Below, one piece after another: positions 1 to 64,000 of a stretch of DNA of 64,000 nt. Made by a program: the position numbers and the translations under genes. The notes under the pieces are model-generated. The model saw nothing but the letters and a program-made list of their open reading frames with translations. It had not been told where the DNA came from and ran no database searches. The first letter of the stretch is position 1. Every line of letters starts with the position of its first letter. Source of the stretch: Mugil cephalus (Eukaryota; Chordata; Actinopteri; Mugiliformes; Mugilidae); contig NC_061776.1 of the NCBI RefSeq assembly GCF_022458985.1, positions 7,876,379-7,940,378 of the forward strand, in the 5' to 3' direction.

Positions 1-1996
1 ATTATGTCCCTTTAATGTGACTCTTATGATCATGCTAACTTTGCTCTCTGAACCTCTCTGTTCCTTTCTGCTGTTTTCTTCTCACTTTCTCTGAACTGAT
101 TAAATGACTTTGATCCATCTGTTCAAACTGTTGCTGTTTGAGTTCTCAGGGAACAACAAGTTAAATTAATGATGACAAATATATTTTCCCAGAAAGAATT
201 TATTATTTGTAGGTGGTAAACAGAGTTCAATAGGATTTATATAGTAAATTAATTATTAATATTATAGTAGTAATAGTATTTTTTGCAGTTTATTATGAGA
301 CAAAGTTTACAGGACTTACACTGATCAGACATATCATTATGACCACCTTATTAATATTGTGTAGGTCTCCCTTGTGCCTCCAAAACAGTTGTTACTCATC
401 TGAGAATGAACATGGGTCTTCTGAGGGCTACTTATAATAATATATTTTTTTTTATAGTCTCTATTACTTAATCTTTTTATTATAGTTTTAAATACTATTT
501 TCACATATTCTGTATGATTGTGTCCTCTGGTTGGTGTTTCTGTTGTTGCATTAACTCATAGTACAATATACTGAAGAACAGGGGTTTTTCAGGTTTTTCA
601 ACATTTTTCAGACCCAGCACCCCCAAACTGATGGAGAGACTGAGTAGGGACCCCTACCTACTATATGTACATTTACACATACAGCATCCTTTTACTAACC
701 TCACACATGTGAAGTGTTGTCGTTTGTTGTGGTGATGTATGAATAATTGACACCAGCACAAACAGAAGTCAGTCTAAATCTTTTTGTTTGTTTTTTTTCT
801 GAAATCTTTCAAGATCAGGAGGCTGGTTTGGATTCAGCAGTAAGAAGTGTGAAGTTTCAGTTTGAATCAACTTCCTGAACAAAACTCCTTCTGGTTGTAT
901 TTTTGTAATAACACCATTTTACTTTAGTAACATTTAATTAGACATTGTTGTCAGTGCAGAGCATCAGTCCCAGTGTCACAAAGCCTCTTGCTTTGTTGAA
1001 CACACACTGCAACAGTGTGAACCACAAGTTAAAGCATCTCACAGCTTATGGTTGAAATGAAAGTTTCACATTGTTATCGTGCTCATATTCAAACCACATT
1101 TACTACCACACCCAGTGTCAGGATGAACCTTTATTAGAACTTCTGAATGACTATCTTTGTTTCATTCACCGTGCACATGAATAAACACAGAGTTGACTGA
1201 TCTAACTCTTCAGCTGGTGGATTGGTCAGGTCAATTAAATCCTTAAAAATAATTTTTTACATGTGCAACAAGAATTTTATTTACCAGTGACAGGTCACCT
1301 CAGCCTTCAATGACCTCCAGTCTTATTCAAAGCACCTCTTAATACGAACGTCATGACACCACTGCTATAGAAACCATCAACATCACAGGGACACACAATA
1401 AAACAGGGCATTGCATCGTAGACAGGTCATAAAGTGAATTAAATGCTGTTACTGAAGCAAGTAACTCACAGAACAATTCAAAAAGTCTCCTCTCACTCAC
1501 TGCACATTCAGCAGAATAAACATAAAAGACGTAAATATAATTCATTTTACTTGCCAGAACAATTTAGATCAGATGCTGTCAGCCAGGGGCAGTGCTCATA
1601 GTTCCAGCTTTTCCTTCAAAGTCCACCATGAAAATGTCTTTCCGTGAAAATCTGCAACCAAATCAATGGCATCTCCTCCTTCTGCCATCTTGGGTTTAAA
1701 AATAGCTATAAAATCACAAACGGGGACCATTTCCTTGTGCAGCTCCAAACAAATAAACATGAACCACTTGACTTAAACCGAGCGTCTCTCTGACCCTCCA
1801 ATCAGAGGATGAGAAAACACTGACACTACCTAGTCCACAGAGAAGACCTAAGAATAGGAACCTGAGATGTGAGTGGTGAAAGGAACAGCGTCATTATGAT
1901 GTGTTTCAAGCTTCGGTCGCCTGCAGTTTTAATTGTGAAGATCCATAAAGACACCTCTGACTCCAGCAACGACTGAAATATGATGATGGTTAAAAG
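1..1996. other. Inverted 3'-flank of an activating-type gene; no gene
   Basis: No intact gene is seen. Bases 1-240 match the reverse complement of about 12560-12780 and 46790-47000. Bases 1100-1960 match the reverse complement of about 29700-30570. This is therefore an inverted copy of the sequence that follows the lysine-transmembrane exons elsewhere in the window. A degenerate leader relic lies on the minus strand at about 950-1000. A 64-codon open frame (1351-1545, minus) has a counterpart at 30097-30291, but the differences between them mostly change amino acids, so I do not call it a gene. Confidence 0.6.
318..432 (+). repeat. End of interspersed repeat (ACTGATCAG..CATTATGACCACC family)
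   Basis: The sequence starts ACACTGATCAGACATATCAT and continues into a block also found, mostly inverted, near 36900-37005 and 52390-52498. Such ends are widespread in fish genomes. I infer a DNA-transposon-like repeat terminus. No coding capacity is left. Confidence 0.5.
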
Positions 1997-2684
1997 TAGG
2001 GCTGGACGATTATTTTGGTTGATATTGAAATCACTATTATTAATTGATTTTAATTGATTTTAGTATTTATTGAACCACCAAAACTCAACTTTAAATATTG
2101 CGTTTTACAACATAAATGTCACAAACTCCGTTATCTCTGTCGCCGGGAGCCGGTGGGATATGGAGTGGCTTTGTAAAGTGAGTAATTGAGTGTCCTCAAT
2201 GGAGGACTGAGATGCGGTGGCTGAAGCTGACGCACCTTTTTTTGGGTCTTTGGCCCATTCAATACCTTGTCATTGACTTTATGGCAGAACTTTAAATGAT
2301 TAAATAAATTTGTCGTGTTGCTTTGGGATGCAGACACGACGGAGCGACAAAGTTTGCAAACAATCTCCTTCTGCTCCACGTCCGACAATTTGAATCCAAA
2401 ATGTCTCCAAATGACCGAAGTTGTCCTACCTTTCTTTTCAACTAAAGGCTCGGGCTGGTTTCCTGCCATGTTGTCAATCGCTCGCTCCACAATTGATCCA
2501 CACACGTCACACGCTTGATGCAGCTGCACGTGACAGAGGTGCATTCGCGGTGCTTTTACAGCGCAGGAACTTGCATACATGCCGCGCGGCACGTTAATCG
2601 TTTTTCTTCGATTACAGTGTTTTTATGATCGTAAGAAGTCAAAATCGAAATCGCTATCAAAATTCGATTAATCGTCCAGTCCTA
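1997..2684. mobile_element. hAT-family DNA transposon remnant (688 bp)
   Basis: The element has terminal inverted repeats: TAGGGCTGGACGATTA at the left and its near complement TAATCGTCCAGTCCTA at the right. It is flanked by an 8-bp near-identical target duplication, gttaaaag (1989-1996) and gttaaacg (2685-2692). Eight-base duplications and TAGGG ends are typical of hAT elements. Only the N-terminal BED zinc-finger part of a transposase remains (minus strand, 2131-2592), so the copy cannot move by itself. Confidence 0.85.
2131..2592 (-). pseudogene. hAT transposase N-terminal fragment with BED zinc finger
   Basis: A 153-codon open frame lies inside the hAT remnant. Residues about 60-105 read as a BED finger: an aromatic anchor (SVIWRHFGF), then C-x2-C (CKLC), then NLFNHLKFCH with the two histidines. 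BED fingers bind DNA and sit at the N terminus of hAT transposases. The catalytic RNase H-like domain and the dimerisation domain are absent, because the element ends shortly after the finger. It is a truncated transposase. An expressed short BED protein cannot be excluded but has no support here. Confidence 0.7.
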
Positions 2685-3044
2685 GTTAAACGTTATAATA
2701 CCAGGAGCACCCACAAATATTGTTTTTTCTAAATGATATCAATGGCATCCTCAAAACTAATGGTCAACACAAGCATTTTATTTACAAAGTAAACAGCTTG
2801 CATCACTGGTACATTCATGTTTATCTTCAGTGTTACTTGGCAATAATTTCCATAATCTTTGCCTTTGTTCAGTTACTATTATACAGTATTTATTATGCAA
2901 GATTTTGTGTGTTTAACTCAAAGACAACAGAGATGAATTCATCTTATAGAGAAACTAAAAGCAGTGATATAATAGAAAAAAATGCTTTAAGATTTTTACT
3001 ACAAGAGATTGAGCTCTGTGTTCATTTGATTAGAGGAGAACTGT

Positions 3045-3166
3045 TTATTTTAGTTTCCTGATCTTCTCCATGAGGTGGACACTGATGCCGACAGACACCA
3101 TGATGATCAGACCAACAGAGAACACGACTGTCTTCACCAGACAGATGGAGACACCATCAGAGAGAC
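3045..3166 (-). pseudogene. Orphan lysine-transmembrane exon (inverted copy)
   Basis: This 122-bp exon has an AG acceptor and encodes the same segment as the last exon of the plus-strand receptors (SICLVKTVVFSVGLIIMVSV, then a short basic tail and stop). No V or C2 exon precedes it on the minus strand. It lies 246 bp from, and head to head with, the leader exon at 3413. The same head-to-head layout recurs at 28943/29099, 40003/40245 and 53988/54234, so the exon was carried along by duplication of that junction. The reading frame is intact. Confidence 0.75.
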
Positions 3167-3412
3167 CTGCAAACATGAGAAAACTGTCAGAGCAAAACCA
3201 CAAAAGGTTCAGATACATGAACCTTGTCTTAGATCGTCTCTCCACTGTAGTTTGACAAACTATGGGCGACTTATGTACATAGTGTCTCCACAAAGCTAAA
3301 GACGCCCTCTGCTGTAAACCTCCATAGTATGAATTATAGGAACAGGAAGTAAGTATTTCTCATTTTTTCTGACGGAGCAGCTCACGCACTTCCTTAAACT
3401 GGATGTTTTGAA

Positions 3413-6400
3413 ATGGAACTTAAATCTTTCTTATTGGCTGTTTTTGTGATATATTCAAGTCAAATTCAAAGTAAGATCTTATTTTTGTAATAGTATTCAT
3501 GTGATTGTGACAATTGATGTTTTGTATCTTTTTAATTTTAAAATCTGCTTTTTGTACTATAGCGCTGAAATGTCTCCATAAAAGATGAAACTAAAAGCGT
3601 GAAACCACAGGAGGAAGAAGCAGATATTAAAGTTCTATATGTCCAGAGTACGTTGTAACTGTAACTGTTTCTTTAGAGAGAGGACGAATGTTTCAGCAGC
3701 GTTTGTCTATTTCATCAACCACTTCCTGTGGTCATGGCTTAAAATGGCGTCTCAACACATTTATAGTTTTTCATGACAAAGTCAAGGTTAGAACTTTACA
3801 ACTATTGTTACTTCGTCTCCTGATTGTTGTTTTCAAAGCTGAGATGTTGTGGCAGTACTATCGTATCACCTTAAATAATTAGTAGGTTTTAGCTTTAAAG
3901 ACCGTACTTGTTGGTGGGATCATTCTGAGGTACTTTAATATGTACTACATGGATACTAACTGCTACATATAAGTATACAGTAATGCATATTCTTACATTC
4001 ACACATTTATTTTTACATATGTTTTCTAAATATTGTAACTTGATATATTACTCTGTGTCAGTTTTGCTATAAGAGATAATATTTTTATTAGAGTGTATAA
4101 ATGTAGCATTTGAAACAGTAAATTCATGTTTTATGACAAATAATACAGCTTCAAATTTGCCTTGTGTCTCTATTAACAAAATATGAGCTTTTAAAATGAA
4201 ATTTACTCTAATAACAAATAAAAGTATGAAGGTTTAGAGAAAAACTAAAATATCAGACATGTGAGAAGGAAAAATTCAAGCCAAAAGCTCCAGGTCAGTG
4301 CTGTAACTGAACTAAATTACAGTCGTACCAATAATGCACACAGCACTCAACAAGAAAACATGTTGCTGGGAGATGGAATATGTCAGTATGTGCATATGTG
4401 ACGGTCTCTGTTTGACTTCCTCAGAATAACAGTGAAAAAAACAACTATGGTCAATGTTACTTTTATGATAAATTACAGTTACAGATAAATTAAATCATGT
4501 GATTCCTTATATATGTGCAGCATCTGTATAAATATAACAGGCTAAGGTTGAAAGGGCTGGTGAGCGTGAACCCAGTTGCAAAAGGAAGGGAAGGCAAAGG
4601 TACCAAGTCCACGATCCAGAACCTTTTAATCAGAGCGAAGCAGCAGGTCACACAGGGAAGGGCAGACAGAAACAGGCAAACCAGCAGGTAAGGAGCAGGC
4701 GACAATCCAAAAACCAAGACAACTAGACTGGTCATACACCACAGGCACAACAGAAGTTACTAGGAAGGCTGGAAAGAAAGGACACACAGTTCTAAGACAA
4801 TCTGGCTCAGAAAACATAGTGGGGTGGGCTTAAATACATGGTGACAAGACACAGGTGAAACACAGCGCTAATCAACAAAGGCGGGAAACGGAACAAAGAG
4901 GGGAAGTAAAACTGACAAACACTGGGAAGACAAATCTTTTCAAAATAAAACAGGAAGCGTACAACACAACACAACAAGAAGTGACAGATTCTGACAAAGG
5001 TAACTCCATCTTTCTTGAGTTATTCCTAAAGTGTTTTTGCGTGTGTGTCTGTGTCATTGCTATGGGGTGGGGGGTGTGGTCTGGTCTAGGTGGGTGGTAC
5101 AAAGTAATATCCACATATCCACATTTAATTGTCACAAGATGGTTTATGTTTACTTCTCCTGTCGGTGGTTTTAATGTTGTGGCTGATTGATAGATAGAGT
5201 TCCTCTGAACAACTGACTTCTCTTAAACTTGTATTTGTATTATATCATAGTGTGATTGCTGTAACTCAGAGACTCAACGCTGTAGAATTTTAATGTTAAA
5301 CAACAGCTTTTAAATGTTCTTTTCCTCAGTATGTCGTGGTCTAACAATGTCATAAAAATCAAGGCTAAACAAAGCAATAAGTCAGACATATGTGCAGTAG
5401 ACACATGTCTGCTGTGAAGCTGAACTTGGACAAACTGACGTGGTCACTGTTTGTTCACATGTTTCTTTGAGGCTCAGAAATATTTTAAAGATAAATGAGT
5501 CGTACGTCTGAGAGCTCTGTCGTAACAAATGATGGAACGAAAAGGAAGAAAATAAAAGCAACAGACACATCAGTGGTTGTTGATGATGAAGAGGTTTCAC
5601 TCAACTATTTCAGCTAAAACTCTATAAAGACATGGGATAATAATACACAGCACACTGAGAAACACAACAATCAACAGAAGAGTCCATAAGACTTTTACTG
5701 ACCTCTTTCTTTCTCTGTCACTTGTCATAAATACACACTGAGTCAAAGCAGGTAAAGATGTTTTCAGCTACAAATGAGAATCCACTCCTTAACAAATCCA
5801 GATGAGATAAATATACACAATCATTATTTAACTGATCACTGATATTGTGTTGGAAGTTAGATACAGAAATACAGTATTTATGATTGATCTAATTTCATTA
5901 TTATGTATCTACTGTTTTACAGGGTCCAGTGCTGTGACTGATGTGTTTGTGAAGAGAGGAGATGATGTACTTCTGGAAGTCATGGATGATGTTACAAAGA
6001 AATTTGATTTGTTTGTCTGGACATTTGATACAAGCAATAGTACAAATTTAGTAAGATATTCACCTGGTGGAAAACCAACAGTCTCCGAAGGTTACACTGG
6101 AAGGGTTGAGTTCTCTGTGGAAAATTACTCAGTGAAATTAAAGAATCTACAAGATGACGACAGTGGAGTTTATACAGCACAAGTGACAGGAGATAAAGAA
6201 CAAACAATAGCTAAATACATGGTCACAGTTCAAGGTAGGTTTCTGAACATTTCACACACTGACAGAGAACATCTGCTGTCATGTTTGTAAACCTCCTCAC
6301 ACCTACTTTCCTCCATCAGGTCCAGTGTCTCCAGTTGATCTGAATCCAGACTCTGTGTCCATCAGCTCAGACTCCTGTAACCTCACTGTGACCTGCAGCA

Positions 6401-6828
6401 CAGAGGACTCACACATCAGCAGCACTTTCACATGTGACACCAAAACCTGCTCTCAGGAGGGAGGAGACCAATCAAAGGTCACCAACTCTGGTGCTTCCCT
6501 CCGTGTCCACCTGTTGAATGGAACAATCATCTGTCACCATAGCAACCAAGTCAGCTGGACTCAGAAGAATATGACACAGATTCAGGATCTCTGTCCCCTA
6601 CATGCTGGTGAGACTGACAGACAAAACATTTATCTAATAATAACATAAAGGTTCATGTATCTGAACCTGTTGTGGTTTTGCTCTGACAGTTTTCTCATGT
6701 TTGCAGGTCTCTCTGATGGTGTCTCCATCTGTCTAGTGAAGACAGTCGTGTTCTCTGTTGGTCTGATCATCATGGTGTCTGTCGTCATCAGTGTCCACCT
6801 CATGGAGAAGATCAGGAAACTAAAATAA
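3413..6828 (+). CDS. CD2/SLAM-like receptor, activating type (unit 1)
   Basis: Spliced gene model: leader 3413-3470, V exon 5923-6234, C2 exon 6320-6607, transmembrane/tail exon 6707-6828. All joins are phase 1 with GT/AG borders, and the sum is 780 bp (259 residues). The leader begins MELKSFLLAVF. The V domain (VTDVFVKRGDDVLLEV to DDDSGVY) has no cysteine, as in CD2/SLAM first domains. The C2 domain has six cysteines and several N-glycosylation sites. The last exon carries a Lys in the membrane segment (CLVKTVVF) and a tail of only a few residues, so signalling would need an acidic adaptor such as DAP12 or FcR-gamma (inference). Its leader is of the type used by the inhibitory genes, unlike the other plus-strand units. 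Confidence 0.75.
4540..4990. repeat. Probable interspersed repeat in unit 1 intron
   Basis: The sequence around 4550-4900 (GTGAACCCAGTTGC, then AACCTTTTAATCAGAGCGAAG, then GGGCTTAAATACATGGTGACAAG) differs in composition from the surrounding intron and has no counterpart in the other units. It resembles non-autonomous retroelement or LTR-type repeats common in fish. I cannot name the family. Confidence 0.3.
5040..5192 (-). repeat. Fragment of the 440-bp inverted-end repeat
   Basis: The right end reads GGTTTTAATGTTGTGGCTGATTGATA. This is the reverse complement of the left end of the fuller copies at 36562-37005 and 52063-52498. Truncated copies also occur at 27775-27950 and 46320-46600. No coding potential. 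Confidence 0.55.
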
Positions 6829-8585
6829 ACAGTTCTCCTCTGATCAAATGAACATAGAGCTCAATCTCTTGTAGTGAGCCTCTTAAAGTTGCCTGTGGAT
6901 TTTTTTCTCTTACAGCCAGTGGCGTCTTTCCATCATTGAGCCACCAGAGGGCGCTGCTGTGTAGGGAGGATCACAGCAGTATGTTAGAGAGTCTGGTCAA
7001 CTGGGGAATGGACCGTCTGAACTATCCCGCTATGCTGATTGGTTCTGAGCTTGTCACTTATGTCATGGGCGCCATGTTTGCTACATCTAACCAAAATCAA
7101 AAAATACCCCCCAAAAATATATTTATTGGCCCATTTTTCTGAAAGCAGGCTTAACAAGCTCAGAACCAGCCTCAGAACAAGTCCAGCTCGGGCCTTTCTG
7201 GGGGGAGTTTGCATGTTCTCCCTGTGTCTGCGTGGGTTTTCTTCAGGTACTCTGGTTTCCTCCCGCCTCCAAAAGACATGCTCCTTAGACTGATTGGTGA
7301 CTCTAAATTGACCCTAGGTGTGAGCCTCAGTGCAAATGGTTGTTGTACTGTAAAATTAGCTCTGACCAATCCAACAGCTGAAGAGTTAGATCAGTCAACT
7401 CTGTGTTTATTGATGTGCACGGTGAATGAAACAAAGATAATCATTCAGAAGTTCTAATAAAGGTTCATCCTGACACTGGGTGTGGTAGTAAATGTGGTTT
7501 GAATATGAGCACGATAACAATGAGAAACTTTCATTTCTACCTTAAGCTGTGACACTGTTATGATGTTCTAGTGTTGTCACGATACCAACATTTTGGTATC
7601 AGTACCGGTATCAACATGTATTTTGATACTGTTTGATATTTTTGAAATAAAAAGAGAGCAAAAAAAATGTCCTTACTGACTTTATTAGTTTCTTTTCAAA
7701 TCGAAGTAGTGCCATATCACACTTCGCGCCCCTGCTTTGTCCACGAGTTGCGGCGTGGTGAGCGTTGCAGCAGCCGTTCTCCTCTCCGTGCTCCTCTCTC
7801 TCTCTCTCTCTTTCCCTCTCTCTCTCTGTTCCCCCACCTCCCTCTATCACACGCACTCTCTTGCTGCTTTTTCTTTCTTTCCTCCTCAAGCTCCGCTTGC
7901 TCCTCTCAGCTCTAATTACAACGCGGTAACGTCTCGTGACGACGTCGCCATTGTTGCTGCCGGCGCTGCAAGTACCGGTCCATCCACATGCAGTATAGTA
8001 CCGTTTTAAATGCCTCAGAACCCCACTACCAATTTAGTACCAGTATACCGAACAACCCCACGTTATATGACTTATAACATATAACAGGACACCAGAGCAC
8101 CATTTGGAGGTTCAAACAAGGTGTATTTTTATTCAAACTTAAAGAGAGAGAGAGAGAGCAGGGTAAAAAAAAATAAAAAATACAAACCAAACTCAAAGAA
8201 CTAAAAAAGGACTGCAGGTGATGGACCAACAGAACAAAAGAGGAAGTTGGAACAAGAACTAAATAAAGTCTGTAGAACCATGACCTCCTTCCACTAAAGA
8301 CTAACTGGCTAAAAGAACGAAACTAAACCTAAATAAAATAAACAAAACGCTCCTGAAGTTGGAATTACCTGATAGGAAATGAAATAAACCTGTTTAAGAG
8401 GAAAGAAAGATCAAATTAAAAGTCAAGAGTTCACTAGATTAGAGAAGTTGACGTGTTTCCATTTACGTTTTAACACCTCAAAACCAGAAGAACAGCGATG
8501 ACTAGGCTGTAGTCTGTGGTGCAGTGGTTGGTGGAAACCACTTCACACTTTTACATTTGTAGTCGACAAAGCAAGAAGCTCTACC
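6829..8585. other. Intergenic region with repeats
   Basis: No gene is seen. About 7198-7330 is an inverted piece of a common fish LINE 3' tail (GTTTGCATGTTCTCCCTGTG, then TGACTCTAAATTGACCCTAG), also present at 22200-22465. About 7560-8045 is a hAT-like non-autonomous repeat. A CT-rich simple repeat lies at 7793-7842. The last 150 bp are the upstream region of the leader at 8586. Confidence 0.6.
7570..8059. mobile_element. Possible hAT-type MITE
   Basis: The left end (TAGTGTTGTCACGATACCAAC) and the right end (GTATACCGAACAACCCCA) are rough inverted repeats, with internal palindromic TTTGGTATCAGTACCGGTATC sequence typical of fish hAT derivatives. I could not find a convincing 8-bp target duplication, so the borders are approximate. 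The stretch includes the CT simple repeat at 7793-7842. Confidence 0.4.
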
Positions 8586-11500
8586 ATGTCTCTCTCTGTG
8601 ATACTTGGACTGATGCTCTGCATTGAAGCACCAGGTAGGACAAGAACACTGTCTGATTAAATGTTGACAACGGGAACAGCAACGATACCAGATTCTTTAT
8701 TTGGATTAATAACAGTAACAGTGTTGCGTTTATTACTTATAGCTACAGATATAAAGGGCTATAGTAGAAGTCAAAACTCATTATGCATCACTATACACAT
8801 TTAGCAAAGCAAAGTAGTTATGATGCATCATAAAATGAACAAGTGACTAGGCAGATATTGACATATTTATAACGCACTATTCAGATTAAAATTATAATCA
8901 TTCATAACCAGTTGTCATAATGCATCATGAAGTTGGTTATGACGACTTGTGAATATGTATAGATGGTAATAATGACCATTATAATGCTTTATAGACACCT
9001 TATAAAACATTATGAGTGCATTCATAGGGCATTATAAATACAACCATCATAGAAAGTGTTACCGTAGAGGGTTTAACCAGACGGCCACGCCACATTCTGC
9101 AACAATCACCCACCTGCCTGACTCACACTCAGCTTCAACCACAAACATTCATCTCCAAGTTGCAACTTCATAAATTATCCAATAAAACTGGTTATTATAA
9201 TCGAGTATTTTAGCTCGAAAAAAAGCCATCAGAACACATGAAGACATAGACACACTTTTCAATTAGCTTACAGTTAGCTTCATAGAAAGGAATCATCTGT
9301 TTTAAGAAGTTTAAAAAGTGCTCTGATGTACATCCAGTGTTAAGAGTTAACTAGATTAGAGAAGTTGTGTGTTATGTGTTCACACGACAAAGAGGAAAGA
9401 GAAGGTTGTGGTGCAATAGTTCGCAGGAAAAACTTCACATGTTACATTTATAGTTTGATTTGATTTGATCCTAATCTCAAATGTTTCCCTGTTCTTAAAA
9501 ACAACAACAACAACCATAAAACAGCAGCAGTACATAGAATTAGTTTTCTTGTTGTACTGTAGCCTTCTTTAACTGATTGAAAGTAAACTACTACAAATCA
9601 GTTTCTTCACCTTAACCCTGTTTGGTTTCTCTTTGTCAGACATATTTTGTCTGATTGTGTCTCTGTCTGATTTTTCTGTTGTTGTATTAACTCAGATATA
9701 CAGTAAATGAGGCCACTACCTCAATATACAAATACACTCATTTTTATATTAACCAGACACATTAAGTGTATTTGTACAAAGTATCAGTATCAGATCGGTA
9801 TCGACGATATCAGCCTGAATTTTTGTCAGTATCAGATCAGAAAGGACTATATAAAATATAAAATATAAAATATAGTAAAATGTGCAGAAAACCCCAGTTA
9901 AGATGAAGAAACCTTTAAAGTTTAAAATTATGTTGTTAATATTATTGTACAGAACAACTAGGTCGTATTAAGATCAGACATGAATCCCAAATATGTTTCA
10001 TGCAGATAAACCTGCAGGATTTACAGAAGATGATATTTGTGTTGCTTCACACTTTGATTTATTGACATATAGTTTCATAGTTGAAATGATTTCATTCATC
10101 ATCAAAAGAGTTCAACCAGTAAAGAGTCTGTTAAGAATTCACTGTATTAGAGAAGTTGTGTGTTATGTGTTAACATGACAAAACCGGAAAGACACAACAA
10201 TGACTAGTCTGTAGTCTGTGGTGTGGTGGTTGATTCAAAACTATTTCCACTGTTACATTTACATTTAACAAAGCAAGAAGCTCTACCATGTCTCTCTCTG
10301 TGATACTTGGACTGATGCTCTGCATTGAAGCACCAGGTAGGACAAGAACACTGTCTGATTAAATGTTGACAACAGGAACAGCAACGATACCAGATTCTTT
10401 ATTTGGATTAATAACAGGAGCAGTAGGGGCACAAGTGGATCCAGTTTATATCTAATGATCAGAAAAACACACATGAAACCTGAAATAATGTGTTGTTCTA
10501 TTAGAGAAGAGAAGGTGACAGTAGTTTATCTTTCTTTATATGTATAATCAGAAACAAATGGACCAAGAGAGGAAAGATATGAAAAGAGGGAGGGGCTTAT
10601 AAGAATTGTCTCTGTATTGAAATAAACTGTGAACAAATTAAGACCTAAACTAATATGATGTTATAAAGGAGGGATCACAGTGAGTTTTTTTGTTTTGACC
10701 AAGTTGATTTAAACAACACTTCTGACTTCTCTCTGCAAACAATCGCTCAGCTTCCTGTTTCTGTTCTGAGAAAATTAAATACACAAACTAAAAATCTTTA
10801 GTCTTACAAGTTAACGTCTCAATGTCTGTATATAAAATAAGAGACAAAACACATTTGAAACAATAATCAAAATGTCAAAATGTCAACACACACACATTTG
10901 ATTAAACTTATTTGAAGTTGCTGGATTATTAAAGATCAGTTGATTCTAACAAAGTGAAGTCTTCTGAACACATGTACAACCATGAAGAAATATCTGAGGC
11001 TGCTTGAGGTCATTTTGAGACGTGGACAGATGGAGCAAAGAATGAAAGATGGAACAAGAGGAGAGACAGAAAAATGAGAAAGTGGAAGAAAGTCTCTGTT
11101 TTCAGTAGAGACTGTGCAGAGATGTAAAGAAATGTAAAGAGTTCTCTATCATGGGACACAATGTGACAAGAGTTATTAATATAGTGTAGAGAGAGGTTTA
11201 CCTGTTTATCTTTCTAGTAAAGGTTTGAACACACTGAATAGTTGTCAGCAGGAACAAGACAAAACGTTACGTCCCCTTGCAGCCCCTCTGCTGTCCTTCA
11301 GTGGCGGCGCAAGTGTCTTTAGGTGGTGATGAGCTGGATTTCCTGTCACATGGTTCAATATGAAGGTTGAAGAGGAAACATGTAAGATAAAGGACTGATG
11401 TTAAAAACTATGCTGGATATTGAGTTAGAGTTTTATTTATCATTATTATGTATCTACTGTTTTACAGGGTCCAGCGCTGTGACTGATGTGTTTGTGAAGA

Positions 11501-12367
11501 GAGGAGATGATGTACTTCTGGAAGTCATGGATGATGCTACAAAGAGATTTATAATTCTTGTCTGGAATTTTAATACAAGCAATGTTTTAGTAGGATATTC
11601 ACCTGGTGGAAAACCAACAGTCCCTGAAGGTTACACTGGAAGGGTTGAGTTCTTTGTTGGAAATTACTCAGTGAAATTAAAGAATCTACAAGATGACGAC
11701 AGTGGAGTTTATACAGCACAAGTGACAGGAAATAAAGACCAAACAATAGCTGAATACATGGTCACAGTTCAAGGTAGGTTTCTGAACATTTCACACACTG
11801 ACAGAGAACATCTGCTGTCATGTTTGTAAACCTCCTCACACCTACTTTCCTCCATCAGGTCCAGTGTCTCCAGTTGATCTGAATCCAGACTCTGTGTCCA
11901 TCAGCTTAGACTCCTGTAACCTCACTGTGACCTGCAGCACAGAGGACTCACACATCAGCAGCACTTTCACATGTGACACCAACACCTGCTCTCAGGAGGG
12001 AGGAGACCAATCAAAGGTCACCAACTCTGGTGCTTCCCTCCGTGTCCACCTGTTGAATGACACAATCATCTGTAACTATAGCAACCAAGTCAGCTGGACT
12101 CAGAAGAACATGACACAGATTCAGGATCTCTGTCTCCTACATGCTGGTGAGACTGACAGACAAAACATTTATCTAATAATAACATAAAGGTTCATGTATC
12201 TGAACCTGTTGTGGTTTTGCTCTGACAGTTTTCTCATGTTTGCAGGTCTCTCTGATGGTGTCTCCATCTGTCTAGTGAAGACAGTCGTGTTCTCTGTTGG
12301 TCTGATCATCATGGTGTCTGTCGTCATCAGTGTCCACCTCATGGAGAAGATCAGGAAACTAAAATAA
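8586..12367 (+). CDS. CD2/SLAM-like receptor, activating type (unit 2)
   Basis: Exons: leader 8586-8634 or the identical-protein leader 10288-10336, V 11468-11773, C2 11859-12146, transmembrane/tail 12246-12367. With either leader the sum is 765 bp (254 residues). The leader is MSLSVILGLMLCIEAPG, ending in phase 1. The V domain lacks cysteines. Its CC' region differs from other units (RFIILVWNFNTSNVLVGY), while the rest is nearly invariant. C2 has six cysteines and N-glycosylation sequons. The membrane exon has Lys in CLVKTVVF and a tiny tail. Two complete leaders, each with a similar upstream block, plus a third leaderless copy of that block at about 9330-9450, suggest tandem alternative promoters. 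All parts are intact. Confidence 0.78.
8717..9066 (-). mobile_element. One arm of the long-TIR element (GGTAACACTTT ends)
   Basis: This matches the right inverted arm of the element at 38044-39571, from CTACAGATATAAAG to AAAGTGTTACC. The other arm and centre are absent. It lies in the first intron of unit 2. Confidence 0.75.
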
Positions 12368-13564
12368 ACAGTTCTCCTCTGATCAAATGAACATAGAGCT
12401 CAATCTCAGTGAAACTCTCAGCTGCCTTTTTTTTTCTTATATCACTGCTTTTATGATGGCTAAATAATTAACATACTGTATAAATCCTGTCAGCTGTTGG
12501 TTGTGAAGGGTCTGGAGTTGAACTTGGCACCTCTGTGGACCACCTACAAAGAAATCTAAAATGTCTTTCTGGAAAAATATATTTGTCACCATTAATTTAA
12601 CTTGTTGTTCCCTGAGAACTCAAACAGAAACAGTTTGAACAGATGGATCAAAGTCATTTAATCATTCAGAGAAAGTGAGAAGAAAACAGCAGAAAGGGAC
12701 AGAGAGGTTCAGAGAGCAAAGTTAGCATGATCATAAGAGCCACATTAAAGGGACATAATTCAGAATCAGATGTCATGCTCAGTCATAGACATGTATTACA
12801 GCTTGTGTTTTTGTTCATTCTGTCACTTTATAGAAAATAAAAGTCATGTTCGTCATGTGTAACATTTTCAGCGTGGAATCCTTCCTTAAAAGAAATCCTT
12901 CCTCTGGCATCCAAACACAGCATCAATTAATTCAACCACCAAAATAAACCTGTACAAAACAGCATGTGCTGACTGTTCTGTGTCCTATATGTTCTTTTGC
13001 AGCAGTAGAATTAGCTGTGAAATAAACTGACACACACAAACACTGAATATTTAAATAGTATGAAAATATGTAAAATGTGAAATGTAAATACTGCAGCATA
13101 CTGTTATTAATAGATGCTGCTTAATAGATTTCAACACAACTACAGGTTAAAATCTGGCTACAAATCACAACATAATTGAATTTAATCCTTGTATGTGTTA
13201 ATATATGATTTAGTTTAAATATGATCTTCTTCTGTAGCAGTAACTTCAGCTTTGAACTTAACATCAAGTATCTTAGTTAATAGGGAAAACAAAACATATA
13301 AAATATCAAATGTGATTTGTTCATTCAAACCCACGTCCATCTGCTGTAAATTTTTTTGTGCACAAAGTGGAACTATCATTTCGTATGTGTAAACCACTTT
13401 ATAAGGTCTTCACTGTTTGTTACACTTTGCTTTGGTTTTATGCATCAGTCTAACTTTAATATGTACAATACTGTGAAGCCCAGATCATGTCAGGACCAGT
13501 TAACAGGGTTTTATGTTAACACCAGTATGTACAGTACTGTATGTGCACATCCTGATGATTTCTC
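12368..13564. other. Convergent intergenic region between units 2 and 3
   Basis: No gene is seen. The part at 12480-12860 is the common downstream flank of activating units, also at 46730-47110 and inverted at 1-240. The part at 12900-13560 is the 3' untranslated/flanking sequence of the inhibitory genes, also at about 31590-32400 and 47250-48137. The fusion of these two flanks marks the border of the duplication modules. Confidence 0.6.
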
Positions 13565-16500
13565 TCAGGAGCTGGGAGCCTTATCTACCATTGCGTACAG
13601 ACTCTCTGGCTGATTGTTGGTTTTAGTCTTAGTGGATCCTCTGGGTCCAGTATGAGGCCCGACCAAGCAGTAGGTGGAGGTCAAATTATTAGCTGAGTCT
13701 TCATCTTCATTCAGAAAACAGGAGTTATCCACCTTGAAGAAAAAAAAAGACAGTCAACTTCTTTAGCAAGTGTTCGATCATCTGTACTTTATCCTTCAGA
13801 AACTTTTCTGTGAGCATCAAATCAAACTTTATTTATATAGCACCTTCTATACAAATCAAATGCAGCACCAGGTGCTTCACATATAAAACAAACAAATACA
13901 AAACAAACCTGCAGAACCCCACTACTACTATAAACTAAAACCAAGTTTATGAGACGGACACTTGAACATGCATCAGTATTATATTAACTACATAAAATTT
14001 CAGAAACCGTCCTTTAAAAATGTATTTGAAGTGTAGGGTTTTAGTTTGTCCCCTGTCCCACTCAATAACATGGAGAAGGTGGAGTATATGACCCATACTA
14101 CAGTCAGTCACCAGGGGGAGCTCTAGCTGCTTTGGCGTCACTTTAGAGGAGCTGACCATCTCTAACATACAGTCTATGGACCTGAGGCTTATTTGGTTAG
14201 AAGTCACTGAACATGAACAATAAACAGACCATCTCATGAGAAAAATCAGGATTTCATCAGTGACTTGTGTGCAGAGGAATATCCAACACATGTCATCAGA
14301 TCAAAGCTCAACTGTAAAAATCTTAAATTCTGAAAAAACTGACACTTACTTCTGTAGTTTGTATGTTCTCTCTGTCATCTGCAGGTCAGAGATAAAGACA
14401 TTAATGGCGATTATTTTTAAATGTATTTTTTTCTTCTCAGACTGCTGCTGTCTCTGTTACTTTACTTCAGTACTACAAGACAAGAAAATATGACCCAGAG
14501 TCTCATCTTCTGACCTGCATTTACCACAGGTAACAGAAACAAAGGGAAAGATCCTATTCAGTCTGGTGTTGGAACAATGTAACCAGTAGATGACTTTAAA
14601 CTGAATTAATTACAGTCTGTCATTGATAGAATAAGTTTTAATCGTATTCAATCCCTGGACACACAGCACATCTGATGTGTCATCACCAACGTGTGACACC
14701 CAGGTGTCTTTAATATGAGGAGAAGGGGCTGCCACACAGAAAGTATTAATGAACTTCTAAAGTTGTTCCAACATTGAGTCCAAATGTCATGTATGCATCA
14801 ATAATTGTAATGTCACACAGACACACACTTAAAGTCTCCATATGTGATGTTTTCTAATGTGGGTGATCACAAGTGAAGGATTCAGAGAATGAATGAGCTT
14901 AAAGCAGCACATAGACTAGAGGCTCTAAAACACAGGTGCTTGTCTCAACATTAGTTGTTTCTAAAGAACAGCTGTAAACTATCATGAAGACTAAATACAG
15001 AATAACTTTAACTGTATGATTAGTGTTACTGGATTGTTTAATAACACAAACAGTATTAATGTGTGAGGCAGCAGGTAATAAAACAGATTCATCTTTCTAC
15101 TTTGTAATTTAAGATGTAATAAACATTTGTACTTACGTTTTCTTCTCTTATGACGGCAATAACATCCAAGAAGCATCATAGAGACAACAACAGCTATCAC
15201 AGGTATCACAACTATCACGATTGTAATATTAAGATTGTGGAGAGGTTCAGGTCCTGTACAGAAAAACAACAACAACAACAACAAAAAATGGATTAAAACA
15301 CAATGCCTGGTTTCAGTCACTCTACATAGTTTATCTTGTGTTAGTGTAACATTGTGTCTTGGAAGTTTTACCTTTGACCAACTATGTCCTAGAAATTTAG
15401 AAATAAAAGAGTTTTCCTAGTTAATCTGTGGTGATGAACAGAAACATAGATGTTTAGTCCAGAGGTGAAGAGTTTAAGTCTGTACTCACTACAAGTGGGT
15501 ATTATATTACAAGAAAAGCCAAACAAAACACAGCATCAGTGGATAATTTACTGATTCTGTTATTGATTCTGAGTCAAATGTCTTAACAGATGCCTCGATG
15601 TATATTTAAAATTAATTCAATACAAAAGTTTTAGGAAACAAAACTAGACAACAAATGTCTTTTTTGCAGTAAAGGGAAGATGTCAATTGCTCAATTGAAC
15701 CCTAATGAGAATAACCAAACTATTAAAATTTGAAACTACTGGCTTGTTAGTTATAATAAGTTGTTATTATGTATTCAGTCTGTCAGTCTCACCAGCATGT
15801 AGGAGACAGAGATCCTGAATCTGTGTCTTCTTCTGAGTCCAGCTGACTTGGTTGCTATGGTTACAGATGATTGTTCCATTCAACAGGTGGACACGGAGGG
15901 AAGCACCAGAGTTGGTGACCTTTGATTGGTCTCCTCCCTCCTGAGAGCAGGTTTTGGTGTCACATGTGAAAGTGCTGTTGATGTGTGAGTCCTCTGTGCT
16001 GCAGGTCACAGTGAGGTTACAGGAGTCTGAGCTGATGGACACAGAGTCTGGATTCAGATCAACTGGAGACACTGGACCTGATGGAGGAAAGTAGGTGTGA
16101 GGAGGTTTACAAACATGACAGCAGATGTTCTCTGTCAGTGTGTGAAATGTTCAGAAACCTACCTTGAACTGTGACCATGTATTTAGTTATTGTTTGTTGT
16201 TTATCTCCTGTCACTTGTGCTGTATAAACTCCACTGTCGTCATCTTGTAGATTCTTTAATTTCAATGAGTAATTTTCCACAGAGAACTCAACCCTTCCAT
16301 TGTAACCTTCAGAGACTCTTGGTCCTCCACCAGGTGAATATCTTACTAAAACATTGCTTGTATTAAATCTCCAGACAAACAAATCAAATTCCTTTGGAGC
16401 ATCATCCATGACTTCCAGAAGTACATCATCTCCTCTCTTCACAAACACATCAGTCACAGCACTGGACCCTGTAAAAACAGTAGATACATAATAATGAAAT

Positions 16501-17753
16501 TAGATCAATCATAAATACTGTATTTCTGTACCTAACTTCCAACACAATGTCAGTGATCAGTTAAATAATGATTGTGTATATTTATCTCATCTGGATTTGT
16601 TAAGGAGTGGATTCTCATTTGTAGCTGAAAACATCTTTACCTGCTTTGACTCAGTGTGTATTTATGACAAGTGACAGAGAAAGAAAGAGGTCAGTAAAAG
16701 TCTTATGGACTCTTCTGTTGATTGTTGTGTTTCTCAGTGTGCTGTGTATTATTTTCCCATGTCTTTATAGAGTTTTAGCTGAAATAGTTGAGTGAAACCT
16801 CTTCATCATCAACAACCACTGATGTGTCTGTTGCTTTTATTTTCTTCCTTTTCGTTCCATCCTTTGTTACGACAGAGCTCTCAGACGTACGACTCATTTA
16901 TCTTTAAAATATTTCTGAGCCACAAAGAAACATGTGAACAAACAGTGACCATGTCAGTTTGTCCAAGTTCAGCTTCACAGCAGACATGTGTCTATAGCCT
17001 TGTTTTTTATGATGACCTACTGAGGGCCCTGGTTGGGAAAAGAAAATTTAAAAGGAAGCTTTTTAAAAATAAAATTCTGCAGCGTTGAGTCTCTGAGTTA
17101 CAGCAAACATACTATGATATAATACAAGTATAACAGCATGGTTCATCTGTTTGTATCAAATCATTGGAGACTGCTTGTGTATTTCCCTCATTACAAAACA
17201 ATACTCCTCAGTAATTCAGTCAGTCAGCCTTTTTGTTTGTTTCTTCAATAAATGTGTAAATCTAAGAATATGCATTACTGTATACTTATATGTAGCAGTT
17301 AGTATCCATGTAGTACATATTAAAGTACCTCAGAATGATCCCACCAACAAGTAGGGTCTTTAAAGCTAAAACCTATTAATTATTTAAGGTGATACGATAG
17401 TACTGCCACAACATCTCAGCTTTGAAAACAACAATCAGGAGACGAAGTAACAATAGTTGTAAAGTTCTAACCTTGACTTTGTCATGAAAAATGTGTTGAG
17501 ACGCCATTTTAAGCCATGAACACAGGGAACGAACTTAAATATCTGCTTCTTCCTCCTGTGGTCGCATGCTTTTTGTTTCAATTCTATCATTTACGGAGAC
17601 ATTCCAGAGCTATAGTATGTCATTTTAAAATTAAAAAGGTACAAAATATCAACTAGTACAATTACAAAAATACTATTAAAAAAATAACATCTTACCTTGA
17701 ATTTGACTTGAATATAGCACAAAAACTGCCAATAACAAAGATTTAAGTTCCAT
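13565..17753 (-). CDS. CD2/SLAM-like receptor, inhibitory type with two ITIM-like motifs (unit 3)
   Basis: Exons in gene order: leader 17753-17696, V 16468-16163, C2 16077-15793, transmembrane 15253-15137, linker 14378-14350, tail 13732-13565. They sum to 963 bp (320 residues), and splice phases agree at every join. The leader is MELKSLLLAVF. V has no cysteine and C2 has six. The membrane segment is uncharged and hydrophobic (ITIVIVVIPVIAVVVSMMLL), followed by basic RHKRRK. The tail exon carries S-T-Y-C-L-V and S-L-Y-A-M-V, both fitting S-x-Y-x-x-V, with spacing of about 32 residues. These would recruit SH2 phosphatases or SAP-type adaptors (family knowledge). Splicing of the 29-bp linker is the least certain step. 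This is the clearest intact inhibitory copy. Confidence 0.75.
14441..14529 (+). other. Exon-like block of unknown function, opposite strand
   Basis: This is an 89-bp stretch with a strong acceptor (TTTTTTCTTCTCAG) and a donor (CACAG/GTAACA) on the plus strand, open in one frame (TAAVSVTLLQYYKTRKYDPE...). The paralogous block at 24819-24907 keeps the same length, sites and open frame, but most differences between them change residues. No neighbouring exon is recognised. Confidence 0.25.
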
Positions 17754-19240
17754 TTCAAAAGATGTCATCCAGTTTAAGGAAGTAAGCCAGCTGCTCCTTC
17801 AGAGAAAATGAGGAATGTTAGTTTCTGTTCCTATCACAGGGACGTCTTTAGCTTTGTGGCTTGGTCAGTCGAGAGATGATCTAAGACAAATGCAGCCCTG
17901 TACAAAAATCATATAAGTTACAGAGCATAATAAATAATTAACAGTATAATAACATGCTGTGTTTAAAAAAAGTTCATAACTAAATAGAGTTCATAATAGT
18001 TATAAGTGGTTAAAATGTGTGCTGCTGAAAAGCATCAATATAATATGTACAGTTTAATAAATAAGACTATTTACAGTTAAAAGATAAATTCATACAAAGG
18101 GCTTTAAGTTCATTAAGTCTGTAAAATATCTGTGATCCGAGAGAAAAGAGAGGAAGATGCCGTGTAACTTAACCCATTACCTGTCAATCACCTGTTTCAC
18201 TTTTGGTTAGTTAAAACTCACGACCCAATCAGAGAGAAAGTCACCGATTAAGGGGCGGGACCAGTGGCGCAGGTTAGTGTGGGGAGTAGAGAGCGCGTTA
18301 TCGAACAGAGAGCTGAGAGAAGAAGCAGTGGCCGTTCTAGGGGCCAGGAACTAAAGTGTCTCAGTGAGTTTTCGGTCGGACCACTTAGAGCGGCGGACAC
18401 TGAGCAATTGAAGAAAGCATACGAGCGCGGTTTCGCTGTTCTTAAAAACAAAACAACAAAACATCAGTCGTGCATAGAATTAGTTTTCTTGTTGTACTGT
18501 AGCCTTCTTTCACTGATTGAAAGTAAACTACTACAAATCAGTTTCTTCACCTTAACCCTGTTTGGTTTCTCTTTGTCAGACATATTTTGTCTGATTGTGT
18601 CTCTGTTTGGTTTTCCTGTTGGTGCATTAGCACTACCTCAATATACTTCAGAGTTTAAAATAAATAAACAAATGACTCTGATGTCTTGATTTCTTTATGA
18701 ACCTATGATTCAAAATGCACTAATTTTTATATTAACCAGACACATTAAGTGTATTTGCACAAAGTATCAGTATCAGATTGGTATCGCTGATATCAGCCTG
18801 AATTTTTCTCAGTATCAGATCAGAAAGGGCTATATAAAATATAAAATATAGTAAAATGTGTAGAAAACCCCAGTTAAGATGAAGAAACCTTTAAAGTTTA
18901 AAATTATGTTGAGAATATTATTTTACAGAACAACTAGATCGTATTAAGATCAGACATGAATCTTAAATATGTTTAATGCAGATAAACCTGCAGGATTTAC
19001 AGAAGATGATATTTGTGTTGCTTCATACTTTGATTTATTGACATATAGTTTCATAGTTGAAACAAGTTAATTCTTCAAGAGTCTGTTAAGAATTCACTCT
19101 ATTAGAGAAGTTGTGTGTTACTTTTTATATGGCAAAACTGGAAAGACACAACGATGTCTGGCTGTAGTCTGTGGTGTGGTGGTTGATTCAAAACTATTTC
19201 CACTTTTACATTTACATTTAACAAAGCAAGAAGCTCTACC
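17754..19240. other. Intergenic region between unit 3 leader and unit 4 leader
   Basis: No recognised gene. It holds the inhibitory promoter side (17754-17900, without the orphan membrane exon seen beside other inhibitory leaders), a GC- and CpG-richer block (about 18130-18440), and then the upstream sequence shared with activating leaders (18440-19240, similar to 9470-10287). Confidence 0.6.
18130..18440 (+). promoter_or_regulatory. CpG-richer promoter-like block
   Basis: The block contains GGGGCGGGACC (Sp1-box-like) at about 18250 and several CpGs (GAGCGCGTTATCG, TTTTCGGTCGGACC, GAGCGGCGG) in an otherwise AT-rich region. It is absent from the paralogous upstream regions of units 2 and 7, which rejoin at CTGTTCTTAAAAACA. 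It could be an inserted promoter, an LTR fragment or the first exon of an unrelated transcript. I cannot tell which. Confidence 0.3.
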
Positions 19241-20678
19241 ATGTCTCTCTCTGTGATACTTGGACTGATGCTCTGCATTGAAGCACCAGGTAGGACAAGA
19301 ACACTGTCTGATTAAATGTTGACAACAGGAACAGCAACGATACCAGATTCTTTATTTGGATTAATAACAGCAGCAGTAGGGGCACAGCTTCCTGTTTCTG
19401 TTCTGAGAAAATTAAATACACAAACTAAAAATCTTCAGTCTTACAAGTTAACGTCTCAGTGTCTGTATATAAAATAAGAGACAAAACACATTTGAAACAA
19501 TAATCAAAATGTCAACACACACATTTGATTAAACATATTTCAAGTTGCTGGATTATTAAAGATCAGTTGATTCTAACAAAGTGAAGTCTTCTGAACACAT
19601 GTACAACCATGAAGAAATATCTGAGGCTGCTTGAGGTCATTTTGAGACGTGGACAGATGGAGCAAAGAATGAAAGATGGAACAAGAGGAGAGACAGAAAA
19701 ATGAGAAAGTGGAAGAAAGTCTCTGTTTTCAGTAGAGACTGTGCAGAGATGTAAAGAAATGTGCAGAGTTCTCTATCATGGGACACAATGTGACAAGAGT
19801 TATTAATATAGTGTAGAGAGAGGTTTACCTGTTTATCTTTCTAGTAAAGGTTTGAACACATTGAATAGTTGTCAGCAGGAACAAGACAAAACGTTCCGTC
19901 CCCTTGCAGCCCCTCTGCTGTCCTTCAGTGGCAGCGCAAGTGTCTTTAGGTGGTGATGAGCTGGATTTCCTGTCACAAGGTTCAGTATGACGGTTGAAGA
20001 GTAAACATGTAAGATAAAGTATTGATGTTAAAAACTATACTGTATATTGAGTTTTATTTGTTTTACTGTTTTACAGGGTCCAGTGCTGTGACTGATGTGT
20101 TTGTGAAGAGAGGAGATTCTGTACTTCCGGAAGTCATGGATGATGTTACAAAGGAGTAAACCTCCTCACACCTACTTTCCTCCATCAGGTCCAGTGTCTC
20201 CAGTTGACCTGAATCCAGACTCTATGTCCAACAGCTCAGACTCCTGTAACCTCACTGTGACCTGCAGGACAGAGGACTCACACATCAGCAGCACTTTCAC
20301 ATGTGACACCAAAACCTGCTCTCAGGAGGGAGGAGACCAATCAAAGGTCACCAACTCTGGTGTTTCCCTCAGTGTCCACCTGTTGAATGACGCAACCATC
20401 TGGAACCATAGCAGAAGAAAATTACAAAAATTCAGGATCTCTGTCTCCTACATGCTGGTGAGACTGACAGACAAAACATTTATCTAATAATAACATAAAG
20501 GTTTATGTATCTGAACCTGTTGTGGTTTTGCTCTGATAGTTTTCTCATGTTTGCAGGTCTCTATGATGGTGTCTCCATCTGTCTGGTGAAGACAGTTGTG
20601 TTCTCTGTTGGTCTGATCATCATGGTGTCTGTCGTCATTAGTGTCCACCTCATGGAGAAGATCAGGAAACTAAAATAA
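19241..20678 (+). pseudogene. Activating-type receptor pseudogene (unit 4)
   Basis: Parts: leader 19241-19289 (intact MSLSVILGL), V remnant 20077-20158, C2 20189-20457, lysine-transmembrane exon 20557-20678. A deletion of roughly 270 bp joins the first quarter of the V exon (…DDVTKE) directly to the following intron and creates a stop at about 20157. The C2 exon is 269 bp instead of 288. A TGG replaces the TGT of one conserved cysteine, and the WTQKN region is lost with a frame change. The membrane exon itself remains open. No functional receptor can be made from this copy. Confidence 0.85.
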
Positions 20679-21959
20679 ACAGTTCTCCTCTAATCAAATG
20701 AACATAGGGCTCAATCTCATATAGTGAACATCTTACATTTGCATGTGGCTTTTTTGCTCTTACAGCCAGTGGCATCTTTGCATTGGGGACCCACCAGAGG
20801 GCGCTGCTGTGTAGGGAGGATCACAGCAATACATTAGAGGGAATCTGGCCAACTCGGGAATGGACTGTAGGAGCTGTCAAGAGGGAAAAGTCATTCAACC
20901 AGGAGTGGTTTAAGTAGAACCCTCGGTTAACCGGGAGCTCGTAAAAAAGCACTTAGTGAGTCTAATTCATTTTTAATCTAAATAGAATAGATAATGAAGT
21001 TTACATATTTTTTGAATGATAATGTAAATTGAGTAATGCGCACCTGGCGGTATGTATGTGGTATACTGTGTGTAGTGACTTTGTATATTGATTGCTGTGT
21101 ATTGGGTGTGTGCCATTCATGGTATGAGCCGTTCATCGGGTTTTTTATTTATTGTTTCAATGTTGAGTATCTGATATAGCGAGCTCTTGAACTCTGTGTT
21201 TGGTTGTGTATATGTCGGCAGAGTGGTATGGTATGCAATCCATCACCGTGGGAGGGGATAATGCAGCTAATGAACCTATTAACTCATACAAGATTGACAC
21301 AGAGAATGCGTGGATAGAAATTGCTGTCGCAATGGCAAAAAAGACATGAGGGACAAATTCGGTAGGGCACATAAACAGCAAGGCAGTGTGCTACCATCTC
21401 TTATTGTGTATTATTGCGCCGGCAAAAAGATACCTGTGTAACAATTGAACTGAATTTGAATTGAATTTATTTATTCTGAATATACGTTTCAATAAATCAC
21501 AATGACTCACATATCTTCTATCTTATAGTGCATTGGCTTCAAGCCCACATCTATATACAGTAAATTAATTTCGGTACAATTCAGCACTATCATTTTGTCC
21601 AATTGTGCTCAACACAACACATTCCTTCATTCTTCAAGTGGGTTTGAATTTGAAGTGGAACTATTCAACACAACTACACTTTAAAATCTGCCTACAAATC
21701 ACAACTTAATTGAATTTAATCCTTTAAAATTAACTTGTATGTGTTAAATTATTTAGTTAAAATATAACCTTCAGTAGCAGTAACATCAGCTTTGAGCTTA
21801 ACTTCAATTATCTTAGACATTGTGACAAACAAAATATATAAAATATCAAATGTGATTTGCTAATTCAAACCCACATCCATGTGATGTAAATAGCTGGAAC
21901 AATCATTTTGTCTATCGTAGTCAACATGACATAGTGTTTTTGTATTTTGAAAATAAATC
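20679..21959. other. Flanking region, no gene
   Basis: 20679-20950 follows the activating 3' flank of unit 1 (compare 6829-7000). About 20950-21440 is unique within the window (includes TGGTATGGTATGCAATCCAT and AAAAAAGACATGAGGGACAA); it may be an unidentified repeat. 21480-21940 is the 3' flank of inhibitory genes, belonging to unit 5. Confidence 0.45.
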
Positions 21960-22156
21960 AAATACGTAGTGTTTTTTATATGTATGTAACACAAAGTGCT
22001 TCACACAGATTAAAAAGACATCCACACATATAACCCCACTCACGCATACACGCGCACAAAGAAAATTAGATACAGTATAATACGGTAAATTACGGTATAA
22101 TAAGTAAATAAAGTAAGAACACCCTTTATCCCATAAAAATAAGTAAATCTGATAAT

Positions 22157-23083
22157 TAGGAATGGGCATCAATAACCAGATGTTCCAGTTCCCATCTTCT
22201 CTGCTTTTTCTACCCCTTATCCTCACTAGGGTCGTGGGGGTTGCTGGAGCCTATCCAGCTGTCCATGGGTGGTACATCCTGGACAGGTCGCCAGCCTATC
22301 GCAGGGCTAACACAGAGACAAACAATCATTCATACTCACACTCACACCTAGGGTTAATTTAGGGTCACCAATTAACTGGAGGAATTGGGAGGAAACCGGA
22401 GTACCCGGAGAAAACCCCCACACTCACAGGGAGAACATGCAAACTCCACCCATAAAGGCCATGCTTCAATTAATCAATATCATTAGCCTACATGCTTATT
22501 GATTCCCCTTATCGATACTTTTCGTGCCGAATCTTTACGTCCCAATCCAGATGGTGGCCGTAATGCACCTGAAAGTTGTTTGCCAAGTGTCATAAAACGA
22601 AAGAAGAAGAATCTTTATGTCAGTCGAAGCACGTCATTCACCATTTTCAAACTGGTGGTATTAAAAAATTCACAACGCTCAAGTGACGGCAAGGAGGAAG
22701 CGATGGCAGAGAGACTGAAACAGCCCAAAGTGTGGCTTCACTTCACCAGGAGGAACTGTAACAGTGCAATGTGCAACTTATGCAGCACTGTAATTTCAAG
22801 CAAGCATCAAATACAGAGATAGCCATGTGTTCGACAAACTCTGGTCAAGGAGTGCCTTTTAAGTCTCAGCAGAGTATTGCTAGTGAGGATCCAGTGAACA
22901 ATTTCCTTTTTGTTTTCTTAAACAAGCTCTAATGTCTTATTTAGAAGCTCAGTAAAATTTCTGTTGTTTACATGAAACCATGAACACCTATCGTTTCTTA
23001 ACCAAACATTCACAGGAGAAATTGATAAGGGAATCGATAAAGAATCAGGTCAATAAGCAGAATCCTATCGATGCCCATCCCTA
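22157..23083 (+). mobile_element. hAT-family transposon remnant (927 bp)
   Basis: Ends: TAGGAATGGGCATC at the left and GATGCCCATCCCTA at the right, 13 of 14 positions complementary. The flanking 8-bp duplication is ctgataat (22149-22156) and ctaataat (23084-23091). Internally, 22700-22822 encodes a BED-finger start (PKVWLHFTRR, then CNLC) that stops at once. A fish LINE 3'-tail piece (about 22195-22465) is nested inside. The copy is non-functional. Confidence 0.85.
22195..22465. repeat. Fish LINE 3'-tail fragment nested in hAT
   Basis: The sequence TTCTACCCCTTATCCTCACT through GCAGGGCTAACACAGAGACA to GGGAGAACATGCAAACTCCA is the widespread tail of fish L2/CR1-like elements. A shorter inverted copy is at 7198-7330. 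Confidence 0.65.
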
Positions 23084-24818
23084 CTAATAATCTAAAATCT
23101 AAAACATTGGAATAAATGTAATAAAATGAGACCATACAGAACAGAGACAACATAAACAAATCTGATAAAATAGAGTTAAGATGAAGGAAATTGTATAAAA
23201 CCCTGATTAAAAAGAGGGATGTTGAGCCTCTTCTTAAAAGCATCAGCGGTCTCTGCAGCCCAGAGGTCCTCTGGCAGGTTGGTCAACAGTCGGCGACCAT
23301 AATAACTGAATGTCACCTCCCCGTGTGTCTTAGATCCAACTTGTGGTATTGTTAAAAGGTTGGTGCTGGAGGACTTCAGGGTTCACAAGGGTTGATACAG
23401 TAAAAGCAGTTTAGACCAATAAGAAGACCCAGTTCTGTTAAGACACGTAGAAACTAATAAAAGAACCTTAAAATCGTTGAAGATGTATAGCAGTGTATCA
23501 TCAGCATAACTGTGGACACTGATGTCATGTCTCCTGATGACATCCCCTAGGGGAAGCATGTAGAGGTTAAAAATATGTGGGCCTAGAATTGACCCCTGGG
23601 GAACCCCACACTCAATCTTGTGGACTTACAAGAGTATTATTTGATATTTTGGAGGATCTATTAAAATTTGTGTTTATTATACGGTCAATTGTCGAGAACA
23701 CAAATTTGGAGCCATTTTTATGTTCTGTAATTCGCTTTTGGAAGTGGGAAGTCCTTGACTGTCTGACTGTGTTATTGTCAGCTTTGAGGTGTTCCCGTAA
23801 TATTTCATAATGAAATGTTAACTTTGATTTTCTCCATCTCCTTTCAGCAGCTTAAGTTTCTTTTGAAAAGTTCCTAATTTCTCCACTGTGGTGTAGCTCT
23901 TGATCTAATTATTTTGGTCACAAGTGGAGCCACTGAGTCGAGTGCAGACTTTAGTTTGCTGTTAAAATTGTCTACAATAAAATCACAGGGCGCTGGTAAG
24001 ATCTTTGCAAGAGTGCGCTGTAAAACCTGGATAAGATTTGTAGCCACTTCAGGAGTAAGACAGTGTTTCCTCACCATTTTCAGGATAAGGCTTATGTTAA
24101 CATCAGTAAATTGAATATATTCAGTATATCCTGGAAGTCTTTTCTTAGTGTATTGTAGTCTTAGTGGATCCTTTGGGTCCAGCATGTGGCCCGACCAAGC
24201 AGTAGGTGGAGGATGAGCAGAATCATCATCTGCTGAAAGCTGATTCTAGTTTTGGGGGGTTCCAACCTTGAAGAAAAAAAAGACAGTCAACATTTCTCAT
24301 CTGTACACTTTTCTGTGAGCATGACAACAAAAGACAAAGTGACTTGACAACATTTTCTCTAGACTGGTGATAGATTTGTTTGGTTAATTCTAAGAAATCT
24401 TGTATTATACAGTGTAGCCTACATATTTTTGTTTTTAACGTTGTTTTAGCGTTTTAGTTTATGACCTATACTACAGTTAGTCACCATGGGGAGCTCTAGG
24501 TGCTTTGGCGTCAATTTAGAGGAGCTGACCATCTCTAATATACAGTCTATGGACCTGAGGCTTATTTGGTTAGAAGTCACTGAATATGAGCAATACACAG
24601 ACCATCTCATCAGAATAATCAGGAATTCATCAGTAACTTGTGTGCAGAGGAATATCCAACACATGTCCTCAGATCAAATCTCAAATGTAAAAATCTTAAA
24701 TTCTGAAAAAACTGACACTTACCTCAGGAACTGCATACACTGTATTTTCTGTAGTTTCTATGTTCAGAGATAAAGACATTAATGGCGATTAGGTTTAAAT
24801 GTATTTTTTTCTTCTCAG

Positions 24819-24907
24819 ACTGCTGCTGTTTCTGTTACTGTACTTCATTACTGCAAGACAGGAAAATATGACCCAGAGTCCCATCTTCGATTTTGCATTC
24901 ATCACAG
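24819..24907 (+). other. Second copy of the 89-bp exon-like block
   Basis: Paralogue of 14441-14529 with the same splice-like borders and an open frame (TAAVSVTVLHYCKTGKYDPE...). No protein family is recognised. Confidence 0.22.
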
Positions 24908-27774
24908 GTAGAGAAACAGAAGGAAAGATCCTATTCAGTCTGATCTTGGTAAAATGTAGCCAGTAGATGACTTTAAACTGAATTAATTACAGTCTGTCAT
25001 TGATAGAATAAGTTTTAATCGTATTCAATCCCTGGACCCACAGCACATCTGATGTGTCATCACCAACGTCTGACACCCAGGTGTCTTTAATATGAGGAGA
25101 AGGGGCTGCCACACTGAAAGTATTAATGAACTTCTAAAGTTGTTCCTACTGAGTCCAAATGTCATGTATGTATCAATAATTCTAATGTCACACAGACACA
25201 CACTTAAAGTCTCCATATGTGATGTTTTCTAATGTGGGTGATCACAAGTGAAGGATTCAGAGAATGAATGAGCTTAAAGCAGCACATAGACTAGAGGCTC
25301 TAAAACACAGGTTCTTGTCTCAACATTAGTTGTTTCTAAAGAACAGCTGTAAACTATCATGAAGACTAAATACAGAATAACTTTAACTGTATGATTAGTG
25401 TTACTGGATTGTTTAATAACACAAACAGTATTAATGTGTGAGACAGGAGGTAATAAAAAAGATTTGTCTTTCTACTTTGTAATTTAAGTTGTAATAAACA
25501 TTTGTACTTACATTTTCTTCTCTCCCGAAAGAAATAACGTCCAACAGGCAGTATAAGGACAACAGCTATCACAACTATCACACCTATCACGATTGCACTG
25601 ATATGGTTGCGAGGATGTTCAGGTCCTGTACAGAAAAACAAACAACAGATGAAACAATGATGCCTGGTCACTCTACATAGTTCATCTTGTGTTAGTGTAA
25701 CATTGTGTCTTGGAAGTTTTACCTTTGACCAACTATGTCCTAGAAATTTAGAAATAAAAGAGTTTTCCTAGTTAATCTGTGGTGATGAACAGAAACATAA
25801 ATGTTTAGTCCAGAGGTGAAGAGTTTAAGTCTGTACTCACTACAAGTGGGTATTATATTACAAGAAAAGCAACAAAACACAGCATCAGTGGATAATTTAC
25901 TGATTCACTGTACTGGTTCTGAGCCTAAATGTCTTTACAGAAACCGATGCATGGTTTATATTTAGAATGAGTTCAGTACAAAATTAAATTTTAGAAAACA
26001 AAATTAGAGAACAAATATCTTTCTTGCAGTAAGGAGGGAAATGTCTCATTTGCTCCTTTGAAAAATAATGGGAATAACCAAACTATTAAAATGTTTTTAT
26101 GTATTCAGTCTGTCAGTCTCACCAGCATGTAGGGGACAGAGATCCTGAATCTGTGTCCTGTTTTCCATCCAGCTGATTTGGTTGTTATGGTTACAGATGA
26201 TTGTTCCATTCAACAGGTGGACATGGAGGGAAGCACCAGAGTTGGTGACCTTTGATTGGTCTCCTCCCTCCTGAGAGCAGGTTTTGGTGTCACATGTGAA
26301 AGTGCTGCTGATGTGTGAGTCCTCTGTGCTGCAGGTCACAGTGAGGTTACAGGAGTCTGAGCTGTTGGACACAGAGTCTGGATTCAGATCAACTGGAGAC
26401 ACTGGACCTGATGGAGGAAAGTAGGTGTGAGGAGGTTTACAGACATGACAGCAGATGTTCTCTGTCAGTGTGTGAAATGTTCAGAAACCTACCTTGAACT
26501 GTGACCATGTATTTAGCTACTGTTTGGTCTTTATCTCCGATCACTTGTGCTGTATAGACTCCACTGTCGTCATCTTGTGGATTCTTTAATTTCAATGAGT
26601 AATTTTCCACAGAGAACTCAACCCTTCCAGTGTAATTTTTTGGTTTTCCACCAGTAGAATATGTTACTAAAACTTTGCTTGTATTAAATTTCCAGACAAA
26701 CAAATCAAATTCTTTTGTAACATCATCCATGACTTCCAGAAGTACATCATCTCCTCTCTTCACAAACACATCAGTCACAGCACTGGACCCTGTAAAACAG
26801 TAGATACATAATAATGAAATTGAACTACATTCATCTCATCTGGATTCGTTAAGGAGTGGGTTCTCATTTTCAGCTAAAAACATTTTTACTTGCGTTGACT
26901 CAGTGTATATTTATGACAAGTGTTTGAACATAATGAGAGTGGGCTTTCTACAGTTTTCCTTAGGAAAAACTAATTGATGCAACTTAATTACTAAGACCTA
27001 TGTAGGTATGTATGTAGTGCCCTATTTTTGTTGTCTCGTTGTGTTTATTATCTTACTTTGTATTATTATACAGTGTTTCTATTATTAGAAAAACAGTCAG
27101 TTTATTTTTTCAGCTGAAATAGTTGAGTGAAACCTCTTCATCATCAACAACCACTGATGTGTCTGTTGCTTTTATTTTCTTTCTTTTCGTTCCATCATTT
27201 GTTACGACAGAGCTCTCAGACGTACGACTCATTTATCATTAAAATATTTCTGAGCCACAAAGAAACATGTGAACAAACAGTAACCATGTCAGTTTGTCCA
27301 AGTTCAGCTTCACAGCAGACATGTGTCTACTGCACATATGTCTGACTTATTGCATTGTTTAGCCTTGATTTTTATGACATTGTTAGACCACGACATACTG
27401 AGGAAAAGAACATTTAAAAGCTGTTGTTTAAAATTAAAATTGTACAGCATTGAGTCTCTGAGTTACAGCAATCACACTATGATATAATACAAGTATAACA
27501 GCATGGTTCATCTGTTTGTATCAGGTTTTCATGGATAAAATGTCTAAGAACATTGTAGATTGTCTGTTTCCCCCATTACAAAACAATTCTGTAGAAAGAT
27601 TTGGATACATGATGTTTTACTATTTAGTGTGGTGCTCTCATATCTGATGTACATATTTATTGTCTGTAGTTAAATGTGAAGAAATGGAAGCTGATAGTTA
27701 AAACTGTCCAAACATGTTGATTACAGAACATGTTTAAGAGAAGTCAGTTGTTCAAAGGAACTTAAATACCACAT

Positions 27775-27950
27775 ACACTGATCAGCCACAACATTGAAAC
27801 CAGGACAAGTAAACATTGGCCGTCTTGGATATTTCTTAATCATGTACCACCCACATAAACCAGACCAGACACCCACACCCCAGAGTAATGACACTCCTTG
27901 GTCTGACAGCGTGAGCACTGAACATGGTGGTTTTCACTGGTATTTTGAGG
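27775..27950 (+). repeat. Truncated 440-bp inverted-end repeat
   Basis: The sequence CACTGATCAGCCACAACATTGAAACC and the following TAGTGACACTCC-like block match the left half of 36562-37005. The right end is missing. Confidence 0.5.
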
Positions 27951-28663
27951 AAGTTCAGTCTCATAGAGACAATCACTCATGAACAAACATGAATATTCCA
28001 ACATGTTTTCTTGTAGCCACCTCATCAGTAATTCACGCAGTCAGCTTTTTAGTTTGTACCTTCAGATCAGTTTTAGACAAAGTGCAAGAGTCAGTGAGAA
28101 CCATGTGCATTATTGGTTTGACTGTAATTTATGTTCAGTTACAGCACAGACCTTGAGCTTTTGGCTTGAACTTTTGAGATTTCTTTTCCTTTTCAAATGT
28201 CTGATATTTTAGTTTGTGTTTTGTTAATAGAGACACAAGGTAAATATGAAGCTGTTTTATTTGTCATAAAACATGCTGACAGATAATACAACCAAAACTT
28301 ACTAATTATTTAAGGCGATACAATAGTACTGCCACAAAATCTGAGCTGTGAAAACAAGAGGAAGTAATCAGGAGATGAAGTGACAATAGTTATGAAGTTG
28401 TAACCTTAATCTTCATCTCTATAAATGTGTTGAGAAACATTAGTCCTCTGTCTAAAGAAACAGTTACAGTTACAACGTACTCTGGACATATAGAACTTTA
28501 ATATCTACTTCTTCCTCCTGTGGTCGTATCCCCTTTGTTTCAAGTCTATTTTATACAGAGACGTTTTAGAGCTATAGTACGAAAAGAAGATTTTAAAATT
28601 AAAAAGATACAAAACATCAATTGTCACAGTCCCATGAATACTATTACAAAAATAAGATCTTAC

Positions 28664-28712
28664 TTTGAATCTGACTTGAATATATCACGAAAACAACCAA
28701 TAAGAAAGATAG
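28664..28712 (-). pseudogene. Degenerate second leader exon of unit 5
   Basis: Minus-strand sequence here resembles the leader exon at 28943-28886 (donor context and the central VIYSSQ-type codons), but the ATG is lost. The surrounding 28390-28760 repeats 28760-28990 in part. It is a local duplication relic. Confidence 0.5.
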
Positions 28713-29098
28713 TTACGTTTACAATGTACTATGGAAATAAAGTACTCTAATATCTGTTTACATAATTTTCACATGTTTCAACATTTACTGGCTCTTCTTC
28801 CTCGTGTGGTCACATGCTTTTTGTTTCAAATCTTTTATGGAGACATAAAACATCAACTATCAAAATTACAAAAATAAGATCTTACCTTGAATTTGACTTG
28901 AATATATCACAAAAACAGCCAATAACAAAGATTTAAGTTCCATTTTAAAACATCCAGTTAAGGATGTACACGAGCTGCTCCCTCTGAGAAAATGACGAGG
29001 GGAAGTAGGGGCGTTTTTAGCTTTGTGGGGAAACTATACAAGGTTCATGTATCTGAACCTGTTGTGGTTTTGCTCTGACACTTTTCTCATGTTTGCAG

Positions 29099-29220
29099 GT
29101 CTCTCTGATGGTGTCTCCATCTGTCTGGTGAAGACAGTCGTGTTCTCTGTTGGTTTGATCATCATGGTGTCTGCCGTCATCAGTGTCCACCTCATGGAGA
29201 AGATCAGGAAACTAAAATAA
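29099..29220 (+). pseudogene. Orphan lysine-transmembrane exon
   Basis: A 122-bp exon with acceptor TTTGCAG, open through the stop, encoding CLVKTVVFSVGLIIMVSAVI and a short basic tail. No plus-strand V or C2 exon lies between the unit 4 stop and this point. It starts 156 bp beyond the unit 5 leader ATG, in the opposite direction. Confidence 0.75.
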
Positions 29221-30664
29221 AATCAAACGTACATAGAGCTCACTCTCGTACAGTGAAAATCTTATAGCTGCCTTTTAATTATTTTCTCTTAAATCACAGC
29301 TTTCAGTTTATTGTCTTTGGGTTAAACACAGAAAATCCTGCATGATGAATACTGTATAATAGTACCTGGACAAAGCCAGAAATTATGGAGACAAACCAGC
29401 AACATGATGTAAACAACGCACCATTAGAAACTTTTACCAATAGAAGTTTTGCAAAAATGAAGGAAATGTATGCCACACTTCAATGATATTCAGAATTTCT
29501 TTTGCCAAGTAACACTGAAGGTAAACATGATTGTACCAGTGATGTTGTTCCCTTTGTAAATAAAATGCTTGTGTTGAAAATTAGTTTTGAGGATGCCATT
29601 GATATCATTTAGAAAAAAACAATATTTATGGGTGCTCCTGGTAGTGTAACTTTAAATTATAGCTTTTAATGATCATCGTAATTCAGTCGTTCTTTCTGGA
29701 CCCTCACAATTAAAACTGCAGGCGACCGAAGCTTGAAACACATCATAATGACACTGTTCCTTTCACCACTCACATCTCAGGTTCCTATTCTTAGGTCTTC
29801 TCTGTGGACTAGGTAGTGTCAGTGTTTTCTCATCCTCTGATTGGAGGGTCAGAGAGACGCTCGGTTTAAGTCAAGTGGTTCATGTTTAATTGTTTGGAGC
29901 TGCACAAGGAAATGGTCCCCGTTTGTGATTTTATAGCTATTTTTGAACCCAAGATGGCAGAAGGAGGAGATGCCATTGATTTGGTTGCAGATTTTCACAG
30001 AAAGACATTTTCATGGTGGATTTTGAAGGAAAAGCTGGAACTGTGAGCACTGCCCCTGGCTGACAGGATCTGATCTAAATTGTTCTGGCAAGTAAAATGA
30101 ATAATATTTACGTCTTTTATGTTTATTCTACTGAATGTGCAGTGAGTGAGAGGAGACTTTTTCAATTGTTCTGTGAGTTACTTGCTTCAGTAACAGCATT
30201 CAATTCACTATGTGACCTGTCTACGATGCAATGCCCTGTTTTATTGTGTGTCCCTGTGATATTGATGGTTTCTATAGCAGTGGTGTCATGACGTTTGTAT
30301 TAAGAGGTGCTTTGAATAAGATTGGAGGTCATTGAAGGCTGAGGTGACCTGCCACTGGTAAATAAAATTCTTGTTGCACATGTAAAAAAATAATTTTTAA
30401 GGATTTAATTGACCCGACCAATCCAACAGCTGAAGAGTTAGATCAGTCAACTCTGTGTTTATTCATGTGCACGGTGAATGAAACAAAGATAATCATTCAG
30501 AAGTTCCAATAAAGGTTCATCCTGACACTGGGTGTGGTAGTAAATGTCAACCATAAGCTGTGAGATGCTTTAACTTGTGGTTCACACTGTTGCAGTGTGT
30601 GTTCAACAAAGCAAGAGGCTTTGTGACACAGGGACTGATGCTCTGCACTGACAACAATGTCTAA

Positions 30665-31078
30665 TTAAATGTTACTAAAGTAAAGTGATGTCATTAAAGT
30701 AAATATCCATACTTTTGACACTAGCCTCTCCTCTTCAGTCTGCTCCCTCATCATAAATACCTCATATGCCAACAGCTCTGTGGGGTCTACTGTTAAATAT
30801 TCTGATACCTCTTTCTTAATGTATGTATCACTCTCCTGGATATATACTGCTCCAGCTGTGCATCCTGTATGTGGATCTTTGGATCCATCTGTAAAAATAA
30901 AAACTGAATCTGAGAAGGGAAGTGACATAACCAGGGAGGAATGGAAGAAAATGAGACTGTAGGGGCGTATTCGCCTGCTCCGATGGTCCGGGTTGTTTTT
31001 TAAAGGGATGTGTGACGGCTGGGGAAACCTCTTGTAGATGTTTGACCACGCTGAACACAATCCCAGCGGTGCCTCCAA
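30665..31078 (-). pseudogene. LINE-encoded RNase H domain fragment
   Basis: A 137-codon open frame. Residues about 60-105 read VFIFTDGSKDPHTGCTAGAV then a DPTELLA element, the Asp and Glu motifs of a type I RNase H as carried by some non-LTR retrotransposons. Only this domain is left. Shared flank sequence stops at about 30693, which marks its insertion edge. Confidence 0.65.
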
Positions 31079-31416
31079 ATGTTACGGGAAGAATGATAAA
31101 GAGTGAAGGGCGAAAAGGTACTGATACACACACGTTTGTTTTCATTCAGTGTATTTGTTTTTATTTTTTCCCATATGCTTCACTCTGAACACAGAAAAAC
31201 TCTGAAAAAACAAAACAGGCATCAACAACCTATCACTGTCTCTCCCATTCCCATCAGTCACAAAAAGTAATATTAAATAAACGGTTTTATGGTGGTTACT
31301 GTAACTATTGTTGTTTGTGTACCTGGAAGACCAAAGCAATTGAACGCTGAACAAATAATCATTATTATCTTAAATACTATTAAATAATATGAAAAGATGA
31401 AATATATGAAATGTGA

Positions 31417-31417
31417 G

Positions 31418-31479
<62 letters not shown>

Positions 31480-31480
31480 A
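31417..31480. repeat. (TATC)n microsatellite
   Basis: About sixteen perfect four-base repeats. Confidence 0.98.
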
Positions 31481-32404
31481 TAGATTTCCATGGAAGTACA
31501 TGATACAATCTCTAACTAATGAAATCCTTCCTCTGGAATCCAAACACAGCATAAATCAATTCATCCTTCGACATAAAATTTGTGCAAAACTGCAGGCTAC
31601 TGACTGATCTGTTCCGTGTCCTATATGTTCTTTTGTAGCAGTAGAATTAGCTGTGAAATAAACTGACACACACAAACACTAAATATCTTAAATACAATGA
31701 AAATATGTAAAACATGAAATGTAAATACTGCAGCATACTGCTATTTTACAGTGCATTGGCCTCAAGCCCACATTCATTTACTATAAAATCATTTCTGTAC
31801 AATTCAGGATCATCATTTTTAACACAACACATTATTTCATTCTAACAGATATCTGAAGTTTATGAGGTTCGTGCTTGAATTCTAAGTGGAACTATTCATT
31901 TAATAGATTTTAATACAACTGCACATTAAAATCTGCCTACAAATCACAACATAATTTTTAGTTTAAATATAATTTATATATAAATATAAGTAGCAGTAAC
32001 CTCAACTTTGAGCTTCACTTCAAGTATCTTAGATAATATAAAAAGCAAAATACATAAAATATCAAATGTGATATGTTCATTCAAACCCACATCCATGTGC
32101 TGTAAACTCTTTTGTGCACAAAGTGGAACAATCATTTTGTCCATTGTTGTCAACACAACATATTGTTTTTGCATTTTGGAAAGTATGTTAAAAGGTCCTC
32201 ACTGCAGTGATGATCCTGTTTGTTACACTTAACTTTGGTTTTATGCATCAGTCTAACTTTAATTTCTACTGTTTGTACAACACTGTGAAGCCCAGATCAT
32301 GTCAGGACCAGTTAACAGGGTTGTGTTAACAATGATATACAATATTTACAGTATGTCCTGTCCTGTTTCTGTTTCTCCTGTTTCTCTCAGGACTTGGCAG
32401 CCTT

Positions 32405-33007
32405 TCATATCATTGCATAGAGACTCTCTGGCTGATTGTTGGTTTTAGTCTCAGTGGATCCTCTGGGTGCAGTATTTTGCCCTACCAAGCAGTAGGTGGA
32501 GGTTGGATTATTAGCTGAATCACCATCTGCTGAACGCTGATTGAAGAAAAAGTGACAGTCAACATTTTTAGCAAGTGTTCGATCATCCATACTCTATCCT
32601 TCAGAAACTACATTTTCTTGTAGCATGACAGCAAAAGACAGTGAGTGTAGATTTGGTCTGGGTCTTATTCTAACAGTGGTCTTAGTTTTCATTCTAATGA
32701 GCATTAATTTACTATGTTTTTTGTTTTCAATCTGTGAGACTATGAGACAGTGCAAACTTCTTCACTAGTATGAAATCAGTAGTTCATCATGTTACCTGGA
32801 GTGAGCTAAAATACAAAACAAAACAAAACAAAAAGAGACAGAAAACTGCACATAAATATAGACGACATGTCTCCACTTCATCCCATTGATCTGATTGTGA
32901 CGCCATCTTGTAAGAGTCCGAGCCCAGACTGATTCTAGGCTCACTGGTGGTTGATTTGTTTGGCTCATTCTAAGAAATCTTGGATTATACACTGTACTTT
33001 TTAAAAA

Positions 33008-33056
<49 letters not shown>

Positions 33057-36000
33057 TATTTATATGACTCTCGCGGTCCTAAGAGGCGCTTCATCAGTTT
33101 ATCATGGTGCACTCTAAGAAAAACAGGTTCTTCACAAGTGCTCTGGAGATCCTTTCGTTTGCATGAGAACTGTGGATGTGGATATGTACGTTTTTTACTC
33201 TCCAGTGATTTCTGTTTTATTAGTAGAAAGTGTTGATTTTGTCATTTCCACCTTGTTCTAAATTCTTTTGAGAATCAGAATATCAAGGGCCTTTCGTTAA
33301 AGAGAAAAAATAGAAATGAAAAAATAGAATGATTGTTGCTGCATAATTAAGGTTTTTACATGTTCCAAACATCACCTCCACCTACAGGTTCAAATCAACA
33401 TGTCGTATACATTGCAGATATAATATGAATATACATACAAATGTCTTGTTAATGTTTTGGACATGAAATGAATAACGTGTCATTCTAAATCATCTCTGGT
33501 TGTATTTGTCACACTAAATGAGATTAAACTCTTCTTCATTGGTTTGTTATTGGTTAATGTTAAATTAGTAATCACTACCTCTCACATATTTCATTTGAGG
33601 ACTAGCAGTGTGAGCACAGGCTGATGATTGTCAGCATGGTTATCAAATATTTTATTATTGTGACCTATACTTCAGCCAGACACCAGGGGGAGCTCTACTT
33701 GCATTGACTTCACTTCAGGGGAGGGGTCTAGTTGTCCAGTAAACAGTCTATGAACCTGAGGCCAGTTTGGTTAGAAGTCAAGAAGAGGATTAATGTCCAA
33801 CTGATGTCCTCCAATCAAAGCTCCCAAATTCTCAAAACCTGACACTTACCACAGAACGTCCATACAATGGATTTTTTATGGTCTTTCTGTCACCTGCAAG
33901 TCAGAAATAAAGAAATGAATGGTAATTAGATCTATTCTTTCGTGGCAGTCTGTGGCCATTTCTGTTACTTGCAATTTTTTGCCATTTTATTCCACATTTA
34001 TTCCAAATGTCATGTATGTATCAATAATTCTAATGTCACACAGACACACACTTAAAGTCTCCATATGTGATGTTTTCTAATGTGGGTGATCACAAGTGAA
34101 GGATTCAGAGAATGAATGAGCTTAAAGCAGCACATAGACTAGAAGCTCTAAAACACAGGAGCTTGTCTCAACATTAGTTGTTTCTAAAGAACAGCTGTAA
34201 ACTATCATGAAGACTAAATACAGAATAACTTTAACTGTATGATTAGCGTGACTGGATTGTTTAATAACACAAACATTATTAATGTGTGAGGCAGCAGGTA
34301 ATAAAACAAATTCATCTTTCTACTCTGTAATTTAAGATGTAATAAACATTTGTACTTACATTTTCCTCTCTTACGAAGGAAATAACATCTAAGAAGCATA
34401 ATAATGACACCAGCTATCACAGCTATCACAGCTATCACAATGGTGATATTAGACCCTGTAGAGAAAAAAACAAAAAGAAAAAACAAACAAACAAAAAAAA
34501 CAGATTAAACAACGATGCCTGGTTTCAGTCACTCTACATAGTTTATCTTGTGTTAGTGTAACATTGTGTCTTGGAAGCTTTACCTTTGACCAACTATGTC
34601 CTAGAAATTTAGAAATAAAAGAGTTTTCCTAGTTAATCTGTGGTGATGAACAGAAACATAGATCTTTAGTCCAGAGGTGAACAGTTTAAGTCTGTACTCA
34701 CTACAAGTGGGTATTATATTACAAGAAAAGCCAAACAAAACACAACATCAGTGGATAATTTACTGATTCACTGTACTGGTTCTGAGTCTAAATGTCATTA
34801 CTGGTGCCTCAGTTTATATTTAAAATGAGTTTCATGTAAATTTACATTTTAAAAATGTAAAACTACTGACCTTCCAAAATATATTGTAAAACCAGTTATT
34901 TACTAATTTATGTATTCAGTCTGTCAGTCTCACCAGCATGTAGGGGACAGAGATCCTGAATCTGTGTCTTGTTTTCCATCCAGCTGACTTGGTTGCTATG
35001 GTTACAGATGATTGTATCATTCAACAGGTGGACACGGAGGGAAGCACCAGAGTTGGTGACCTTTGATTGGTCTCCTCCCTCCTGAGAGCAGGTTTGATTG
35101 TCACATGTGAAAGTGCTGCTGATGTGTGAGTCCTCTGTGCTGCAGGTCACAGTGAGGTTACAGGAGTCTGAGCTGATGGACACAGAGTCTGGATTCAGAT
35201 CAACTGGAGACACTGGACCTGATGGAGGAAAGTAGGTGTGAGGAGGTTTACAAACATGACAGCAGATGTTCTCTGTCAGTGTGTGAAATGTTCAGAAACC
35301 TACCTTGAACTGTGACCATGTATTCAGCTATTGTTTGTTCTTTATCTCCTGTCACTCGTGCTGTATAAACTCCACTGTCGTCATCTTGTAGATTCTTTAA
35401 TTTCACTGAGTAATTTCCCACAGAGAACTCAACCCTTCCAGTGTAATTTGTAGAGACTCTTGGTTCTCCACCAGGTGAATATCCTACTAAAACATTGCTT
35501 GTATTAAATTTCCAAACAAGAACCAGAAATTCCTTTGGAACATCATCCATGACTTCCAGAAGTACATCATCTCCTCTCTTCACAAACACATCAGTCACAG
35601 CACTGGACCCTGTAAAACAGTAGATACATAATAATGAAATTAGATCAATCATAAATACTGTATTTCTGTACCTAACTTCCAACACAATGTCAGTGATCAG
35701 TTAAATAATGATTGTGTATATTTATCTCATCTGGATTTGTTAAGGAGTGGATTCTCATTTGTAGCTGAAAACATCTTTACCTGCTTTGACTCAGTGTGTA
35801 TTTATGACAAGTGACAGAGAAAGAAAGAGGTCAGTAAAAGTCTTATGGACTCTTCTGTTGATTGTTGTGTTTCTCAGTGTGCTGTGTATTATTATCCCAT
35901 GTCTTTATAGAGTTTTAGCTGAAATAGTTGAGTGAAACCTCTTCATCACCAACAACCACTGATGTGTCTGTTGCTTTTATTTTCTTCCTTTTCGTTCCAT

Positions 36001-39000
36001 CATTTGTTACGACAGAGCTCTCAGACGTACGACTCATTTATCTAATATTTCTGAGCCTCAAAGAAACATGTGAACAAACAGTAACCATGTCCGTTTTTCC
36101 CAGTTCAGCTTCACAGCAGACATGTGTCTATTGCACATATGTCTGACTTGTTGCATTGTTTAGCCTTGATTTTTATGACATTGTTAGACCACGACATACT
36201 GAGGAAAAGAACATTTAAAAGCTGTTGTTTAACATTAAAATTCTACAGCGTTGAGTCTCTGAGTTACAGCAATAATACTATGATATAATACAAGTATAAC
36301 AGCATGGTTCATCTGTTTGTATCAGGTTTTCATGGATAAAATGTCTAAGAACATTGTAGATTGTCTGTTTCCCTCATTACAAAACAATTCAGTAGAAAGT
36401 TTTGGATACATGATGTTTTACTATTTAGTGTAATGCTCTCAAATCTGATTTATATATTTATTGTCTGTAGTTAAATGTGAAGAAATGGGAGCTGATAGTT
36501 AAAACTGTCCAAACATGTTGATTACAGAACAAGTTTAAGAGAAGTCAGTTGTTCAAAGGAACTCTATCTATCAATCAGCCACAACATTAAAACCAGGAGA
36601 AGTAAACATTGGCCATCTTGGATATTTCTTAGTCATGTACCACCCACATAAACCAGTCCAGACACCCCCACCCCAGAGCAATAACACTCCTTGATGGCAG
36701 CAGGATGCAGCCTGACACACAAAAACCCCTTAGGAACAACTCAAAAAACATGACGAGTAGCACCTGACCTCCAAATTCACTAGATCCCAAACTGATCAAG
36801 TATCTGTGGGATGATCCAGAGACCCCTCCCCTCAACACATAGGATTCAAAGCTCCGCCCACTAACAATATCCTGTTACCAGACACCACAGGACACCCTCA
36901 GAAGACCCATGTCCATTCTCTGATGAGTCGCAATTGTATTGGAGGCTCAAGGGAGATCTACACAATATTAGACAGGTGGTCATAATGTTATGCCTGGTCG
37001 GTGAATGACAGCTATTTAGTCAGTAGTAGCAGTTCACAGTATCAAACAGCAGGAGGAGATCTGATAGAAACACGCTGAGATCTCCTCCTGCTGTTTGATG
37101 ATGAATTTTATTTTTACACAATTCTCTCTGTGAGTAGAGTAACTGACACTTCTGCAGATTAAACATGATATACAGAGGGTAAAATAAGTAGTGAATAGTG
37201 AATATTTCTATCACTTGCAGATGGAGTTATCTTAGCCTGTTATATTTGTACATATGCTATGCATATATAAAGAATCATATAATTTAAAATACTGTATGTC
37301 CATAGTACACTATAACCGTAACTGTTTCTACGAGAGGACTTATGTGTCTGACACTGTTTGTCTAGTCAAGTGTTGAAGTCGAGTGATGCCTCAACACATT
37401 TATAGATTTTCTTGACAAGGTTAAAGTTATAACAAGGTTAAAGTTATAACTTTCTAACCATTGTCACTTCATCTCCTGATTACCTCCTGGCTAGCAGCAA
37501 GTTACTGTTAAATTAATGCTCTTTCTGTTGTTGAAGTTTACTTTTTTGAAATTTACTTTTTTATTTATTGTTTTCAAGAACAATAAATCAATAAAACTCT
37601 CATCCTCCACATTTGCAGTAAAATGCAGACGAATAATTACTGGTTGATTAGGATTCATTTACAGTTTTTATCACAAATTATATATCTGAGGTAGTTCAAT
37701 GTACTGCACGGATACTAAATGCTACATACAAGTACACATGTAGTACATATTTTTAGATTTAGTCATTTATTTTTAAATATTTTTTTTGTAACTTGATAAA
37801 TTATTCTATGACAGTTTTGCTATAACATACCATATTTTGGGAGAGAGTATAAATGTAGCATTTTTATAAATAGCAAATTCATGTTTCATGACAAATAATA
37901 CAGCTTCAAATTTACCTTGTGTCTTTATTAACAAAATACAAATTTTTATAATGAACTTTCCTCCAAGAACAAATTAAAGTATAAAGGTTTAGAGCAAAAC
38001 TCAAATATCAGACAGTTGAGAAGAGTTAGAAATGTCAAAAATTGGTAACACTTTCTATGAAGGTTGTATTTATAATGCCCTATGAATGCACTCATAATGT
38101 TTTATAAGGTGTCTATAAAGCATTATAATGGTCATTATTACCATCTATACATATTTACAAGTCGTCATAACCAACTTCATGATGCATTATGACAACTGGT
38201 TATGAATGATTATAATTTTAATCTGAATAGTGCATTATAAATATGTCAATATCTGCCTAGTGACTTGTTCATTTTATGATGCATCATAACTACTTTGCTT
38301 TGCTAAATGTGTATAGTGATGCATAATGAGTTAGACAGGACAGGTAGGTCGTCTCTCTGTCCTGCTAGTGTTTTGTGAGCTAATGTCTTACTTTGCTTAC
38401 ATGAAGCACATCGTTTACATATTAAAGCAATGATTTCGAATGGTTTCAATCATTAAACGCAAGAATATGAAAACGATCTAATTTGTGAATTAAAAACAGC
38501 CGTGTCTGGTAACTTTCGTGTAGCTAGCTTAAGCCACCTACGGGTAATCTGCGCTGCCTGCATGATATGCGGTAACACAATGTCTCATTAGGCTGCTTTA
38601 AACAAAAAAACTTGATCTGTTTATGTGTTTTCAATCAAACCTTTCTGCATAGAAACAAACCCAGCTAGAGCACTAAAGATTTGCCTCTGTTCTTCTTGTA
38701 GTTGCTGTCAAACCATCTCCTGACCTCTGACCCTGAATCACCTCACCAACCCAAAGGCACTTTTAAGAGTCACATCTCTAGGACCACGCTGTGCCTTTTG
38801 TGGCCTGTTTCATGTGTTTCATGTGTTTGTGTAATGTGCTCAGAACATTGATAATCATTCTGATTATGTGTGTTGGTTTAAATGAAAATAAAGTGAACTA
38901 AATGCATTCCTTTTGTCTTTACTGTCCAGGCTTTCATTTCATTGTGCCTCATATTTGTTTATAATAGTCTTATATCCACAACACCTCATTTGCACTAATT

Positions 39001-40003
39001 TACCTAAAGCTGACAAATAACACCTATGATATTAACATTGTGCATATGGGGTAAAGATGCCAGACTCAGGACTTAGTTCATTGCACCTTTTAATTACTCA
39101 TAGTAACTTATATCTGTTAATAATAGTGTCATGTTCTTGTCACTTTACTTAGAGCTGACAAATAGCACTTATGATATTGCATAGCTGTTTATAAGTGTGT
39201 GCTGTAGGGAGATTTATACATTATTATAACTTTATTACATATACTTATAACTACAGATAGAAAGCACTATAGGCGAAGTCAAAACTCATTATGCATCACT
39301 ATACACAATTAGCAAAGCAAAGTAGTTATGATGCATCATAAAATGAACAAGTGACTAGGCAGATATTGACATATTTATAACGCACTATTCAGATTAAAAT
39401 TATAATCATTCATAACCAGTTGTCATAGTGCATCATGAAGTTGGTTATAACGACTTGTGAATATGTATAGATGGTAATAATGACCATTATAATGCTTTAT
39501 AGACACCTTATAAAACATTATGAGTGCATTTATAGGGCATTATAAATACAACCTTCATTGAAAGTGTTACCCAAAAATGCAAGCCAACAGCTCCAGGTCA
39601 GTGCTGTAACTGAACTAAATTACAGTCGTACCAGTAATGCACAGAGCACTCAACAAGAAAACATGTTGCTGGGAGATGGAATATGTCAGAAAATCACAGT
39701 GAAAAAACTCAATGTTCGATGATACTTTTGAGAATATGACAAATTAAAGCATGATATTAATATCCGTTTACATAATTTTCACATGTTTCAACATTAACTG
39801 GCCCTTCTTACTCCTGTGGTCGCATGCTTTTTGTTTCAATTCTATCTTTTATGGAGACATTTCAGACCTATAGTACGAAAAGCAGATTTTAAAATTACAA
39901 AAATACAAAACATCAACTATTACTAATACAAGAATAAGTTCTTACCTTGAATTTGACTTGAATATATCACAAAAACAGCCAATAAGAAAGATTTAAGTTC
40001 CAT
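32405..40003 (-). CDS. CD2/SLAM-like receptor, inhibitory type (unit 6)
   Basis: Exons in gene order: leader 40003-39946, V 35609-35304, C2 35218-34934, transmembrane 34455-34360, linker 33893-33850, tail 32536-32405. The sum is 921 bp (306 residues), with all phases consistent. V has no cysteine. Its variable stretch reads FLVLVWKFNTSNVLVGY and then GEPRVSTNYT, which adds an N-glycosylation site. The membrane segment is built from a 9-bp repeat (VIAVIAVIA). The linker exon gives DRKTIKNPLYGRSV instead of the unit 3 type. The tail has S-T-Y-C-L-V and ends in S-L-Y-A-M-I, both ITIM/ITSM-like. The 4.3-kb first intron holds the element at 38044-39571. All parts are intact, so this is a likely functional inhibitory partner of the plus-strand receptors. 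Confidence 0.76.
33010..33060. repeat. (TA)n microsatellite
   Basis: About 25 TA repeats in a unit 6 intron. The paralogous site at about 48732 has only a few. Confidence 0.97.
36562..37005. mobile_element. 440-bp inverted-end repeat element, copy A
   Basis: Left end TCAATCAGCCACAACATTAAAACC; right end GGTGGTCATAATGTTATGCCTGGTCGGTGA. These are imperfect inverted repeats. The same element at the same relative place is at 52063-52498, so it predates the duplication. There is no coding capacity, so it is probably a non-autonomous DNA transposon. Confidence 0.6.
38044..39571. mobile_element. Non-autonomous DNA transposon with ~290-bp terminal inverted repeats
   Basis: It begins GGTAACACTTTCTATGAAGG and ends with the complement, CATTGAAAGTGTTACC. 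The inverted arms are about 290 bp each, with a non-coding centre. Flanks: caaaaatt (38036-38043) and caaaaatg (39572-39579), an 8-bp target duplication. The paralogous block has the uninterrupted sequence gtcaaaaattcaagcc near 53515, which is the empty site. Eight-base duplication suggests hAT mobilisation (inference). It lies in the first intron of unit 6. Confidence 0.88.
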
Positions 40004-40244
40004 TTCAAAACATCCAGTTTAAGGATGTACACGAGCTGCTCCCTCAGAGCAAATGAGAAGTGTTAGTTCCTGTTTAATTATTTATACAGACGTTTACGGC
40101 AGGGGGAGTCTTTATCTTTGTGGCGACACTATGTCTATAAGGTGCCCATAGTTTGTCAAACTACAATGGAGAGATGATCTAAGACAAGGTTCATGTATCT
40201 GAACCTGTTGTGGTTTTGCTCTGACACTTTTCTCATGTTTGCAG

Positions 40245-40366
40245 GTCTCTCTGATGGTGTCTCCATCTGTCTGGTGAAGACAGTCGTGTTCTCTGTTGGT
40301 CTGATCATCATGGTGTCTGTCGTCATCAGTGTCCACCTCATGGAGAAGATCAGGAAACTAAAATAA
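40245..40366 (+). pseudogene. Orphan lysine-transmembrane exon
   Basis: 122 bp, acceptor TTTGCAG, open to stop, same protein as the unit 1 last exon. It starts 242 bp from the unit 6 leader ATG in divergent orientation. No V or C2 exon is available upstream on this strand. Confidence 0.75.
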
Positions 40367-41209
40367 ACAGTTCTCCTCTAATCAAATGTATGCATCCTTG
40401 CACAGTTAAACACAGAAAATCCTGTATAATAAATATAGTAGTACCTGAACAAAGGCAGAAATGATGGAGACAAACCAGCAACATGATGTAAACGATGCAC
40501 CATTAGAAACTTTTACAAATAGATGGTTAGATATGTGAGATTCATATTTCCAGCAGCTTAACAAGAATGGGACACAGGGGGCCTGCAGGTTCAGAGAAAA
40601 CCAAAGCAGTATTAAATCATATAAAATATAAAAATGCTACACACACATTTACTACCACTGACTGGTAGAAAAACACAAACCAAACTAAAAGAAACTGCCT
40701 CAGCTAAACTGCAGGCAGTGGCCTGCAGAACAAAAAAGGAAGTTTGAAAAGGTGGAGACAGGAAGCAGCGCTGCATGCAACGGATACATTTTAACATGTG
40801 ATTCACACTGTTTCAGTGTGTATTCAACAAAACAAGACGCTTTGTGACACTGGGACTGATGCTCTGCATTGAAGCACCAGTCAACTATAGTACTTAAATC
40901 TGTTATCTAGAAAACTTCAGTGTGATCTGTGAATGTTTTTCCTTTTCCCAATTATACACCTCGACTGTCTTATAATGTCTAAATGAGATATGTAGCAGTA
41001 TTTGAACAACTGTAGGAGTTTAGGAGCCTATAGACTAGAAACATGTTTTTTTAACAGCCTGCAGTTGAAATTAGAGTTTCACATTGTTATCAAGTACATG
41101 TTCACTGACATTCACTGCCACACCCAGTGTCATTACCAAGTGTGTCTGACCACAAGTTTAACACTGAGACACTGAGCTTCCCTTAGCTACATCAAAAAGG
41201 CCTGTCTCA
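40367..41209. other. Flank of orphan exon with leader relic
   Basis: No gene. A degenerate leader (GGGACTGATGCTCTGCATTGAAGCACCAG, no ATG) lies at 40828-40880, with a paralogue at 54821-54872. It shows that activating units were once arranged membrane exon followed by the next leader. Confidence 0.55.
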
Positions 41210-43250
41210 ATTTGCTCCTGCATAGCCAATTCTACCACACATGTTTGTTTTCAAGGGCCTATATTGCTGATTACACAGTCCCTGTTATTGAATCCCTCTC
41301 TACTTGTTTAACTACTAAAGCACTATTAGACCTCTTCCACACATCATGTCTGTCAATCTTGGACTCTCAAGACCAAAGCTAGAGGGACAAAAATGAACCC
41401 CTGGCTAAACAAATCCACATGCTCTATTTGCAGGGAGTGACGGAAAGCAGGGCGTAAATGAACAAAAGAAAAATTGCATATATTGTAAGAAATACATAAG
41501 GAACGTCAGATTACATACCAATCTTCCGTTAGAGATGCAAAAACAAAATACCTCTAAAGAGATTGCTCTTGATATCATCCCCAAGAGCAATGTGTAGAAT
41601 TCTATTCGACACCATAAACTCTGTTATTAAGCCCCCCTGCTGACTCCTCTACAAACTCCTCCCAAATCACTTGTGACCAGTTTAAAGACTTTTTTCTAAG
41701 CAAAATTGATAACATCAGGTCAAATGCATACATGAAAATTTCATCATTAGCCTCTGAGAAACCCCGTCTTTAACAATTTCATCCCTATTTCATTTCTCCT
41801 GCTCAGACGCTGCAAACTCAATGTAATTCCAACAAAATTATTGAAGCAATCATTTGAAGCAGTTGGTCCTAATGACAACCTTTAACAGCTCTTTAGCCAC
41901 AGGTGTTGTCCCGTCTTGTTTCAAACATGCCATAGTCCAGCCACTCCTCAACTAGCCTGGCCTTGACCGAAATATTCCAAACAATTTAAGACCAATTTCT
42001 GAGCTTTCTTTTTTTTAATCCAAGGTGTTAAAAAAGACTTTTTAATCAGATTCTGTCCTTCTTAAACAAAATGGTTGAAAAATTCCTGTCAAGGTTCTTT
42101 GAACACCACAGCACAGAGACACTTAGACTTAGACAGACTTTAATGATCCACGAGGGAAATTACACTGTCACCATAGCTTTGTTGCACATAAAAGTAAACA
42201 CAAGAAAGAAAAAAATAAAATGAGATTAGATTAAGATAAAATTTAAATAAAAAGTGTAATAAAAAAGTTTACAGAATTAGCAGTGCCCGATATGGTTGTT
42301 TGGTCAGTTGCATAGCAACAGCGGCATGTGTCATCGCATGGTGTTTCTTATTAATAGTGTTTCCTTGTCGTTGTTTGCTGAGGGAAGGACGTAAATGCCA
42401 ACAGAGTGTGTCCATCCGTAGAGTCCACAGACATACTGTGGTCGTATAAGCCAGGTCTCCAAAGCTCTTCTCAAGACAAACTCCCTCTGGGTCCCATTCT
42501 GGGTCCCATCAAGCGCACACAGTCCATCCATCCCACGGCCAAAGACGTCGTGTTCCCCATGAGAACAGACGGCACCGGCGACCCAAGCCTCCTTCTCTGC
42601 CGGCATCAATAGCCAATTCCAGACTGACTTGGAGGTGGAGGATGCGCTATTGATGCCGGCAAATGCTCCAAATGCTCCATCTTCACCGCAGTGCAGCCTT
42701 AAACACTGTTGACCACAAAATTCTCCTCCATCGCCTCCATCACACTGGGTTGACATCTCTGGTCCTGCCCTTGATTAGTTCTGCTCCTACATCTCAAACA
42801 GACAAGTCGGTGTTTCCATTGGTAGCTCCTCCTTCTCCACACCTGCAAAAATTACATGTGGTGTTCCTCAGGGCTCAGTTTTAGGACCACTTCTCTTCAG
42901 TCTGTACATGCTCCCGCTTGGAAAAATTATGCAAAGCCACGACATCTCCTTCCATTGTTACACCGATGACATGCAGATCTACCTCCCCCTCAGTTCTAAA
43001 GTCAGACTGACATCATCTGAATAGAAAACTGTTTTGAAGAAATCAAAGACTGGTTGGCTCAGAACTTCCTTCAGCTAAATGAGAACAAGACAGAAGTCTT
43101 ACTTTTTGGCTCCCTATGTCATATGACTGCTACTGCCTATAACCTCACCCACCTCTCCCCCTATATCACACCATATGTGAAGAACCTCTGTGTCTTATTT
43201 GAAAATAATTTAAGATTTAACAGTTAGTCCAAGACTCTGCCATCTGGTTA
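41210..43250 (+). mobile_element. L2-like LINE fragment, broken
   Basis: Plus-strand translations in mixed frames give parts of the L2-clade polymerase: a linker (DQFKDFFLSKIDNIRS), an N-terminal RT block (SLATGVVPSCFKHAIVQPLL, then NNLRPISELSF), NTVDHKILLHRL at about 42700, and CGVPQGSVLGPLLFSLYMLP at about 42860, followed by a CYTDDMQIYLPL active-site region. Many frame breaks are present. Another LINE tail is nested at 42118-42690. Confidence 0.75.
42118..42690 (-). mobile_element. Nested 5'-truncated LINE 3' end
   Basis: On the minus strand it ends with AATTTCCCTCGTGGATCATTAAAGTC and short CTAAG repeats, typical of a fish LINE 3' terminus. It splits the L2 reading frame between FEHHSTETL and NTVDHKIL. 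A paralogue is at 56149-56587. An inverted repeat TGCCGGCATCAATAG/CTATTGATGCCGGCA lies at 42598-42612 and 42647-42661. Confidence 0.6.
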
Positions 43251-43254
43251 TTGA

Positions 43255-43455
43255 TAAGGTGTGAAACTTCTGAAATTTGCAGATGACACCACCGTCACTG
43301 GACTCATCCAGGACGGGGAAGACTCTGGATACAGAGGGGAAGTGGAACAGCTGGTTCTCTGGTGCAGTCAGAACCACCTGCAGCTAATCCTGCTCAAGAC
43401 TGTGGAGATTATAGTGGACTTTAGAAAGAGACCCCCATCCACCCCCATCATCTTG
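43255..43455 (+). pseudogene. Short LINE reverse-transcriptase fragment (second family)
   Basis: The translation contains LLKFADDTTVTGLIQDGEDS then a WCSQNHLQL element and VDFRKRP. This is the FADD active-site region of a different fish LINE family from the neighbouring L2. It is only about 65 codons. Confidence 0.65.
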
Positions 43456-43714
43456 TGTTGGTTCATACTTTCATATTCAAATTTGATTCCTTGACAAATA
43501 GTTTCATAGTTGAAATGATTTCATTCTTAATCAAAAAAGTTCCAGTAAAGAGTCTGTGAAGTGTTCACTGGATTAAAGAAGTTGACTAGTTTCCATTTAC
43601 GTTTTAACACCATTAAACAGGAAAACCACAATAGGCTGTAGTCTGTGGTGCAGTGGTTGGTGGAAAACACTTCACACTGGTACATTTGCATTTAACAAAG
43701 CAAGAAGCTCTACC

Positions 43715-46042
43715 ATGTCTCTCTCTGTGATACTTGGACTGATGCTCTGCATTGAAGCACCAGGTAGGACAAGAACACTGTCTGATTAAATGTTGACAAC
43801 AGGAACAGATTCTTTATTTGGATTAATAACAGCAGCAGTAGGGGCACAAGTGGATCCAGTTTATATCTAATGATCAGAAAAACACACATGAAACCTGAAA
43901 TAATATGTTATTCTATCTAGAGTTAGACCAGCCACCTCTGAGTATAATCTCTCTGAACATTGGTGAATGAAAACAAAAATGTCAAAGGTTTGATTTGACT
44001 GAAGTATTTATCAAAAGATTTTTAAGCAGTAGAAAGTCTGTCAAGAGCTAACGCGATCAGAGAGCTTGACTTGTGTGGTGTTAACACAATGAAACCGGAA
44101 AAACACAATGTTGACAACGATGACAAGGCTCTAGGTTGTGATGCAGTAGTTGGTAGAAAACACTTAACACTGTTTCATTTATAGTCAACAAAGCAAGAAG
44201 CTCTACCATGTCTCTCTCTGTGATACTTGGACTGATGCTCTGCATTAAAGCACCAGGTAGGACAAGAACACTGTCTGATTAAATGTTGACAACAGGAACA
44301 GCAACGATATCAGATTCTTTATGTGGATTAGTAGATGAGCAGGAGAGACATGCTTGATTGGATAAAGAGTTTATTTACCCAGGTTAAAAGGAAAGGGAAA
44401 GGTAGGATGTGGGATGGAAAGATCGGAAGGGTCGAGAGGAAGGGAGGAAAGGATCGAGGAGATGACCTGGTGAATGGCGTGGTCAGCCAAAGTGTGGATA
44501 TGGGAACCCAGGGAGTGAAATTCAGGGTGGGGGCATATCTCTGTAGGCGCTGGATCCAAGCCGAACAGGCGAGGAGAGGTCACAGTAGATCCGCTACAGG
44601 TAATTGGTTGAGGCGTAGTCTTGTTTCTGAACCTAAGTTATTTAACTTCATTTATGCACAACCTGAAAAAAAATACTGTATGTTGTCTTATCAGAGCAGT
44701 ATAAGATTTTAGAAGAACCGAAGATAAAGGAAACATGGGAAAGTAACAGTATCTATTTATCTGTGTTTATGTTCAAATGAACAGATCAAGACTTAAAAGG
44801 GTTGAAGTACTAATACGTTGTAATGTTGTAGGAGGAGTTTTTATTTTAACTGGATTTAAATAGACACTTCTCACTTCTCTCAGCTTCCTGTTCCTGTTCT
44901 GAGAAAATGAAATGTACCTAATAGTGTTACAAGTCAACACCTCATGGTACATGAAGAAATATCTGAGGCTGCTTGAGGTCATTTTGACCCCTCTGCTGTC
45001 CTTCAGTGGCAGTGCAAGTGTCTTTAGGTGGTGATGAGCTGGATTTCCTCAACCAGTCACATCTGAAAAATATTGACATTAAAACTATGCTGTATATTGT
45101 GTTAGAATTTTATTTTTCATTATTATGTATCTACTGTTTTACAGGGTCCAGTGCTGTGACTGATGTGTTTGTGAAGAGAGGAGAGGATGTACTTCTGGAA
45201 GTCATGGATGATGTTACAAAGAAATTTGATTTCTTTATCTGGAAATTTAATATAATTAATGTTTTAGTAGGATATTTACCTGGTAGAAAACCAACAGTCT
45301 CTAAAGGTTACACTGGAAGGGTTGAGTTCTCTGTGGAAAATTACTCAGTGAAATTAAAGTATCTACAAGATGACGACAGTGGAGTTTATGAGGCACAAGT
45401 AACAGGAGCTAAAGAACAAACAATAGCTAAATACATGGTCACAGTTCAAGGTAGGTTTCTGAACATTTCACACTGACAGAGAACATCTGCTGTCATGTTT
45501 GTAAACCTCCTCACACCTACCTTCCTCTATCAGGTCCAGTGTCTCCAGTTGATCTGAATCCAGACTCTGTGTCCAACAGCTCAGACTCCTGTTCCCTCAC
45601 TGTGACCTGCAGCACAGAGGACTCACACATCAGCAGCACTTTCACATGTGACACCAAAACCTGCTCTCAGGAGGGAGGAGACCAATCAAAGGTCACCAAC
45701 TCTGGTGCTTCCCTCCGTGTCCACCTGTTGAATGGAACAATCATCTGTCACCATAGCAACCAAGTCAGCTGGACTCAGAAGAATATGACACAGATTCAGG
45801 ATCTCTGTCCCCTACATGCTGGTGAGACTGACAGACAAAACATTTATCTAATAATAACATAAAGGTTCATGTATCTGAACCTGTTGTGGTTTTGCTCTGA
45901 CAGTTTTCTCATGTTTGCAGGTCTCTCTGATGGTGTCTCCATCTGTCTGGTGAAGACAGTCGTGTTCTCTGTTGGTCTGATCATCATGGTGTCTGTCGTC
46001 ATCAGTGTCCACCTCATGGAGAAGATCAGGAAACTGAAATAA
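43715..46042 (+). CDS. CD2/SLAM-like receptor, activating type (unit 7)
   Basis: Exons: leader 43715-43763 or 44208-44256, V 45145-45450, C2 45534-45821, transmembrane/tail 45921-46042. With either leader the sum is 765 bp (254 residues). The second leader has Lys for Glu (CIKAPG). The cysteine-free V domain differs most from the others in its CC'C'' part (FFIWKFNIINVLVGYLPGRK) and near the FG loop (SGVYEAQVTGAKE). C2 retains all six cysteines, except that S replaces N next to the first strand (SCSLTVTC). The membrane exon has the Lys in CLVKTVVF and a minimal tail. Frame and splice sites are intact. The unit lies between the two copies of the segmental duplication. Confidence 0.78.
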
Positions 46043-48137
46043 ACAGTTCTCCTCTAATCAAATGAACATAGAGCTCAATCTCTTGTAGTGAACATCTTAT
46101 AGCTGCCTTTTAATTATTTTCTCTTACATCACTGGTTTTAGTTTGTTGTCTTTGAGTTAAACACAGAAAATCCTTTATAATAAATATAGTAGTACCTGAA
46201 CAAAGGCAGAAATGATGGAGACTACAAACCAGCAACATGATGTAAACAACGGACCATAAGAAACTTTTACAAATAGAAGTTTTGCAAAAGTTTCTCAATG
46301 AAGGGAATTCATGCAACACTTACATAATATTCAGATACACACACAAAAACTGTTCAGGAACAGCTAAAAAAAAACATGAATAACAGCACAAGGTGTTGAC
46401 CTGGCCTCAACATTCACTAGATCCGAAACTGGTCAAGTATCTGTGGGATGATCCACAGAGACCCCTCCCCTCAACGAATAGGACCCAAACGCCCCCATTA
46501 ACAACATCTGATGAGTCACAACTGTTTTGGAGTTATAAGGGAGACAAACACAATATTAGGAAAGTGGTCATAATGTTATGCCTGATCAGTGTTTGTCCTG
46601 TAATCTTTGTGTCATAATAAACTGGAGAAAAAAAAATACAGTACAGTATATTAGTGGCAGCTCTTCACCACATACTTGACAAGCTGATGGTAACTCCACA
46701 GATATTAAATTAACATACTTTATAAATCCTATTTCTGACAGCTGTTGGTTGTGAAGCCTCTAGAGTTGAACTCTGTTGACCAACTACAACTAATAAATTC
46801 TTTCTGGGAAAATATATTTGTCATCATTAATTTAACTTGTTGTTCCCTGAGAACTCAAACGGCAACAGTTTGAACAGATGGATCAAAGTCATTTAATCAG
46901 TTCAGAGAAAGTGAGAAGAAAACAGCAGAAAGGGACAGAGAGGTTCAGAGAGCAAAGTTAGCATGATCATAAGAGCCACATTAAAGGGACATAATTCAGA
47001 ATCAGATGTCATGCTCAGTCATAGACATGTATTACAGCTTGTGTTTTTGTTCATTCTGTGACTTTATAGAAAATAAAAGTCATGTTCATCATGTGTAACA
47101 TGTTCAGCGTGGAATCAGTGATAGATCTATAGCACATAACACAGTGAGTGAAAGCAACGCAAAATATGTGATTCAAAAACATTTAATGACACTTGAATGA
47201 AGAAAGTAAACCTTCTTCTGGCACTAAAACACAACCATCAAAATAAACCTGTACAAAACAGCATGTGCCGACTGTTCTGTGTCCTATATGTTCTTTTGCA
47301 GCAGTAGAATTAGCTGTGAAATAAACTGACACACACAAACACTGAATATCTTAAATACAATGAAAATATGTAAAACATGAAATGTAAATACTGCAGCATA
47401 CTGCTATCTTACAGTGCACTGGCTTCAAGCCCACATTCATGTACTGTAAATTAATTTCTGTATAATTCAGGATCATCATTTTTAACACAACACATTCCTT
47501 CATTCTGAGAGATATCTGAAGTTTATGAGGTTCGTGCTTGAATTGGAAGTGGAACTATTCGTTTAATAGATTTTAACACAACTACACATTAAAAAACTGC
47601 CTACAAATCACAACATAATTGAGTTTAATCTTTTAAAATTACATTTTATGTGTTAAAATATGATTTTTGGTTTAAATATATATAAATATAAATAATAATC
47701 TCCTTCGGTAGCAGTAACCTCAACGTTGAGCTTCACTTCAAGTATCTTAATATCCAATCTTAATAATACTAAAAACAAAATACATAAAATATCAAATGTG
47801 ATTTGTTCATTCAAACCCACATCCATGTGCTGTAAACTCTTTTGTGCACAAAGTGGAACAATCATTTTGTCCATTGTTGTCAACACAACATATTGTTTTT
47901 GCATTTTGGAAACTATTTTAAAAGGTCCTCACTGCAGTGATGATCCTGTTTGTTACACTTAACTTTTTTACGTTTATGCATCAGTCTAACTTTAATTTCT
48001 ACTGTTTGTACAATACTGTGAAGCCCAGATCATGTCAGGACCAGTTAACAGGGTTGTGTTAACAATGATATACAATATTTACAGTATGTCCTGTCCTGTT
48101 TCTGTTTCTCCTGTTTCTCTCAGGACTTGGCAGCCTT
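46043..48137. other. Intergenic region after unit 7
   Basis: No gene. 46043-46300 is the activating flank. About 46320-46600 is a truncated inverted-end repeat (ends GGTCATAATGTTATGCCTGATCAGTG). 46730-47110 matches 12480-12860. 47250-48137 is the 3' flank of unit 8. Confidence 0.55.
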
Positions 48138-51100
48138 TCATATCATTGCATAGAGACTCTCTGGCTGATTGTTGGTTTTAGTCTCAGTGGATCCTCTGGG
48201 TCCAGTATTTTGCCCGACCAAGCTGTAGGTGGAGGATGGAGAAAGAGCTGAATCACGATCTGCTGAACGCTGATTGAAGAAAAAGTGACAGTCAACATTT
48301 TTAGCAAGTGTTCGATCATCCATACTCTATCCTTCAGAAACTACACTTTCTTGTAGCATGACAACAAAAGACAGTGAGTGTAGATTTGGTCTGAGTCTTA
48401 TTCTAACAGTGGTCTTAGTTTTCATTCTAATGAGCATTAATTTACTATGTTTTTTGTTTTCAATCTGTGAGAATATGAGGCAGTGCAAACTTCTTCGCTA
48501 GTATGAAATCAGTAGTTCATCATGTTACCTGGAGCGAGCTAAAATACAAAACAAAACAAAACAAAAAGACAGAAAACTGCACATAATGTCGCCACTTCAT
48601 CCCATTGATCTCATTGTGACGCCATCCTGTAAAAGTCTGAGCCCAGACTGACTCTAGACTCACTGGTGGTTGATTTGTTTGGCTCATTCTAAGAAATTTT
48701 GGAATATACACTGCACTTTTTAAAAATAATACATATATATATATGACTCTCGCGGTCCTAAGAGGCGCTTCATCAGTTTATCATGGTGCACTCTAAGAAA
48801 AACAGGTTCATCACAAGTGCTCTGGAGATCCTTTCGTGTGCATGAGGATGCAGATGTGGATATGTAAGTTTTCACTCTCCAGTGATTTCTGTTTTATTAG
48901 TAGAAAGTGTTGATTTTGTCATTTCCACCTTGTTCTAAATTCTTTTGAGAATCAGAATATCAAGGGCCTTTCGTCAAAGAGAAAAAATAGAAATGAAAAA
49001 ATAGAATGATTGTTGCTGCATAATTAAGGTTTTTACATGTTCCAAACATCACCTCCACCTACAGGTTCAAATCAACATGTCGTATACATTATAGATATAA
49101 TATGAATATACATACAAATGTCTTGTTACTGTTTTGGACATGAAATGAATAACGTGTCATTCTAAATCATCTCTGGTTGTATTTGTCACAGTAAATGAGA
49201 TTAAACTCTTCTTCATTGGTTTGTTATTGGTTAATGATAAATTAGTAAACACTACCTCTCACATATTTCATTTGAGGACCAGCAGTGTGAGCACAGGCTG
49301 ATGATTGTCAGCATGGTTATCAAATATTTTATTATTGTGACCTATACTTCAGCCAGACACCAGGGGGAGCTCTACTTGCATTGGCTTCACTTCAGGGGAG
49401 GGGTCTAGTTGTCCAGTAGACAGTCTATGATCCTGAGGCCAGTTTGGTTAGAAGTCAAGAAGAGGATTAATGTCCAACTGATGTCCTGGAATCAAAGCTC
49501 AATGGTAAAAATTACCCAAAATCCCAAATTCTCAAAACCTGACACTTACCACAGAACGTCCATACAATGGATTTTTTATGGTCTTTCTGTCACCTGCAAG
49601 TCAGAAATAAAGAAATGAATGGTAATTAGATTCTTTCGTGGCAGTCTGTGGCCATTTCTGTTACTTGCAATTTTTTGCCATTTTATTCCACATTTATTCC
49701 AAATGTCATGTATGTATCAATAATTCTAATGTCACACAGACACACACTTAAAGTCTCCATATGTGATGTTTTCTAATGTGGCTGATCACAAGTGAATGAT
49801 TCAGAGAATGAATGAGCTTAGAACAGCTGTAAACTATCATGAAGACTAAATACAGAATAACTTTAACTGTATGATTAGTGTTACTGGATTGTTTAACAAC
49901 ACAAACAGTATTAATGTGTGAGAGAGCAGGTAATAAAATAGATTCATCTTTCTACTTTGTAATTTAAGATGTAATAAACATTTGGACTTACGTTTTCTTC
50001 TCTTATAAAGGAGACAACTTCCAACAACCATCATAAGGACACCAACAAATATCATGATGATTGTACTAATAGGGCCAAAGGGATGTTCAAGTCCTGTACA
50101 GAAAAACAAAAAAAAAAGGTTTAGAAGATGATGCCTGGTTTCAGTCACTCTACATAGTTCATCTTGTGTTAGTGTAACATTGTGTCTTGGAAGCTTTACC
50201 TTTGACCAACTATGTCTTTGTCTAAATGTCTTGACAGATACCTTCATTTATATTTAAAATTAGTTTAATATAAATTTTCCTTTTTAGGAGAAAAAAATAA
50301 GAGAACAAATGTCTTTTTTGCATCTAAATTGGTCGATTGAACCATAAAAAAAAAAAGATAAGCTTAAAATGGAAAACTACTGACCTTCCAAAAGATACTG
50401 CAAAACCACTTTAATTACTTTATGTATTCAGTCTGTCAGTCTCACCAGCATGTAGGGGACAGAGATCCTGAATCTGTGTCCTATTTTCCATCCAGCTGAC
50501 TTGGTTGCTATGGTTACAGATGATTGTGTCATTCAACAGGTGGACACGGAGGGAAGCACCAGAGTTGGTGACCTTTGATTGGTCTCCTCCCTCCTGAGAG
50601 TAGGTTTGATTGTCACATTTGAAAGTGCTGTTGATGTGTGAGTCCTCTGTGCTGCAGGTCACAGTGAGGTTACAGGAGTCTGAGCTGATGGACACAGAGT
50701 CTGGATTCAAATCAACTGGAGACACTGGACCTGATGGAGGAAAGTAGGTGTGAGGAGGTTTACAAACATGACAGCAGATGTTCTCTGTCAGTCTGTGAAA
50801 TGTTCAGAAACCTACCTTGAACTGTGACCATGTATTTAGTTATTGTTTGTTCTTTATCTCCTGTCACTTGTGCTGTATAAACTCCACTGTCATCATCTTG
50901 TAGATTCTTTAATTTCAATGAGTAATTTTCCACAGAGAACTCAACCCTTCCATTGTAACCTTCAGAGACTCTTGGTCTCCACCAGGTGAATATCTTACTA
51001 AAACATTGCTTGTATTAAATCGTCCAGACAAACAACATCAAATTCCTTTGGAGCATCATCCATGACTTCCAGAAGTACATCATCTCCTCTCTTCACAAAC

Positions 51101-53988
51101 ACATCAGTCACAGCACTGGACCCTGTAAAACAGTAGATACATAATAATGAAATTAGATCAATCATAAATACTGTATTTCTGTACCTAACTTCCAACACAA
51201 TGTCAGTGATCAGTTAAATAATGAATGTGTATATTTATCTCATCTGGATTTGTTAAGGAGTGGATTCTCATTTGTAGCTGAAAACATCTTTACCTGCTTT
51301 GACTCAGTGTGTATTTATGACAAGTGACAGAGAAAGAAAGAGGTCAGTAAAAGTCTTATGGACTCTTCTGTTGATTGTTGTGTTTCTCAGTGTGCTGTGT
51401 ATTATTATCCCATGTCTTTATAGAGTTTTAGCTGAAATAGTTGAGTGAAACCTCTTCATCATCAACAACCACTGATGTGTCTGTTTTTTATTTTCTTCCT
51501 TTTCGTTCCATCATTTGTTACGACAGAGCTCTCAGACGTACGACTCATTTATCTTTAAAATATTTCTGAGCCTCAAAGAAACATGTGAACAAACAGTGAC
51601 CACGTCAGTTTGTCCAAGTTCAGCTTCACAGCAGACATGTGTCTACTGCACATATGTCTGACTTATTGCATTGTTTAGCCTTGATTTTTATGACATTGTT
51701 AGACCACGACATACTGAGGAAAAGAACATTTAAAAACATTTAAATTCTACAGCGTTGAGTCTCTGAGTTACAGCAATCACACTATGATATAATACAAGTA
51801 TAACAGCATGGTTCATCTGTTTGTATCAGGTTTTCATGGATAAAATGTCTAAGAACATTGTAGATTGTCTGTTTCCCTCATTACAAAACAATTCTGTAGA
51901 AAGATTTGGATACAATATGTTTTACTATTTAGTGTCGTGATTTATATATTTATTGTCTGTAGTTAAATGTGAAGAAATTGAAGCTGATAGTTAAAACTGT
52001 CCAAACATGTTGATTACAGAACAAGTTTAAGAGAAGTCAGTTGTTCAATGGAACTTTATATATCAATCAGCCACAACATTAAAACCAGGAGAAGTAAACA
52101 TTGGCCATCTTGGATATTTCTTAGTCATGTACCACCCACATAAACCAGACCAGACACCCCCACCCCAGAGCAATAACACTCCTTGGTGGCAGCTGGATGC
52201 AGCCTGACACACAAAAACCCCTTAGGAACAACTCAAAAAACATGACGAGTAGCACCTGACCTCCAAATTCACTAGATCCCAAACTGATCAAGTATCTGTG
52301 GGATGATCCAGAGACCCCTCCCCTCAACACATAGGATTCAAAGCTCCCCCCACTAATAACATCCTGTTACCAGACACCACAGGACACCCTCAGAAGACCC
52401 ATGTCCATTCTCTGATGAGTCGCAATTGTATTGGAGGCTCAAGGGAGATCTACACAATATTAGACAGGTGGTCATAATGTTATGCCTGGTTGGTGAATGA
52501 CAGCTATTTAGTCAGTAGTAGCAGTTCACAGTATCAAACAGCAGGAGGAGATCTGATAGAAACACGCTGAGATCTCCTCCTGCTGTTTGATGATGAATTT
52601 TATTTGTACACGATTCTCTCTGTGAGTAGAGTAACTGACACTTCTGCAGATTAAACATGATGTACAGAGGGTAAAATAAGTAGTGAATAGTGAATATTTC
52701 TATCACTTGCAGATGGAGTTATCTTAGCCTGTTATATTTGTACATATGCTAATGCATATATAAAGAATCATATAATTTAAAATACTGTATGTCCATAGTA
52801 CACTCTAACCGTAACTGTTTCTACGAGAGGACTAATGTGTCTGACACTGTTTGTCTAGTCGAGTGTTGAAGTCGAGTGATGCCTCAACACATTTATAGAT
52901 TTTCTTGGCAAGGGTAAAGTTATAACAAGGTTAAAGTTATAACTTTCTAACCATTGTCACTTCATCTCCTGATTACCTCCTGGCTAGCAGCAAGTTACTG
53001 TTAAATTAATGCTCTTTCTGTTATTGAAATTTACTGTTAATTTTCAAGAACAATAAATCAATAAAACTCTCATCCTCCGCATTTACAGTAAAATGCAGAT
53101 GAATAATTACTGGTTAATTAGGATTCATTTACAGTTTTTATCACAAATTATATATCTGAGGTATTTTAATGTACTGCACGGATACTGAATGCTACATACA
53201 AGTACACATGCAGTACATATTTTTAGATTTAGTCATTTATTTTTAAATATTTTTTTGTAACTTGATAAATTATTCTATGTCAGTTTTGCTATAAGATATC
53301 ATATTTTGGAAGAGTGTATAAATGTAGCATTTTTTATAAATAGCAAATTCATGTTTTATGACAAATAATACAGCTTCAAATTTACCTTGTGTCTATGAAC
53401 AAAATACAATACATGTTGAAAATGAACTTTCCTCGAAGAACAAATTAAAGTATGAAGGTTTAGAGCAAAACTAAAATATCAGACATTTGAGAAGGGTTAG
53501 AAATGTCAAAAATTCAAGCCAACAGCTCCAGGTCAGTGCTGTAACTGAACTAAATTACAGTTGTACCAATAATGCACACAGCACTCAACAAGAAAACATG
53601 TTGCTGGGAATATGGAATATGTTGGAATCTGCATATTTGTTCATGTTGGAGGATTTCTATTTAACTGAACTTCCGCAAAATCACAGTGAAAAAACTCAAT
53701 GTTCGATGCTACTTTTGAGAATATGACAAATTAAAGCATGATATTAATATCAGTTTACATAATTTTCACGTTTCAACATTAACTGGCCCTTCTTACTCCT
53801 GTGGTCGCATGCTTTTTGTTTCAATTCTATCTTTTATGGAGACATTTCAGAGCTATAGTATGAAAAGCAGATTCTAAAATTAAAAAGGTACAAAACATCA
53901 ACTATTACTAAAACAAGAATAAGATCTTACCTTGAATTTGACTTGAAAATATCACAGAAACAGCCAATAAGAAAGATTTAAGTTCCAT
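48138..53988 (-). pseudogene. Inhibitory-type receptor with frameshifted V exon (unit 8)
   Basis: Exons: leader 53988-53931, V 51122-50816, C2 50730-50446, transmembrane 50093-49992, linker 49593-49550, tail 48269-48138. The V exon is 307 bp, one more than the 306 of units 3 and 6. Compared with unit 3 it has an extra base at about 51036, an extra base at about 51022 and a missing base at about 50977. The remainder of V is therefore out of frame. Everything else is intact, including an uncharged membrane segment (ISTIIMIFVGVLMMVVGS) and two tail motifs, S-T-Y-S-L-V and S-L-Y-A-M-I. Three lesions within 60 bp in an otherwise clean gene could be real decay or a local assembly error. Confidence 0.75.
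52063..52498. mobile_element. 440-bp inverted-end repeat element, copy B
   Basis: Paralogue of 36562-37005 with the same ends, at the matching position in the unit 8 first intron. Confidence 0.6.
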
Positions 53989-54233
53989 TTCAAAACATAC
54001 AATTCAATTTAAGGATGTACACGAGCTGCTCCCTCAGAGCAAGTGAGAAATGTTGGTTCCTGTTTAATTATTTATGCAGACGTTTACCACAGGGGGCGTC
54101 TTTAGTTTTTAGGGACACTATGTCTATAAGACGCCCATAGTTTGTCAAACTACAATGGAGAGATGATCTAAGAAAAGGTTTATGTATCTGAACCTGTTGT
54201 GGTTTTGCTCTGACACTTTTCTCATGTTTGCAG

Positions 54234-54355
54234 GTCTCTCTGATGGTGTCTCCATCTGTCTGGTGAAGACAGTCGTGTTCTCTGTTGGTCTGATCATCAT
54301 GGTGTCTGTCGTCATCAGTGTCCACCTCATGGAGAAGATCAGGAAACTAAAATAA
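54234..54355 (+). pseudogene. Orphan lysine-transmembrane exon
   Basis: 122 bp, acceptor and open frame preserved, identical in layout to 40245-40366. It starts 246 bp from the unit 8 leader in divergent orientation. Confidence 0.75.
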
Positions 54356-55239
54356 ACAGTTCTCCTCTAATCAAATGTATGCATCCTTGCACAGTTAAAC
54401 ACAGAAAATCCTGTATAATAAATATAGTAGTACCTGAACAAAGGCAGAAATGATAGAGACAAACCAGCAACATGATGTAAACAATGCACCATTTGAAACA
54501 TTTACAACTAGATAGTTAGATATGTGAGAAATTCACATTTCCAGCAGCTTAACAAGAATGGGACACAGGGGGCATGCAGGTTCAGAGAAAACCAAAGCAG
54601 TATTAAATCATATAAAATATAAAAATGCTACACACACATTTACTACCACTGACTGGTAGAAGAACACAAACCAAACTAAAAGAAATAAACTGCCTCAGCT
54701 AAACTGCAGGCAGTGGCCTGCAGAACAAAAAAGGAAGTTTGAAAAGGTGGAGACAGGAAGCAGTGCTGCATGCAACAGACACATTTTAACATGTGATTCA
54801 CACTGTTTCAGTGTGTATTCAACAAAGCAAGAGGCTTTGTGACACTTGGACTGATGCTCTGCATTGAAGCAACCATAGTACTTAAATCTGTTATCTAGAA
54901 AACTTCAGTGTGAACTGTGAATGTTTTTTCTTTTCCCAATTATACACCTCGACCGATTTTATTATTTATTTTATTTTTTTGTATATATTTTATATCGTTT
55001 GTTTCTGTTATAATGTCTAAATGAGAAATGTAGCAGTATTTGAACAACTGTAGGAGTTTAGGAGGCTACAGACGAGCAACATGTTCTTTTTTTAACAGCC
55101 TGCAGTTGAAATTAGAGTTTCACATTGTTATCAAGTACATGTTCACTGACATTCACTGTCACGCCCAGTGTCATTACCAAGTGTGTCTGACCACAAGCTT
55201 AACACTGAGACACTGAGCTTCCATTAGCTACATCAAAAA

Positions 55240-56999
55240 GGCCTGTGTAGCCAATTCTACCACACATAGCCTGTTTTCAAGGGCCTATATTGCTGATTAC
55301 ACACTGTTATTGAATCCCTCTCTACTTGTTTAACTACTGAAGCACTATAGGACTTCTTCCACACATCATGTCTGTCAGTCTTGGACTCTCAAGACCAAAG
55401 CTAGAGGGAGAAAAATGAAACCCTGGCTAAACAAATCCACATGCTCTATTTGCAGGCAGTGACGGAAAGCAAGGCGTAAATGGACAAAAGACAAATTGCA
55501 TATATCGTAAGAAATACATAAGGAACGTCAGATTACATACCAATCTGCCATTAGAGATGCAAAAACAAAATACCTCTAAAGAGATTGCTCTTGATATCAT
55601 CATCAAGAGCAATGTGTAGAATTCTATTCGACACCATAAACTCTGTTATTAACCCCCCCTGCTGACTCCTCTATAAACTCCTCCCAAATCACTTGTCACC
55701 AGTTGAAAGACTTAAGCAAAATTGACAACATCAGGTCAACAAATACACACTATGAAAATGTCATTGTTGGCCTCGAGAAACCCCGTCTTTAACAATTTCA
55801 TCCCTATTTCATTTCTCCTGCTCAGACGCTGCGAACTCAATGTAATTCCAACAAAATTATTGAAGCAATCATTTGAAGCAGTTGGTCCTAATGACAACCT
55901 TTAACAGCTCTTTAGCCACAGGTGTTGTCCCGTCATGTTTCAAACATGCCATAGTCCAGCCACTCCTCAACTAGCCTGGCCTTGACCGAAATATTCCAAA
56001 CAATTTAAGACCAATTTCTGAGCTTTCTTTTTTTTAATCCAAGGTGTTAAAAATAGTTTTTAATCAGATTCTGTCCTTCTTAAACAAAATGGTTGAAAAA
56101 TTCCTGTCAAGGTTCTGTGAACACCACAGCACAGAGACACTTAGACTTAGACAGACTTTAATGATCCACGAGGGAAATTACACCGTCACCATAGCTTTGT
56201 TGCACATAAAAGTAAACACAAGAAAGAAAAAAATAAAATGAGATTAGATTAAGATAAAATTTAAATAAAAAGTGTAATAAAAAAGTTTACAGAATTAGCA
56301 GTGCCCGATATGGTTGTTTGGTCAGTTGCATAGCAACAGCGGCATGTGTCATCGCATGGTGTTTCTTATTAAATAGTGTTTCCTTGTCGTTGTTTGCTGA
56401 GGGAAGGACGTAAATGCCAACAGAGTGTGTCCATCCGTAGAGTCCACAGACATACTGTGGTCGTATAAGCCAGGTCTCCAAAGCTCTTCTCAAGACAAAC
56501 TCCCTCTGGGTCCCATTCTGGGTCCCATCAAGCGCACACAGTCCATCCATCCCACCGCCAAAGACGTTGTGTTCCCCATGAGAACAGACATAAACAAATG
56601 TGATAAAATAGAGTTAAGATGAAGGAAATCATATAAAACCCTGATTAAAAAGAGGGATGTTGAGCCTCTTCTTAAAAGCATCAACGGTCTCTTCAGCCCA
56701 GAGGTCCTCTGGCAGGTTGATCAACAGTCAGGGACCATAATAACTGAATGTCACCTCCCCGTGTGTCTTAGATCCAACTTGTGGTATTGTTAAAAGGTTG
56801 GTGCTGGAGGACTTCAGGGTTCACAAGGGTCGATATGGTACAAAGCAGTTCAGACCAGTAAGAAGACCCAGGACAGTTAAGACACGTAGAAACTAATAAA
56901 AGAACCTTAAAATCATTGAAGATGTATAGCAGTGTATCATCAGCATAACTGTGGACACTGAATTTATGTCTCCGGATGACATCCCCCAGGGGAAGCATG
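55240..56999. mobile_element. LINE mosaic upstream of the ERV
   Basis: 55240-56148 repeats the L2-like fragment of 41210-42117. 56149-56587 repeats the nested LINE tail. 56588-56999 is a minus-strand L2 piece ([20 protein letters not shown] then the DDTLLYI active site) matching 23150-23560. The ERV starts inside this last piece. Confidence 0.7.
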
Positions 57000-57345
57000 T
57001 GTAGTATATGGTCCTCTCCATTCGTTCTCAGTGTTTGTTTCCTTTTTTGGGGATGTATAAAGTTTAAAGGTTAAAAGGTGATGTACCAGTTGTCAGTCCA
57101 TAAAACTGCTAGACCTTGTAAGGAGACAAGTTTTGTTTGTAAATGGGGGTTCTTGGGGATAAGAACCATATATAAGGGGTCTATAGAAGCTGAATGGGAG
57201 AGAGGATTCGACGATTGGCCAGAAGCTCTCTCAGATTCGGCTGTGATTTTTGACATTGTTCTTTCTCGTAAATAAACCTCTTTAAATGCAAGATAAGACT
57301 TGTCAGCGGTGATCACTTCTTTCTTCAGCACATCAATATACAACA
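57000..57345 (+). mobile_element. 5' LTR of endogenous retrovirus (346 bp)
   Basis: It starts TGTAGTATATGG and ends CAATATACAACA, which are near-perfect short inverted repeats with TG/CA borders. Inside are a TATA box (TATATAAG at 57169-57176) and a poly(A) signal AATAAA at 57271-57276, so U3 is about 200 bp, R about 100 and U5 about 50. The left flank, ggggaagcatg, continues uninterrupted at 23551 as ggggaagcatgtagagg. That is the pre-integration sequence and fixes the left border. The 3' LTR lies beyond the window. Confidence 0.85.
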
Positions 57346-57349
57346 ATTT

Positions 57350-57367
57350 TGGCGTCACGAACTTGGA
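57350..57367 (+). promoter_or_regulatory. Primer-binding-site candidate
   Basis: TGGCGTCACGAACTTGGA starts four bases after the LTR end, where a retroviral PBS is expected. The opening TGGCG fits a tRNA ending CGCCA. I could not assign the remaining bases to a specific tRNA with confidence. Confidence 0.5.
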
Positions 57368-59365
57368 CGCGTTTGTGGCCTTTCGGCATCTGCTTTCAGT
57401 CCTGAGGAGCTGACTCCCGCATCAGCCGGCTTATATACAGGGTGAGTTTTTCACAATATAGTGCGCTGGTTTGCTCGTGGGGACTGTGCAGTGTTGCTGT
57501 GGGGACACACCGTTTAAGACTCTTTGTGGGGAGGTTGTTGTGCTGCTGTTAGAAGTTATTCGTCGTTCTAAATTTCTAAATTTGAGGTTTTCTTTGCGTT
57601 GCTGGCAACGCAAAAGGGGGGAAAGGACGATATAGATTTAAAGGAAATAAGAAGATAATAAAAAACAGAAGTTAGGATTAAGGAATAAAAGGAAATAAGA
57701 GTAGGCCTACGAATAGAGAAAAAGTGAAGAAGAGAATAGAAAAGGAATAGAAGAAATAAGAGTAGAAAAGCCTAATTAGTAACATGAAGCGCTGAACTCA
57801 CATCGTGCAAAGTTAAGTGGAGGGGCCCTTTACCGCTGTAACTAGTAAGACACATGGTCTTTGGTAGCAGTGTGAAAATTGGCTTTATTGGCTTTAAAGG
57901 AATTGGCTTAAAGTATAAAATAGGATAAAAAAATATATATAGAGAGAGAACTCCTGGGCCCAGGGGAAATTAGGAACATTTGAATTTTTCAAAAAAGAGG
58001 TAAATTTAGAGGAAAATAGGAATAGAGTATATAAGAGTTAAATAGGAATAGAGAAAAAGGGGTTCTATAGCTTGAGGCTACTAGGGCAGGTCTGTGGACC
58101 GCTAGAAAGAATCGCCTAAAAAAGAGAAGAAAATAGGAATTTTCTTAATAGTGAAAGGTTAACAGTGAAATAGAAGATAGAAGTTAGTTAAAAGAAGAAG
58201 TTAGTTAGAAGTAAAAGTTAGAGGTAGAAGTTAGAGAGAAGTTAGAGGCCTAGTTATTTGGAAGAGAAATGTGTGATCACTTTAAATTTGTGTGTTCTGT
58301 ATTTGTAGTTTGTGGATCCTTGTTGTGTGTGTGTCAACTATGAAACTATGAAATAATATGTTAGATTTTATGTTGAATAAAACGAATAAAATCAGGAAAT
58401 AGGAGATTAAGGCGATAAAAATAATAATACACTTACATATTAGTATGTGCTAGAATATTATGAGCCTGTAAAGGACGTTTGATAAATATAGTATGAGCCT
58501 TTTGTGGGGACTTTTTTGGTTGAAATACTAGGAGCCTCTGCTTGGAGGACTTTGGAAACTGTTAAAATATATGAGCCCCAGAAAAAGGACTTTATATTTA
58601 AAGAAATAATAAAGGAAAGTGTTGGCAGGAATGTGTTAGTCACATTGAAGAGTGTATTGTACTTAGTGTTTTTTTACAATGTTAAAGTGTTTGTCTGTTG
58701 TCTCTTTTTATGGGGTGAGAGTTCAAGAAGGAAGCAAAAGGACAAGGGGTGTGTCTGGAGGCAGAGGAGAGAACAGCTGGTCTACCTCACATGAAACTTG
58801 AGGCTCGCAGACGACAGCACACGCATCTGAACCCAGCAATAAGGCCAGTGTGATTTTATCCACAGACTCTTTCTAATCTACCTGCTTTTTGACCTCTATG
58901 CATTTGTTAATGGTTGATATTGATGATACATATATTGCTTGATGGGTAATCAGATTTGGGACAACAACAGTATATTCATTTGTTTGCACATAACATGTAT
59001 GTTGCAGTTGAGGCTTGGCAATGACTGACCGTTCAAATAACAGAGTTAATTTCTGCTGAGTTGGGGAAGCTGTACCTTGCAATTTGATCGGTTGTTTGTA
59101 TAAGGTTGATATTGTGTGTGGACCTGGCGTTGTTTGCTCTTACATCTGTAGGGTTGTTTTTTCATCCTCTGAAGTTGGCAGATTTATTCATTTGTTTGTT
59201 GATTGTGATAAAAAGGGGGAATATAGGTAATAATAATAGTGTATCAATTAAAATAAACATAAGAATAGGATAATAGAATAAAGTTAAGGTAATTTTTAAT
59301 TAGGTTGAATTTGATTAGAGATAAAAAGGGGGTGTTACTTTTATATCAAAGATGGCATTCTCCAG
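57368..59365 (+). other. ERV leader, about 2 kb, purine-rich
   Basis: No retroviral domain is recognised. A splice-donor-like ACAGG/GTGAGT lies at 57437-57447. 57600-58260 is strongly purine-rich and low in complexity (GGAATAAGAAGATAATA-like). An open frame at 58504-58794 (no ATG; starts at GTG) has a hydrophobic stretch (VLYLVFFYNVKVFVCCLFLW) and a basic end; its meaning is unknown. The leader is long for a gammaretrovirus-like element. Confidence 0.5.
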
Positions 59366-61249
59366 TTGTTTGAGAAGGAGGGACAGAAATGGATGGAGAT
59401 AAAGAAAAACTATGATGAGAAGACGGAAGATGAAATGAAAAAGAATGTAAAGAAAACAGAGAAGTTAATGGCAGAGATTTATGCACCCTTTTCACATGTA
59501 GTTCCAGTACAGAGACCTCCGCCGTATAAGAAGGAGATGGAGCTCAGGGAAGTTTATCCTCAACTTCCGGTAATTAGTCAAGAGGGTAATTACCACATTA
59601 AGAATGAGGCTGAGCAGGTTATAGAAGTGGGGAAAGCAGAGACAACTATTAGGATGTATCCAAGTACAAAAAGTAAAAAGCAAACGACACATTTGGAAAC
59701 CGGAGGACGATTGAGAATTAAAAGGATGGATTTTGGAGAAGTGGAGGATCAGAGTGATGAAGAAGAAGCCATGGGAGGATATGATCCAGCAGTCAGAAGA
59801 CTACTGGCCAGAGCGGAAAGAAGAGGAGGTAAAACAGGAAGAAGAATGGAACTGAGAGATGACAGTGAAGTTGAAAATGAAAGTGAAAATGATGACAGTG
59901 ATGAAGATTTGGAAAGAGAGAGTCCTACTCTTTTGAAGTCTGCTAAGATAAAAACTGCTTATAGAGAAGAAGAAAGACGACAGATTTTAAGAGAAGTTGA
60001 AGAGAATATAGATCGATGCTGTAGATGTCTGGACAAATGCACTACACCAAAAGGAAGGAAGGCATTAGAAGACCAATTACAAGAACTGCAGATTCAGAAG
60101 AAAGAGTTGCGGAAAACAGGTTCCCAACAATTGGACAAGGAATATGAACTGCGTTCACGGAAAGAGAAGAAGCCGGGTAAGATGTGTCCAGTTGTCATAA
60201 GAGGTCAGAACTTGGAGTATAAACCTTGGCAGAGTACTGACATTTCAGATATACTTGAAAAGTTACCTACTCTTCAAGATGGAGCACACCCTTGGATCTC
60301 AAAGTTGGAAGAGATCATGGTGGGGACGCAAGCTGCAGTAGGAGACATTAAGAGATTGCTGGCAAATATACTTGGGGTCCCAGCCATGGGGGAGATTTTG
60401 CAAAGAGCTGGATTAAACTGTTATGTGGAAACTGCTGTAAATGATTCAGAGCTGTTAGCAAATAGAGGTCGAGTATGGAGAGCATTGAAAGATACATTTC
60501 CAACAAATATACACCCTGATAACATTCTCATTGAGCCACTGGGACAGGAAGAAAATCCGAGAGCCTATGTGTTAAGAGCCTATCAGGTGTGGAGAAATGT
60601 CACAGGAAACGATCCAGAGGAGAGCCAAATGGAGCAATCAATTCTGGGAGCCAAGATACAGAAGGGGCTACCTCTACCAGTGCGGAGCAAATTGGCAGAA
60701 GTGGTTGGTCTTGGAAATATGGCAAAGAGTGTATATACAGACCATGTAGCACATCAAGTGGACCTGTATAGAAAGAAGGAGTATGATCAGAAGGAACAAG
60801 ATCAAGAAACTCTTCGGAAACTCAATCAAATACAATTGGTGGATAACAAGAAGAAGGAGAAGAAGCAGGCTTTAGTTTTACAGAGCCAGCCTGAACAAAA
60901 TCAATCATCTCCACAATTACAGCCAAACCAGGTTCAGTTTCAATCACCTCAACCGTCCCCAGTGGTCCCTGTTGTTTATAACACACAACCAACTCTTGGC
61001 CAGCTACAAATATGGAGAGGAAGAGGTCGAGGAACCTTTGGAAGAGGAAGAGGAAACTCTAATTTCCAACAGTTCTCAGAAGTGTGTTATAACTGTGGAC
61101 AGTTTGGACACTTTGCTCGTGAATGTGGTAGACCAGGAGGAAATTTTCGAGGAAACTTCAGGGGAAATGCGAGAGGAGGATTCAGAGGTCAGCAATTGAT
61201 CATCCGGGGACCGGCGAACCCTTATAGGGGTCCAGAGCAAGGATTTTAG
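59366..61249 (+). CDS. ERV Gag polyprotein
   Basis: The open frame runs from the stop at 59312 to UAG at 61247. It has no ATG before 59393, while a well-placed ATG at 59352 is one base out of frame, so a small lesion at the start is likely. Counting from 59366, residues 51-54 are PPPY, a late-budding motif. About 150-190 is very acidic. About 195-250 is a basic/acidic helical region with CCRCLDKC. From about 270 lies a capsid region ([19 protein letters not shown], then [12 protein letters not shown]). About 575-590 is one zinc knuckle of C-x2-C-x4-H-x4-C type ([15 protein letters not shown]), set between RG-rich tails that bind RNA. The size and single knuckle fit class I, gamma/epsilon-like ERVs. 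It forms the virion core. Confidence 0.85.
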
Positions 61250-61708
61250 GGGTGCCCGGAAAATTCGAAAGGGGGGTGTCAGCTGGTAGTGTCAGGGCCA
61301 GAACAAGATCCAACAATAATGGTGAAAGTAAATAATAGACCATTAGAAGTGATGGTAGATAGTGGAGCGGCTTTCACCTGTATTCGACCTGAAGATGCTA
61401 TATACCTCCCTATGTCTGGTCAATTGATACGGACGATCGGGTTTGAGGGAGTGAAACAGCTGGTACCTCTTACAAAACCAATTGAGCTCTGTTACAAAAA
61501 TCAAAAGACTACAATACCTATATTGGTTTCAGAACACACACCGATTGCACTGTTAGGAAGAGATGCTTTATGCAGATTGAAGTGTGTTATAAAGTGTACA
61601 CCCGACGGCTGCTTGGTAGAGATGCCATCTGATACTGCTTACCAACTATTGATGACAACAGATGTTGAGGCCTCTTCAGTATGCTGGATTGGAGATCTTA
61701 GTGCCTAG
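61250..61708 (+). CDS. ERV aspartic protease, in frame after Gag UAG
   Basis: The frame continues from Gag without a stop after the UAG at 61247-61249, as in gammaretroviruses where the codon is read through. The active site is DSGAAFTCI at about 61360, and the flap-distal LLGRDALCRL lies at about 61550, both standard for retropepsins. It would cleave Gag and Pol. It ends at a second in-frame UAG, 61706-61708. A downstream structure that promotes read-through is likely but not demonstrated here. Confidence 0.85.
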   Translation, partial: GCPENSKGGCQLVVSGPEQDPTIMVKVNNRPLEVMVDSGAAFTCIRPEDAIYLPMSGQLIRTIGFEGVKQLVPLTKPIELCYKNQKTTIPILVSEHTPIALLGRDALCRLKCVIKCTPDGCLVEMPSDTAYQLLMTTDVEASSVCWIGDLSA

Positions 61709-63694
61709 TTTTTGGAACCTGTTAAATTGTGGGAGAAGTTTATTGTAGCAAATATGCCTGATGCAAGACTTCCAGACTATTCGCTTCATTGTACGCTCAA
61801 GTATTTTAAGGACGCTGCCCAGTCAAATTGTGAGGAGTGGATAAGTCATCAACCAAAAGAAGTTGAACTCACCTCGTCTTGTATAATTTGGGGACCACAA
61901 GGAGCAGCAATGATAGTTGATATGAATGAATATGTGAGCGAAGAATATAAAATCAAAGAGAGTGTACCACATGTGACCTTGAGGGTGTCTGAAGAATATG
62001 AACAGAAACATATAGGAGAAATGATGGCGGAAGCAGTAAAAGCTGTTTTTGCACCAGTAGAGGGGAATTCTGCCATCTGGAAGAGTGAGGATCAGCGGTT
62101 TCTCAAGATTATGATATCTGCTCAAGGACATGGGCGACCACAAGTTGTCCAAATGACACATGAAGCGATATGTGGGGTTGAAATGGACGCAGATGTTTTG
62201 AGGAGAGAAATGTTACAGCAAGTACCTGAATGTTTGTGGTCTCGATACAGTACTGATATTGGTCTTGTTAAATCAGCTCAACCAGTGAAAGTGGAACTCA
62301 GACCTGGAGCCAGACCTCCTTGGAAGAATCAGTATCCACTGAAAGAAGAGGCAGTTCAAGGGATTGAACCACAGCTTGAAGGACTTCTGAGAGCAGATGT
62401 GTTGAAGATAACTCAAAATCCTATAAGCAATACGCCATTGTTGCCTTTACAGAAACCAGACGATTCCTATCGCATGGTTCATGATTTGAGATTTGTGAAT
62501 GAAGTAGTAGCCGATTTTCCAGCAGAAGTGCCAGATCCGTATACTTTGTTGGCTCAAATTCCCCCAAATGCTACACATTTTACAGTATTGGATTTATGTG
62601 GTGCATTTTCCAGTGTTCCACTGAGCGTAGAAAGTCAGGGTTTGTTTGGGTTCACATACAAGGGACAGTTTTATGAGTACCAAAGGTTGCCACAGGGATT
62701 TAAACATAGTCCTCATATTTTCAATAAAGTATTGAAAGATGATTTGGCAGGACTAGATCAAAAATTAAAAAGTACAGTGGTTCAATATGTAGATGACATT
62801 ATTATTTGTTCACCAGATAAGGAAACATGTCATGAAGACTCAATTAAGCTGTTGCAGATTTTGGCAGAAAATGGTCACAAGGTTTCACAGAAGAAGTTGC
62901 AATATTGTCAGGAGAAGGTAGTTTATTTGGGTCAAACAATAACACAGGGCCACAAAAGTATTTCTGACAGTCATTTAGAGGCTATTCGAAAGGCTCCAAA
63001 GCCCCGAACAGTCAGGGAGATGATGACATTCCTCGGTATCACTGGTTACTCTTCAGCATGGATTGAAGATAATGTAAGTTTGACAGGACCTTTAAGGGCT
63101 ATGATTAAAGATACTGGGAGTACTCAACTTCATTGTAATCTTCTCTGGACACAGGATGGTTTATTAGCCTTTGAAACAATTAAACAGAGGTTACAAGAAG
63201 CTCCAGCGTTAGCCCTTCCAGACTATTCTAAGAATTTTCTGTTGTATGTATCTACCTCAGCTGGAGGAAAATATGCATGTGCAGTTCTTTGTCAGCCAAC
63301 AGGTACAGGGACCAGTCCTCAACCTATTTCATATTATTCTACTGCTTACTCAGATGTTGGACTGGGACTACCATGGTGTTATAGAGCAATGGTGGGAGTC
63401 TATTTAATGTATGACAAAGCATCTTTGGTCACGAGGGGATATCCAGTGACAATTCTTACTCATCATAGTCTCAGAAATCTTTTGAACTATGGAAAGTATA
63501 CTTTGACCATGCCTAGACTTAGAGACTATAATAGGCTTTTAGAACAAGAGGATGTCACATTAGTCAGATGTGTTACAATAAATCCAGCTGAGAATTTGCC
63601 AACTCCAGAAGATGGTGAACCACATCATCAGTGTTCAAGAAGCAGAGAAATATTCGAGACTGACGTCAGATTTGAAAGCTCTTCCATTGCATGA
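61709..63694 (+). CDS. ERV Pol: 2H phosphoesterase-like domain plus reverse transcriptase
   Basis: The frame continues after the second UAG and has no ATG of its own at the start. Counting from the TTG at 61712, residues about 7-135 contain LHCTLKYF (His26, Thr28) and PHVTLRV (His87, Thr89), with a strand-rich stretch between them (VELTSSCIIWGPQGAAMIVD). This is the twin H-x-T signature of 2H phosphoesterases, which cut 2',5'- or cyclic phosphodiesters. Residues about 195-440 are reverse transcriptase: VLDLCGAF with Asp294, LPQGFKHSP, and YVDD at 359-362. The connection region follows, to about 640. The frame then departs at about 63630. RT is certain. The 2H assignment is by motif and order only, and the spacing of 61 residues is shorter than I expect for most members. 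Confidence 0.75.
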   Translation, partial: FLEPVKLWEKFIVANMPDARLPDYSLHCTLKYFKDAAQSNCEEWISHQPKEVELTSSCIIWGPQGAAMIVDMNEYVSEEYKIKESVPHVTLRVSEEYEQKHIGEMMAEAVKAVFAPVEGNSAIWKSEDQRFLKIMISAQGHGRPQVVQMTHEAICGVEMDADVLRREMLQQVPECLWSRYSTDIGLVKSAQPVKVELRPGARPPWKNQYPLKEEAVQGIEPQLEGLLRADVLKITQNPISNTPLLPLQKPDDSYRMVHDLRFVNEVVADFPAEVPDPYTLLAQIPPNATHFTVLDLCGAFSSVPLSVESQGLFGFTYKGQFYEYQRLPQGFKHSPHIFNKVLKDDLAGLDQKLKSTVVQYVDDIIICSPDKETCHEDSIKLLQILAENGHKVSQKKLQYCQEKVVYLGQTITQGHKSISDSHLEAIRKAPKPRTVREMMTFLGITGYSSAWIEDNVSLTGPLRAMIKDTGSTQLHCNLLWTQDGLLAFETIKQRLQEAPALALPDYSKNFLLYVSTSAGGKYACAVLCQPTGTGTSPQPISYYSTAYSDVGLGLPWCYRAMVGVYLMYDKASLVTRGYPVTILTHHSLRNLLNYGKYTLTMPRLRDYNRLLEQEDVTLVRCVTINPAENLPTPEDGEPHHQCSRSREIFETDVRFESSSIA

Positions 63695-64000
63695 GGCAGA
63701 TTTAGAGTATTGGACTGATGGGTCCTGTTATCGTGTGGGAGATAATTTGAGTGCTGGTTATGCGGTGGTAAAAGCCCAGGGAACAGGTTTTTGTTGTTGA
63801 GAAAGCGGAAGCGGTACCGCAGCCTGCATCAGCGCAGCTTGCTGAATTGGTGGGGTTAACTGAAGCATGTCTTTTAGCGGAAGGCAAGCGTGTGACGGTC
63901 TACACAGATTCTGCATATGCTCATAATGTGTGTCATTTGTTTGGATCGGTAGGGAAAAATCGAGGGTTTAAGAAAACAGATGGTTCCCCAATACAGCATC
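63625..64000 (+). pseudogene. ERV RNase H, twice frameshifted, runs off window
   Basis: After the RT frame is lost at about 63625-63635, the next frame carries the first catalytic Asp (YWTDGSCYR, about 63705). It ends in TGA at 63798-63800. A third frame from about 63787 continues with AELVGLTEA (Glu) and TDSAYA (Asp) and then KNRGFKKTDGSP up to the window end. The three acidic motifs are those of retroviral RNase H, which removes RNA from RNA:DNA hybrids. Two frame changes mean this copy cannot make a full Pol. Confidence 0.85.

Follow-up and report, generated by a model that had tools for sequence, protein, structure and literature searches.

We found that an endogenous retrovirus (ERV) in a 64,000-nucleotide stretch of the Mugil cephalus genome (hereafter the window) carries in its Pol frame a segment with two H-x-T motifs. 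Judging from predicted models, this segment is probably a 2H phosphodiesterase domain of the CNPase type that forms part of Gag-Pol in an epsilon-like (class I) retrovirus of fish. A 2H phosphoesterase domain just upstream of the reverse transcriptase (RT) had been proposed in an earlier sequence-only reading of this DNA, and the motifs and the predicted folds support it.

The two motifs and the Pol frame that holds them

As listed in Table 1, the window presents in a single frame a Gag-like part with a zinc knuckle (Pfam zf-CCHC, E 1.7e-6), a protease (Pfam RVP, E 3.4e-10 over residues 18-114, which correspond to 61301-61591), the 2H segment, RT and an RNase H-like part. The alignment of the window to a relative fragments at ~63633-63791, and any integrase or envelope would lie past the window end. 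The UAG of the Gag-like frame is followed by G and the protease continues in the same frame; since Gag, protease and RT share one frame, stop-codon readthrough at this UAG, as in class I retroviruses, would be possible, and an Rfam scan of the Gag-Pol junction (61000-62000) gave no match. The second UAG, which falls within the 2H domain, was ruled out as a regular readthrough site, as a stop at that codon was noticed in only one of 20 loci. This stop cuts the 2H domain of the window copy, a decayed representative of its family.

Table 1. Features of the ERV, in window coordinates
Feature	Position	Strand	Basis and remarks
Gag-like open frame	59366..61249	+	ORF, 627 aa counted from TTG; UAG 61247-61249; start provisional
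Retroviral protease region	61250..61705	+	Pfam RVP; final codons already within the 2H domain
2H (predicted CNPase-type) domain	~61670..62155	+	Span transferred from relative P0010 (modelled piece, residues 23-184)
In-frame UAG within 2H domain	61706..61708	+	Sequence; window copy only (1/20 loci)
First H-x-T motif, HCTL	61787..61798	+	Sequence; both motifs retained in 20/20 loci
Conserved GPQGAA stretch between motifs	61892..61909	+	Sequence; G, P and second G invariant in alignments A1 and A2
Second H-x-T motif, HVTL	61970..61981	+	Sequence; both motifs retained in 20/20 loci
Reverse transcriptase core	62450..62941	+	Pfam RVT_1, E 1.7e-29
RNase H-like part	63146..63454	+	Pfam RT_RNaseH_2, E 1.1e-11

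The two motifs indeed lie in the Pol frame directly upstream of RT, as the sequence-only reading had it, 61 residues apart and in the frame which continues into RT. They form the sole pair of the type H-x-[ST]-[LIVMFYA] separated by 55-95 residues in the whole window, when all six frames were searched in stop-free stretches of at least 120 aa. Protein searches returned 28 relatives (P0004-P0031), from the genera Mugil, Scophthalmus, Prochilodus, Dicentrarchus, Metynnis, Syngnathus, Scortum, Myripristis, Oreochromis, Takifugu, Pundamilia, Haplochromis and Pelmatolapia; scans of viral contigs and of genome contigs gave no relative. All source names are of fishes, apart from a ferret name (Mustela putorius) that one source also gives to P0026, likely owing to contamination or mislabelling. 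In the 25 proteins spanning both sites (the window and 24 relatives) the first histidine (His 1) is retained in 24 and the second (His 2) in all, while Thr or Ser occupies position +2 in 24 of 25 at either site; Pro is present at H1-5 in 24 and an aromatic residue at H1+5 in every one. These counts omit P0013, P0014 and P0024, which are without site 1 because those proteins start later, and P0028, in which both sites are absent. The exceptions are P0029, where Tyr replaces His 1, and P0011, where Met and Ala replace the two Thr. The His-His spacing among the relatives is 58-63 residues. When three lineages are aligned, 22 columns are invariant and include the motif residues, with His 1 nearly so. 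No Arg was found in any of the 25 proteins at the offset matching Arg 307 of CNPase. Both motifs are also present at all 20 host loci (the window and 19 others), so that the absence from related copies which would have told against the domain is not observed. A chance motif pair is thus ruled out, mainly because the motifs are conserved among relatives across lineages, and also by the occurrence of one pair only in the window.

Probable assignment to the 2H superfamily and predicted fold

The sequence-only reading had placed the domain at 61769..62116; as mapped from a relative it spans ~61670-62155, and therefore begins before the frame from 61712 on which that reading relied and before the stop at 61706-61708. 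Profile searches brought 2H family matches, those of the window itself staying below the curated cut-offs (LigT_PEase 0.013 and 2_5_RNA_ligase2 0.019). A set of 18 2H pieces matched 2_5_RNA_ligase2 in nine cases (best 1.6e-4), LigT_PEase in seven (best 0.0015) and Acetyltransf_7 in two (best 0.054), with other Pfam families matching one piece each. Two of the four pieces from divergent lineages matched 2_5_RNA_ligase2 (0.045 and 0.0066), the other two matched no 2H family, and the piece of P0010 that was modelled gave no 2H family at E 1. Among the Pfam matches of the window, the 2H pieces, the divergent pieces and the full Pol proteins we did not notice PF05881, which we take to be the Pfam CNPase family. 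A dUTPase was rejected as the identity of the segment, none being among the Pfam matches of the window, the relatives' pieces or the full Pol proteins. NCBIfam over 18 members yielded three single weak matches, all unrelated, and sequence searches of the PDB gave no significant match to a solved 2H protein, only weak or chance ones, the best 2H match being 1fsi (an entry named cyclic phosphodiesterase) at E 0.16.

Fold comparison was performed on predicted models of relatives from two lineages and not on the broken copy of the window. Residues 23-184 of the P0010 model (AlphaFold2) align with the CNPase entry 1woj (VIA-align), and the first His served as the anchor for transferring this range to the window. 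Each motif opens a strand in the P0010 model (strands 63-67 and 123-129). The second-lineage model is of moderate confidence (pLDDT 66.8). With the models of both lineages the matches were CNPase, fungal RNA kinase, CPDase, LigT and Acb1; the closest solved structure was CNPase, clear of the other 2H families, and AKAP7-type RNase L antagonists scored about half of CNPase. The comparison with AKAP7, ns2 and LigT folds that had been suggested earlier thus bears out a 2H fold, with LigT among the matches, but puts CNPase closest. A LigT- or AKAP7-type domain in place of a CNPase-type one is disfavoured by this ranking of folds, which is not proof. The two H-x-[ST] motifs and the predicted 2H fold support placing the segment in the 2H superfamily, and its CNPase-type fold is supported by prediction.

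Descent, genomic copies and rate of change

The same domain order was observed in relatives: in all three full Pol proteins scanned with Pfam the segment lies between protease (PR) and RT, and RNase H and integrase (IN) come after it. MLVIN_C was matched above cut-off by P0015 and P0026 and weakly by P0031. The PR-RT-RNase H-IN order and the gamma/epsilon-type integrase end assign the Pol of these relatives, by sequence criteria, to class I, and we infer an epsilon-like placement for these ERVs. Three groups can be distinguished, namely the window's group, P0030/P0031 and P0025/P0026; the window's group shares 22% identity with P0030/P0031 in the 2H part and 43% in RT, and 27% and 55%, respectively, with P0025/P0026. 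The 2H and RT identities correlate with r 0.93 (13 of the 28 relatives), a value reached in 0 of 2000 permutations and consistent with a single old capture and inheritance along with Pol; the statistics thus support that the domain descended together with RT. P0026 grouped with P0030/P0031 in the 2H tree (90/81) and with P0025 in the RT tree (83/51), both trees, built on the same number of relatives (13 of 28), being poorly resolved with 6 of 10 inner branches open in each.

We also searched the M. cephalus genome (634.8 Mb, 24 contigs) with a 164-aa piece as query and found at least 38 matches. Among the matches listed, 19 are full-length at ≥94% identity, and 17 of these 19 are without an internal stop. 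The ERV family is young: over 1319-1621 aligned bases, identity between the window and the 19 other loci is 97.5-98.7%. One further match at 25% identity (L021, host contig 5, 13224000-13227500) belongs to the P0026 lineage (47% identity to P0026) and has decayed; its 2H segment is broken, between P0026 residues 136 and 180, by a gap of ~1.5 kb. Within this gap a 258-aa open frame resembles, by eye, a LINE reverse transcriptase and is probably a later insertion.

Among eight full Pol proteins, PR, RT, RNase H and IN have mean identities of 74-78% and the 2H part 58%; in this comparison a 70% coverage filter removed the 2H pieces of P0030 and P0031. Among 19 copies (L020 excluded, gapped or stop codons skipped) pN/pS was 0.75 for 2H, 0.28 for the linker, 0.24 for the RT core and 0.03 for a 90-base PR piece. 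The ratio of 2H exceeded that of RT in 98.6% of 2000 bootstraps, with a wide bootstrap range for 2H (0.36-1.83). Measured against L020 the contrast was weaker, with ratios of 0.46 for 2H, 0.35 for RT and 1.44 for the linker (small counts). Fisher tests on the variants gave p 0.03 and 0.019, values which ignore the shared ancestry of the copies. 2H is thus the fastest-changing of the five Pol parts compared while its motifs stay, and such fast change would fit either host conflict or weak constraint outside the active site.

In its neighbourhood, the ERV seems to adjoin a cluster of immunoglobulin-type receptor exons, with four V-set open frames on both strands: 5847-6287 (+, E 1.9e-8), 11398-11826 (+, E 9.5e-6), 35251-35685 (-, E 2.8e-6) and 45006-45473 (+, E 5.3e-4, below cut-off). 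The window also holds a BED zinc finger open frame at 2134-2592 (-, E 7.8e-8), perhaps transposon-derived.

Putative role and comparison with known systems

In 2H enzymes both histidines take part in catalysis and no metal is needed; the reaction of CNPase is the opening of 2',3'-cyclic phosphates. We propose that the two H-x-T motifs would form one metal-independent acid-base site which, similar to CNPase, would open 2',3'-cyclic phosphates on RNA ends or nucleotides. The enzyme would be packaged in the virion as part of Gag-Pol and may be freed by protease cleavage or still be attached afterwards. It would meet its substrates, RNA ends or small nucleotides, soon after entry, either in the cytosol or in the reverse-transcription complex. 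As a putative role, RNA-end processing, the second option of the sequence-only reading, fits better than its other suggestion, RNase L antagonism, which found no support given the predicted CNPase-type fold.

Other roles have to be weighed against this one. The packaged domain might destroy a cyclic (oligo)nucleotide, such as cGAMP, raised when retroviral cDNA is sensed, and phage Acb1 is a 2H-fold enzyme which destroys bacterial signals. But the fold match to Acb1 is far weaker than that to CNPase, the AKAP7-type enzymes assayed in PMC8406329 did not cut 2',3'-cGAMP, and fast change also fits relaxed constraint, so we hold this to be unlikely. Quite unlikely, in our judgement, is a non-catalytic spacer or binding domain, i.e. 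a captured 2H fold serving Pol folding, RNA binding or RT extension: that no other of the five Pol parts changes as fast, and that motif residues are lost in P0011 and P0029, speak for it, but it is made less likely by retention of the motifs, both at all 20 genomic loci and among the invariant columns of three lineages (His 1 nearly so). The domain might also degrade 2',5'-oligoadenylate (2-5A) and so keep RNase L inactive, as coronavirus ns2 and rotavirus VP3 do; teleosts are not known to have OAS. Viral 2H proteins of that kind belong to the same superfamily and, according to PMC8406329, cleave 2-5A without metal, and fast amino-acid change would suit an immune antagonist; however, we regard this role as very unlikely because the predicted subtype is CNPase-type, AKAP7-type folds scoring about half. 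Finally, a CNPase-type fold would befit a mimic or decoy of host CNP, the binder of retroviral Gag that blocks particle assembly, and PMC7471995 lists CNP among the inhibitors of HIV-1 particle formation, with MA as its point of action, but a decoy has no need of the active-site motifs that are retained, which leaves this highly improbable.

Accessory enzymes of retroviruses are few in number. If the fast change of the CNPase-type domain reflects host conflict, the identity of its substrate would indicate an antiviral pathway of fishes that works on nucleotides or RNA ends. In the widest, tentative and rather doubtful version of this proposal, the domain would have been captured once by an ancestor of the epsilon-like retroviruses, kept as a Pol domain under pressure to change except at the active site, and, carried in the virion, would now hydrolyse an RNA end or nucleotide signal that serves the host against viruses and is used by fish instead of OAS/RNase L.

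The statement of the sequence-only reading that no standard retrovirus has a 2H domain here turned out to be wrong, as section 3.4.5 of PMC9503650 names walleye dermal sarcoma virus as carrying one and, by that review's citation (Mazumder 2002), reports of a retroviral 2H domain go back to 2002. According to section 7 of PMC4977317, which cites Basta 2009, a CNPase is occasionally encoded by epsilon-like ERVs of ray-finned fish. Because these two sources report such domains the finding is not the first of its kind; a retroviral domain of this kind is already known, and that of the window is a further example. The words 'retrovir', 'fish' and 'walleye' are absent from the main text of PMC10835031, as are 'phosphodiesterase' and 'phosphoesterase' from PMC8672886 (zebrafish ERVs) and PMC6001957 (vertebrate ERVs). 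In the open-licence literature searched we found no experimental test of the role of this retroviral domain, nor, in print, the CNPase-type fold assignment in two lineages or the rate contrast.

Walleye dermal sarcoma virus (Epsilonretrovirus) is, by the account in PMC9503650, likewise a fish retrovirus with a 2H domain. For both models, the top three fold matches among viral proteins include proteins of this virus and of walleye epidermal hyperplasia virus 1, at only 15-20% identity and from library entries titled 'Envelope polyprotein'. The CNPase ORF known from epsilon-like ERVs of teleosts (Basta et al. 2009, via the section of PMC4977317 noted above) is likewise a CNPase coding segment in a fish ERV and is probably the same thing as the domain described here. 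The AKAP7-type 2',5'-phosphoesterases (ns2, NS4b and rotavirus VP3) are of the same superfamily and also viral, but differ in their fold score, about half that of CNPase, and have been traced in print to AKAP7-like genes. To the catalytic domain of vertebrate CNPase and goldfish RICH the viral domain is ~15% identical. Unlike these it lies inside Pol after a protease, and its histidines are 58-63 residues apart vs 79 in CNPase (H230/H309, from PDB titles), a spacing indeed short for the family, as had been remarked from the window alone.
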